A stretch of 43,924 nt of DNA from Selenomonas sp. F0473 (GTDB lineage: Bacteria; Bacillota; Negativicutes; Selenomonadales; Selenomonadaceae), in NCBI RefSeq assembly GCF_000315545.1, contig NZ_JH992902.1, forward strand, positions 2,021,878-2,065,801. Direction: 5' to 3'. Made by a program: the position numbers and the translations under genes. The notes beneath the pieces are model-generated. The model did not search any database and had not been told where the DNA came from. It saw nothing but the letters and a program-made list of their open reading frames with translations. Positions 1 to 43,924 of the stretch are shown piece after piece. The first letter of the stretch is position 1. Every line of letters begins with the position of its first letter.

Positions 1-1
1 C

Positions 2-76
2 GTCGCGCCCCGCACGGGGCGCGTGGATTGAAACCTCACTCAATATGCGACGGCGGCGGGGCGCATGGATTGAGCC
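2..76. CRISPR. Tail of a CRISPR array: one intact repeat and one degenerate terminal repeat
   Basis: Positions 2-34 hold a 33-base unit with a perfect internal palindrome (CGCGCCCC, loop GCAC, GGGGCGCG) and the 3' end GTGGATTGAAAC, which is the hallmark of type I-C repeats. A second, decayed copy aligns at 44-76; its 3' part (GGGGCGC, then TGGATTGA) is retained while its 5' half is lost. Only 9 bases separate the two, against about 34 expected for a spacer, so roughly 25 bases appear to have been deleted. The rest of the array and the cas genes must lie left of the window. Only one intact repeat is visible, so the call rests on recognising the repeat family. Confidence 0.75.
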
Positions 77-110
77 TACGCTTCGGATACCGTGCAGATA
101 TGTATGGCAT

Positions 111-157
111 ACAAAAAGTCCGCAGCGGCATAGGATTGTCTACTGCGGACTTTTTGT
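111..157 (-). terminator. Bidirectional intrinsic terminator
   Basis: A perfect 15-bp inverted repeat (111-125 with 143-157) has a GC core, GTCCGCAG/CTGCGGAC, flanked by A5 and T5 runs, so it can end transcription from either side. It sits 16 bp after the stop of the minus-strand operon and also separates that operon from the CRISPR array. Confidence 0.9.
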
Positions 158-172
158 ATTGCAAGAGGTATG

Positions 173-1423
173 TTATTTTTTTAACGTAACTGTGTCAATG
201 ACCATACCGTCCGCCGTCTCACAGGTAATATGCAGCTGCTTAGCGTCGGCTTCCATGTAGAGGTAGTTTGACGGAGCGGGATTCGGTGCAGCTGCGAGAT
301 CGTAGGATTCGGCGGGGACATCGAAATACTGGTTGCCGGCAGGCCCGGCGAGGAGGTAGAGCGTGCCGTTTGGATCCGTTTGGTAGGAGCGGATTTGCCG
401 TCGGCGGTAGGTGTGGATATGCCCCGAGATTACAAGGTCGATGCCGAGTGCGTCAAAGGCGTCCATAAAGACACGCCCCACATCGCTGATGCCGCTGTTG
501 GCACCTTGTTCAGGCTGATAGTCTCCATAGGCGAGGATATCCTTGTGCATAAGTACGAGCCGCCACGGCGCATGGGAAGCGGCCGCATCGCGCATCATCC
601 AGGAAAGTTGTTCATGCTTCAGTTGATCGCCGCGCGCACCAAGTTCTAGGAACTGTGTGTCTAGGACAATACAGTGGACAAGGCCGACGTCAAAGGAGTA
701 ATAATGTCCTCGGAACGCCGCACTTTCATTGCCAGGCAAGGCGAACGTATGCAGGTAGCGCTGCGGCGGTTCTGCCGTCCATTGGAGGCCGTAATATTCA
801 TGGTTGCCGAGAACAGGCACATGGATATGACGGGCAAGCGGATCTCCCACGCCCTCCATCGCGGAGAAAAAATTCTCCCAGTGCCATGTAGATTCACCGT
901 TGTCTACAAGGTCGCCGACAAGCGCGGCGAAGTCGGCGTTCGGGTGCCTCTGCCATGCGGCTTGATAAAGACTTTGCCAGGTATTGTAACTTCCTCCGCA
1001 TTGACTGTCGCAAAAAAATAGGGCATGTGCGACGTTGCGCGAGGCCATAGGAACGAGAGGCATCCATTCTGTGACGCCGCTCTCAGATGCCGTGCGAAAG
1101 GAAAGGCCGTGCGCGGGGACCGGAATCTCCGCATGGTAGATGTACTGTACGCTCCCGTCCATTGCAAAGTAGGTATAGGCGGGGAAATAGATATCCGTCT
1201 GCGCATGGGCGTTCGTGCGTCGCACTTCGACGCGCGCATCCGTGAGGAGGCGCGGGCTGTCCCACTGGATCATACGCGCGCGGCCGGGATCACGTGTGAC
1301 GATCTGCCGCAGATGCCGTACGTCATGCGTATGCGCCTCGGCGCCGGGGGATGAAAAGAGACCGCCGAACCCCATAGAGAGAATGGTGCTCGCAGCGGTC
1401 TGCAGAAAGTGCCGGCGCGTCAT
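173..1423 (-). CDS. Tat-exported calcineurin-like metallophosphoesterase (purple acid phosphatase type)
   Basis: The 416-residue protein starts with a twin-arginine signal (TRRHFLQ at residues 2-8, hydrophobic stretch, AEA at 28-30), so it is probably exported folded through Tat. A Fn3-like N-terminal domain of the purple acid phosphatase kind covers about 38-125. The dinuclear metal site follows: D139, GDLVDNGES (170-178), GNHE (206-209), H293 and GHIH (334-337). The substrate, a phosphomonoester or diester outside the cytoplasm, cannot be told from sequence. The ATG overlaps the stop of the upstream TVP38-family gene by 4 bases, so the two are translationally coupled. It is the last gene of the minus-strand operon. 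Confidence 0.9.
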   Translation of the reverse strand: MTRRHFLQTAASTILSMGFGGLFSSPGAEAHTHDVRHLRQIVTRDPGRARMIQWDSPRLLTDARVEVRRTNAHAQTDIYFPAYTYFAMDGSVQYIYHAEIPVPAHGLSFRTASESGVTEWMPLVPMASRNVAHALFFCDSQCGGSYNTWQSLYQAAWQRHPNADFAALVGDLVDNGESTWHWENFFSAMEGVGDPLARHIHVPVLGNHEYYGLQWTAEPPQRYLHTFALPGNESAAFRGHYYSFDVGLVHCIVLDTQFLELGARGDQLKHEQLSWMMRDAAASHAPWRLVLMHKDILAYGDYQPEQGANSGISDVGRVFMDAFDALGIDLVISGHIHTYRRRQIRSYQTDPNGTLYLLAGPAGNQYFDVPAESYDLAAAPNPAPSNYLYMEADAKQLHITCETADGMVIDTVTLKK

Positions 1424-2148
1424 TGGACGTCCTCCGCAGGATGGGATTTTTGTGCTTCCGCCTGCATGACGCGTTTTTCATAGCGCCACGCGCCCGCGAT
1501 GAGGCCGACGGCACAGAGAATGACGACGACGAGACGGGTGTGATCCTCCTGCTGCACGATGAGATCGTGACCAATGATGGCTTCGATCCCCGTCGAGGGA
1601 AATTTCCCCACAAACGACGCGATCATGTAGTCCCGCAGGCGAATCGAAGAGAGGGCGCCGATCGCGTTCAGCAGCGCGGACGGGACATAGGGGATCATGC
1701 GCGCAATCAGCATGACGAAGAAACCTTTGCTCCCGCTGTACCGATCGATTTTGGAAAGAAACGGACTCTTCGCGATGACCTTCTCCGCCGCATCACGGAA
1801 ATAGAAACGCATGAGCAGGAACGCGACGGTGACGCCGACCGTTTCCGCCGCACAGGAGAGGATGATGCCGGGCACGATGCCGAAGAGCATCACATTTGCG
1901 GTCGAAAAGATGATCGCAGGCGGAAAGCCGAGGGTATTGACAAAGAGCGTGAGAAAAAACGCAAAGACCGCCGCCCATTCTCCATAGCCCCGGATGTATT
2001 CGACCGTCGCGGAGATGTCGCCGCGTGCCAGCAACGCAAAGAGCTCGGGGAGGAATCCCGGGGCCGCGAGGTGGATGACGGCAAAGAGCAGGCCGATCGC
2101 GCCCGCGGCGCCGACCTTGATCACGCCCATGCCTATGTTCCGTTTCAA
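1420..2148 (-). CDS. TVP38/TMEM64 (VTT/DedA-like) membrane protein
   Basis: This 242-residue polytopic membrane protein has hydrophobic segments near residues 10-30, 55-85, 90-112, 135-165 and 210-228. The central block with GFPPAIIFSTANVMLFG and the later ARMIPYVPSALLNAIGA matches the VTT domain of the TVP38/YdjX family. VTT/DedA relatives are linked to lipid scrambling and membrane homeostasis, but no transported substrate can be assigned here. The start is TTG at 2148, preceded by a good TAGGAGG; the first ATG, six codons in, has no such site. It sits 11 bp after the small membrane protein gene and overlaps the phosphoesterase by 4 bases. Confidence 0.85.
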   Translation of the reverse strand: MKRNIGMGVIKVGAAGAIGLLFAVIHLAAPGFLPELFALLARGDISATVEYIRGYGEWAAVFAFFLTLFVNTLGFPPAIIFSTANVMLFGIVPGIILSCAAETVGVTVAFLLMRFYFRDAAEKVIAKSPFLSKIDRYSGSKGFFVMLIARMIPYVPSALLNAIGALSSIRLRDYMIASFVGKFPSTGIEAIIGHDLIVQQEDHTRLVVVILCAVGLIAGAWRYEKRVMQAEAQKSHPAEDVQ

Positions 2149-2159
2149 ATAAATACCTC

Positions 2160-2507
2160 CTAGGTCGTGAGTACCATTGCGATTGCGCCGAGGATCAGCG
2201 CGATGCTGAACCCCTGCATCGCATTGGCGATACTCGTCCCGTATGTACCAGCACAGCGGCGGATAATCTTACGCAGCTCAAAGACGAGGAAGGAGAGACA
2301 AAAGAAGACGAGCGAAAGATCTCCCTCCGTATACCCGTAGGCGAGGATCAGAGAGGACAGCACTAGGCCGGTCTGTTCGCCGCGTGAAAAGATGCGTTCC
2401 GGTTCCCGTTCATGGTCGCGTGCATCGATATCGGCACGGGTCAGCGGGATGCCCATCTCGTCCGTCTTTTCCTGATCGCGGTCAAACCAGCGATAATGAA
2501 ATCCCAT
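2160..2507 (-). CDS. Small hypothetical membrane protein
   Basis: I do not recognise a family in this 115-residue product. The first 43 residues are charged and soluble (rich in D, R and E). Two or three hydrophobic segments follow, near 45-58, 62-76 and 92-114, separated by a basic stretch ELRKIIRRC, which suggests a cytoplasmic N-terminus and a hairpin in the membrane. The ATG is preceded by AGGAGGTGA at good spacing, and the gene lies 37 bp after the amidase and 11 bp before the TVP38-family gene, so it is a real operon member. A role in the envelope is inferred only from the neighbours. Confidence 0.75.
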   Translation of the reverse strand: MGFHYRWFDRDQEKTDEMGIPLTRADIDARDHEREPERIFSRGEQTGLVLSSLILAYGYTEGDLSLVFFCLSFLVFELRKIIRRCAGTYGTSIANAMQGFSIALILGAIAMVLTT

Positions 2508-2544
2508 GCGGTCTCACCTCCTGTACGGTCAATGGATGCCGCTT

Positions 2545-3429
2545 TTAATTGGCAATTCTGCGCTGTGCGGGCTTTGTATTCGACGCTTTCGGTATATCGG
2601 ACCGCATATTAGGCTTTTTGACGGTCGGGGGCGTCGGATGTTTCGCTTGCGGGGGCTGCGGCGGAGGCGTTGGTTTTGGCGTCGGCGCCTTCTGTACGGA
2701 AGGCGTCGGATGGGACGGGCGCGCGCCATTCTTACGGCGTGCCTCTTCCATGCGCGCGCGCGCCCGGGCGAGCTGCCGTTCCTTATCCTCGCGCTCCCGC
2801 TGCGCGATACGTGCGCGTTCTGCGGTCAGTTCCTCCGAGCCGTAGTAGGCGCGCGCCTGTTCTACGACCTCGGGCAGCTGCGTATAGAGATAGCGGCCGG
2901 GGCAGGCGGTCGCGCTGAGGTCGCGGTGCCCGAATATCGTCTGTTCCCATACGGGATCAAACTGATAGACCGTGCAGAGCGAGGCGATCAAATGTGCGGC
3001 GGCCGTCTTTTGCGCCTCCGTCGGCATTGCGGTTTCAAAATTCCCTACGATATTGATGCCGACCGTGTGGCGGTTTTCTCCGTAAACATGTGCGCCGACG
3101 GTGCCGAGGGGGCGTCCCTCCTCGATGGTGCCGTCCTTGCGGATGAGGAAGTGATAGCCGATGCCCGCCCAGCCGTTGTTCAGATGCCATTGGTGGACCG
3201 TCTCGGCCGAGACGTCGTCGTTCGTACTGCCGATGTGGTGAATAACGAGACTGTTCGTGAAAAAACGGTTTTCGAGTGCGCCGAACTTCAGATGCGTCGG
3301 GCGAATGGAAACGCCGGGCAGCACCGTCGGGATGTACCACGACGCCTCGGCGACGGAGGGAAAGAAGGGGAGGGCGGCGGCGCCGATACCGACGAGTGTC
3401 AAGCGGCGTAAAAAGTCTCTACGATTCAT
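2545..3429 (-). CDS. N-acetylmuramoyl-L-alanine amidase (Amidase_2/PGRP fold) with Tat signal
   Basis: This peptidoglycan amidase cleaves between MurNAc and the stem peptide. From the chosen start the 294-residue protein opens with MNRRDFLRR, a twin-arginine motif, then a hydrophobic stretch ending in AEA. Amidase_2 features are HH at 64-65, GYHF (91-94), GHRD (167-170) and C176, which supply the usual His/His/Cys zinc site. After residue 200 come a basic coiled-coil segment and a long Pro/Lys-rich tail, possibly for wall binding. An upstream in-frame ATG exists, but the ATG at 3429 has AGGAG at proper spacing and exposes the signal peptide. It overlaps the ABC transporter's end by 11 bases. 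Confidence 0.9.
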   Translation of the reverse strand: MNRRDFLRRLTLVGIGAAALPFFPSVAEASWYIPTVLPGVSIRPTHLKFGALENRFFTNSLVIHHIGSTNDDVSAETVHQWHLNNGWAGIGYHFLIRKDGTIEEGRPLGTVGAHVYGENRHTVGINIVGNFETAMPTEAQKTAAAHLIASLCTVYQFDPVWEQTIFGHRDLSATACPGRYLYTQLPEVVEQARAYYGSEELTAERARIAQREREDKERQLARARARMEEARRKNGARPSHPTPSVQKAPTPKPTPPPQPPQAKHPTPPTVKKPNMRSDIPKASNTKPAQRRIAN

Positions 3430-5131
3430 GAGGGATCTCCTGATAGGTATACGTTTGGCGACTGAGATGGAGCTCCGCGTCATGAACAGCAAAAAGGGTC
3501 GATCGGTGTCCGACGCTGATGATGCTTGCGGCGGGGAGTTCCCGGTTGAGTATATCATAAAGCGCGCGTTCGCGCGGTTCGTCTAGGGCGGAAGTTGCTT
3601 CATCGAGGAAAATCCAGTCGGGACGGATGAGCAGGATGCGCGCAAAAGCAAGGCGCTGCTGCTCGCCGAGCGAGAGGATGCGGCTCCAATCGTCCGCCTC
3701 ATCCAGCCGCGCGGCGAAGTGCTCCAGCCCGACGAGACGAAGGACGCGCGCCGTCTCCTCGTCGTTTTCCGCACGCGCGCGCGGGTAGAAGAGGGCGCGG
3801 CGGAGCGTGCCGAGCGGCAGATAGGGGCGCTGCGGGAGGAACAGCCGGCGCATATGCTGCGGGAGGGTAATCGTCCCGCTGCCGTAAGGCCATATGCCTG
3901 CGAGCGTACGCAGGAAGGTACTCTTCCCCGCGCCGGAGACCCCGGTGACGAGCACGCGGCTGCCGGGCGGCAGCGTGAGCGTACAGTCGGCGAGAAGTTT
4001 TGCGCCGTCGGGCAGGGCGATGGAAAGCCGGTCCAATGCGAGATCGGGAGCACCGCCTTCTATGCGCCGGATTTCTCCCGTCGCCTGCGCCGCGCCTTCC
4101 ATATGCTCCGTGAATCCGCCGAGTCGATGGAGCACCGCAGCGAGCTGCGCGACGGAATCGTAGGAATCGACGAAAAATGACAGCGCGCCCTGCACGCGGT
4201 CGAATGCGGTCATGGTCTGCATCAGTCCGCCGAGCGCGATCTCGCCGGCATAGTAACGCGGCGCCGCCATGATGAGCGGGAAGATGATCGCAAGCTGGCC
4301 GTAGCCGTTGACATAGAAATTGAGCAGTTTCGTCCGGCGCATCAGCCCCCAGTAGTTCTTGATGACATTTGCAAAGTATTCTCTGAAGCCGATTGACTCC
4401 GCGCGTTCGCCGCGGTAAAATGCGATGCTCTCGCTGTTTTCGCGGACGCGCATCATGCTGAAACGGAAGTCCGCCTCATAGCGCTGCTGGTCAAAGTTCA
4501 GCCGGATGAGTTTTCGTCCGACCGCGTGCGCGAAGCAAGTGCCGAGTCCGGAGTAAATGAGCGACAGCCAGAACATGTAGCCGTAAATCACGAATTCCCT
4601 GCCGCCGACAGGGACGGTAAGCGCCCCAGAGAGATTCCACAGCACGACGCCGAACGCGCCGAGTGTCGTCAGCTGGCGCAGGATACCGATGAGGAGCGTC
4701 AGCGTCAGCGATACGAACTGATTGATGTCCTCGCTGATACGCTGATCCGGATTGTCCGTGTCGCTGTGCAGGACCTGCAGCCGGTAGTAAGTCCGGCCGC
4801 GCATCCAACGGGAGAGATATTGTTCCGTCATCCATGTCCGCCACTTGATTGTCAGCATTTGCCGCAGATAGATCGCATAGACGGCGATGAAGATATGGAG
4901 CATCGCCAATACGGTGAACTCGCCGATAAGCGGCCAGAATGCCGCCCATTCATAAGCTTGCAGGGCGTCATAGAAGACGCGGTACCAGTCGTTGATGCGG
5001 ACGAGTATATAGACGATCGCAAGGTTCAGCGCAATGACTGCGGCAAGAAGCCCGCGCGCCCTCCATTTCTCCTCTGAGCTCCAATATCCTTTGAACAGCT
5101 GCCAAAAGGCGCGCGGCAGGGATGATTTCAA
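3419..5131 (-). CDS. ABC transporter, fused permease-ATPase (ABCD/YddA/SbmA-like)
   Basis: A 570-residue half transporter that should dimerise in the cytoplasmic membrane. The N-terminal half carries about five or six membrane segments (from residue 28) and the DNPDQRISEDI block at 126-136, typical of the ABC_membrane_2 group (peroxisomal ABCD, YddA, SbmA-related). The ATPase half has Walker A GVSGAGKS (397-404), Q-loop Q434, signature LSLGEQQR (near 486-493), Walker B WIFLDEA (506-512) and switch H542. The substrate is unknown; relatives move acyl-CoAs, peptides or cobalamin. The start is TTG, 8 bp after AAGGAGG. It is the first gene of the five-gene minus-strand operon and has its own promoter at 5165-5193. 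Confidence 0.88.
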   Translation of the reverse strand: MKSSLPRAFWQLFKGYWSSEEKWRARGLLAAVIALNLAIVYILVRINDWYRVFYDALQAYEWAAFWPLIGEFTVLAMLHIFIAVYAIYLRQMLTIKWRTWMTEQYLSRWMRGRTYYRLQVLHSDTDNPDQRISEDINQFVSLTLTLLIGILRQLTTLGAFGVVLWNLSGALTVPVGGREFVIYGYMFWLSLIYSGLGTCFAHAVGRKLIRLNFDQQRYEADFRFSMMRVRENSESIAFYRGERAESIGFREYFANVIKNYWGLMRRTKLLNFYVNGYGQLAIIFPLIMAAPRYYAGEIALGGLMQTMTAFDRVQGALSFFVDSYDSVAQLAAVLHRLGGFTEHMEGAAQATGEIRRIEGGAPDLALDRLSIALPDGAKLLADCTLTLPPGSRVLVTGVSGAGKSTFLRTLAGIWPYGSGTITLPQHMRRLFLPQRPYLPLGTLRRALFYPRARAENDEETARVLRLVGLEHFAARLDEADDWSRILSLGEQQRLAFARILLIRPDWIFLDEATSALDEPRERALYDILNRELPAASIISVGHRSTLFAVHDAELHLSRQTYTYQEIPHES

Positions 5132-5164
5132 TCCGAATCCTCCTTATAAAAAAGAACGGATATC

Positions 5165-5193
5165 ATTATAGTATTTTTTTGTATGTACTGCAA
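5165..5193 (-). promoter_or_regulatory. Promoter of the envelope operon
   Basis: On the minus strand TTGCAG (5193-5188) is followed after exactly 17 bases by TATAAT (5170-5165), about 35 bp upstream of the ABC transporter's TTG start. It is divergent from the exbB promoter. Confidence 0.7.
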
Positions 5194-5220
5194 GGCGTTG
5201 GCGGCGGTATAAAGATTTTT

Positions 5221-5239
5221 AATGAAATCCGATTTCATT
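5221..5239. promoter_or_regulatory. Perfect 9-1-9 palindromic operator
   Basis: AATGAAATC-C-GATTTCATT is a perfect 19-bp palindrome with the 9-1-9 architecture of Fur-family boxes. Its right end supplies the first bases of the exbB -35 hexamer, so a bound repressor would block that promoter. Only about half of the core matches the Fur consensus, so the identity of the regulator is inference from layout and from the exbBD genes downstream. Confidence 0.65.
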
Positions 5240-5266
5240 GACGCGCGATAAAAATTATAGTAAGAT
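5238..5266 (+). promoter_or_regulatory. Promoter of exbB-exbD
   Basis: TTGACG (5238-5243) and TAAGAT (5261-5266) are spaced by 17 bases, 66 bp before the chosen exbB start. The -35 overlaps the 5221-5239 palindrome. Confidence 0.75.
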
Positions 5267-5332
5267 AGATACCAAATATGGGATGGCAGGGGTGCCATCA
5301 AGCTCCGGCGATGGAAAGGAAAAGTGGCGTTT

Positions 5333-6022
5333 ATGGATTATATTTCTCAGGGGTTGCACTTTTTTCATCAAGGCGGTACGGTTATGTACTTCCTGCTTGC
5401 GGCGTCTCTGTTTGTCGTATTCATCGGCATTGAGCGGGCGCTCTACTTTGCGCGGGCGGATGCGGGGCGGAGTTTTGCCCATACGTTCATGCTGCATATC
5501 GCAAACGGCCAGTTTAAGGAAGCCGTTCAATTGACCGAGGCAAAGCGCGGATCGATATCGGATATTCTGTTCAGCGCGATCTCGAAGAACAGCAAGAACT
5601 CGCGCAAGATGAACTCCTATATGGAGGTCCAGTCCGGCATCGCGCTGTCGAAGTTCCGCAACCGTCTCTACTATCTGAGCGTCATCGTCACAATGGCGCC
5701 GTTGCTCGGTCTGCTCGGCACCATCAGCGGTATGATCTCGACGTTTAGTGTGTTCAACCTCGATGCGGGGGATCCGACCGCCATCACGGGCGGCGTCGGC
5801 GAGGCTCTGATCGCGACGGCGATGGGCCTTTGCGTTGCAATTATCGCGCTCGGCGTACACGCTTATTTTTCCCAGCGCATTGAGAATATCGTCACGGATA
5901 TGGAGATGTGTTTCTCCGTCGCGGAGAATAACCGCATCGAACTCGCGCGTGCCGCAGGAGTCAAGGGCGTTCTGGAGACATCCGTTCACGCCGACGGATC
6001 GACGGAAGGTGATGAGGCATGA
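5333..6022 (+). CDS. exbB: MotA/TolQ/ExbB proton channel protein
   Basis: This inner-membrane subunit forms the proton-driven motor that powers TonB or Tol proteins. The 229-residue protein has a first membrane segment near residues 17-36, a cytoplasmic loop, and two further segments near 115-140 and 155-180. The ITGGVGEALIATAMGL block is typical of the TolQ/ExbB/MotA domain. The ATG at 5333 lies about 12 bases after AGGA; a GTG at 5324 is in frame but only 3 bases from the same site. The 4-base overlap with exbD implies stoichiometric expression. Neither tonB nor a TonB-dependent receptor is in the window, so the energised partner is unknown. Confidence 0.88.
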   Translation: MDYISQGLHFFHQGGTVMYFLLAASLFVVFIGIERALYFARADAGRSFAHTFMLHIANGQFKEAVQLTEAKRGSISDILFSAISKNSKNSRKMNSYMEVQSGIALSKFRNRLYYLSVIVTMAPLLGLLGTISGMISTFSVFNLDAGDPTAITGGVGEALIATAMGLCVAIIALGVHAYFSQRIENIVTDMEMCFSVAENNRIELARAAGVKGVLETSVHADGSTEGDEA

Positions 6023-6417
6023 GACTGCGCGACAGAAGGGCGTTTGTAAAGCCCGAGGTCATGATCATCCCGATGATCGATATCATGTTCTTCCTGCTCG
6101 TCTTCTTCATCATGAGTACGCTCTATATGGTGAATCTGAAGACCGTGGACGTCAACCTGCCCAAGGCGCAGACGGCGCAAACCCAGCTCAACGTAACCTA
6201 CCTCGTCACCGTGCGCAAAGACGGCACGCTTTGGCTGGAGGACAAGCAGATCGACGAGACGACGCTCCTGCGCCGTGCGCGCGTGGAGAGCCAAAAGAAT
6301 CCGAAATTTGCCGTCGTTGTCCGTGCGGACGGGGATATGAACTACAGCGGCGTCATGGAACTGCTCGATAAATTCCGCAAGGAAGGAATTACGCGTTTCG
6401 GACTTGCCGCCGAATAA
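6019..6417 (+). CDS. exbD: ExbD/TolR biopolymer transport protein
   Basis: The 132-residue protein has the standard ExbD plan: a short basic cytoplasmic N-terminus, one membrane helix near residues 16-38 containing the proton-carrying aspartate (MIPMIDIMFFLL), and a periplasmic globular domain ending near LDKFRKEGITRFGLAAE. It pairs with the upstream ExbB, whose stop overlaps its ATG (ATGA), and is followed within about 30 bp by a strong terminator, so the operon has two genes. ExbD and TolR are hard to tell apart by sequence; without tolA, tolB or pal nearby I prefer ExbD. Confidence 0.88.
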   Translation: MRLRDRRAFVKPEVMIIPMIDIMFFLLVFFIMSTLYMVNLKTVDVNLPKAQTAQTQLNVTYLVTVRKDGTLWLEDKQIDETTLLRRARVESQKNPKFAVVVRADGDMNYSGVMELLDKFRKEGITRFGLAAE

Positions 6418-6441
6418 TGAAATACGATATTAAATTAAAAG

Positions 6442-6488
6442 AGGCGCCGTACCGATGCGTTCAAATCGCTCGGTGCGGCGCCTTTTTG
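6442..6488 (+). terminator. Intrinsic terminator after exbD
   Basis: A 14-bp stem, AGGCGCCGTACCGA (6442-6455) with its partner at 6470-6483 and a single wobble position, is followed by a T run. Confidence 0.9.
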
Positions 6489-6554
6489 TCGGGGTATCCG
6501 TGCCCGTACCCTACGCGCTATGGCGGTGTGGACTGCGAGCTGCTCCGGGCGTAA

Positions 6555-8246
6555 TTACGGAGAGCGCACCGGAACTTGCGGCGCGGATGTCAGGCGAATC
6601 TCAAAGGTACGCGGCCACGGGAAGTATGCCGCGATATTGTTCCGTCGGACGTACAGACGCATATCGCCGACGTAGAAGGGGGCGCGGAAGGCCGGCGTCG
6701 CTTCATAGGAACGGAGGCGGCGGCCAAGGTCATGCGCAAGCAGATCGTTCGCCCAGCGTGCGTTGCGCGTGAGATCGAGATCGGCGGTATTGGTATAGCC
6801 TGCGATATGCAGAGTGTCGTTCACCCGGTCAATGCTCTCCTTGAGATAAAACTCATCCTCCGCGATCCGCCCCGTGAGGAAGGAAAGATTGGCATAAACG
6901 GCGGATTCCCGATCTTCCTGCGAACGAGCCGCCTCTAATGCGCAGTGATAGAGCGCCGCCTCGGAGAGCGCCGTGCCGATGGCATTGCTCGCCGTATTCC
7001 ATCCGGCATAAGCGGCAAGGGCGTTTATCGGGACGTTTTTTTGGACGAGTATGGGCAGCAGCGCCTCATCGGCGCGGAAATGGCGAGAGAGATCTGCGAT
7101 TGCGATTTTTTTGTTCTGCGCGAGCATTTTTTTGACGGTGCCGGCAGTAGGCGCGCGAGAACCGAGCGTGTCGGCGTCGCTGTCGCCGGCCGATATGAAG
7201 AGCGTGATATCGGCATCCTCCGAGGTGCCCGATAAGGTGCAGCCGAGGAGCGCCGTTTTTTCGCGCGCCGTCTCGTCGTTGGAGATCGCCATGAAGGGGA
7301 ATACGGCCGCGCCCATCGACGGCGCGGCATAGCGAAGTGCGACGCGCGGGGCGGAACCGCCGTGCGCAAGCAGATCGTCCGTTCCGATCCGTGCGAGCAT
7401 AGAGAGGGCGATTTCATCGGCGCCGTGGACGATCATCACCCGATCGGCGGAGATGTTCTTTCGCGCCAGCAGGGCGGAGAGCTCCCGTTTTTTGAGATTA
7501 CCGACAGAGTACGGTTCGCCGTCATCCTGCCCGAGAATCAGGCGCGCGAGCGTGCCTTCTTCTGTGAGTTCGATGAGCATAGCGGCGAGCGCCGTGCTTT
7601 CATCGAAGTGTGCGAGGTATTTTTCTAAATCTGCGTCGGTAAAATTCTCGTGCAGTCGCGTCATTTCATTAGAGTCGACGGGGCATCCTTCGCCCATCCG
7701 TCCAAGCAGACGCGCATAGGAGAGCAGCGCGCGCCGTGCACGCCAATCCTCGATACTGTCCTGCGGTACGGCGCGCGGCAGAATATAAAAGGCGTGGAGC
7801 GGAACATTCGGATGGGCGGAATGCAGGGCGCGCAGATACGCGGCCAGCGTTCCGATATCCTCCGCGGAGATATGCGCCTCACGTGCGGCGACGAGGCCGC
7901 CCGAGAGGAGCTGATCTATGGAGAGAATCACGGCAGACGATTCGCCCGTGTGTGCGCCGAGCCATGCGCGCAGCGCCGCCGTATTGCCGGGCCGCGTGTA
8001 GTAGTCCATAGATTCCGACGGCGGCGTGAGGATTTCGCGCCCGATGATCTTTCCGCCGTTTATGACGAAGTCCGTACAGGGCGGGCGTGTGTCGAGAGGG
8101 ACGAGGAGGATGGGGCGTCCCTGTGTCGCCGACACAGCCGACACCGAACGGCCGTCGACATCCGCGGGGCTCGGATGCAGGACGCACCGGAAGAAGAGTA
8201 CGGCGCCGATCAGCATGAATATGATTGCCGGATACGGTTTGCGCAT
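6555..8246 (-). CDS. DUF4127 family protein
   Basis: The 563-residue protein begins with one N-terminal hydrophobic segment (about 8-22), so it is membrane-anchored or exported. The mature part opens with PILLVPLDTRPPC, the signature start of DUF4127, and continues with LSIDQLLSGGLVAAR and ILPRAVPQDS. The biochemical function of the family is not known to me. It has no close partner: exbD is convergent on one side and rsmD divergent on the other, so it is probably monocistronic. The ATG follows AAAGGAGG. The 136 bp between the exbD stop and this gene's stop hold the exbD terminator and nothing else I can name. Confidence 0.85.
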   Translation of the reverse strand: MRKPYPAIIFMLIGAVLFFRCVLHPSPADVDGRSVSAVSATQGRPILLVPLDTRPPCTDFVINGGKIIGREILTPPSESMDYYTRPGNTAALRAWLGAHTGESSAVILSIDQLLSGGLVAAREAHISAEDIGTLAAYLRALHSAHPNVPLHAFYILPRAVPQDSIEDWRARRALLSYARLLGRMGEGCPVDSNEMTRLHENFTDADLEKYLAHFDESTALAAMLIELTEEGTLARLILGQDDGEPYSVGNLKKRELSALLARKNISADRVMIVHGADEIALSMLARIGTDDLLAHGGSAPRVALRYAAPSMGAAVFPFMAISNDETAREKTALLGCTLSGTSEDADITLFISAGDSDADTLGSRAPTAGTVKKMLAQNKKIAIADLSRHFRADEALLPILVQKNVPINALAAYAGWNTASNAIGTALSEAALYHCALEAARSQEDRESAVYANLSFLTGRIAEDEFYLKESIDRVNDTLHIAGYTNTADLDLTRNARWANDLLAHDLGRRLRSYEATPAFRAPFYVGDMRLYVRRNNIAAYFPWPRTFEIRLTSAPQVPVRSP

Positions 8247-8400
8247 GGCTCATCCTCCTTTCCCTGTTGTCTCGCACAGTATAGCATAGAGCGCGCGGGC
8301 TGAAAAGGAATGAATTGCCCGGATGACGCGTGTCGTTTTATTTATGGAAAGGAAATAATCTTTATTTTGCGGGAGATGCACAATCGGGCGTCACAACAGG

Positions 8401-8430
8401 TTGAAATAAGGATGCGAGTTGTGGTAAAAT
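8401..8430 (+). promoter_or_regulatory. Promoter upstream of rsmD
   Basis: TTGAAA (8401-8406), an 18-base spacer and TAAAAT (8425-8430) precede rsmD by 35 bp. A second -10-like TAGAAT with TGG in front lies at 8445-8450. Confidence 0.55.
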
Positions 8431-8465
8431 AACAAGACCTATGGTAGAATACCGGGGGGAATACG

Positions 8466-9017
8466 ATGCGGATCATCACGGGAAGTGCGCGCGGATGCCG
8501 ATTAAAAGCGCCGACCGGGGAGGAGACGCGTCCCACGTCGGATCGCGCGCGCGAAGCGCTGTTCAGTATGCTCGGCAGCCGCGTGCCGGACGCGGAAGTA
8601 TTGGACCTCTTTGCCGGAACGGGCGCGCTCGCACTTGAGGCCCTTTCGCGCGGCGCACGGCACGCCGTGCTGATCGATCGCGCGACGTATGCGATTCTCG
8701 CGGAGAATGCGTGCCGGACAAAACTTGCCGCGCATGCGGAGATCCGCCGCGGGGACGTATTCGGTCAGATGGCGGCGCTCGTGCGGGCGCGTCGGACATT
8801 TGATCTGATCTTCGCTGATCCGCCCTATGCGGCGGGAGATGGCGCGCGTGTCCTCGGGGCTGTGGAGCCTCTGCTCGGAACGGACGGGCTTTTTGTCCTC
8901 GAGCAGAGCGCGGGCGAAGTCGTCACGGAGCACACGGGGGCCCTCAGGCTCGTGCGCGAGCGGCGCTACGGCGCGGCGCGCATTTGCTTTTATGAACGGC
9001 GGGAGGTGCAGGGATGA
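8466..9017 (+). CDS. rsmD: 16S rRNA (guanine(966)-N2)-methyltransferase RsmD
   Basis: This SAM-dependent enzyme methylates G966 of 16S rRNA in the assembling 30S subunit. In 183 residues it shows MRIITGSARG at the start, TRPTSDRAREALFSML (RNA/SAM contacts), the SAM loop DLFAGTGALALEAL near residue 44 and the catalytic N-methyltransferase motif ADPPYA near residue 119. Length and order match the family. The ATG of coaD overlaps its stop by 4 bases; rsmD-coaD is a standard Firmicute pairing. Confidence 0.95.
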   Translation: MRIITGSARGCRLKAPTGEETRPTSDRAREALFSMLGSRVPDAEVLDLFAGTGALALEALSRGARHAVLIDRATYAILAENACRTKLAAHAEIRRGDVFGQMAALVRARRTFDLIFADPPYAAGDGARVLGAVEPLLGTDGLFVLEQSAGEVVTEHTGALRLVRERRYGAARICFYERREVQG

Positions 9018-9502
9018 GGCGGGCCGTTTTTGCCGGGAGCTTTGATCCCGTAACGACAGGTCATATCGATATCATCGAACGTTCGGCCGCGATGTTCGAC
9101 GAGTTGATCGTCTGCATTTTTCATAACGTCCAAAAGGAAGGCTGTTTCCCCGTGGACGATCGCATCCGGTTTCTGCGCGAGGCGACGGCGCATATACCGA
9201 ACGTCCGCGTGGACGTTTCTTCCGGGCTCCTGACGGACTATATGCGGCAGGAGCAGGCGCGCGTCGTTGTGCGCGGCCTGCGCTCGGTCAAGGATTTCGA
9301 GTATGAGGAAAACCATGCGGCGATGATTCGTCACCTCATGCCCGAGAGCGATACCGTCTTTTTACTGACCCGCCCGGACCTGACCTTCGTCAGTTCCTCG
9401 GGCGTTCGGGAACTCATCCGCTTCCGCGGGCCGGTGCAGGGGATTGTGCCGCCGTCGGTGGAACGGGCGGTTCTGAAGTTATATGGGAAACGTACGCAGT
9501 GA
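9014..9502 (+). CDS. coaD: Phosphopantetheine adenylyltransferase
   Basis: CoaD transfers AMP from ATP to 4'-phosphopantetheine, the penultimate step of coenzyme A synthesis, which also supplies the prosthetic group of ACP encoded nearby. The 162-residue protein has the nucleotidyltransferase motif GSFDPVTTGH (residues 8-17), VVRGLRSVKDFEYE with the substrate-binding arginine, and the C-terminal VSSSGVRELI motif. It is full length and coupled to rsmD by a 4-base overlap. Confidence 0.96.
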   Translation: MRRAVFAGSFDPVTTGHIDIIERSAAMFDELIVCIFHNVQKEGCFPVDDRIRFLREATAHIPNVRVDVSSGLLTDYMRQEQARVVVRGLRSVKDFEYEENHAAMIRHLMPESDTVFLLTRPDLTFVSSSGVRELIRFRGPVQGIVPPSVERAVLKLYGKRTQ

Positions 9503-9539
9503 TTTAAGCGCCGCAGGGCACAGGTAAAGGAGTTTATTT

Positions 9540-10073
9540 ATGGCAGTAACGGATACGCTCAAAAAACTGGAAGATCTGGTGGCTGACGCCTCGCATTTTC
9601 CCTTTACGGATAAGGCGCTCGTCAATGACGACGAAATCGTGCACCTTGTGGAGGAGCTGCGTACGGATCTGCCCAAAGAACTGAACAGCGCGGCGCAGAT
9701 TATGGCGGAGAAGGACAGCATTCTCGGCAACGCGCAGGAAGAGGCGAAGAACGTCCTCGAGACCGCGCACACACGCGCAAATCAGCTCCTTGAGGAGAGC
9801 GAGATCGTCATACAGGCGAAAGAGCGCGCACGCGCGATCATGCAGCAGACGCAAGAGCAGGCGCGCGATCTGATGGAGCAGACGCAGGCGAACGCCGCCC
9901 GTCTGCAGAGCGATGCCGACGCCTATGCCAATCAGGTGTTCGAGCAGCTCATCGCCCATGTCGGCAGTACGTTCAAAGGCGTGCAGCAGGCGGAGGCGGG
10001 ACTGAACCAGGCAATGAACGTTCTCCGGACGGCTAAGGCGCAGATGAACGCGCCGCAGGAAGACGCGCAGTAA
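9540..10073 (+). CDS. Coiled-coil protein of unknown function (often labelled ATPase or F0 subunit B-like)
   Basis: The 177-residue product has no membrane segment and no catalytic motif I can name. Residues 1-50 are mixed. From about 55 to 130 the sequence is a long amphipathic helix very rich in A, E and Q, with near-repeats such as IMQQTQEQARDLMEQTQ, which suggests a coiled coil resembling the ATP synthase b-subunit stalk or DivIVA-like proteins. Similar proteins occupy this position between coaD and yceD in related bacteria, but the role is unknown. It follows coaD by 37 bp. A link with ATP synthase is unlikely, because there is no membrane anchor and no atp genes are nearby. Confidence 0.75.
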   Translation: MAVTDTLKKLEDLVADASHFPFTDKALVNDDEIVHLVEELRTDLPKELNSAAQIMAEKDSILGNAQEEAKNVLETAHTRANQLLEESEIVIQAKERARAIMQQTQEQARDLMEQTQANAARLQSDADAYANQVFEQLIAHVGSTFKGVQQAEAGLNQAMNVLRTAKAQMNAPQEDAQ

Positions 10074-10110
10074 TTTCAGACGCAGTGCGAAGCTCTATAA
10101 AAAACGCTCC

Positions 10111-10139
10111 TTGACAATGCGGAAAAGCATCGCTATAAT
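10111..10139 (+). promoter_or_regulatory. Consensus sigma-A promoter for yceD-rpmF
   Basis: TTGACA, a 17-base spacer and TATAAT match the housekeeping consensus at every position, only 17 bp before the yceD start, so the 5' leader is very short. Confidence 0.9.
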
Positions 10140-10156
10140 GTGAAAGGTCATGCGTC

Positions 10157-10657
10157 ATGATGAAATTAGACGTTGCCGCGGCGGCGTTTGCGCTCGGCGA
10201 GAGCCGCGCATTCGCCTTTGCGGCGGCACCTTCCTCTCTCGATATGGGGACGGACGCGCCGCGGTTCTGCGGCGATATTCACGTTGCGGGAACGGTGATG
10301 AACACGGGGCGGACGTTCCGTGTGGAAGGCCGCGTCACGGCGTGCAAGGCGTTCGTTTGCGACCGCTGCCTTGCGGAAGGCAGGCGGGACGTCGCGCATG
10401 ATTTTTCTGAAGACTATGCGAAGACTACGGGAGAAGCGGACGAGTTTACGGTATTCGACGGCGACGAGATCGTCATCGATACGCTCGTGCGCGATACCCT
10501 CCTTGTGGCTGAGCCGCTGCGCGAGCTGTGTAAGTCTGACTGCAAGGGGCTTTGTCCGGTCTGCGGACAGAACCTGAACGAGGGGCCGTGCGGCTGCGAT
10601 ACGTTCGTGCCCGATCCTCGACTGGCGGCTTTAGAGAGCCTGCTAAGGAACGACTAA
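10157..10657 (+). CDS. yceD: YceD/DUF177 family protein
   Basis: YceD-family proteins are almost always encoded directly before the ribosomal protein L32 gene, as here, and have been linked to 23S rRNA or ribosome accumulation; the molecular action is uncertain. The 166-residue protein has a Cys pair in FVCDRCLAEGRRD (near residues 60-70) and a C-terminal Cys cluster, CKSDCKGLCPVCGQNL followed by CGC, characteristic of DUF177 and probably metal-binding. Two adjacent ATG codons occur at 10157. The gene lies 15 bp before rpmF, and the pair has its own consensus promoter. Confidence 0.9.
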   Translation: MMKLDVAAAAFALGESRAFAFAAAPSSLDMGTDAPRFCGDIHVAGTVMNTGRTFRVEGRVTACKAFVCDRCLAEGRRDVAHDFSEDYAKTTGEADEFTVFDGDEIVIDTLVRDTLLVAEPLRELCKSDCKGLCPVCGQNLNEGPCGCDTFVPDPRLAALESLLRND

Positions 10658-10672
10658 GGAGGTGTATCCCAA

Positions 10673-10852
10673 GTGGCAGTACCGAAGAGAAAAACATCGA
10701 AGGCGCGCCGTGACCGACGCCGCGCGAACTGGAAACTCGAGGCGCCGAACTATGTGTCATGCCCGCAGTGTCATGAGCCCAAACTCCCGCATCATGTGTG
10801 TATGGAATGCGGTTATTATGACGGAAAACCTGTGGCCGAGGCCGCTGAATGA
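10673..10852 (+). CDS. rpmF: 50S ribosomal protein L32
   Basis: This 59-residue basic protein of the large ribosomal subunit starts [17 protein letters not shown] after a GTG initiator. It contains two CxxC pairs, CPQC (30-33) and CMEC (43-46), the zinc-ribbon form of L32 (C+ type), so it should bind zinc. AAGGAGGTG precedes the GTG at good spacing. It is cotranscribed with yceD and followed immediately by a terminator. Confidence 0.96.
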
Positions 10853-10861
10853 GACCATTCT

Positions 10862-10910
10862 AAGCTGCTGTAAGAAGCCGATGCGCTTTTTGCGGCAGCT
10901 TTTTTATTTT
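10862..10910 (+). terminator. Intrinsic terminator after rpmF
   Basis: A stem of about 16 bp (left arm AAGCTGCTG..., with three G-U pairs; right arm ending GCAGCTT) is followed by a long T-rich tract, closing yceD-rpmF before the fatty acid cluster. Confidence 0.88.
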
Positions 10911-10925
10911 TTTACCAATCCCCCC

Positions 10926-10954
10926 TTGCTTTTCTTTTTAGCACCTAGTATAAT
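10926..10954 (+). promoter_or_regulatory. Promoter of the fapR-led fatty acid cluster
   Basis: TTGCTT (10926-10931) is followed after 17 bases by TATAAT (10949-10954). The spacer and -10 are overlapped by a FapR-like box, so binding would exclude RNA polymerase. Confidence 0.8.
10938..10954 (+). promoter_or_regulatory. FapR-like operator 1
   Basis: TTAGCACCTAGTATAAT matches the FapR box of Bacillus (TTAGTACCTRRTACTAA type) well in its left half and partly in its right half. It overlaps the -10 of the promoter. Confidence 0.65.
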
Positions 10955-10966
10955 GCCTTTATACTG

Positions 10967-10983
10967 ATAGCATCAGGTGCTAA
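10967..10983 (-). promoter_or_regulatory. FapR-like operator 2
   Basis: Read on the minus strand this is TTAGCACCTGATGCTAT, matching the FapR box at 14 of 17 positions. It faces operator 1, so the shared TTTAGCACCT half-sites form a 10-bp inverted repeat around the transcription start. Confidence 0.7.
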
Positions 10984-11010
10984 AATTTACAGTAAAGGAG
11001 GGGCGGCGGC

Positions 11011-11565
11011 ATGACCGAAAAAAAGCGGCGGCGCCAGGAGACGCTCGTCAAGGCCGTGCGCAAGGAACCTTTTCTAACCGACGAAGCGCTCGCAAAGAAA
11101 CTCGGGGTCAGCGTGCAGACGGTGCGGCTGGATCGTACGGAGCTCGGCATTCCCGAACTGCGCGCGCGCGTGCGCACGCTCGCCGAGCATGCGCGGGAGA
11201 AGGTGCGCGCCATCCCTCATACGGAAGTCGTGGGCGACCTCCTATCGCTCGAACTTGGACATGCGGGAACGTCCGCGCTCAAGGTGACCGACGATCTGAT
11301 CTTTGCCGATTTGGACGTCGCGCGCGGCACGGCGCTCTTCTCGCAGGCCAATTCGCTCGCGCTTGCGATCATCGATGCGCCCGTCGCGATGACGGGCGTC
11401 GCCAACGTTAAATATAAAGTGCCGATCCGCAAGGGCGACACGGTGATCGCGCACGCAGAGATCGTCAAGACCCGCGGCAATAAAATTTTTGTGTGGGTGA
11501 AGACCTACCGCGGGGAGCAGGAAGTGTTCCGCGCAAAATTTATTGTCGTCTCATTGGATAAGTAA
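11011..11565 (+). CDS. fapR: Transcriptional repressor of lipid synthesis FapR
   Basis: FapR represses fatty acid and phospholipid genes and is released from DNA by malonyl-CoA. The 184-residue protein has an N-terminal DeoR-like helix-turn-helix (residues 10-45, with ALAKKLGVSVQTVRLDRTEL), a linker helix, and a hot-dog ligand domain (about 65-184) with LFSQANSLALAII. Length and plan match Bacillus FapR. It is the first gene of the cluster, with AAAGGAGGGG before the ATG, and two candidate FapR boxes overlap or flank its own promoter, so it is most likely autoregulated together with the genes downstream. Confidence 0.93.
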   Translation: MTEKKRRRQETLVKAVRKEPFLTDEALAKKLGVSVQTVRLDRTELGIPELRARVRTLAEHAREKVRAIPHTEVVGDLLSLELGHAGTSALKVTDDLIFADLDVARGTALFSQANSLALAIIDAPVAMTGVANVKYKVPIRKGDTVIAHAEIVKTRGNKIFVWVKTYRGEQEVFRAKFIVVSLDK

Positions 11566-11597
11566 CGCAGAGGTCTCGTAGGAGAAGGGAGTGCAGG

Positions 11598-12611
11598 ATG
11601 CGGATAGCGGTCGACGTGATGGGCGGAGATTTTGCCCCGAAGGAGATTGTTCGGGGCGCGCTGGATGCGGCGAAGAAATACGACTGCGAGATTGTTCTCG
11701 TCGGCGATGAGGAGAAGATCCGCACCGAGCTGCACGGAGAGAATATCGAAGCGCTGCGCATCTCCATCGAACATGCGGCCGATGTGATCGGTATGGACGA
11801 GCATCCCGCCGAGGCCGTGCGCACGAAGAAGAGCGCCTCCATCGTCGTTGCCACGCGTCTCGTCAAAGAGGGAGTATGTGACGCCGTATTCTCGGCGGGA
11901 TCGACGGGGGCGGCCGTGGCCGCCGCGCAGCTCATCCTGCATCGGATCCGCGGCGTCGGGCGTCCCGCTATCGCAACGCCGATGCCGACCCCGGACGGCG
12001 TAACGCTGATGCTGGACTCGGGCGCCAACGTAGACTCGAAACCCGAGCATATCGTTCAGAGCGCGGTTATGGGGTCGCTTTACGCCCGGTACGTGTTCGG
12101 GGTCAAGAGCCCCCGCGTCGGCCTTCTCAACATCGGCGAGGAAGAGACGAAGGGGAACGAGCAGGCGAAGGAAACGTATCTGCTGCTTGCGGCCGAGCCG
12201 AATATCAACTTCTGCGGCAATGCCGAGGGACGCGATGTGCCGAAAGGAAATTTCGATGTTGTCGTTTGCGATGGATTTGTCGGCAATGTTGTGCTAAAAT
12301 TTGCAGAGGGGCTCGCAAAGACCATTCTGGGTCTCATCAAGGAAGAGGTGCGCCGCGGCGGCTTGATGGCGAAACTGGGCGCGTTGCTCCTTGTGCCGAC
12401 GCTGCGCCGTCTCGGCAAGCGGCTCGATGTCCGGGAGTACGGCGGCGCGCCGCTGCTCGGCGTCAGCGGCTGCTGTGTGATCGGTCACGGCTCCTCGGAC
12501 GCAAAATCCATCGCGAGCGCCATCGGCGCGACGGTGGACTATGTCAACGGTAAGGTGCTGGAAGAGATACGCGATGCTCTGGCAAAGGAGGAGGGGTCGA
12601 ATGCATCATAA
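11598..12611 (+). CDS. plsX: Phosphate acyltransferase PlsX
   Basis: PlsX converts acyl-ACP to acyl phosphate, the first step toward phosphatidic acid in bacteria using the PlsX/PlsY route. The 337-residue protein has the start MRIAVDVMGGDFAPKEIV, the DAVFSAGSTGAAVAAA block near 96 and VVCDGFVGNVVLKFAEG near 218, all typical of the family. It lies 32 bp after fapR and overlaps fabH by 11 bases. FapR-plsX linkage is also found in Bacillus. Confidence 0.95.
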   Translation: MRIAVDVMGGDFAPKEIVRGALDAAKKYDCEIVLVGDEEKIRTELHGENIEALRISIEHAADVIGMDEHPAEAVRTKKSASIVVATRLVKEGVCDAVFSAGSTGAAVAAAQLILHRIRGVGRPAIATPMPTPDGVTLMLDSGANVDSKPEHIVQSAVMGSLYARYVFGVKSPRVGLLNIGEEETKGNEQAKETYLLLAAEPNINFCGNAEGRDVPKGNFDVVVCDGFVGNVVLKFAEGLAKTILGLIKEEVRRGGLMAKLGALLLVPTLRRLGKRLDVREYGGAPLLGVSGCCVIGHGSSDAKSIASAIGATVDYVNGKVLEEIRDALAKEEGSNAS

Positions 12612-13608
12612 GATCAGCGCGGGCATCCTCGGGACGGGGTATTACCTCCCGGAGAAGGTGCTGACGAACTTCGACCTTGAAAAGATGGTCCAAACGAGCG
12701 ACGCGTGGATTGTCGAGCGCACGGGCATTCACGAGCGCCGCATTGCGGCCGAGGACGAGCCCGTCTCCGCGCTCGCACAGCGTGCGGCGGAGATGGCGCT
12801 GAAAGATGCCGGTATTGCCGCCGAGGACCTCGACCTCATCATCATGGCGACGCTCACCTCCGACCGTATCATCCCGGCGACGTCCTGCGTCCTGCAGGAT
12901 CGCCTTGGGGCCGCACATGCGGCGGCATTCGATCTCTCGGCCGCGTGCTCCGGGTTCGTCTATGCCGCTTCGATTGCGGCACAGTTCATCGAAGGCGGCG
13001 TCTATCGGCATGTCCTTGTCATCGGCGGCGAGACGCTCTCGCGGGTCGTCGACTGGCAGGACCGCAACACCTGCATCCTCTTCGGAGACGGTGCGGGCGC
13101 CGCCGTATTCGGTCCCGTTGAGGACGGTTACGGCATCCGTGCCTTTGATCTCGGCAGCGACGGATCGGGCGGCGATACGCTCGACATCCCGTCGAGCGGG
13201 AGCCTTTGTCCCGTGACCCCCGAGACCATCAGGCAGCGTCTGACCTATGTGCATATGGACGGCAGGGCGGTTTTCCGATTTGCCACCAAAGTCATGGGCA
13301 AGACCGTAGAAACATCTCTCGCACGCGCGGGGATGCAGCGGGAGGAACTGGATTTCCTCGTACCGCACCAAGCGAATATCCGCATTATCCAATCGGCGGC
13401 CAAACGGCTCGCTATGCCGATGGACAAAGTTATTATAAATATTCATCGTTACGGCAATATGTCTGCCGCATCCATCCCTGTCGCCCTCGCGGAGGCGGCG
13501 CACGCGCATCAGTTCAAAAAGGGAGACAACATTGCCCTCGCGGGTTTCGGTGCGGGACTTACATGGGCGTCATGTATTATGAAGTGGGCGAAGGAGGAAA
13601 ACGATTAA
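12601..13608 (+). CDS. fabH: 3-oxoacyl-ACP synthase III (FabH)
   Basis: FabH starts fatty acid chains by condensing an acyl-CoA primer with malonyl-ACP. In 335 residues the catalytic triad is visible: C116 in SAACSGF, H256 in VPHQANIRI and N286 in RYGNMSAAS. A longer in-frame reading exists upstream, but the ATG at 12601 follows GGAGGAG and gives the family's usual N-terminus, a glycine-rich ILGTGYYLPE. Its TAA shares a base with the ATG of fabK (TAATG). Confidence 0.96.
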   Translation: MHHKISAGILGTGYYLPEKVLTNFDLEKMVQTSDAWIVERTGIHERRIAAEDEPVSALAQRAAEMALKDAGIAAEDLDLIIMATLTSDRIIPATSCVLQDRLGAAHAAAFDLSAACSGFVYAASIAAQFIEGGVYRHVLVIGGETLSRVVDWQDRNTCILFGDGAGAAVFGPVEDGYGIRAFDLGSDGSGGDTLDIPSSGSLCPVTPETIRQRLTYVHMDGRAVFRFATKVMGKTVETSLARAGMQREELDFLVPHQANIRIIQSAAKRLAMPMDKVIINIHRYGNMSAASIPVALAEAAHAHQFKKGDNIALAGFGAGLTWASCIMKWAKEEND

Positions 13609-14555
13609 TGTTTGAAAACAATCCGGTTTGCCAGATGCTTGGTATCAAGTATCCAATCTTCCAAGGCGGTATGGCGTGGATCGGCACAGCCGAGCTCGCC
13701 TCTGCCGTCTCAAACGCCGGAGGGCTTGGCCTCATCGGTGCCGGTCATATGCCGCCCGATGCGCTGCGCAGCGAGATTCACAAGGTCAAGGATCGGACGA
13801 AGAACCCGTTCGGCGTCAACGTTATGCTCATGAGTCCCTTTGTGAAGGAAGTCATGCAGGTTGTGCTCGAAGAGCGCGTTCCCGTCATCACAACCGGAGC
13901 GGGGAATCCCGGCGAGTATGTGCCCGCGCTCAAAGAGATCGGTTCGAAGGTCATTCCCGTAGTCGCCTCGGTTGCGCTCGCGCGCCGTCTTGTGCGCACG
14001 GGCGTGGATGCCGTGATCGCAGAGGGCACGGAGTCCGGCGGGCATATCGGCGAGATTACGACGATGGCGCTCCTGCCGCAGGTGGTCGATGCCGTGGATG
14101 TCCCGGTCATCGGCGCGGGCGGCATCGCAGATTCCCGCGGTATGGCGGCCGCTTTTGCGCTCGGGGCGAAGGCGATTCAGATGGGCTCGCGCTTCGTGCT
14201 CAGTGAGGAGTGCATCGCGCATCCGAACTATAAGAAAGCCGTACTTAAAGCAAAGGACCGCTCGACGGTTGTCACGGGACGTTCGCTCGGGCATCCCGCA
14301 CGTGTGCTTCAAAACAAGCTTTCACGGAAATATGAGGAAATGGAAGCCGCGGGTGCCTCGCATGAGGAACTTGAACAGCTCGGCGTGGGCAGCCTGCGCC
14401 GTGCCACGCATGACGGCGACGTGGACAACGGCTCCGTCATGATCGGCGAGATCTCCGGGATGCTTTCGGACATCAAGCCCGTGAAGCAGATCATCGAGGA
14501 TATTGTCGGCGGACTTCCGAGCGCCGTGGACGCGGCGCGCAGCACCTATCAGTGA
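13608..14555 (+). CDS. fabK: Enoyl-ACP reductase II (FabK, FMN-dependent)
   Basis: FabK performs the last reduction of each elongation round with FMN and NAD(P)H and replaces FabI in several Firmicutes. The 315-residue TIM-barrel protein has YPIFQGGMAWIGTAEL at the start, GVNVMLMSPF near 67, EGTESGGHIGE near 140, the phosphate-binding VPVIGAGGIADSRGM near 165 and ALGAKAIQMGSRF. Position between fabH and fabD supports FabK rather than a generic nitronate monooxygenase. ATG 13608, preceded by AAGGAGG, is chosen over the longer in-frame reading that runs back into fabH. Confidence 0.93.
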   Translation: MFENNPVCQMLGIKYPIFQGGMAWIGTAELASAVSNAGGLGLIGAGHMPPDALRSEIHKVKDRTKNPFGVNVMLMSPFVKEVMQVVLEERVPVITTGAGNPGEYVPALKEIGSKVIPVVASVALARRLVRTGVDAVIAEGTESGGHIGEITTMALLPQVVDAVDVPVIGAGGIADSRGMAAAFALGAKAIQMGSRFVLSEECIAHPNYKKAVLKAKDRSTVVTGRSLGHPARVLQNKLSRKYEEMEAAGASHEELEQLGVGSLRRATHDGDVDNGSVMIGEISGMLSDIKPVKQIIEDIVGGLPSAVDAARSTYQ

Positions 14556-14566
14556 GGTGAAATACG

Positions 14567-15502
14567 ATGGGGAAACTCGCATTTATCTTTCCGGGGCAGG
14601 GGGCGCAGGTCGTCGGCATGGGCAAGGACCTGTTCGACGCCTATGATCTTGCGAAAAAACGCTTTGCAGAGGCCGACGAAGCGCTCGGTTATTCCATCAG
14701 CAGACTCTGCTTTGAAGGGCCTGCCGATAAGCTTCAGCTGACGGAACATACGCAGCCTGCCATTTTGACCGTAGAGGTCATTGCGGCGGAACTTCTGCGC
14801 GAAGCGGGCGTTGCCCCGGAAGTCGCGGGCGGACACAGCCTCGGCGAGTACGGCGCATTGGTGCTTGCGGGCGTTATATCATTCCAAGACGCCGTCCTGC
14901 TTGTACATAAGCGCGGCGCCTATATGCAGGAAGCCGTTCCCGTGGGCGAGGGCGCAATGGCTGCGGTCATCGGGCTCGACGACGAGAGCATCGTCGCGGT
15001 CTGCACGGAAGCAAGCCGTGCGGGCGCCGTTCAAGCGGTCAACTTCAACTGCCCGGGGCAGACGGTCATCGCGGGCACTATGAGGGGCGTTGAGACGGCA
15101 GTCGAACTGCTCAAGGAAAAGGGCGCGAAGAAGGCGGTCATCCTGCCGGTTTCCGCACCGTTTCATTCGACACTGATGGCGCCGGCGGCAAAGAAACTCG
15201 CAGCGGAACTTGACAAAGTGGAGATTCACGATGCGGCATTCCCCGTCGTCTCGAACTACACGGGAAAACTGCAGCAGACGTCGGCGGAGATCAAGGAAAA
15301 TCTCGTCGCGCAGGCGGATCATCCCGTCCGCTGGATCGCGTGTGTGGAGACCATGCGCGACTTCGGCGCGGACACCTACGTCGAATGCGGTCCCGGCAAG
15401 ACCCTCGCGGGATTCAATAAGCGCATCGATAAGAGCCTTATCAGCCTGAACGTCGAGAGTGCGGATTCCCTGCAAAAAACACTTGACACGCTAAAGAAGT
15501 AA
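14567..15502 (+). CDS. fabD: Malonyl-CoA:ACP transacylase
   Basis: FabD loads malonyl groups onto ACP. The 311-residue protein shows FIFPGQGAQVVGMGKDL at the start, the nucleophile S91 in GHSLGEYGAL, the catalytic histidine in VSAPFHSTLM near 200, and the C-terminal VECGPGKTLAGFNKRI. It is full length, 11 bp after fabK and 44 bp before fabG. Confidence 0.96.
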   Translation: MGKLAFIFPGQGAQVVGMGKDLFDAYDLAKKRFAEADEALGYSISRLCFEGPADKLQLTEHTQPAILTVEVIAAELLREAGVAPEVAGGHSLGEYGALVLAGVISFQDAVLLVHKRGAYMQEAVPVGEGAMAAVIGLDDESIVAVCTEASRAGAVQAVNFNCPGQTVIAGTMRGVETAVELLKEKGAKKAVILPVSAPFHSTLMAPAAKKLAAELDKVEIHDAAFPVVSNYTGKLQQTSAEIKENLVAQADHPVRWIACVETMRDFGADTYVECGPGKTLAGFNKRIDKSLISLNVESADSLQKTLDTLKK

Positions 15503-15546
15503 TGATTAAATGAGTTCGGTCGAAAGGAATCCAGAAGGAGGACTCC

Positions 15547-16290
15547 ATGATTCTTGAAGGGAAAGTCGCTCTCGTGACGGGCGCATCCCGCGGCATCGGC
15601 CGCGCCATTGCGATTCGCCTCGCGGCGGAGGGCGCGAAGGTTGCCGTCAACTATGCGGGCAATACCGCCGCTGCCGAGGAGGTCAAGGCCTTCGTCGAGC
15701 GACAGGGCGGCACCGCGCTCCTCGTCCAAACGGACGTCTCGGATGCCGCCGCGGCGGCGGAGATGGTCGCGCGGGTCCATGAGGAGCTCGGCGGGCTCGA
15801 TATCCTCGTCAACAACGCCGGCATCACGCGCGACACCCTGCTCGTCCGTATGAAAGACGAGGATTTCGACGCCGTGATCAGCACCAATCTGAAGGGCGTC
15901 TATGCCTGCACGAAGGCCGCCGCGAAGTTCATGACAAAACAGCGCAGCGGGCGTATCGTCAATCTCACCTCCGTCGTCGGCGAGATCGGCAATGTCGGGC
16001 AGACGAACTACGCGGCTGCAAAGGCCGGGGTGATCGGCTTTTCAAAGGCGGCGGCGAAAGAATTCGCGCCGCGCGGCATCACGGTCAACGCCGTGGCGCC
16101 GGGGTTTATCGATACAGATATGACGGCGGTTCTCAAGGACAATATTCGTGAAAAGATCGTCGAGGGAATTCCCCTCGGCGCGCTCGGCAAACCGGAGCAT
16201 GTCGCCGATGCCGTTCTCTTCCTCGCAAGCGACGCGGCATCTTATATTACAGGCCAAACGCTGAATGTAGACGGCGGCATGGTGATGTAG
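15547..16290 (+). CDS. fabG: 3-oxoacyl-ACP reductase
   Basis: FabG is the NADPH-dependent beta-ketoacyl-ACP reductase, a short-chain dehydrogenase. The 247-residue protein has [11 protein letters not shown] (residues 10-20), the NNAG motif near 88, the catalytic serine in [11 protein letters not shown] and the YxxxK pair in NYAAAKAG near 152-156, plus the C-terminal [18 protein letters not shown] precedes the ATG. The order fabD-fabG-acpP is conserved. Confidence 0.96.
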
Positions 16291-16327
16291 AATACAATCA
16301 ATTCATTTAAAGGAGGTGAGATACTGC

Positions 16328-16558
16328 ATGGCAACGTTTGACAAGGTTCGCGACATCGTCGTGGAACAGCTCGGCTCGGAGGCTGACGAGGTCACCCTTG
16401 AGTCCACCTTCATCGACGATCTTGGCGCAGACTCGCTCGACATCGTTGAGCTCATCATGGCGTTCGAAGAAGAATTCAACGTAGAGATCCCGGATGAGGC
16501 GGCTGAAAAGATCAAGACCGTTCAGGATGTCGTCAATTACATTGATCAGCACAAATAA
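16328..16558 (+). CDS. acpP: Acyl carrier protein
   Basis: This 76-residue acidic protein carries growing acyl chains on 4'-phosphopantetheine. The attachment serine is S36 in [10 protein letters not shown], and the four-helix pattern and acidity are typical. The ATG at 16328 follows AAAGGAGGTGAG at about 9 bases; a GTG-type upstream start would add four residues without better spacing. Like the rest of the cluster it should respond to FapR. Confidence 0.97.
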
Positions 16559-16610
16559 GAGGCAGCGGAAGCGGAACGCCGCATCCGTGCACAAAACTTG
16601 TCTTTTAGGG

Positions 16611-16645
16611 AAATCCCGTGACGGCTCAGGCGCACGGGATTTTTC
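16611..16645 (+). terminator. Intrinsic terminator after acpP
   Basis: AAATCCCGTG (16611-16620) and CACGGGATTT (16633-16642) form a perfect 10-bp stem followed by T residues. It separates fapR-acpP from the downstream genes, at least in part. Confidence 0.85.
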
Positions 16646-16675
16646 TCAAAAGGCAGCAATGACTTTGCATAAAAC

Positions 16676-16694
16676 CAGGACGGGAAGCGTCCTG
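16676..16694 (+). other. Short inverted repeat in the leader before the FabK-like gene
   Basis: CAGGACG-GGAAG-CGTCCTG is a perfect 7-5-7 inverted repeat in the 258-bp gap between acpP and the next gene. No T tract follows, so it is not a terminator. A second small hairpin, TGCCGC/GCGGCA, follows in the same gap. I could not identify a convincing promoter between them; the gap otherwise holds nothing I can name. Confidence 0.45.
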
Positions 16695-16816
16695 CTGTGA
16701 TATATTCGACTCCCGCCGGCGGAAGGGGAGATCGATCTTGCGGGGAGCATGAATTGCCGCGCTGCGTGCGGCAGAGGCCGCTGTGTGGCGCGCTCTCTCG
16801 CGATTGGAGGGCTTAT

Positions 16817-17764
16817 ATGAGACTACCCGAGGTGAGGATTGGCAGCAAAGTTGCCACCGTCCCCATCATTCAGGGCGGTATGGCGATTCGCATTACAACG
16901 GCGCGGCTCGCCGCCGCCGTTGCGAACGAGGGCGGGATCGGGCTCATCGCTGCTTCCGGCATGAAACCGAAGGAGCTGCGTTACGAGATCCGGCTCGCGC
17001 GTTCGCTTTCACCCCATGGGATCATCGGCATCAACGAAATGGTCGCGGCCAGCGACTTTTCGGAGGCCGTTCAAATTGCGATTGACGAGGGCATTGATCT
17101 CGTCGTTGCGGGCGCGGGATTTTCCCGCGATATGTTCCAACTCGGAAAGGAATCCGGCACGCCGATCGTGCCGATCGTTTCCACGCCGAAACTGGCGAAA
17201 ATCGCCGAGAAACTGGGCGCTTCGGCTGTCGTCGTCGAGGGCAAGGAGGCCGGCGGACATCTCGGTACGGATCAATCCGTCCGCAATATCATTTCCGACG
17301 TGCGTGCGGCGGTAAAGATTCCTATCTTTGCCGCCGGCGGCATACTGACGGGACAGGATATTGCGGATATCCACAAGATGGGAGCGAACGGCGTGCAGCT
17401 CGGCTCGCGCTTTGCGGCCTGCGTTGAATCCAACGCGGCGCCGTCGCTCAAGAAATATTACCTCAAATCCCAAAAGGACGACATTGTGATTATCCACAGT
17501 CCCGTCGGACTGCCGGGACGTGCCGTGCGCACGCCGTTTTCGTCGCGGATTATGGAGGGCCCTGTGCCGCCGACCGTCTGCGATAAGTGCCTCAAGCACT
17601 GCGACCATCACTTCTGCATCATCCGCGCGCTCTCGCGCGCGCAGCAGGGGGATCTCGAGACGGGACTTGTCTTCACCGGCGAATTCATGCCGCGCATCGA
17701 TCGGATTTTGAGTGTTCATGAAATATTTGAAGAGCTGAAACAGCAGCTGGAGGCAGCGAACTAG
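16817..17764 (+). CDS. FMN-dependent NAD(P)H oxidoreductase, nitronate monooxygenase/FabK-like, with Cys cluster
   Basis: A 315-residue TIM-barrel flavoprotein paralogous to FabK upstream: VPIIQGGMAIRITTARLA at the start, INEMVA near 73, EGKEAGGHLG near 139, IPIFAAGGILTGQDI near 170 and GVQLGSRF. Unlike FabK it has a cysteine cluster near residues 254-266, C-x2-C-x3-C-x4-C, which could bind iron-sulfur or zinc. It may be a second enoyl reductase, a nitronate monooxygenase or something else acting on unsaturated acyl groups; the position between acpP and fabF favours lipid metabolism. ATG 16817 follows GGAGG; a longer in-frame reading upstream lacks a ribosome binding site. Confidence 0.8.
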   Translation: MRLPEVRIGSKVATVPIIQGGMAIRITTARLAAAVANEGGIGLIAASGMKPKELRYEIRLARSLSPHGIIGINEMVAASDFSEAVQIAIDEGIDLVVAGAGFSRDMFQLGKESGTPIVPIVSTPKLAKIAEKLGASAVVVEGKEAGGHLGTDQSVRNIISDVRAAVKIPIFAAGGILTGQDIADIHKMGANGVQLGSRFAACVESNAAPSLKKYYLKSQKDDIVIIHSPVGLPGRAVRTPFSSRIMEGPVPPTVCDKCLKHCDHHFCIIRALSRAQQGDLETGLVFTGEFMPRIDRILSVHEIFEELKQQLEAAN

Positions 17765-17801
17765 AGTGTCCGCGGATGCTCCGGGAAAGGAGTCGATTGG
17801 T

Positions 17802-19046
17802 TTGAAAAAGAGAATTGTCGTTACGGGGATGGGACCCATTACGCCGATCGGCATCGGAAAAGACGCCTTTTGGGATGCCCTGTGTGCAGGAAAGAACGGC
17901 ATCGATAAGATCACCCGTTTCGACGCGACACGTTACGCTGCACAGATTGCAGGCGAGGTCAAGGACTTCAGCATCGACGGCTACATCGATAAGAAAGAAG
18001 CGAAGCGCATGGATCGCTACGCCCAGTTTGCCGTTGTGTCGGCGGGCATGGCGATTGCGGATGCGGGACTCGACCTCGATCAGGAGAACCGGGACCGCGT
18101 CGGCGCCTATATCGGCGCGGGCATCGGCGGCATCGAGACGATGCACAGCACCTATGAGCGTCTTTTCGACAAGGGGCCGGAGCGCGTCAGCCCGTTCTTT
18201 ATCCCCATGATGATTGCGAATATGGCGGCCGGACAGGTTGCCATCAACTACGGCCTGCACGGTCCCGTGTCCTGTGTCGTTACGGCGTGTGCGACGGGGG
18301 CGAACTGCATCGGCGACGCGTTCCGTGTGCTGCAGCGCGGCGACGCCGACGTTATCATCGCGGGCGGTACGGAGGCTTCGATCTCCGAGGCGGCAAGCGC
18401 GGGATTTGCGGCGATGAAGGCGCTCTGCACGGATCATAACGACGATCCCGCACATGCCTCCCGCCCGTTTGATAAGAACCGCTCGGGGTTCGTCATGGGC
18501 GAGGGCGCGGGGCTTGTGATCCTCGAGACGCTCGCGCACGCCGAGGCGCGCGGCGCGCATATCTACGCGGAACTCGTCGGCTACGGATCCAACTCCGACG
18601 GCTATCATATCACGAGCCCCGCGCCCCGGGGCGAGTATCAGGCGAAGTGTATGCGGCTGGCCCTCGACGATGCGGGCATGAAGCCCGAGGACCTCGACTA
18701 TATCAATGCACACGGCACCTCCACGCATATGAACGATTTGTGCGAGACCGAGGCGATCAAGACCGTTTGGGGGGCCGCCGCAAAGGACGTTGCCGTTTCC
18801 TCCATTAAGTCCATGACGGGACACCTCCTCGGTGCGGCGGGCAGTGTCGAACTCATCGCTTCCGTACTTGCCGTTGAGAACGATATCATGCCGCCGACGA
18901 TCAATTACGAGACGCCGGACGAGGGGCTGGATCTCGACTATGTGCCGAATACGGCGCGGGCAAAGACCGTACGCGCGGCGATTTCCAACTCCTTCGGCTT
19001 CGGCGGGCACAATGCCTGCCTTGTCGTTCGGAAATTCCGGGCGTAA
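17802..19046 (+). CDS. fabF: 3-oxoacyl-ACP synthase II (FabF)
   Basis: FabF elongates acyl-ACP with malonyl-ACP. The 414-residue protein has the catalytic C163 in TACATGANC, histidines in NAHGTSTHMND (near 302) and SMTGHLLGAAG (near 338), and the C-terminal NSFGFGGHNACLV. I start it at TTG 17802, nine bases after AAAGGAG, which gives the family-typical KKRIVVTGMGPITPIG; the in-frame GTG at 17766 lies inside the tail of the preceding gene and lacks a site. It is followed 4 bp later by rnc. Confidence 0.95.
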   Translation: MKKRIVVTGMGPITPIGIGKDAFWDALCAGKNGIDKITRFDATRYAAQIAGEVKDFSIDGYIDKKEAKRMDRYAQFAVVSAGMAIADAGLDLDQENRDRVGAYIGAGIGGIETMHSTYERLFDKGPERVSPFFIPMMIANMAAGQVAINYGLHGPVSCVVTACATGANCIGDAFRVLQRGDADVIIAGGTEASISEAASAGFAAMKALCTDHNDDPAHASRPFDKNRSGFVMGEGAGLVILETLAHAEARGAHIYAELVGYGSNSDGYHITSPAPRGEYQAKCMRLALDDAGMKPEDLDYINAHGTSTHMNDLCETEAIKTVWGAAAKDVAVSSIKSMTGHLLGAAGSVELIASVLAVENDIMPPTINYETPDEGLDLDYVPNTARAKTVRAAISNSFGFGGHNACLVVRKFRA

Positions 19047-19050
19047 GGCG

Positions 19051-19767
19051 ATGGCACACGGGATGACGCCGGAGCGCCGCAAGGCCCTGGAGCGCCTCTC
19101 CGTCCGGCTCGGCATCCGATTTGCCGATATATCGCTCCTGGACGAAGCGCTGACACATTCTTCCTATGCAAACGAATCGAGAAAATTAATACCGCATAAC
19201 GAGCGCCTGGAGTATTTGGGCGATGCCGTGCTGGAGCTTGCCTCCAGCACATATTTATATGAGTGTTTCCCGGCGTGCACCGAAGGGGAACTCACGAAGA
19301 TGCGCGCAAGCCTCGTGCAGAGCGAGACCCTCGCGCGCCTGGCGCGGCGGCTTGATCTGGGCGCGTACCTTCGGCTCGGTCACGGAGAGGCGCAGGACGG
19401 CGGCGCCGAGCGGCAGAACAACCTTGAAAATGCCTTTGAGGCCGTTGTCGGCGCCGTGTATCTCGACGGCGGATGGGAAGCCGCAAAAGATTATGCCTAT
19501 GCGCAGCTTGCTTCCGAGGTCGGACGCCTCCGGCCCGAACAGGTACAGCGCGATTATAAGACGACGCTCCAGGAGTACATCCAGAAGACACAGCGCGAGA
19601 CCGTCGCTTATGAGCTCGTCGATGAGAGCGGTCCCGATCACGATAAGCGCTTTACGACGCGCGTACTTGTCGCCGGCCGAGCGATGGGCGAGGGCACGGG
19701 GCGCAGCAAGAAAAAGGCGGAGCAGCAGGCCGCCGCGCATGCGCTCGACCGGCTCGGCCACAGTTAA
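19051..19767 (+). CDS. rnc: Ribonuclease III
   Basis: RNase III cleaves double-stranded RNA, including rRNA precursors. The 238-residue protein has the catalytic signature NERLEYLGDAVLEL (near residues 50-63), a second acidic site NAFEAVVGAVYLDGG near 127, and a C-terminal double-stranded RNA-binding domain (about 165-236) ending in GRSKKKAEQQAAAHAL. The chosen ATG lies 4 bp after fabF and aligns with the family; the longer reading upstream overlaps fabF out of frame. acpP-fabF-rnc is a widespread order. Confidence 0.96.
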   Translation: MAHGMTPERRKALERLSVRLGIRFADISLLDEALTHSSYANESRKLIPHNERLEYLGDAVLELASSTYLYECFPACTEGELTKMRASLVQSETLARLARRLDLGAYLRLGHGEAQDGGAERQNNLENAFEAVVGAVYLDGGWEAAKDYAYAQLASEVGRLRPEQVQRDYKTTLQEYIQKTQRETVAYELVDESGPDHDKRFTTRVLVAGRAMGEGTGRSKKKAEQQAAAHALDRLGHS

Positions 19768-19806
19768 AATTTCAGTTAAACTTATCGTCGAACGTGATAT
19801 CATTCC

Positions 19807-19841
19807 TTGACTTTTGACGCGCGCTTCGAGTAAGATAAGAT
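19807..19841 (+). promoter_or_regulatory. Promoter region of the RND efflux operon
   Basis: Two overlapping readings exist: TTGACT (19807) with an 18-base spacer to TAAGAT (19831), and TTGACG (19814) with a 16-base spacer to TAAGAT (19836). Either gives a leader of about 100 bases before the adaptor gene. Confidence 0.6.
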
Positions 19842-19949
19842 TGCTATGGCAGGGAGTCCCGTGCGGATACCTGCCGTTTCTTCATAGAGGATATTTTAGA
19901 AGAGATGAAGCAATGCCCTCGGGAATGGGACGAAGAGGAGGTTTTTTAT

Positions 19950-21137
19950 TTGTTTGGCATCAAGAAGAGCGTTGCGGCGCTTGTTTCCGTGCTGATGCTC
20001 GGCGCTCTGCTGACGGGGTGCGGGAGCGGGCAGAAAAGCGGCGCGAAACCGACGCCAGTCAAGGCGATGAACGTCCTGCAGCAGGACACGCCGCTCACGC
20101 ATGTGTATGCGGGACAGATTGTGGGGACGGATGAGGTGAACATCCAGTCTCGCGTCTCCGGGAACGTCGTGGAGAAATATGTGAAGGGCGGTCAGTATGT
20201 CGCGGCCGGCCAGCCGCTGTTCCGAATCGACGATCGGCAGTACCAGAGCGCCGTCCTGCAGGCACAGGCGACCCTTGCCCAGTCTGAGGCGACGCTCGGC
20301 AATGCGCGCATGGATCTCAGCCGTTATGAGCAGCTCTATGCCGACGCGGCCGTTTCCGAGCAGACGCTTGCGACCCAGCGCGCGCAGGTCAGCGCCTATG
20401 AGGCTGCGGCCGCCGCAAATGCGGCGCTTTTGCGTCAGGCACAGGAAAACCTCGACGATACGACTATTTATGCGCCGATGTCGGGCCAGCTTTCCGTCAA
20501 CGACGTTGGGCTCGGGACCTTTGTGTCCGCCGGGACGACGACGCTGGTCTCGATGGGCATGTCGAATCCCATCTATGCGCAGTTCAGCCTCTCGGAAAAC
20601 GAATACTTGAATTTTATGGAGCAGGCGGCACAGCAGAGCGGCATCGGCGCCGTTATCGTGCAGCTCAAACTCTCGAACGGCTCGAAATATCCGCTCGCAG
20701 GACATATCACGACCGTGGACCGCGCGCTTGCGGCGCAGACGGGGACCCTCACGGTCAAAGCGCTTTTTGACAACCCGGACGGCCTCCTCCTCCCGGGCAT
20801 GTTCGCCCGCGTCAGCCTCGTCGGCGATACCATTCCCAATGCGCTCCTCGTACCTGAGCGCGCCGTACAGCAGCTCCTGGGCAAGTCGTTCGTCATGGTG
20901 GTCGGAGACGACAACAAGGCGGCCGCACGCACCGTCACGCTCGGCGATAAAGTCGGCAGCTACTACGTGATCAAGGACGGCCTCTCCGCTTCCGATATCG
21001 TCGTTGTCGAAGGACTCACCACGCTCCAGGAGGGCGGCGACCTCGACGTCACGATGGTCACCGCGGACGAAATGGGATTCTCCGTCGAAGAGGATTCTTC
21101 CAACTTTAACGCCAGCACGCTGACGCCGGCCGAGTAA
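19950..21137 (+). CDS. RND efflux periplasmic adaptor (AcrA/MexA family) lipoprotein
   Basis: The adaptor bridges an RND pump to an outer membrane channel. From the TTG start the protein has 395 residues: a signal peptide with lipobox LLTGC and C24 as lipid anchor, a lipoyl half-motif near 60-95, an alpha-helical hairpin (about 95-165, rich in A and Q), a second lipoyl half, and a beta barrel with GTLTVKALFDNPDGLLLPGM typical of MexA/AcrA. The TTG lies 8 bases after GAGGAGG; the upstream ATG at 19905 would put 15 charged residues before the signal peptide. The pump gene follows after 12 bp. Confidence 0.93.
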   Translation: MFGIKKSVAALVSVLMLGALLTGCGSGQKSGAKPTPVKAMNVLQQDTPLTHVYAGQIVGTDEVNIQSRVSGNVVEKYVKGGQYVAAGQPLFRIDDRQYQSAVLQAQATLAQSEATLGNARMDLSRYEQLYADAAVSEQTLATQRAQVSAYEAAAAANAALLRQAQENLDDTTIYAPMSGQLSVNDVGLGTFVSAGTTTLVSMGMSNPIYAQFSLSENEYLNFMEQAAQQSGIGAVIVQLKLSNGSKYPLAGHITTVDRALAAQTGTLTVKALFDNPDGLLLPGMFARVSLVGDTIPNALLVPERAVQQLLGKSFVMVVGDDNKAAARTVTLGDKVGSYYVIKDGLSASDIVVVEGLTTLQEGGDLDVTMVTADEMGFSVEEDSSNFNASTLTPAE

Positions 21138-21149
21138 GGAGGAACTCCT

Positions 21150-24100
21150 TTGGCAAAATTTTTCATCCATCGGCCGATTTTTGCGATCGTCATAGCGCTG
21201 ATGATCGTGATTGTCGGAACGATTGCAGGATTTTCCCTGCCGATTGCGCAGTACCCGCAGATCTCTCCGCCGACCGTTGCGGTAGCCGCCAACTACACGG
21301 GGGCGAGTGCGGCTGTCGTGAACGAGACGGTCGCGCAGGTGATCGAGGAGCAGGTCAACGGTACGCAGGGCATGGACTACATGAGTTCTACGTCCGACGA
21401 CACCGGCCGGTACAGCCTCTCCGTAACCTTTGAAGTCGGCACGGACGGCGATATGGACGCCGTCAAGGTGCAGAACAACGCCGCGGGCGCAAACGCCAGT
21501 CTGCCGTCCTCCGTGCAGGCGGCGGGCGTCACGACGCGCAAATCCTCGGGGCAGATGGCGTACTTCGTCTCTCTATATTCCGAAGACGGCAGCTATGACC
21601 GCGCGTTTATGAAGAACTACGCGACGCTCTACTTCCTCGACGCGATCAAGCGAGTGAACGGCGTGGGCGAGGTCCAGGTATTCGGTTCGGACTATGCGAT
21701 GCGCGTCTGGCTCAATCCGGATCGCCTCGCGGAACTCGGTCTGACCGTCGCGGATATTACGGCGGCGATTAAGGAACAGAACGTGCAGGCGCCCGCGGGA
21801 ACCGTCGGAGGCATGCCGACCGTCAACGCGCAGGAGAAACAGTATACCGGAAAGGTGCAGGGCCGTCTCACGACGCCCGAGGAGTTCGGCAACGTCATCA
21901 TCGCTTCGGGCAAAGACGGATCCTTCGTCAGACTGCGCGACGTCGCACGCATCGAGACGGGCCAGCGGTCCAACAGCATCGTTGCAAAGTTTAACGGCTA
22001 TCCCGCCGTGGGATTCGGCATACAGCTGACTTCGGACGCCAACGCGATGACGACCATCTCGGAAGTTCGTAAGATTCTCAAGGAAGCTGAAGCAAACTTC
22101 CCGCCCGGACTCAAAATGAAGTCGATCTTCGACAGCACCGACTACATCAACGCGTCCATCAGCGAGGTGGTTCACACCTTCGTCGAAGCGCTGCTGCTCG
22201 TTGTGCTCGTCATCTTTATATTCCTTCAGAGCTGGCGCGCGACCGTTATTCCGCTGCTCGCGGTGCCGGTGTCTCTCATCGGTACGTTCGGCGCGTTTAT
22301 CCTGCTGGATTTCTCCATCAACACATTGACCCTCTTTGCGATGGTGCTCGCGATCGGTCTCGTTGTCGACGACGCGATCGTCGTCATCGAGAACGTCGAG
22401 CATCATATGGAGAGCGGGCTCTCGCCGATCGACGCCACGGAGCGCGCGATGGCGGAGGTGCAGGGACCTGTCGTCGCCATTGCGTTCGTGCTTGCGGCGG
22501 TCTTTGTCCCGGTCGCGTTCCTCGGCGGCATGATGGGCGTGCTCTATAAGCAGTTCGCGCTGACCATCGCCATTTCGATGGCGCTCTCCGCATTCGTTGC
22601 GCTGACACTGACCCCCGCGCTCTGCGCGATGATGCTGAAACCGAAGAAGGAAAATACGAAAAACGGCTTCCTAGAGCGGTTTTTCGACAGATTCAACAAC
22701 TGGTTCAACCGTGCGCGCAAAGGCTACGTCGGTATTGTGACGAACTTCATCCGCCGGTCGCGGGTAGCCGTCATATTTTTGCTCATCGTCTGCGGCCTGA
22801 CGGCGATCATCTATAAGAATCTGCCGTCCACCTTTGTTCCGGAAGAGGATCAGGGGTATATGATGATCGCGATCCAGCTGCCTTCCGGGACATCCACGAA
22901 CCAAACGCAGAAGGTTGTGGATAAGATCCAGCAGGCGGCGCAGCGCGAGATCAAGGGCCAGAGCGCCGTCATGTCGATCAACGGATTCGATATCCTCGCC
23001 GGCGGCGCGAACTCCAACGGCGCCGTCGTCTTTGTCGGCATGAAGGATTGGTCGCAGCGTCTGGGCTTTGCGCAGTCGGTCACTGCAGCGGTATACACGA
23101 TGTTCCGGGTCGGCGCAATGGAAGCGCCCGAGGCCCTCGTCGTGGCCATCAACCCGCCGGCTCTGCCCGGCCTCGGCAATGTCGGCGGCTGGTCGCTCGA
23201 ACTGCAGGATATGAGCGGGCACACGGATCTCGAACTCAACGATCTTGTCAACGGGATCCTCGCAGAGGCAAACACGCGGCCGGAACTCCAGGGCGTACGC
23301 ACAACCTTTAAGATCAACGCGCCGAGTTATCAGTATGAGATCGACCGCGAAAAGGTCAAGAACCTCGGCGTCGAGCTGACCGACGTATTTACGGCGCTTC
23401 AGGTCAACTTCGGCGGCTATGAGGTCAACGACTTCAATCAGTTCGGCCGCACCTACAAGGTCGTCCTCCAATCCGATGTGCTTTACCGCACGGAGGCGGA
23501 GGCGGCAAAGTTCGTCTTTGTTAAAAACTCTGCGGGCGGTATGGTTCCGCTCGACACGCTTCTCAAGCCGAAACTTACGACGGGCCCCACGCAGATCACG
23601 CGCTTTAACGGAACGCGCTCGATCACCATACAGGGAAGCGCCGGTACGGGATACAGCTCCGGGCAGGCGATGAACGCGATTACCGAGATCGTGCAGAAAC
23701 ATGCGCCCTCCGGCTATAATATCGAGTGGTCCGGGCAGAGCCGTGAGGAAAAGAAATCCTCGGATTCGACGATGCAGGTGCTTGCACTTGCTCTCTTATT
23801 CGTATTCCTCGCGCTGGCGGCCCTCTACGAGAGTTGGAGCGTGCCGTTTGCCGTGCTTCTCACGGTGCCGACGGGCATCTTCGGGGCACTCTTTTCGGAG
23901 TATGTGCTCGCGTTCCTCTTCGGCATGATCGGGATACCCGCCGCGGGGTTCCAGAACAGCGTCTATATGCAGATCGGCGTCATCATGGTCATCGGTCTCG
24001 CGGCGAAGAACGCCATCCTGATCGTCGAGTTTGCGAAGGTGCGCGTCGACCGCGGTATGGACCCGCTGAAAGCGGCCATTCAAGCGGCGGGGCTGCGCCT

Positions 24101-24341
24101 CCGCCCGATCCTCATGACGTCGTTCGCGTTTATCATCGGCTGTCTGCCCCTTGCCATCGCATCCGGTGCGGGCGCCGCAGCGCGTAACGGTATGGGCGTC
24201 GCCGTTGTCGGCGGCATGCTCTTTGCGACGGCGATGGGCATCTTCCTCATCCCCGTCTTCTACGTCGTCGTCGACCGCATCGCGCGGATGCTCGGCGGCA
24301 GGAAGAAAGCAAAAACGAGGACCGCGGACGAGTATATGTAA
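21150..24341 (+). CDS. RND multidrug efflux pump (AcrB/MexB, HAE1 family)
   Basis: The 1063-residue inner-membrane pump has the standard plan: an N-terminal helix (FFIHRPIFAIVIALMIV), a large periplasmic loop, six helices, a second loop and six more helices. The proton relay aspartate pair is in LAIGLVVDDAIVVIENVE near 408, and the FVPVAFLGGMMGVLY and GLAAKNAILIVEFAK blocks are present. It starts with TTG after GGAGGA. No TolC-type channel gene is in the window, so one elsewhere must be used. Substrates cannot be predicted from sequence. Confidence 0.95.
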   Translation: MAKFFIHRPIFAIVIALMIVIVGTIAGFSLPIAQYPQISPPTVAVAANYTGASAAVVNETVAQVIEEQVNGTQGMDYMSSTSDDTGRYSLSVTFEVGTDGDMDAVKVQNNAAGANASLPSSVQAAGVTTRKSSGQMAYFVSLYSEDGSYDRAFMKNYATLYFLDAIKRVNGVGEVQVFGSDYAMRVWLNPDRLAELGLTVADITAAIKEQNVQAPAGTVGGMPTVNAQEKQYTGKVQGRLTTPEEFGNVIIASGKDGSFVRLRDVARIETGQRSNSIVAKFNGYPAVGFGIQLTSDANAMTTISEVRKILKEAEANFPPGLKMKSIFDSTDYINASISEVVHTFVEALLLVVLVIFIFLQSWRATVIPLLAVPVSLIGTFGAFILLDFSINTLTLFAMVLAIGLVVDDAIVVIENVEHHMESGLSPIDATERAMAEVQGPVVAIAFVLAAVFVPVAFLGGMMGVLYKQFALTIAISMALSAFVALTLTPALCAMMLKPKKENTKNGFLERFFDRFNNWFNRARKGYVGIVTNFIRRSRVAVIFLLIVCGLTAIIYKNLPSTFVPEEDQGYMMIAIQLPSGTSTNQTQKVVDKIQQAAQREIKGQSAVMSINGFDILAGGANSNGAVVFVGMKDWSQRLGFAQSVTAAVYTMFRVGAMEAPEALVVAINPPALPGLGNVGGWSLELQDMSGHTDLELNDLVNGILAEANTRPELQGVRTTFKINAPSYQYEIDREKVKNLGVELTDVFTALQVNFGGYEVNDFNQFGRTYKVVLQSDVLYRTEAEAAKFVFVKNSAGGMVPLDTLLKPKLTTGPTQITRFNGTRSITIQGSAGTGYSSGQAMNAITEIVQKHAPSGYNIEWSGQSREEKKSSDSTMQVLALALLFVFLALAALYESWSVPFAVLLTVPTGIFGALFSEYVLAFLFGMIGIPAAGFQNSVYMQIGVIMVIGLAAKNAILIVEFAKVRVDRGMDPLKAAIQAAGLRLRPILMTSFAFIIGCLPLAIASGAGAAARNGMGVAVVGGMLFATAMGIFLIPVFYVVVDRIARMLGGRKKAKTRTADEYM

Positions 24342-24356
24342 GCGATTTACGGAAAT

Positions 24357-24401
24357 AAAAATCCCCTCTGTGAGGCAGAAGCCTCGCTGAGGGGATTTTT
24401 T
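24357..24401 (+). terminator. Bidirectional terminator between the RND operon and azlD
   Basis: AAAATCCCCTC pairs with GAGGGGATTTT around an inner hairpin (TGAGGC/GCCTC-like). A and T runs flank both sides, and it lies between convergent genes, 5 bp from the azlD stop, so it serves both. Confidence 0.9.
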
Positions 24402-24405
24402 CTTC

Positions 24406-24738
24406 TTATTTCGCAAATACGAATTGTATGAGTATCATATACGCCGCGGTGCCGCCGGCGATGGAGACGAGCATTTGGCGCAGACGGACATGCAGTAGGG
24501 CGGTGACGGCAATGCCTATGAGTTCCGGCAGTCCGTGTGTGCCGCTGAGGAAGGATGTGTCTTTGAGGCAGTAGACGATGAGCATTCCAAAGACCGCGGC
24601 GGGCAGCGCATTCCCCAGATAGCGGACGAGCGGCGGTGTCGGCTTTGATTTCGAGAGCAGGAGAAAGGGGAGGGCGCGCGTTAGGCCGCTCGCGAGGATA
24701 CAGAGCCCGATGGTGGCGCATTCTTCTGTGAACGTCAT
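24406..24738 (-). CDS. azlD: AzlD branched-chain amino acid export subunit
   Basis: AzlD is the small partner of AzlC; together they export branched-chain amino acids or their analogues. The 110-residue protein has four hydrophobic segments (about 9-26, 40-60, 70-88 and 90-108), with LTRALPFLLL and the YLGNALPAAVFGML block typical of the family. Its start overlaps the azlC stop by 4 bases, so it is coupled to azlC. Confidence 0.92.
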   Translation of the reverse strand: MTFTEECATIGLCILASGLTRALPFLLLSKSKPTPPLVRYLGNALPAAVFGMLIVYCLKDTSFLSGTHGLPELIGIAVTALLHVRLRQMLVSIAGGTAAYMILIQFVFAK

Positions 24739-25442
24739 TGTGCTGCCCTCCTTTCAAGGTAGGGACGGGAAAGCAGGCAGACGACGAGAATAACGAGCAT
24801 CGTCGGGATCATAAACGCGTCTCTGCCGCATACCGCGAGGCAAAGCGACGCCGCGCCAAGCCCCAAAACGGCCGTATAGTGCTGCGGATCGTTCATCCAC
24901 TGCTCGATGAAGATCACGACAAACATCGCCGTCATGACGAAGGAAATGCCGTCGGTATTGAAGGGGAGACTGCCGCCGACGAGACCGCCGAGCGTTGCGC
25001 CGGTAATCCAATAGATGTGATTGAGCAGGGTGACAAAGAACATGAACCAGCCCGCGTCGATGTCGGGCGGCACCTTCGTCGTATAATTAATCGCAAAGGA
25101 TTCGTCGCACATGCCAAAGATGAGATAGGGCTTTTTCCATCCCGTGCCGCCGTATTTTTCAAACATGGAGAGCCCATAGAACACATGCCGCGCCTGTATC
25201 ATGAGGGCAAGCAGGAACGTCTGAATCGGCGCAAACGGGCTGAGGAGCAGCGTGGCGGCGACGAATTCGAGCGAACCGCCGAAGATGAGCGCTCCCATGA
25301 AGAGCGGATACCAAAAGGAAAAGCCGAGCACGTTCATATAGACGCCGTAACCAAGACCGATGAAGAGAAAGCCCGTCAGTATGGGCAGCGTTTGCCGCAG
25401 AGCAAAGCGCAGCGCGGCGCGCCGCGTGTTGGGCTGTGTCAT
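24735..25442 (-). CDS. azlC: AzlC branched-chain amino acid permease
   Basis: The 235-residue polytopic protein shows the family blocks FLFIGLGYGVYMNVLGFSFW near residue 21, GALIFGGSLEFVAATLLLSP near 50, and ARHVFYGLSMFEKY near 84. It forms the main transmembrane unit of the exporter with AzlD. Start and stop overlap tag and azlD by 4 bases each, giving a tight tag-azlC-azlD operon on the minus strand. Coupling of a DNA repair gene to an amino acid exporter has no obvious reason and may be historical. Confidence 0.93.
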   Translation of the reverse strand: MTQPNTRRAALRFALRQTLPILTGFLFIGLGYGVYMNVLGFSFWYPLFMGALIFGGSLEFVAATLLLSPFAPIQTFLLALMIQARHVFYGLSMFEKYGGTGWKKPYLIFGMCDESFAINYTTKVPPDIDAGWFMFFVTLLNHIYWITGATLGGLVGGSLPFNTDGISFVMTAMFVVIFIEQWMNDPQHYTAVLGLGAASLCLAVCGRDAFMIPTMLVILVVCLLSRPYLERRAAQ

Positions 25443-25996
25443 AATTTGCTCCAGTCACATGCGTCCGTATGTGCCGCGAGAACGCCGATGGCCTGCAGCG
25501 TCGAATAGATGCACGTGGAGCCGACGAACTTCATACCGCGCTTTTTGAGGTCCTTTGCAATCATATCCGAGAGCGGAGAAGTCGTCCGCAGCTCACAGCT
25601 CTCACGGATGGATTTCCCATCGGTGAATCCCCAGATATAGCGGTCAAAACTGCCAAACGCGGCCGCAATCTCAAGAAAAATACGGCTGTTTACGATACTC
25701 GCCTCAATCTTGCGCCGGTTGCGCACAATGCCCGCATCCTGCATCAGCGCCTCGACTTTTGGCGCGTCAAAGGCGGCGACGCGTTCGGGGATGAATCCCT
25801 CGTAGGCACGGCGAAAGTTCTCCCGTTTGTTCAGAATCGTCTCCCACGAGAGACCCGCCTGAAAGGTTTCTAGGATAAGCAGCTCATATAGCGCGCGGTC
25901 ATCGTGCAGCGGAACGCCCCACTCCTCGTCATGATATTTTACATCAATGGGATTGTTCAATTTCACCCAAGAACATCTGCATCGTCCGTCATCCAT
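25439..25996 (-). CDS. tag: DNA-3-methyladenine glycosylase I
   Basis: Tag removes 3-methyladenine from alkylated DNA. The 185-residue protein shows the N-terminal zinc-site signature RCSWV...YHDEEWGVPLHDD, FQAGLSWETILNKRE with the catalytic glutamate near residue 51, and the C-terminal HTDAC pair that completes the zinc snap. Length matches the family. GGAG precedes the ATG. A promoter at 26066-26094 and a stem-loop at 26021-26050 lie in front of it. Confidence 0.95.
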   Translation of the reverse strand: MDDGRCRCSWVKLNNPIDVKYHDEEWGVPLHDDRALYELLILETFQAGLSWETILNKRENFRRAYEGFIPERVAAFDAPKVEALMQDAGIVRNRRKIEASIVNSRIFLEIAAAFGSFDRYIWGFTDGKSIRESCELRTTSPLSDMIAKDLKKRGMKFVGSTCIYSTLQAIGVLAAHTDACDWSKL

Positions 25997-26020
25997 CGCT
26001 CATTCTCCTCTATGGTACAG

Positions 26021-26050
26021 AAAAAGCCGGCGCCCGTCGGGTCTCCGGCT
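26021..26050 (-). terminator. Stem-loop with T tract between yolD and tag
   Basis: On the minus strand AGCCGG ... CCGGCT is followed by a run of T, with an inner CCCG/CGGG helix. It ends yolD transcription, but it also lies downstream of the promoter at 26066-26094 and upstream of tag, so it could act as an attenuator of tag-azlC-azlD. Confidence 0.8.
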
Positions 26051-26065
26051 CATTTGCATGTTTAT

Positions 26066-26094
26066 ATTCTAGCGGGCTTTGCCTCCCTTGTCAA
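26066..26094 (-). promoter_or_regulatory. Promoter of tag-azlC-azlD
   Basis: On the minus strand TTGACA (26094-26089), a 17-base spacer and TAGAAT (26071-26066) form a near-consensus promoter overlapping the yolD stop codon. The predicted leader is only about 60 bases and contains the T-tract stem-loop. Confidence 0.75.
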
Positions 26095-26306
26095 CAGGGC
26101 TCGTCGATCTCCCGCGGCGCGTCAAAGGCGGCGTCGCTGCGCGCGGCGGCGCGGTCTGCCGCCGCATGGAGTCCCGTCAGCGCGGAAAAGGGGGCGAACT
26201 GTCCCGCACGGTCGCGGAGAGACATGGGCGGATGCCGTTCTGAAATGTGATGCGGCAGATTGATGATGTCCGCATAGTCGCGGATATCTCGATTGGGACG
26301 CTGCAT
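26091..26306 (-). CDS. YolD-like protein
   Basis: A 71-residue protein containing PMSLRDRAGQFAPFSALTGL near residues 27-46, which I recognise as the conserved core of YolD-like proteins. Such proteins are typically encoded next to UvrX/UmuC-type Y-family polymerases and are thought to be functional partners, perhaps playing a UmuD-like role. It lies 22 bp downstream of the polymerase gene. ATG 26306 follows GGGAG; a much longer in-frame reading exists but overlaps the polymerase gene in another frame and has no support. Confidence 0.85.
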   Translation of the reverse strand: MQRPNRDIRDYADIINLPHHISERHPPMSLRDRAGQFAPFSALTGLHAAADRAAARSDAAFDAPREIDEPC

Positions 26307-26328
26307 GAAGATACTCCCTTTATATGCG

Positions 26329-27843
26329 TTACGCTTTATGTCCGCCGATCTGATCGTTGCGCAGACGTGCGGTCGCGCCGTCGACCAGATTGGCGCCGCG
26401 CAGGATGGCGTTCTTTCCGTATGCTTTTTTGATGGCGACAAGGGCTTCCTGCAGGGCGTGTTCCTTTGCGCGCTCTTTTTTCTCTTCCGGCGTGAGCACG
26501 GTCTGTGCCGCCTCTTCGGAGGAGAAGAGGTCGATTTGTTCCGCCGGCGGTACTTCGTCCGCAGGTATGAGATGCTGTGCGGAGATTGTGAGACGGCGGA
26601 TGAGGAGGGCGGGATTTGCAATCTCGTCATAGAGGACGGTGAGCGCCTCCATGACCGTATGCGTCGACGCCCCGCGCTGAAGGAGCGTCCTGCCGTGCGC
26701 CGGCCACGGGACGCGCCGTCCGTAGCGGTCGGTGCGGATGCGTCCCTGATAAGCGCTGCGGATCTCCGGCCGCGTGAGACATTCGATATCATAGCCGACG
26801 GTCAGCTCCAGACGGTCGGTTGTGAGGCGCTTCTCCGCCAGATCCAGGGAGAGCGCATCCGCCATCTCCCAGACGACGAGGCGTGCCTTTTCCGCAGTAT
26901 ACGGCGTTTGGAGTACCTGGCCCATATGTGCGCTGCGCGATTTCGGCCGATAGTTTTTGATATCCTCCATGCGTGCCGGCTCCCATCCCCACGCGTGGTC
27001 GATGAGAAGTTCCGCCTGAATACCGAAGAGTCGATAAAGGAGATCCTCATTGCATGGCGCATCAGCGTCGCCGATCGAGCAGCGCGCGATATCTCCCATC
27101 GTATAGAGGCCGTGTTCTTCAAGTTTTTTCGCAGTTCCTCTGCCCACGCGCCAAAAATCCGTGAGCGGCATATGCGTCCAAAGACGGCGGCGATAGCTTG
27201 TCTCGTCGAGTTCTGCAATACGCACGCCGTCCGCATCCGGCGCGATGCGTTTTGCCACTATGTCCATTGCGATCTTTGCGAGGTAGAGGTTCGTTCCGAT
27301 GCCCGCCGTCGCGGTGATGCCCGTTTCGCGGAGGACGTCGCGGATGAGGCGGATGGTGAATGCGTGCGCCGAGATCTTCTCCGTGCGCAGATAGTTCGTC
27401 ACATCGATGAGCATCTCGTCGATGGAGTAGATGTGAATATCGGCGGGGGCAATGCGTCGTAGATAGATCTCGTAGATGCGCATGCTGTAGTCCATGTAGA
27501 GTGTCATGCGCGGCGGGGCGATATGATAGGCGACCGCAAGGGCCGGATTCTGAGCTAGCTCGTCGGCGTCCGTGCTCTCGCCCGCGAGTTCATGCCGGGG
27601 CGCACGGGCGCATCGTCTGCGGTTGATATGCGCGACCTGCCGAATGACCTCGAAGAGCCGCGGCCGTCCGCCGATGCCGTGCGCCTTGAGCGCGGGAGAG
27701 ACGGCAAGGCAGATCGTCTTGCTCGTACGGCTTTCGTCGGCGACGACGAGATTCGTCGTCAGCGGATTCAGCCCGCGCTCGATGCATTCGACAGACGCGT
27801 AAAATGATTTGAGATCGATCGCGATATACGTACGCTGCTCCAT
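26329..27843 (-). CDS. Y-family DNA polymerase (UvrX/UmuC type)
   Basis: A 504-residue translesion polymerase. The N-terminus AIDLKSFYASVECIERG (FYASVE at 14-19) and the catalytic SIDEMLIDVT near 139 supply the metal-binding acids; GTNLYLAKIAMDIVAK is typical of the family, and the thumb has a helix-hairpin-helix region near 230. The C-terminal EQIDLFSS fits the sliding-clamp-binding pattern Q-x-D-L-F. The usual SIDEA is SIDEM here. It forms an operon with yolD and has a promoter with a degenerate SOS-like site. UvrX-type polymerases are often mobile or SOS-linked; no other phage genes are present. Confidence 0.92.
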   Translation of the reverse strand: MEQRTYIAIDLKSFYASVECIERGLNPLTTNLVVADESRTSKTICLAVSPALKAHGIGGRPRLFEVIRQVAHINRRRCARAPRHELAGESTDADELAQNPALAVAYHIAPPRMTLYMDYSMRIYEIYLRRIAPADIHIYSIDEMLIDVTNYLRTEKISAHAFTIRLIRDVLRETGITATAGIGTNLYLAKIAMDIVAKRIAPDADGVRIAELDETSYRRRLWTHMPLTDFWRVGRGTAKKLEEHGLYTMGDIARCSIGDADAPCNEDLLYRLFGIQAELLIDHAWGWEPARMEDIKNYRPKSRSAHMGQVLQTPYTAEKARLVVWEMADALSLDLAEKRLTTDRLELTVGYDIECLTRPEIRSAYQGRIRTDRYGRRVPWPAHGRTLLQRGASTHTVMEALTVLYDEIANPALLIRRLTISAQHLIPADEVPPAEQIDLFSSEEAAQTVLTPEEKKERAKEHALQEALVAIKKAYGKNAILRGANLVDGATARLRNDQIGGHKA

Positions 27844-27866
27844 GGCCGCCCTCCTTCTTCAATAGT

Positions 27867-27896
27867 ATTATAGCACGTACGTTTGCGACATGTAAA
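27867..27896 (-). promoter_or_regulatory. Promoter of the Y-polymerase/yolD operon with a weak DinR-like site
   Basis: On the minus strand TTTACA (27896-27891), an 18-base spacer and TATAAT (27872-27867). Within the spacer AAACGTACGTGC resembles the GAAC-N4-GTTC core of Gram-positive LexA boxes with two mismatches; the site is suggestive only. Confidence 0.6.
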
Positions 27897-27985
27897 TCGT
27901 TTTGTGCGCACTGGCGTGAAAAAGGGAAAACGGCACTGTCGTCGAATACTGTTTTTGAAGAATGAACTTTGAAGGAGCGAATGCT

Positions 27986-28996
27986 ATGAACGTCATCGTC
28001 ACCGGCGGCGCGGGATTTATCGGTGCGAATTTCGTCTACTATGAGCTGCGCACGCATCCGGAGGATCGCATCGTCTGCTATGATGCGCTGACCTATGCGG
28101 GGAATCTCGCGACGCTCGACGAGGCGCGGAAAGCGCCGAATTTCTTATTTGTGCACGGCGATATTGCCGACCGCCCCGCGGTGTACGAACTGTTCGAGCG
28201 GGAGAAGCCCGATATCGTCGTGAATTTTGCCGCGGAGTCGCATGTGGATCGCTCGATCGAGAATCCAGAGATCTTTTTGCAGACCAATATCGTCGGGACG
28301 AGCATTCTGCTCGACGCCTGCCGTAAATACGGCGTCGAGCGCTATCATCAAGTATCGACGGACGAGGTGTACGGCGATCTGCCGCTGGACCGCCCCGATC
28401 TCTTTTTTACGGAGGAGACCCCGCTGCATACCTCCAGCCCCTACTCTTCATCGAAGGCAGGCGCAGACCTTCTCGTACAGGCATATGCGCGCACCTACGG
28501 GCTGCCCGTATCGATCTCGCGCTGCTCGAACAACTACGGGCCGTATCAGTTCCCGGAGAAATTGATTCCCCTCATGATCCTGCGCGCGATGAAGGATGAG
28601 CCGCTGCCTGTCTACGGCGACGGTCTCAACGTGCGTGACTGGCTGCACGTCGACGATCACTGCGCGGCGATCGACAGTATTGTGCGCAAAGCCGCGGCGG
28701 GAACGGTCTACAATGTCGGCGGGCATAACGAACGCTCGAACATCGAGGTCGTCCGTACGATCCTCGGAGCGCTCGGCAAGAATGAGGAACTGATCTCCTA
28801 TGTCGAAGACCGTAAGGGACACGACCGCCGCTATGCCATCGATCCCGCGAAGATCGGCCGCGACCTCGGCTGGCAGCCGGAGACGGCGTTCGAAGACGGC
28901 ATCCGACGTACGATTCGCTGGTATGAAGAGCACGAAGCATGGTGGGCGGACATCCTAAGCGGCGCGTATCGGAGGCGCAACGAGGCGCGGGGTTAA
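27986..28996 (+). CDS. rfbB: dTDP-glucose 4,6-dehydratase
   Basis: RfbB (RmlB) converts dTDP-glucose to dTDP-4-keto-6-deoxyglucose, the second step toward dTDP-rhamnose and other deoxysugars for surface polysaccharides. The 336-residue extended SDR has TGGAGFIGANF (residues 6-16), the STDEVYGDL block near 123, the catalytic YSSSKAG, and RCSNNYGPYQFPEKLIPLMI. ATG 27986 follows AAGGAG at 8 bases; the upstream in-frame ATG at 27962 lacks a site. It stands alone without rfbA, rfbC or rfbD, which must be elsewhere. Confidence 0.95.
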   Translation: MNVIVTGGAGFIGANFVYYELRTHPEDRIVCYDALTYAGNLATLDEARKAPNFLFVHGDIADRPAVYELFEREKPDIVVNFAAESHVDRSIENPEIFLQTNIVGTSILLDACRKYGVERYHQVSTDEVYGDLPLDRPDLFFTEETPLHTSSPYSSSKAGADLLVQAYARTYGLPVSISRCSNNYGPYQFPEKLIPLMILRAMKDEPLPVYGDGLNVRDWLHVDDHCAAIDSIVRKAAAGTVYNVGGHNERSNIEVVRTILGALGKNEELISYVEDRKGHDRRYAIDPAKIGRDLGWQPETAFEDGIRRTIRWYEEHEAWWADILSGAYRRRNEARG

Positions 28997-29033
28997 GTGC
29001 CGCCGTATGCGGCGCTGCGGTTCAAATTCAGTA

Positions 29034-29062
29034 TTGACAATACCCGGGCTTTTCGCTATACT
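29034..29062 (+). promoter_or_regulatory. Promoter of tRNA-Ala
   Basis: TTGACA, 17-base spacer, TATACT, ending 23 bp before the tRNA. Confidence 0.88.
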
Positions 29063-29085
29063 AGCATCTATCGGCGCCGCGGCGC

Positions 29086-29161
<76 letters not shown>

Positions 29162-29173
29162 TATGGAACTTAG

Positions 29174-29205
29174 AGGATGTGAGAGCGATCTCGCATCCTT
29201 TTTTG
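29174..29205 (+). terminator. Terminator after tRNA-Ala
   Basis: AGGATGTGAG (29174-29183) pairs with CTCGCATCCT (29190-29199), with one G-U pair, then a T run. Confidence 0.92.
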
Positions 29206-29220
29206 CGTTCATTTTAAGCA

Positions 29221-29254
29221 AAATAAAACCGTACCGCTCGCAGGAACGGTACGG
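29221..29254 (-). terminator. Terminator of the minus-strand tRNA pair
   Basis: On the minus strand CCGTACCG and CGGTACGG form a perfect 8-bp stem followed by TTTTATTT, 12 bases after the tRNA-Arg CCA end. Confidence 0.9.
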
Positions 29255-29266
29255 AATTCGTCTCAG

Positions 29267-29343
<77 letters not shown>

Positions 29344-29345
29344 GG

Positions 29346-29422
29346 TGGTCGGGATGACAGGATTTGAACCTGCGACATCTTGCTCCCAAAGCAAGCGCGC
29401 TGCCAAACTGCGCTACATCCCG
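29346..29422 (-). tRNA. tRNA-Pro (TGG)
   Basis: Acceptor stem CGGGATG/CATCCCG, anticodon stem CTTGC/GCAAG around loop TTTGGGA giving anticodon TGG, T-arm with GGTTCAAATCC, discriminator A and encoded CCA. First gene of the minus-strand tRNA pair. Confidence 0.96.
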
Positions 29423-29432
29423 ATACCGCACC

Positions 29433-29461
29433 ATTATAATGAGCGCGTGGGGAAAAGTCAA
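29433..29461 (-). promoter_or_regulatory. Promoter of the tRNA-Pro/tRNA-Arg pair
   Basis: On the minus strand TTGACT (29461-29456), 17-base spacer, TATAAT (29438-29433), 10 bp before tRNA-Pro. Confidence 0.88.
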
Positions 29462-29530
29462 TAATAAGCCTCACGTCAAGATGCCGGAGGCAGTTACAAT
29501 AAATTAAAAGAAAGATAGAAAAATTTCGAC

Positions 29531-29559
29531 AGATATATTGACAGCCGGGGGATATATCT
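29531..29559. promoter_or_regulatory. Candidate DeoR operator over the promoter
   Basis: AGATATAT (29531-29538) and ATATATCT (29552-29559) form a perfect 8-bp inverted repeat, 13 bases apart, straddling the -35 element of the DeoR/kinase operon. Autoregulation by the DeoR protein is inferred. Confidence 0.6.
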
Positions 29560-29566
29560 CTATAAT
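29538..29566 (+). promoter_or_regulatory. Promoter of the tetronate catabolic operon
   Basis: TTGACA (29538-29543), 17-base spacer and TATAAT (29561-29566) are a perfect consensus, 44 bp before the DeoR gene, and they overlap an inverted repeat that could be the operator. Confidence 0.9.
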
Positions 29567-29610
29567 AAAAATAACAAAATATAACATAATATAATATTAA
29601 GGAACACGAT

Positions 29611-30375
29611 ATGATTTCGATTAGCCGCCGTAAGTATATACTCGACTATCTTTATAAAAACGGGACTGTCACAAGAAGCGAACTCGTAAAAAAACTGGGC
29701 GTCACAGCAATGACGGTCGGGCGAGATCTTAAGCGTATGGAAGAGCAAGGCCTCTTAGTACGCACGCATGGCGGCGCAGTGCTTCCGAACTATCTTGTCG
29801 AAGAAACGCTCTACGATAAAAAGAAAACGCAAAATATTGACATAAAGAAAAGGATCGCGAAAGCGGCGCTTCAATATGTGCACAGCGGGATGACCCTTCT
29901 GCTTGACGCGGGTACGACGACCTTTGAGATCGCCGATATGCTGAAAAAGTCCGACTGGGATAATCTCACTGTCATTACGGGAGATCTGCAGATTGGCCTG
30001 CACCTTTATCAACATAAAGGAATTCAAGTTTTTATGCTTGGCGGCGAGGTTTTGACCGAGACGGGGGCCGTTTCAGGCAGTATTGCCATACAACAGCTCG
30101 AGCGCTACGCCGTAGATTTATCATTTGTCGGAACGGCGGCCGTGACAGAGGAGTTCTATATTGTCGTTCCGACAGAAAGTAAAGCCGTATTCAAAGAAAA
30201 AATTATCGCCGTCAGCGAGAGAGCAATTCTTGTGGCGGATCAAACGAAATTCCATAGGAAAAAAATGTATAAGGCGGCGCGGTTGGAGGATCTTGATTTC
30301 ATCATCACGGACTATCCTTTTACCGCAAAGGAAGCCGCTGTTTCCGGCTTGGAGGGAAAAATCATAAAGGCGTAG
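29611..30375 (+). CDS. DeoR family transcriptional regulator
   Basis: A 254-residue sugar-responsive repressor. The N-terminal helix-turn-helix covers about residues 5-57 (RRKYILDYLYKNGTVTRSEL, then VTAMTVGRDLKRME), with the DeoR signature LVRTHGGAVLPN just after. The C-terminal DeoRC domain includes LLLDAGTTTFEIADML near 96 and FVGTAAVTEEFYIVVPTE near 171, which bind phosphorylated sugar effectors. It starts the four-gene operon, 7 bp before the kinase, and probably regulates it; a phosphorylated tetronate or DHAP would be a sensible effector (inference). Confidence 0.92.
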   Translation: MISISRRKYILDYLYKNGTVTRSELVKKLGVTAMTVGRDLKRMEEQGLLVRTHGGAVLPNYLVEETLYDKKKTQNIDIKKRIAKAALQYVHSGMTLLLDAGTTTFEIADMLKKSDWDNLTVITGDLQIGLHLYQHKGIQVFMLGGEVLTETGAVSGSIAIQQLERYAVDLSFVGTAAVTEEFYIVVPTESKAVFKEKIIAVSERAILVADQTKFHRKKMYKAARLEDLDFIITDYPFTAKEAAVSGLEGKIIKA

Positions 30376-30382
30376 GAGATGA

Positions 30383-31660
30383 ATGAAGATGAAAGGCGTC
30401 ATCATAGCGGACGATCTTACCGGGGCAAACGCATCCGGCGTACTTTTAAAAAAGCTGGGGCTTCGGGTATCCAGCATCTTCCAGCCGGATCGCGTTCATT
30501 GCAGCGATTCGGATGTGATCGCGTATTCGACCGACAGCCGAGGGCTGGCGCCTGAAGATTCATATGCGCGCGTGTACGAAGCTTTTTTAAGGCTGAAACA
30601 AGAGGCCTGTTTCTTTAACAAGCGCATAGACTCCACCTTGCGCGGCAATATAGGAACGGAGATAGACGCCGCGCTTGATGCCTTAGGAGACGGATATACG
30701 GCCATGGTTGTGCCCGCGTATCCGGATTCGGGACGTATTGTCGTAAACCGCACCATGTTGGTTGACGGCGTCCTTCTTTCGCAGTCCGACGCCGGCCGCG
30801 ATCTGAAGATGCCCGTTCTAACGGATGATGTTGAGCAGCTCATTCGTGCGCAGACGCGATATCGTTGTCTTTACATCCCTTTACAGGAGATTGTGCGCGG
30901 GATTTCATACCTGCGGGATATCATCCGAACGGCAAGAAGAGAAGCGAGGGTTGTCATTTTCGATGCCGTGCGCAATGAGGATATCCGTACGGTCGCGCAG
31001 GCGATTCTCGCAAGCGGGGATCGGATCCTTACGGTGGATCCCGGTCCGCTCACGATGCACTACGTTCATGAGCAGCAGGTACGGGAAAAGCGAGAACAGA
31101 AAATCCTGATGGTCATCGGGAGCGTCACGGAGACAACAAAACGGCAGATTGCCTGCATCCTGCAGAAGAGGAGCGTTTACTTTGTGCAGATGAAGGTCGA
31201 TGCGTTCTTTGATCCCGCCGAAAGACAAGAAGAAGTTGAGCGCATTGTCGAGAAGATCTGCGGCGTTGTCGATGAAGAGGATTTTTTCCTTCTCACTACG
31301 ACCCCGATCGGTACGGAGGAAGAAGTGGATTTGTCCGCGACGGCGGCGAGACTGGGGATTACGACCGAGGATGTGTCAAATCTCCTCGCGGACACCCTTG
31401 CCCGCGCAGCCGTAGACGTCTTAGAGAGAACCCGTAAAATGGAAGGAATTTACTGTTCGGGCGGAGATATCACCATCTCGATTCTAAAGCGGCTGCACGC
31501 GGCGGGAATCGATATCCGCGACGAAGTGATTCCTCTCGCGGTTTACGGACGTATCCTCGGCGGGCGGCTGCCGAATCTCAAAGTCGTTACGAAAGGAGGG
31601 ATGATCGGAGGCGACGATACGATCGAACGTTGTCTCGACAAAATGGTGAGCAATCTCTAA
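30383..31660 (+). CDS. Four-carbon acid sugar kinase (DUF1537; DtnK/OtnK type)
   Basis: The family phosphorylates four-carbon sugar acids with ATP. The 425-residue protein has the N-terminal [16 protein letters not shown], the substrate block [18 protein letters not shown] near 74, and the C-terminal nucleotide motifs [12 protein letters not shown] and [16 protein letters not shown]. With PdxA2 directly downstream and no oxidoreductase or aldolase, D-threonate or D-erythronate kinase (DtnK-like) is more likely than 3-oxotetronate kinase. The start could be 30383 or the ATG two codons on (30389); AGGAG at 30374-30378 is 4 or 10 bases away. Confidence 0.9.
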
Positions 31661-31689
31661 GTTATGCCAGATGGAAAGGAACACAAAAG

Positions 31690-32688
31690 ATGGAAAAACC
31701 AATTGTTGGCGTACCGATGGGCGATCCTGCCGGCGTGGGGGCAGAAATTGTCGTTAAGTCCCTGCTGGAAGCTTCTGTCAACGAGTTCGCAAAGGTCGTC
31801 GTGGTCGGCAGCCGGGACGTTATGCGCAAAGCGCTCGACGCATGCGGCCTCCGCGCGAAGTTGAACTGCATCGAGGATCCTGCGGACGGTGTTTATGAAA
31901 ATGATAGCGTTAATTTGATAGATCTTGCCAACATCGATACAAGCACGCTGAAAATGGGAGAGGTTCAAGCTTCTTGCGGCAAGGCGGCATTCGAGTATAT
32001 CGAACGGTGCGTGGAACTTGCGATGGCGCGTAAAATTGATGCGATCGCGACGACACCGATCAATAAGGAATCTCTGCGTGCGGCTAAAATCGACTATATC
32101 GGGCATACGGAGATTCTCGGAGGCCTTTCGGGCGCCTCGGATCCATTGACTATGTTTGAAGTCGACGATATGCGCGTGTTTTTTCTTACCCGGCACCTAT
32201 CGCTGCGGGATGCCTGCGACGCCGTAAAGAAGGAGCGCGTACTCCAATATATCAAGCGCTGCACAAAGGCGCTGGAGCAACTGGGCGTACGCGGAAAAAT
32301 GGCGGTTGCCGGACTCAATCCGCATTCGGGTGAGCATGGCCTTTTCGGGTGGGAGGAAGTGCGTGAAATAACCCCGGCTGTGGAAGAAGCGCAAAAGGAA
32401 GGCTATGACGTGGTCGGACCCATAGGCCCCGATTCCGTCTTCCACCAGGCGCTGCAGGGGAGATATCAGGCCGTTCTGTCTCTCTATCATGACCAGGGGC
32501 ATATTGCGACGAAGACATATGATTTTGAGCGCACGATCGCCGTCACATTGGACATGCCGTTTCTTCGTACGTCGGTGGACCACGGGACGGCGTTCGATAT
32601 CGCGGGAAAAGGTATCGTGAGTGCCGTTAGCATGACGGAGGCAATTCGCTTAGCCGCAAAATATGCGCCAAACTTTCGTCGTGGGTGA
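31690..32688 (+). CDS. pdxA2: PdxA2-type 4-phospho-tetronate dehydrogenase (PdxA family)
   Basis: PdxA enzymes oxidise and decarboxylate 4-phosphohydroxy-threonine in B6 synthesis; the PdxA2 branch acts on 4-phospho-D-threonate or -erythronate to give DHAP and CO2. The 332-residue protein has [18 protein letters not shown] at the start, the metal histidines in GHTEILG near 138 and YHDQGHI near 271, and [12 protein letters not shown] near 215. Position after the DUF1537 kinase and before the permease argues for the catabolic role. ATG 31690 follows AAAGGAA; an upstream in-frame reading overlaps the kinase gene. Confidence 0.9.
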
Positions 32689-32752
32689 GACGGTTCCGGG
32701 GAAAGGAACATATAGTTTCATGTGACATCCTAAAAGAGAGGATTGATTCGAA

Positions 32753-34114
32753 ATGGCTGGAGACTCTCAAATTCTTATCGGATTGGGCATAGGAATTATC
32801 TGCCTGATCTATATGATCCTGAAGACGCGTATCCATACATTTTTGGCGTTGATTCTTGCGACAGTGATTGTGGGCGTGATCGGAGGGATTGAGTACAAAG
32901 ATATTATCGGCAGCATCACGAAAGGCTTCGGCGGGACGCTGGGGAGCATCGGCATCATCATCGGATTCGGCGTCATGATGGGACAGCTTTTTGAAGTGTC
33001 CGGCGCGGCTAAACGTATGGCATTATGCTTCCTTAAGCTTTTCGGTAAGGGGCGCGAGGAAGTCGCTATGGCGATTACGGGATTTTTGGTATCCATCCCT
33101 ATTTTCTGTGACTCCGGCTTTATTATTCTTACGCCGCTGGCAAAGGCGATTTCTTCCGAGACGAGAAAGTCTATCGTATCCATCGGAATCGCTCTTGCGA
33201 CCGGGCTTGTCATAACGCACACCATGGTGCCGCCGACGCCGGGACCGGTGGGCGTCGCGGGAATCTTTGAAGTCAGCGTCGGCGCTCTCATCCTCTGGGG
33301 GCTGGTTCTGTCGGTTCCTATGCTTATGGGTCCGCTCCTCTTTGCAAAGTGGGCAGGCAAAAAAATCTGGCAGATTCCAACGTCGGACGGCGGATGGACG
33401 CGCGATAGGAACGCCGCGTCAAAAGGGGCGGAAAGTCTCTATGACGAAGATCATCTTCCGTCGGTCGCCCTTTCATTCTCTCCAATTTTGGTGCCGATCC
33501 TTTTGATTCTTTTAGGAACGGTCACCGCCGCTATGGGCCTGCAGGGGAGCGCCGTCAATCTGATACAGTTTATCGGATCGCCCGTTATTGCCGTCGGCAT
33601 CGGACTGCTTATCACCATATACGGATTGGCAAGGCACCTGCCAAGGAAACAAGTGCTGAGTGAAATGGAGAATGGGATCAAATCCGCCGGCATCATTATT
33701 CTCATTACGGGCGGCGGCGGCGCTTTCGGCATGCTGATTCGTGACAGCGGCGTCGGTACGGTATTGGCGGAAGGATTGGCGCAGACGAATCTGCCCGGCA
33801 TTTTATTGCCGTTCTTCATCGCTACGTTCGTTCGGTTTATCCAAGGGAGCGGCACCGTCGCGATGATTACGGCGGCATCGATTACGGCGCCGATTATTGC
33901 GCATATGGCGGTTAATCCTGTGTTCGCGGCGCTCGCCGCATGCGTCGGTTCGTTGTTCTACTCTTATTTCAACGATAGTTTCTTCTGGGTCGTCAACAGA
34001 TCGATCGGTATTACGGAGGGGAAAGAGCAGCTCCGCCTATATTCTGTGGCAAGCACGATCGCTTGGGCGAGCGGGATCGTCGTACTCCTTATACTCAATG
34101 CGATCTTCGGTTAA
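32753..34114 (+). CDS. GntP family sugar-acid:proton symporter
   Basis: The 453-residue permease has about 12 hydrophobic segments and the family blocks GFGGTLGSIGIIIGFGVMMG near 63, PIFCDSGFIILTPLAKAI near 118, THTMVPPTPGPVGVAGIF near 147 and VRFIQGSGTVAMITAAS. GntP members take up gluconate and related sugar acids with protons. As the last gene of the operon with the kinase and PdxA2, its likely substrate is a four-carbon sugar acid. GAGAGGATTG lies upstream of the ATG, and a strong terminator follows. Confidence 0.93.
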   Translation: MAGDSQILIGLGIGIICLIYMILKTRIHTFLALILATVIVGVIGGIEYKDIIGSITKGFGGTLGSIGIIIGFGVMMGQLFEVSGAAKRMALCFLKLFGKGREEVAMAITGFLVSIPIFCDSGFIILTPLAKAISSETRKSIVSIGIALATGLVITHTMVPPTPGPVGVAGIFEVSVGALILWGLVLSVPMLMGPLLFAKWAGKKIWQIPTSDGGWTRDRNAASKGAESLYDEDHLPSVALSFSPILVPILLILLGTVTAAMGLQGSAVNLIQFIGSPVIAVGIGLLITIYGLARHLPRKQVLSEMENGIKSAGIIILITGGGGAFGMLIRDSGVGTVLAEGLAQTNLPGILLPFFIATFVRFIQGSGTVAMITAASITAPIIAHMAVNPVFAALAACVGSLFYSYFNDSFFWVVNRSIGITEGKEQLRLYSVASTIAWASGIVVLLILNAIFG

Positions 34115-34138
34115 AAATCAACGCTGCATTTGATCGGC

Positions 34139-34183
34139 TCCCCAAAGTCAGGATGTAAAAGTTCGCGGCTTTGGGGGATTTTT
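34139..34183 (+). terminator. Terminator after the GntP permease
   Basis: TCCCCAAAG (34139-34147) pairs with CTTTGGGG (34169-34176), followed by a T-rich run. Confidence 0.88.
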
Positions 34184-34244
34184 ATGGGAAAAAACGGGGG
34201 ACCTCTCCTAACCGTTGACGGAAACGAACGGTTGTCTGCCAAAT

Positions 34245-34276
34245 AAAAAACGCGGCGATTTTTCGCCGCGTTTTTT
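34245..34276 (-). terminator. Bidirectional terminator after the NlpC/P60 gene
   Basis: AAAAAACGCGGCG and CGCCGCGTTTTTT form a perfect 13-bp inverted repeat with a 6-base loop. It ends the minus-strand operon and can also back up the GntP terminator. Confidence 0.93.
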
Positions 34277-34330
34277 CAATCCGATTTAGAGTCGCTTCGT
34301 TTTGGCCGCCGTACCGTCTTTTAAGGAATA

Positions 34331-35071
34331 TTACTTCACAATGTGTTTGCCGCCGAGGAAGCGCGGCTGCCAATAGCTGTTGGACAGCTTGTCGATGCGG
34401 ACGCCCTTGCTCGTGGAGGCGTGGATGAATTCGTCCTTGCCGAGGTAGATGCCGCAGTGGGACGCGCCCTTTTCATACGTCTCGAAGAAGACGAGGTCGC
34501 CGGGCACGAGTTCTTTGGCGCTCTTTGTGCGCAGGCCGAGTTTATACTGCTCGTCGGCGGTACGCGGGATGGCGATGCCCTGTTTTTGAAAGACGTACTG
34601 GAGATAGCCGGAGCAGTCAAAGCCCTTCGGCGTCGCTCCGCCGAAGACGTACGGGGTTCCCATATACGCCTTTGCCGTCTTGATCACATCGGAGACTTTG
34701 CTTGCGGGCAGGATCGTCCTGCCGTTCGGTGCGAGCGGCATCTTGTTCGCCTTTGCCGGGGGCGGCACGTCGACGCCCCACGGGCGTACGGCGGGCGCTT
34801 CTTTGAGGGCGCGCCACGTTGCGTTGTTCACAATCCCCGTGATCTTGATCTTATTGTCACGCTGAAATTCCGCGACGGCGCGTTCGGTGTTCTTGTCAAA
34901 GACGCCGTTGGCATTTTTGATTTTGTATCCGGCTTTTTGCAGCGCCTGCTGCAGAACGAGCACTTCGTGCCCGTGGGAACCCTCGCGGAGGGTGGGGGAA
35001 GCCGACGCTGTTCCGGCCGCGAGAAAAAAAGCGATGCCGGCGGCGATGAGGAGTTTTGGCGGGCGTTTCAT
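34331..35071 (-). CDS. Secreted NlpC/P60 peptidoglycan endopeptidase with PG-binding domain
   Basis: This cell-wall hydrolase probably cuts the stem peptide of peptidoglycan. The 246-residue protein has a signal peptide (1-24), a PG_binding_1 domain (about 28-90, with VLVLQQALQKAGY), a Pro-rich linker, and an NlpC/P60 domain (128-246) with the catalytic C153 in FDCSGYL, H205 in SHCGIYL and H217 in FIHAS. ATG 35071 follows AGGAAG and exposes the signal peptide; an upstream in-frame start adds 12 residues before it. It is the last gene after ilvA and the ArsR-type sensor. Confidence 0.93.
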   Translation of the reverse strand: MKRPPKLLIAAGIAFFLAAGTASASPTLREGSHGHEVLVLQQALQKAGYKIKNANGVFDKNTERAVAEFQRDNKIKITGIVNNATWRALKEAPAVRPWGVDVPPPAKANKMPLAPNGRTILPASKVSDVIKTAKAYMGTPYVFGGATPKGFDCSGYLQYVFQKQGIAIPRTADEQYKLGLRTKSAKELVPGDLVFFETYEKGASHCGIYLGKDEFIHASTSKGVRIDKLSNSYWQPRFLGGKHIVK

Positions 35072-35108
35072 GGATATTCTTCCTTTCCATAGGCGCTGCG
35101 GAAGCATC

Positions 35109-35423
35109 TCATCCGTGCCGGACGTGCTCGAGTCCTTGGCTGAGGAAGCTCAGCACATGGTCGTCGTCAACGGAATAGAGCACTTCTTTTCCGTCGCGGC
35201 GGAATTTCACGAGACGCGCGTTGCGCAGGACGCGCAGCTGATGGGAGATCGCCGACTGCCCCATCGCGAGGCCGTCGGCGATGTCGTAGACGCGCAGTTC
35301 CTCTTCTGCGGCGAGCAGGGAGAGAATCTTGATGCGCGTGGGATCGCCGAGCGTTTTGAAGAGGTCGGCGAGATGCTGTGCAGTGTCTTGGTCAATGCAT
35401 TTCAGAGGGGCGGCAGAAGTCAT
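35109..35423 (-). CDS. ArsR/SmtB-family metal sensor, CzrA-like
   Basis: A 104-residue winged-helix repressor with FKTLGDPTRIKILSLL near 22 and the recognition region GQSAISHQLRVLRNARLV at about 55-72. The C-terminal helix has D87-x-H89-x10-H100-x2-H103, exactly the alpha-5 metal site of CzrA/SmtB-type zinc or cobalt sensors, and lacks the ELCVCDL cysteine motif of arsenic sensors. It therefore probably senses Zn(II) or Co(II). It sits 17 bp after ilvA and 37 bp before the NlpC gene; no metal exporter is in the window. Confidence 0.92.
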   Translation of the reverse strand: MTSAAPLKCIDQDTAQHLADLFKTLGDPTRIKILSLLAAEEELRVYDIADGLAMGQSAISHQLRVLRNARLVKFRRDGKEVLYSVDDDHVLSFLSQGLEHVRHG

Positions 35424-35440
35424 TCTTCCGTGGTCCTTTC

Positions 35441-36691
35441 TTAATAGATCTTGTTAATTTCAAATCCGTTTTGCGCGAGGGCGCGGACGATGCGGTCGAT
35501 GTGCTCCTGTCCGTGTGTTTCGACGGTGACTGTGAGCTGCACTTTTTTGAAGCTGTCCGTGACCATGCTCTGATCGTGATCGAGCCGAATGACGTTCGCG
35601 TCCTGATTGGTGAGAATCTGCGCGACGTTGAGCAGCTGGCCGGGTTTGTCCGGGAGCTGTACGGCAAAGCGGAACACGCGCCCGCGTGAGATGAGCGCTT
35701 TGGAGATGAGTGCGGAGATGGTGGAGATGTCGATGTTGCCGCCGCTGACGAGGACCGCGATCTTCTTGCCGCGCATATTCAGCTTTTGCAGCGCCGCAAG
35801 GGGGAGGACGCCGGCGCCTTCGGCGATGAGTTTGTGCTTTTCGATGAGGGAGAGCAGGGCGCTCATGATCTCCATCTCGGAGACTGTGACGATCTCGTCG
35901 AGATACCGGCGGCAAAACGCAAGGGTGAGCGTGCCCGCCGTCTTGACCGCACAGCCGTCGGCAACCGTATCTGCGGAGGGGAGCGTGATGCGTCTTCCGC
36001 AGGAAAGAGCGGCTTTCATACAGGCGGCATTCTCGGGTTCGACACCGACGATCTTTATCTGCGGATTGACGAGTTTCGCACCGAGGGATATTCCCGAGAC
36101 GAGACCGCCGCCGCCGATGGGGACGAGGATCGCGTCCACGTCTTTGAGCGCGTCGATGATCTCGAGCGCGATGGTTCCCTGTCCGACGATAACGTCGCGG
36201 TCGTTGAAGGGATGAATATAGATATAACCTTTTTCTTTTTGGAGTTCCAGGCTATGCGCATAGGCGTCGTCAAATCCGTTGCCGTAGAGGATTACGTCTG
36301 CACCGAGCGCCCGCGTCGCCTCAACCTTGAGGATCGGGGTCGTTGCGGGCATGCAGATGACGGCGTTGACGCCGAGTTTTTGTGCGGCATAGGCAACGCC
36401 CTGCGCATGATTGCCCGCCGAGGCGGTGATCACGCCGCGCCGGCGCTCGCCCTTCGTGAGCATGCCGATGCGGTTGTATGCGCCGCGCAGCTTAAAGGCT
36501 CCCGTAGTTTGGAGGTTTTCGAGTTTTAGATAGGTCGCGTTGCCGGAGAGGTCGGAGAAGAAGTCGCTGTATATGAGAGGGGTCTTCCGAACGATGCCTT
36601 CGAGGTGTTTTGCCGCGGCGTAAATATTGGAAATCCCGGTTGATGAAACGATGCGCTCGTAATCCTCTTGCGTGGCTTGTTCTTCTCCCAT
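35441..36691 (-). CDS. ilvA: Threonine ammonia-lyase with ACT domain
   Basis: This PLP enzyme converts threonine to 2-oxobutanoate and ammonia, the entry to isoleucine synthesis or to anaerobic threonine breakdown. The 416-residue protein has the PLP lysine K67 in TTGAFKLRGAYN, SAGNHAQGVA near 91, the phosphate loop VPIGGGGLVSG near 190, and a C-terminal ACT domain (about 335-416) beginning FAVQLPDKPGQLLNVAQIL. With one ACT domain of this type it resembles the roughly 400-residue TdcB-like class common in Firmicutes rather than the 500-residue E. coli IlvA. First gene of its operon, with its own promoter. Confidence 0.93.
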   Translation of the reverse strand: MGEEQATQEDYERIVSSTGISNIYAAAKHLEGIVRKTPLIYSDFFSDLSGNATYLKLENLQTTGAFKLRGAYNRIGMLTKGERRRGVITASAGNHAQGVAYAAQKLGVNAVICMPATTPILKVEATRALGADVILYGNGFDDAYAHSLELQKEKGYIYIHPFNDRDVIVGQGTIALEIIDALKDVDAILVPIGGGGLVSGISLGAKLVNPQIKIVGVEPENAACMKAALSCGRRITLPSADTVADGCAVKTAGTLTLAFCRRYLDEIVTVSEMEIMSALLSLIEKHKLIAEGAGVLPLAALQKLNMRGKKIAVLVSGGNIDISTISALISKALISRGRVFRFAVQLPDKPGQLLNVAQILTNQDANVIRLDHDQSMVTDSFKKVQLTVTVETHGQEHIDRIVRALAQNGFEINKIY

Positions 36692-36732
36692 GTGTAGGCC
36701 GCCTCCATAGCACTTACTCTATATTCAGGGTC

Positions 36733-36761
36733 AGTCTATCATTTTCGATGGGCAACGTCAA
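36733..36761 (-). promoter_or_regulatory. Promoter of ilvA-arsR-nlpC
   Basis: On the minus strand TTGACG (36761-36756), 17-base spacer, TAGACT (36738-36733), about 40 bp before the ilvA start. No T-box or leader peptide is visible in the short leader. Confidence 0.7.
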
Positions 36762-36799
36762 ATCTTTTTGCGCAGAAAGCCGTCGGAATAAAGAAGGAG

Positions 36800-36828
36800 T
36801 TCGACGAAATTTCGAGAATAAATACTAT
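36800..36828 (+). promoter_or_regulatory. Possible promoter of the first universal stress gene
   Basis: TTCGAC, 17-base spacer, TACTAT, with the small palindrome CGAAATTTCG at 36804-36813 overlapping it. A weak match. Confidence 0.4.
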
Positions 36829-36847
36829 AAACGGGAGGGGATGCGTG

Positions 36848-37294
36848 ATGAACGATCGTTTGGACCATGCGCGGATTCTCGTTCCCGTAGACGGTTCGGA
36901 GGGCGCGCTCCGTGCGGCGCGGATCGCGGGAGAGATCGCCCGCGTCACGGACGGCACGGTATGCTTCCTCTATGTCGCGTTGTTTGACGAAAGTACGGAT
37001 GAGGGCGAAGTCGCATGGCTTCCGGAAAGTGTCGCGGGATCCACGGCCGAGGAGTCGCAGGCGATCTTTGCCGCCGCTGCGGCGGTTCTGCCCGAAGGCG
37101 TTTCTCATGCCGCATATCGCCGTGCCGGAGCTGCCGCGGAGGAGATCCTGCGTTTCATCGACGAGACGGGATGCGATCTTGTCGCCCTTGGCGGCCGTAG
37201 ATCCTCCCGTGTGAGCGGGATCCTTCTCGGAAGCGTCACGCAGGCGGTGTTGGAGCGCGCACAGACACGCGTGTTGATCGCCGGGCAGGCGTGA
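36848..37294 (+). CDS. Universal stress protein (UspA family), divergent ATP loop
   Basis: A 148-residue Usp-fold protein: RILVPVDGSEGALRAARIAG near residue 8, FLYVAL near 40, and a C-terminal LALGGRR...GILLGSVTQAVLERAQTRVLIAG. In the ATP-binding pattern G-x2-G-x9-G-S the second glycine is replaced by arginine (GGRRSSRVSGILLGS), so nucleotide binding may be lost or altered. ATG 36848 follows AGGGG; the GTG one codon earlier is also possible. A second usp gene follows after 48 bp. Function: stress survival, partner unknown. Confidence 0.88.
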   Translation: MNDRLDHARILVPVDGSEGALRAARIAGEIARVTDGTVCFLYVALFDESTDEGEVAWLPESVAGSTAEESQAIFAAAAAVLPEGVSHAAYRRAGAAAEEILRFIDETGCDLVALGGRRSSRVSGILLGSVTQAVLERAQTRVLIAGQA

Positions 37295-37342
37295 CTCCGG
37301 GATGGAATGGTTTATGTTCTTTAAAGAGAAGGAGGAACTGCC

Positions 37343-37759
37343 ATGATGAAGAATATTTTAGTACCGGTAGACGGTTCGGAAGGCGCGGACCGCGCGATTG
37401 AACAGGCGATCACACTGGCACAGCTGTGCAATGCGAAGGTGAACTTCCTCTACGTTGCGAACATCAATCAGCTCGCGATCAACGCGGTGCTCTCGGATGC
37501 GATTTTGGACTCCGTAACAAAGGCGGGGAACGTGATCCTCGACCGCGCGATGGAGATGGTGCCGGCAGGCGTTGAGAAGGAGTCGTTCTCGGATACGGGG
37601 TCTCCGGCCGTTGTGGTGCTCGACTTTGCGGAGTCGAACAACATCGATCTCATCGTTATGGGCAGCCGCGGCCTCGGCGTCGTCAAGGGGGTGCTGCTCG
37701 GCAGCGTCAGCCAGTACGTTGTGGAGCAGGCCAAGTGCCCGGTGCTTGTGGTCAAGTAA
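37343..37759 (+). CDS. Universal stress protein (UspA family)
   Basis: A 138-residue Usp protein with NILVPVDGSEGADRAIEQAI at the start and an intact ATP-binding pattern, GSRGLGVVKGVLLGS (G-x2-G-x9-G-S), near 108-122, ending QAKCPVLVVK. It should bind ATP as a dimer, like MJ0577-type Usp proteins. AAGGAGGAA precedes the ATG. It shares the VPVDGSEGA start with its upstream paralog, suggesting an old tandem duplication, but the ATP loop has been kept only here. Confidence 0.92.
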   Translation: MMKNILVPVDGSEGADRAIEQAITLAQLCNAKVNFLYVANINQLAINAVLSDAILDSVTKAGNVILDRAMEMVPAGVEKESFSDTGSPAVVVLDFAESNNIDLIVMGSRGLGVVKGVLLGSVSQYVVEQAKCPVLVVK

Positions 37760-37777
37760 ATTCGTACGAACCTCAGA

Positions 37778-37815
37778 GGGGCTGCCGCGGCGTATGTCCG
37801 CGGCAGCTCCCTTTG
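37778..37815 (+). terminator. Terminator after the usp pair
   Basis: GCTGCCGCGG and CCGCGGCAGC form a perfect 10-bp stem with a 7-base loop, followed by CCCTTTG; the T tract is weak. Confidence 0.65.
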
Positions 37816-37860
37816 TCATATATGCAGTGAATTGACGGGATGAAAGAAAGGCGGACATCT

Positions 37861-38598
37861 ATGGAGGAACGCGGCCGATTTGCACGGACGGAGATGCTGC
37901 TCGGCACGGCGGGGATGGGACGGCTCGCGGAGAGTTCCGTTGCCGTATTCGGCGTTGGCGGCGTCGGTTCCTTTGCGGCTGAGGCGCTCGCGCGTGCGGG
38001 GATCGGACGGCTCACGCTCATCGACCATGACCGTATTGACCTGACGAATATCAACCGGCAAATTCATGCGCTGACGGAGACGGTCGGACAGGCAAAGACC
38101 GCCGCAATGGCCGCACGTATCCGCTGTATCAATTCGGCGTGTACGGTCACCGAGATGACGGCGTTTTATCAGCCGGAAAACGCCGATATCTTTTTCGCAC
38201 AGCCCTATGATTATGTAGTGGATGCGGTGGATACGGTGTCGGCGAAGGTCGATCTTGCACGGCAGTGCCATAGGCGCGGGATTCCTATAATTTCGAGTAT
38301 GGGGGCGGCCAACAAACTGGATCCCACGCTGTTCAAGATCCTCGATATCTATAAGACGAAGGGGGACCCGATTGCGCGCGTCATGCGAAAAAAACTGAAG
38401 GAGCACGGTGTGCGGCATCTAAAGGTCGTATGCTCCCCGGAGCGCCCGCGCCCTGTTGTCTACAGAGCCGAGACGCCGGCACCGCGGCGGCACAGCGTGC
38501 CGGGAACCGTATCCTTCGTGCCTTCGGCGGCAGGCCTCATTCTGGCGGGTGCGGTTGTCCGTGATCTTGTGGGGATGCGCGCGGAGGTGTCGGCATGA
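37861..38598 (+). CDS. tcdA: tRNA threonylcarbamoyladenosine dehydratase (TcdA/CsdL, ThiF family)
   Basis: TcdA cyclises t6A37 of tRNA to ct6A with ATP. The 245-residue E1-like protein has VAVFGVGGVGSFAAEALARAG near residues 28-48, LIDHDRIDLTNINRQIHA near 53 and DAVDTVSAKVDL near 123. The absence of a ubiquitin-like or ThiS partner gene nearby and the overall length support TcdA rather than ThiF or MoeB. I use ATG 37861 (AAAGG upstream); an in-frame ATG at 37840 is possible. It overlaps the next gene by 4 bases. Confidence 0.9.
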   Translation: MEERGRFARTEMLLGTAGMGRLAESSVAVFGVGGVGSFAAEALARAGIGRLTLIDHDRIDLTNINRQIHALTETVGQAKTAAMAARIRCINSACTVTEMTAFYQPENADIFFAQPYDYVVDAVDTVSAKVDLARQCHRRGIPIISSMGAANKLDPTLFKILDIYKTKGDPIARVMRKKLKEHGVRHLKVVCSPERPRPVVYRAETPAPRRHSVPGTVSFVPSAAGLILAGAVVRDLVGMRAEVSA

Positions 38599-39575
38599 AT
38601 ATTGCGGTGCTGGGATGCGGTCGCTGGGGATCTTTTCACGCGTGGTACGCGCATCGTATCGGACATAATGTCATGCTGTGGGGGCGAAGAGGATCGCCGC
38701 ATCTTGCGGAACTCTGTGCGGCGCGAAAAAATGAGTTCCTGACCATGCCGGAGGAGGTGCGGCTCACAGATGACCTTGGCGCGGCGCTCCGATTTGCCGA
38801 GATCGTTATCATCTCGATTCACGCGCAGGCTCTGCGCGCGTTCCTGCGGGATCTCAGGGACGCGGAACGTATGTCGGAAGTCGCGGGAAAGCGCGTGGTC
38901 CTCTGCATGAAGGGGCTCGAGATCGGTACGGGGAAGCGTTTGACGACGGTCGTTCGGGAGGAACTCGGCGATGCGGTGCATCCGCTCGTATGGGTGGGAC
39001 CCGGGCATGTGCAGGACTTTGTGCGTGAAATTCCGAACTGCATGGTGATTGCGGGAGAGGATCGGGAGTCCTTGCGGGCCCTTGTGGACGCGCTTTCAAG
39101 TCCGCTGATCCGGTTTTACTATGGAGAGGATCTGCTCGGGACGGAGGTCGGCGCCGCGGCGAAGAACGTGATCGGACTTGCGGCGGGGATGCTCGACGGG
39201 CTTTCCTATGGCAGCCTCAAGGGAGCCCTGATGGCACGCGGCACGCGGGAACTCTTCCGACTCGTGCGGGCGATGGGCGGAGACGGCGAGACCATCTATG
39301 GACTTTCGCATCTCGGCGACTATGAGGCAACGCTGTTCTCGCCGCACAGCAACAACCGCCGCTACGGCGAGGCCGTTGTGCGCGGTGCGGCGGACGGTTT
39401 TCATAAGATCGCCGAGGGCGTCTACACGGCGGAGGCGCTGATGGAACTCTCGCGGGAATACGGCGTCGATCTGCCGATTTCAGAGACCGTATACGAGATT
39501 GTATCGCACGGCGCAGATCCGCGCGCACAGTTGACACGGCTCTTTCTCCGTGCGACAAAGGGGGAAAAAGAGTAA
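38595..39575 (+). CDS. gpsA: NAD(P)-dependent glycerol-3-phosphate dehydrogenase
   Basis: GpsA reduces DHAP to sn-glycerol 3-phosphate, the backbone for phospholipids. The 326-residue protein has NIAVLGCGRWGSFHAWYAHR at the start (GxGxxG variant), CMKGLEIGTGKRLT near 104, the catalytic lysine in GAAAKNVIGLAAGMLDGL near 188, and ARGTRELFRL near 212. The usual GP(S)HA motif reads GPGHVQ, and GAWGTALA is replaced by GRWGSFHA, so it is a divergent member; substrate specificity could differ. Confidence 0.82.
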   Translation: MNIAVLGCGRWGSFHAWYAHRIGHNVMLWGRRGSPHLAELCAARKNEFLTMPEEVRLTDDLGAALRFAEIVIISIHAQALRAFLRDLRDAERMSEVAGKRVVLCMKGLEIGTGKRLTTVVREELGDAVHPLVWVGPGHVQDFVREIPNCMVIAGEDRESLRALVDALSSPLIRFYYGEDLLGTEVGAAAKNVIGLAAGMLDGLSYGSLKGALMARGTRELFRLVRAMGGDGETIYGLSHLGDYEATLFSPHSNNRRYGEAVVRGAADGFHKIAEGVYTAEALMELSREYGVDLPISETVYEIVSHGADPRAQLTRLFLRATKGEKE

Positions 39576-39578
39576 GTC

Positions 39579-39980
39579 ATGGGTAAGTCGCGAAAGCATA
39601 TCGATGTGGTTGCGGGCGCCATCCTGCGCGATGGAAAGGTATACGGCGCCTGCCGCAACTACGGCGCCTATGCGGGCATATGGGAGTTTACGGGCGGCAA
39701 GGTGGAGCGGGGGGAGACGGATGAGGCGGCGCTCCTGCGTGAGATCCACGAGGAACTCGGCATTGAGGTCACGGTCGAGGAACTGCTCGGGGCACTCGAT
39801 CATGACTATCCGGAATTCCATATGAACATGCGGCTCTACATCTGCCGTCATGTTGCCGGGGAACCGGAACTGCGCGTGCATTCGGCGGGGCGCTGGCTGG
39901 GGCTAAAAGATCTCTACACCGTGCGTTGGTTCGAGGCGGATGCGACGCTCATCCGCCGTCTAGAGGCATATCTGCGTTGA
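39579..39980 (+). CDS. Nudix hydrolase (MutT/8-oxo-dGTP diphosphatase type)
   Basis: A 133-residue Nudix protein with an intact box near residues 36-58: GGKVERGETDEAALLREIHE then ELG, fitting GX5EX7REUXEEXGU. The sequence around it (VVAGAILRDGKVYGACR and FHMNMRLYICR) resembles MutT-type (d)CTP/8-oxo-dGTP pyrophosphohydrolases. Likely role: cleaning the nucleotide pool. Its stop codon overlaps the -35 of the tRNA-Leu promoter. Confidence 0.88.
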   Translation: MGKSRKHIDVVAGAILRDGKVYGACRNYGAYAGIWEFTGGKVERGETDEAALLREIHEELGIEVTVEELLGALDHDYPEFHMNMRLYICRHVAGEPELRVHSAGRWLGLKDLYTVRWFEADATLIRRLEAYLR

Positions 39981-40006
39981 CAATGCCGCCGCCCCAATGC
40001 TATAAT
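39977..40006 (+). promoter_or_regulatory. Promoter of tRNA-Leu
   Basis: TTGACA (39977-39982), 18-base spacer, TATAAT (40001-40006). The -35 shares bases with the TGA of the Nudix gene. Confidence 0.88.
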
Positions 40007-40034
40007 ACACAGCGAGTCGAGAAGGGCTCTCTAT

Positions 40035-40121
40035 GCCGAAGTGGCGGAATTGGCAGACGCAGCAGACTCAAAATCTGCCGTTGGCGACAACGTGCCGGTT
40101 CGACCCCGGCCTTCGGCACCA
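40035..40121 (+). tRNA. tRNA-Leu (CAA)
   Basis: An 87-base type II tRNA: acceptor GCCGAAG/CTTCGGC, anticodon stem GCAGA/TCTGC around loop CTCAAAA giving anticodon CAA, a long variable arm, T-arm with GGTTCGACCCC, discriminator A and encoded CCA. Confidence 0.96.
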
Positions 40122-40149
40122 TAAGCGAACGATGCCCCGCGGGGTATTT

Positions 40150-40184
40150 CCCTAAGAGTAGACAGCCGCTCTTAGGGATTTTTT
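40150..40184 (+). terminator. Terminator after tRNA-Leu
   Basis: CCCTAAGAG (40150-40158) pairs with CTCTTAGGG (40169-40177), followed by ATTTTTT. Confidence 0.93.
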
Positions 40185-40244
40185 AACAGCAATGAAGCTG
40201 CCGCGACAGTATATGGACTGCGGCCGGCGTCCGTTCTGTGCGGG

Positions 40245-40273
40245 TTGACACACCCTGCAGAAACGTGTATATT
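40245..40273 (+). promoter_or_regulatory. Promoter of guaB
   Basis: TTGACA (40245-40250), 17-base spacer, TATATT (40268-40273). The leader to the TTG start is only about 35 bases, too short for a purine riboswitch. Confidence 0.85.
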
Positions 40274-40314
40274 GGACAGAAAATTTTATGAAGATACGGA
40301 AAGGAATGGTCAAG

Positions 40315-41820
40315 TTGGCGCATTATTACACGGAACCGTCTCATACATTCGGAGAGTATCTGCTCATTCCGGGCTACTCTTCCGCAGAGTGCTTCCCGGC
40401 GAATGTTTCTCTGCGTACGCCGCTTGTCAAATTCCGGCGGGATGAAGAGCCGGCGCTGACGATGAATATCCCGCTCACCTCCGCGATTATGCAGGCGGTA
40501 TCCAACGATACGATGGCGATCGCTCTTGCCAAGCAGGGGGGGATTTCCTTCATCTACGGCTCCCAGTCCATTGAAAAAGAGGCGGAGATGGTCTCCCGTG
40601 TGAAGAACTATAAGTCCGGATTTGTCAGCAGCGACTCGAATATCAGCCCGGAGACGACGCTCGGCGGCGTGCTCGACCTCCTCGCAAAGACGGGGCATTC
40701 CACGATGGCGGTGACCGAGGACGGCTTGGCGAACGGGAAACTGGTCGGCATTGTGACCAGCCGCGACTATCGCGTGTCGCGCATGTCGCTCGATACGAAG
40801 GTCGGCACATTTATGACCCCGTTCGAAAAGTTGGTCTGGGCGGACGCGGACGCCACGACGCTCACGCGTGCGAACGATCTCATTTGGGACCACAAGCTGA
40901 ACATGCTCCCGCTCGTGGACAAAAATCAGCGCCTGCGCTATATGGTCTTCCGCAAGGACTATACGGACAACAAAGAGAACGACCTCGAGCTGACGGACGA
41001 CAACAAAAGCTATATCGTCGGCGCCGGCATCAACACGCGCGATTATGCGGATCGTGTGCCGGCGCTCATTGCGGCGGGCGTGGATGTCCTCTGCATCGAC
41101 TCCTCGGAGGGGTTCTCCGAGTGGCAGCGGATGACGATTCAGCATATCCGTGAGGAGTTCGGCGATACGGTGAAGGTCGGCGCGGGCAACGTCGTCGACG
41201 GCGAGGGGTTCCGCTTCCTTGCCAACGCGGGCGCCGATTTTATCAAGGTCGGCATCGGCGGCGGCTCCATCTGCATCACGCGCGAGACGAAGGGCATCGG
41301 GCGCGGGCAGGCGACTGCTCTCATCGATGTCTGCGCAGAGCGCGACAAGTATTATAAGGAAACGGGCGTCTACATCCCTATTTGCTCGGACGGCGGCATT
41401 GTCTACGACTACCACATGACATTGGCGCTCGCGATGGGCGCGGACTTCCTCATGCTCGGGCGCTACTTTTCCCGCTTCGACGAGAGCCCGACGGACCGCG
41501 TTATGGTCAACGGCACCTATTACAAGGAATACTGGGGCGAGGGGTCGAACCGCGCGCGCAACTGGCAGCGCTATGACCTCGGCGGCAGCAAAAAAATGTC
41601 TTTTGAAGAAGGCGTGGATTCCTACGTTCCCTACGCGGGGCCTCTCAAGGAGAACGTCGAGACGACGCTCTCGAAGATTCGCTCTACCATGTGTAACTGC
41701 GGGGCGCTCACGCTGACCGAGTTCCGCGACAAGGCAAAGCTGACGCTCGTCTCTTCGACCAGCATCGTTGAGGGCGGGGCGCATGATGTGATATTGCGCG
41801 ATAAGCTTGGGCGCGACTAA
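40315..41820 (+). CDS. guaB: IMP dehydrogenase
   Basis: GuaB oxidises IMP to XMP, the committed step of guanine nucleotide synthesis. The 501-residue protein has a TIM barrel interrupted by a CBS pair (about 100-215), the catalytic loop [12 protein letters not shown] with nucleophile C320, the IMP-binding SDGGIVYDY near 356, and the flap region with the YLGGSKKM-like [11 protein letters not shown] choose TTG 40315, nine bases after AAAGGA, giving [19 protein letters not shown] at 40306 abuts the same site and ATG 40288 lacks one. Probably monocistronic. Confidence 0.95.
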
Positions 41821-41826
41821 GGGGGC

Positions 41827-41951
41827 GTGACGCAGTATTTTGGCGCATAGCTGTGTCACTGCAAAAAAATCATCGGTCGACGTAGCTCTTAACTACGCCT
41901 TCCCTTGATTTTTTTCTTGTTCCTTGCTCTGCATCCAAACTTCTGCGTCAC
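41827..41951. repeat. Palindromic repeat element, copy 1 (about 125 bp)
   Basis: The unit is bounded by perfect 9-bp inverted repeats, GTGACGCAG (41827-41835) and CTGCGTCAC (41943-41951). Inside are a perfect 10-bp inverted repeat, AAAAAAATCA (41863-41872) and TGATTTTTTT (41906-41915), and a central hairpin CGTAG-N7-CTACG (41881-41897). Together they form one nested long hairpin, similar in size and plan to ERIC or REP-type intergenic repeats. It lies between the convergent guaB and ttcA-like genes and contains no gene. Confidence 0.8.
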
Positions 41952-41961
41952 TTAGGTTACT

Positions 41962-42084
41962 GAGACACGGGATTTTGGCGCTTAGCGTCGTCATTTTTGG
42001 CGAACGCGTCGTCGACGTAGGTTCCTACTACGACTCCCTCGCGTTCTCCTCATACCTCGCCATGCATCAAATCTAGCGCGTCAT
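41962..42084. repeat. Palindromic repeat element, copy 2 (about 123 bp), diverged
   Basis: It starts 135 bp after copy 1 and aligns along its length: both begin G-N-GAC then ATTTTGGCGC, both have CGACGTAG-N7-CTACG at the centre (42013-42032), and both end GCATC-AAA ... GCGTCA(C/T)TTAGGTT. The inner stem is different in sequence but still perfect: GAACGCG (42002-42008) with CGCGTTC (42040-42046). The outer arms are weaker than in copy 1. Confidence 0.78.
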
Positions 42085-42133
42085 TTAGGTTCTATAGTAA
42101 ACAGTTTCCATAAATATAGTTGTAAATTCAATC

Positions 42134-42187
42134 AAAAAAGGCAGCAACACAAATGTAATTTTACAATCTGTGTCGCTGCTTTTTTTA
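42134..42187 (-). terminator. Bidirectional terminator before the ttcA-like stop
   Basis: AAAAAAGGCAGC...ACACA on the left pairs with TGTGTCGCTGCTTTTTTT on the right (one mismatch), with an inner TGTAA/TTACA hairpin. It ends the minus-strand thiN-ttcA transcript and partly overlaps the last codon. Confidence 0.88.
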
Positions 42188-42967
42188 TGCCCTTTGCATG
42201 AATGCGCGATAGGTTTTCTCCATCTCTTTGCGCGTCTTTGTCGCGGGCCAGAGCTCGCCGAGCGCGCCTTCACGCATGCCGGCGGCGAGATGGTCATAGA
42301 GCAGGGTATTTTCGGCTCCGAGTTTTGCGATAAGTTCTTTTATCGTCTGACGCATCGTATTTCCGTTGTGCGGACAGGGGGACGGCAGCGGCGTAAAGCC
42401 GTGATACTGAATCGCGTCGACGAGTTCCTGCTCGCGGAAGTAAACGAGCGGGCGGATGACCGTTAAATTTGTACGTTCGAGATAGGTCTTCGGGCGGAAC
42501 GTGTTCAGCTGTCCCGAGTAGAAGAGGCTCATGAGGAATGTCTCCACCGCGTCGTCATGGTGGTGTGCGTAGGCGACCTTATTCAGGTTGTGTTCCACCG
42601 CATAGCGGTTGACCGCACCGCGGCGGAAGAACGCACAGGTGAAGCAGGGGCTTTTATCATCCTGCGCCGCAATCGTTCCCGCAATGTCCACGTCTACAAC
42701 CTCATACGGGACATCAAGATTTTTGCAGAAATCGGCGATGGCGCCGGTATCCAACGGTTCGTCGAACTCCGGGTTCACCGTAAATGCCGCAATGGAGAAA
42801 TCCTTTTTCAGCCGATCGCGGAGGATGGCAAGCGCATAGGTGAGGAAAATGCTGTCCTTACCGCCCGATACGCCGATCAGAATGCGGTCGCCGTTCTCGA
42901 TCAGATCGAACTCGACCACCGCGCGCATGAGCTTACTGAAATAGGACTGTGGTATATTGATATTCAT
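42185..42967 (-). CDS. ttcA: TtcA-family tRNA thiolase (tRNA 2-thiocytidine synthesis)
   Basis: TtcA-type enzymes adenylate and thiolate cytidine 32 of tRNA with an iron-sulfur cluster. The 260-residue protein has the PP-loop SGGKDS (residues 34-39), the CxxC pair C108-x2-C111 in SPCFTCAFFRRG, AYAHHHDDAVETFLM near 130, and a third cysteine in PSPCPHNG. ATG 42967 follows GGGAG and gives MNINIPQSYFSKLMRAV; longer in-frame reading upstream would overlap thiN. It lies 22 bp after thiN. TtcA-like proteins may have other thiolation targets, so the exact substrate is inferred. Confidence 0.88.
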   Translation of the reverse strand: MNINIPQSYFSKLMRAVVEFDLIENGDRILIGVSGGKDSIFLTYALAILRDRLKKDFSIAAFTVNPEFDEPLDTGAIADFCKNLDVPYEVVDVDIAGTIAAQDDKSPCFTCAFFRRGAVNRYAVEHNLNKVAYAHHHDDAVETFLMSLFYSGQLNTFRPKTYLERTNLTVIRPLVYFREQELVDAIQYHGFTPLPSPCPHNGNTMRQTIKELIAKLGAENTLLYDHLAAGMREGALGELWPATKTRKEMEKTYRAFMQRA

Positions 42968-42989
42968 GAATGGAACTACTCCCAGCGAT

Positions 42990-43715
42990 TTATTCTTTGT
43001 GGCAGAGATAGACGCCGAGCCTGCCGCGTTCGATGGAGACAGAGAAACGGCGCGACGTGTTTTCGAGAGCAAATACATTGCTGATCGTTGTAGATTTGGA
43101 GCTTGTAATTACCGCATTGGAAAGTTCCCAGCGAAGCCCTTCCGTCGATACCCCGACGCATTCCTCCGTGAAAGGGAGCAGGGAAATCGCGCGCGGCGGA
43201 TTGTCACATTGAATGGAGAGCGATGCGCCGTCGTGCAAATAAAACAGGGTTTCGCGGTCATCCGCAAGCACACAGGGGACGGGCGCGTATGCGCAGACTG
43301 CGGCAGTGCTGAACAGATGATCGAGACGACCGCCGAAGGCTGCCGTCAGAACGACAAGCGGCGGAACGGGAAGCTGCGCGGCAATCCGGAGCGCCAGCGC
43401 CGTATCCGTATCATCCTTTTCGCGAGGGTAACGGCGCGCCTTGGTTCCGCGTTCGACTGCCCATGACCAAGCCGCGTGATCGGCGCTGTCGCCATCGCCG
43501 ATCAGTAAGGAGGGAGGGACCGATGCATCGCGACATAGATTCACGCCGCGGTCTATCGCCCAGACGGGCGGAGCAATCCGAGAACCTTGCGCCACGGACA
43601 TAAGCTGCGTGAGCCATGCCGGAGAAGGCGGGCGTCCTCCCCCCACAAGAATAAGCGCATCCGTCGCGGCGCATGGGAGAGCGGCACACAGTCCCGGAAG
43701 TGAGAGCATATGCAT
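42990..43715 (-). CDS. thiN: Thiamine pyrophosphokinase
   Basis: ThiN transfers pyrophosphate from ATP to thiamine to make TPP. The 241-residue protein has a pocket of family motifs: VWAIDRGVNLC near residue 50, LLIGDGDSADH (the GD-x-DS motif) near 70, REKDDTDTALAL near 97 and FGGRLDHLFS near 126, all in the order typical of ThiN. A somewhat unusual 30-residue N-terminal part is rich in Ala and Leu. No TPP riboswitch is visible upstream. It heads a two-gene operon with the ttcA-like gene. Confidence 0.9.
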   Translation of the reverse strand: MHMLSLPGLCAALPCAATDALILVGGGRPPSPAWLTQLMSVAQGSRIAPPVWAIDRGVNLCRDASVPPSLLIGDGDSADHAAWSWAVERGTKARRYPREKDDTDTALALRIAAQLPVPPLVVLTAAFGGRLDHLFSTAAVCAYAPVPCVLADDRETLFYLHDGASLSIQCDNPPRAISLLPFTEECVGVSTEGLRWELSNAVITSSKSTTISNVFALENTSRRFSVSIERGRLGVYLCHKE

Positions 43716-43742
43716 GGAGACACCCCTTTCTTTATCGTATGG

Positions 43743-43748
43743 ATTATA
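43743..43748 (-). promoter_or_regulatory. Extended -10 element for thiN
   Basis: On the minus strand TGGTATAAT (extended -10, TGnTATAAT) lies about 28 bp before the thiN ATG. The -35 region is poor, as expected for extended -10 promoters. Confidence 0.55.
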
Positions 43749-43792
43749 CCATAAGATTTTTTCAATAAATAGAGGAAAAGGAGAAAAGAGAC

Positions 43793-43924
43793 TTGACGAT
43801 CGAAAGGCACTGTGTTATATTATAAAAGCCGCGCTGCGGGAGGCAGAGGCCTTTGGAGGCGCGGGAATGTACCCTGAAAACTACACAATGCAGAGAGGTT
43901 AGAGATAATCTAACCGAAGCCAGA
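43793..43924 (+). promoter_or_regulatory. Promoter and leader, probably of an rRNA operon beyond the right edge
   Basis: TTGACG (43793-43798), a 17-base spacer and TATATT (43816-43821) follow an A-rich stretch like an UP element. The transcribed part contains no gene start with a ribosome site but has ACCCTGAAAACTACACAA, like the CCTTGAAAACTG-type box found in Firmicute rRNA leaders and spacers, and a 7-bp hairpin GGTTAGA/TCTAACC at 43898-43916. The window ends before any 16S sequence, so this is an inference. Confidence 0.6.

Follow-up and report, generated by a model that had tools for sequence, protein, structure and literature searches.

Integron attC sites are imperfect hairpins that lie right after a stop codon and are recognised as one folded strand; their core boxes are RYYYAAC and GTTRRRY. 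The ERIC sequences of enterobacteria, also called IRU (RU-1), are about 127 bp long, form one long imperfect hairpin and are dispersed in very variable copy number, and in E. coli they are classed as spanning the borders of coding and non-coding DNA (PMC2267715 and PMC10969869, in the parts available to us). REPs are palindromes of 20-40 bp with a GTAG or CGTC tag (PMC3733652, available part), and ribosomes stall at REPs lying no more than 15 nt from a stop codon (Liang et al. 2015, cited by PMC12306157, accessible part). The MITE QMITE2 is described as occurring mainly in 3' UTRs (PMC10969869, same part). Geobacter multicopy sequences are intergenic and include a family of 24 with the central palindrome GRCGTAGCGCTGCTACGCC (PMC2700814, in an excerpt).

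Here we describe a hairpin repeat that we read, with a probability of about 0.62, as a non-autonomous mobile element of ~135 bp, similar to REP, ERIC and MITE sequences, that spread in a burst within one lineage and is polar towards stop codons. It came to light in a window of 43,924 nucleotides, the whole stretch analysed, from contig NZ_JH992902.1 of Selenomonas sp. F0473.

The repeat pair downstream of guaB and its dispersal

Two tandem hairpin units of ~135 bp occupy window positions 41824-42090, between guaB and a convergent PP-loop gene (Table 1). The first-pass annotation had described tandem palindromic units with a 135-bp period between convergent genes. We recovered this arrangement, with a start-to-start period of 135 bp, nested inverted repeats in copy 1, and all the stems and loops present in the sequence. 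Its boundaries (41827-42084, with units of ~125 bp) have been corrected to a start at ~41824 and an end of copy 2 at ~42090. The motif CGACGTAG-N7-CTACG lies at 41878-41897 in unit 1 and 42013-42032 in unit 2, with different loops. Around it, the different but fully paired inner stems claimed for the two copies were both found, and in many copies two-sided changes preserve the stems.

Table 1. Features around the repeat pair (window coordinates).
Feature	Position	Strand	Details
guaB (IMP dehydrogenase)	40288..41820	+	Stop codon TAA 41818-41820; ORF; Pfam IMPDH E 4e-109
Repeat unit 1, full copy	41824..41957	+	Fixed end GGCGTGACGC starts 3 nt past guaB stop codon
Unit 1 inner stem-loop	41863..41915	+	AAAAAAATCA 41863-41872 / TGATTTTTTT 41906-41915 around CGACGTAG-N7-CTACG
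Repeat unit 2, the more diverged copy, in tandem	41958..42090	+	
Unit 2 inner stem-loop	42002..42046	+	GAACGCG 42002-42008 / CGCGTTC 42040-42046 around CGACGTAG-N7-CTACG
Terminator-like hairpin with T-run between convergent genes	42141..42186 (about)	+	Read from sequence
Convergent PP-loop (ATP_bind_3) gene	42185..43078	-	ORF; Pfam E 2e-19

Both units sit between the guaB stop codon and the terminator-like hairpin, a position that would place them in the guaB 3' UTR ahead of the terminator, and so probably in the transcript. In element-free relatives, guaB is closely followed by similar terminator-like hairpins, directly at the stop codon in G013 and after ~15 nt in G008. A consensus promoter/terminator scan returned two terminator-like sites (1.3 in shuffles), the hairpin at 42141-42186 not among them, and no promoter. 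On each strand, all 200 shuffles fold less well than unit 1 (z -4.8 and -8.2). Unit 2 folds more weakly (z -1.4 and -2.6), and is equalled by 16/200 shuffles on the plus and 4/200 on the minus strand; the case is carried by the family, not by unit 2 alone.

The repeat is dispersed. As a DNA query, the guaB unit pair has 46 matches in its own genome (E <= 1), and a covariance model built from 35 units has 75 (E <= 0.1), a few of which are both-strand readings of one place. Profile scans of the stretches around matches resolved 91 units, 59 of them near full length, in 61 arrays in this 2.07-Mb genome (G000), and, in the stretches of Selenomonas artemidis DSM 19719 (now Centipeda artemidis; G003), 58 arrays with 98 units, of which 60 are nearly complete. 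Among 14 congeneric genomes, these two have at least 55 matches each, G001 and G012 have two, G005 has one and nine have none. The copies of G005, G012 and G001 (L033-L035) all lie between tRNA-Ile and tRNA-Ala genes, antisense to the tRNAs. Copies are also seen in tRNA-Ile/tRNA-Ala (rRNA) spacers of G000 (L089 15703-16074 and L135 6112).

Orthologous sites occur with and without the repeat. The guaB end of S. artemidis also carries the units, seven relatives that were read are element-free there (G005, G013, G002, G008, G006, G001 and G007), and a model match is absent from the guaB end of the other five congeners. Of the 61 G000 arrays, 27 mark gene ends occupied in both species, one site is empty and 33 were not located; from the S. 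artemidis viewpoint 27 are shared, five empty and 26/58 not located, counts that overstate sharing since the S. artemidis stretches were picked around its copies. The copy numbers across the congeners suggest a burst of spread in the lineage shared by these two related oral bacteria. As a side observation, successive quarters of distance from the origin hold 1, 9, 21 and 30 of the G000 arrays, which are denser towards the presumed terminus; the origin is assumed to lie opposite the skew switch near 1.35 Mb.

Related repeats extend well beyond the genus. A broader model (R2), scored on no more than eight candidates per genome and run also on the genomes that supplied its training units, matched 82/380 Negativicutes genomes in 35/102 genera. 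Outside the class, weaker matches occur in 20 of 398 genomes drawn from the phylum; the four inspected of these 20 (G584, G726, G679 and G705) have the same layout by eye. One genome with another family of the repeat, G301, has 121 matches. Within window positions 41500-42500 and five loci of distant relatives, no Rfam covariance model apart from tRNAs reached its gathering score; phages, plasmids and E. coli have zero sequence matches to the units. Among the papers listed by our literature searches we saw no description of the family, the nearest lead being the Geobacter multicopy family.

The first-pass annotation's proposal of an unnamed repeat family is thus borne out by 61 arrays in the genome itself, a second loaded species and the lack of a fitting Rfam model. 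Its alternative proposal of a non-autonomous mobile element is probably right, given the dispersed copies, the orthologous sites without the element and the patchy distribution. One of the checks it recommended, a covariance model searched against this genome and other Negativicutes, was run and gave further copies with preserved stems. Its stated grounds for refutation, a lack of other copies or unpreserved stems, are answered by copies in this genome and its relatives whose stems covary.

The fixed end at stop codons

The repeat is polar towards stop codons. In model orientation its fixed end reads (A)GGCGTGACGC, and the end profiles hold no upstream motif. Twelve of the 119 arrays (61 + 58) lack this end, leaving 107 that were scored against gene calls from a purpose-made codon-score caller. 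The fixed end lies at the stop codon of an upstream same-strand gene in 81/107. In 61 arrays the stop is at -8 to +3, against 8.3 of 84 expected if elements were placed uniformly in the same gaps; in eight it is 4-16 nt upstream, with an element-like scrap of 7-15 nt between (e.g., GGCGTGA); and in twelve it falls within the first 30 nt of the element, so that the gene ends inside it. Three further arrays are otherwise within 30 nt of a same-strand stop and 23 have none, although the start of one of these 23 coincides with the stop of yidD, a gene missed by the caller. Several of the 23 sit behind terminators or ahead of an antisense gene's start. Copies at L146 6042, L113 5873, L112 6046, L116 5630 and L132 4540 start just past the T-run of a terminator-like hairpin, and at L089 the fixed end is some bases off the 5' end of a tRNA gene.

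In most of the cases compared, element-free orthologs place the junction at the ancestral stop codon. From 38 element-bearing gene ends, a set that excludes arrays whose gene overlaps the element (stop inside it), 32 have an ortholog in G001, G006 or G007 sequence, and in 26/32 the proteins with and without the element stop at the same residue. Replication-strand bias was considered as a cause of orientation and rejected: the leading coding strand carries 43/61 G000 arrays vs 332/456 genes, a similar share, and orientation therefore follows the gene, not replication. Partial units retain the stop-codon end in 50 cases, the other end in 15 and neither in four (p 1.6e-5). This bias would suit copying from the fixed end, and decay of the outer tandem copy is also possible.

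A second family shows the same polarity. The G301 sample comprised 51 matches, of which four weak partial ones were dropped, leaving 47 for position and orientation (the end pattern is missing in eight of them) and 38 for mismatch alignment. The same end lies near same-strand stops, at -1 to 24 nt, in 21/29 copies, where uniform placement predicts 7.8; among 19 copies, none has an opposite-strand stop 36 nt or less from the other end. Same-strand starts are within 26 nt of the far end in 8/27, and where the gene on the fixed-end side is antisense, 11/18 copies are 8-50 nt away from its start. End matches in this genome number 139 on the left and 125 on the right, and among the matches listed the pairs read off are up to ~340 bp apart, some copies with both ends 190-340 bp apart representing longer variants. 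Separately, in relatives without this family (G001, G006 and G007; L157-L161, L179, L188 and L191-L193) other repeats, such as GGAAGCACTGATAAATTCA and CTCGTTACGCAAGCGGTCG-type stretches, seemingly follow soon after stop codons.

An ordinary MITE, mobilised by a DDE or Y1 transposase and inserting anywhere, might leave copies at stop codons through purifying selection alone. Such an element would be dispersed, with inverted ends and tandem and partial copies, as seen here, and gene ends are a known location of both MITEs and ERIC (PMC10969869 and PMC2267715, in the parts available). Furthermore, in the consensus the element end has stop triplets in all frames (TGA at ~+7, TAG at ~+27 and TAG at ~+63), and the twelve genes that end inside the element agree with survival by frame closure. 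However, random insertion sits poorly with 61/84 junctions in so narrow an interval and with polarity in two families, and also with the finding that the outer stem varies between families while the interior is common to them. We regard this explanation as plausible but on balance doubtful.

Covariation and strand asymmetry

The hairpin covaries. In alignment A1, 93.6% of cells are paired and two-sided changes affect 19/29 pairs; covariation is 0.339 vs 0.123 in shuffled alignments (0/500 as high), and never above 0.088 with slid partners. The inner stem is the most variable helix, with two-sided changes in 5/5 pairs. Between families (A3, 25 units), two-sided changes affect 10/13 pairs (2/500 shuffles as high); the pair-type count of the broad model on A3 is not above shuffles (156/500).

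The two strands are also unequal. The more stable fold is that of the reverse strand in 50/57, 46/59 and 24/24 copies (4/28 other-family loci gave no sequence for this comparison), and its mismatches are purine-purine rather than pyrimidine-pyrimidine by 637:56, 656:47, 332:26 and 490:106. One of the two strands is thus shaped for folding. In this genus it is usually the antisense of the mRNA, as at guaB, whereas in tRNA/rRNA spacers it is the sense strand, and both cases occur in G301.

Paired changes could arise from DNA processes, such as template switching within the palindrome or gene conversion between copies, and would then be uninformative about selection on folding. Across 27 orthologous-site pairs, 97 base pairs have changed on both sides and are still paired, 27 have changed on one side and 83 are broken in one copy, so that two-sided changes outnumber one-sided ones; with random partners in place of orthologous sites, 51 are two-sided and 154 broken. 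The closest S. artemidis copy is the orthologous-site copy in only 5/34 cases, and some sites share an outer stem around different interiors (e.g., L101/L128: outer 1.00, inner 0.46). These two observations indicate that inter-copy exchange probably supplies part of the covariation. As a full explanation, DNA processing is a serious contender that we nonetheless think falls short: the purine-purine mismatches persist on one strand and are common to families, where template correction would erase them, and compensations occur between families as well.

The first-pass annotation had taken the compensated pairing as a sign of selection on a folded DNA or RNA form, possibly a structured 3' UTR of guaB. 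A regulatory or stabilising RNA element kept by selection on the transcript, with spread as a secondary matter, would fit the strong covariation within and between families, the way the units begin at the stop codon, ahead of the terminator, and the sharing of gene ends by both species. Selection on the mRNA strand also predicts that G-U pairs should outnumber A-C. At model pairs, the mRNA strand has 175 G-U vs 86 A-C, but this excess comes from one conserved column, G-U in 98/116 copies, and without it the ratio is 77:86. On the reverse strand, the two species give 143:164 and 135:186 (unbiased palindrome alignment, in which the conserved column counts as A-C), while other families show a modest G-U excess (86:54, p 0.009; 125:96, p 0.06). 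Together with the antisense folding and the inter-copy exchange, the failure of G-U to exceed A-C, this column aside, means that covariation is not proof of RNA selection. Zero copies in 9/14 congeneric genomes likewise argue against an RNA element, which we consider unlikely, if slightly less so in view of the conserved G-U column. The units do lie in the guaB 3' UTR, as the annotation supposed, but the compensated pairing does not support selection on the RNA. A folded transcript is possible, but a folded single-stranded DNA form in mobility fits better because the sense of the better-folding strand varies by site.

Mobility, effects on genes and comparison with known systems

We propose that an enzyme supplied in trans would recognise the folded single strand and join its fixed end to the target. 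Insertions would then persist mainly where a reading frame ends at once, because the fixed end offers stop triplets in all frames. A settled copy would form the start of a 3' UTR ahead of the terminator. Its probable action would match that of REP hairpins near stop codons, with slower 3'-to-5' decay and altered translation termination. Selection alone is not expected to produce so exact a junction, and thus the model needs a targeting step beyond it.

No mobilising gene emerged from the two candidates considered, a resident IS200-type transposase and a resident reverse transcriptase. The IS200-type transposase was set aside as the cognate enzyme: two IS copies examined share no sequence with the repeat, and the transposase also occurs in element-poor relatives. 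Y1 transposase genes above the cut-off number seven in G000, and half the congeners have one (7/14 with, 7/14 without). One of the seven IS200-type elements of G000 (L244, 1319-2038) lies near an array (897-1164) and shares no sequence with it. A resident reverse transcriptase was likewise rejected, PF00078 being found in 1/14 congeners (G006) and absent from both G000 and S. artemidis.

The repeat does have one precise end and truncation at the other, as expected of target-primed retroelements. A target duplication or exact far-end junction could not be read, since spacers are too diverged between relatives for the far junction to be placed. The folded reverse strand, as RNA or single-stranded DNA, might be copied from its fixed end onto the DNA 3' end of the coding strand at the stop codon. 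Although we give this little credence, it would explain the exact stop junction, the head-to-tail arrays, the fixed-end scraps of 7-15 nt and the partial copies without a far end. The repeat would then be a mobile element that targets the point where translation ends, with related elements across many Negativicutes. Chance palindromes or an assembly artefact, for which the weak advantage of unit 2 over shuffles could speak, are negligible given copies elsewhere in this and a second genome and strong covariation.

The family, spread over 35/102 of the Negativicutes genera searched, is missing from Rfam. Through its exact, polar placement, a single genome offers dozens of genes, matched by element-free orthologs in sister species, as a natural collection for direct tests of how stop-proximal hairpins affect translation and mRNA decay. 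By analogy with REPs, stop-proximal copies are likely to affect both mRNA decay and translation termination. Should insertion itself, and not selection, create the placement, a means of targeting gene ends that is not yet known would be indicated.

The repeat differs from attC sites in being scattered over the chromosome, not in cassette arrays, and the boxes RYYYAAC/GTTRRRY were not found in its end profiles; the imperfect hairpin directly past a stop codon is common to both. With ERIC it shares a single long imperfect hairpin in spacers, transcribed if its position before a terminator is a guide. The label "ERIC-like" in the first-pass annotation holds for the ~127-bp class of imperfect hairpin but not for membership: both units lack a match among 20,395 E. 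coli records (blastn 'distant', E <= 0.01), and so exact a fusion to stop codons is not described for ERIC in the parts of the literature available.

The likeness to REP/BIME elements with RAYT lies in palindromes within 3' UTRs, whereas those palindromes measure 20-40 bp vs ~135 bp here, REP size and tag are lacking, and Y1 transposase does not track copy number. The Geobacter palindrome GRCGTAGCGCTGCTACGCC resembles the CGACGTAG-N7-CTACGCC of the repeat, a lead that comes from comparing the partial published description and not from an alignment. Prokaryotic MITEs (Correia, QMITE2 and Chunjie) are short, dispersed and non-autonomous with inverted ends, as is the repeat, but a parent transposon was not found here (the G000 IS200 shares no ends with it), and between families its interior is conserved but its outer ends are not. 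ERIC, REP and MITE elements all resemble the repeat in its probable way of working, whereas membership is lacking or at best possible in each.
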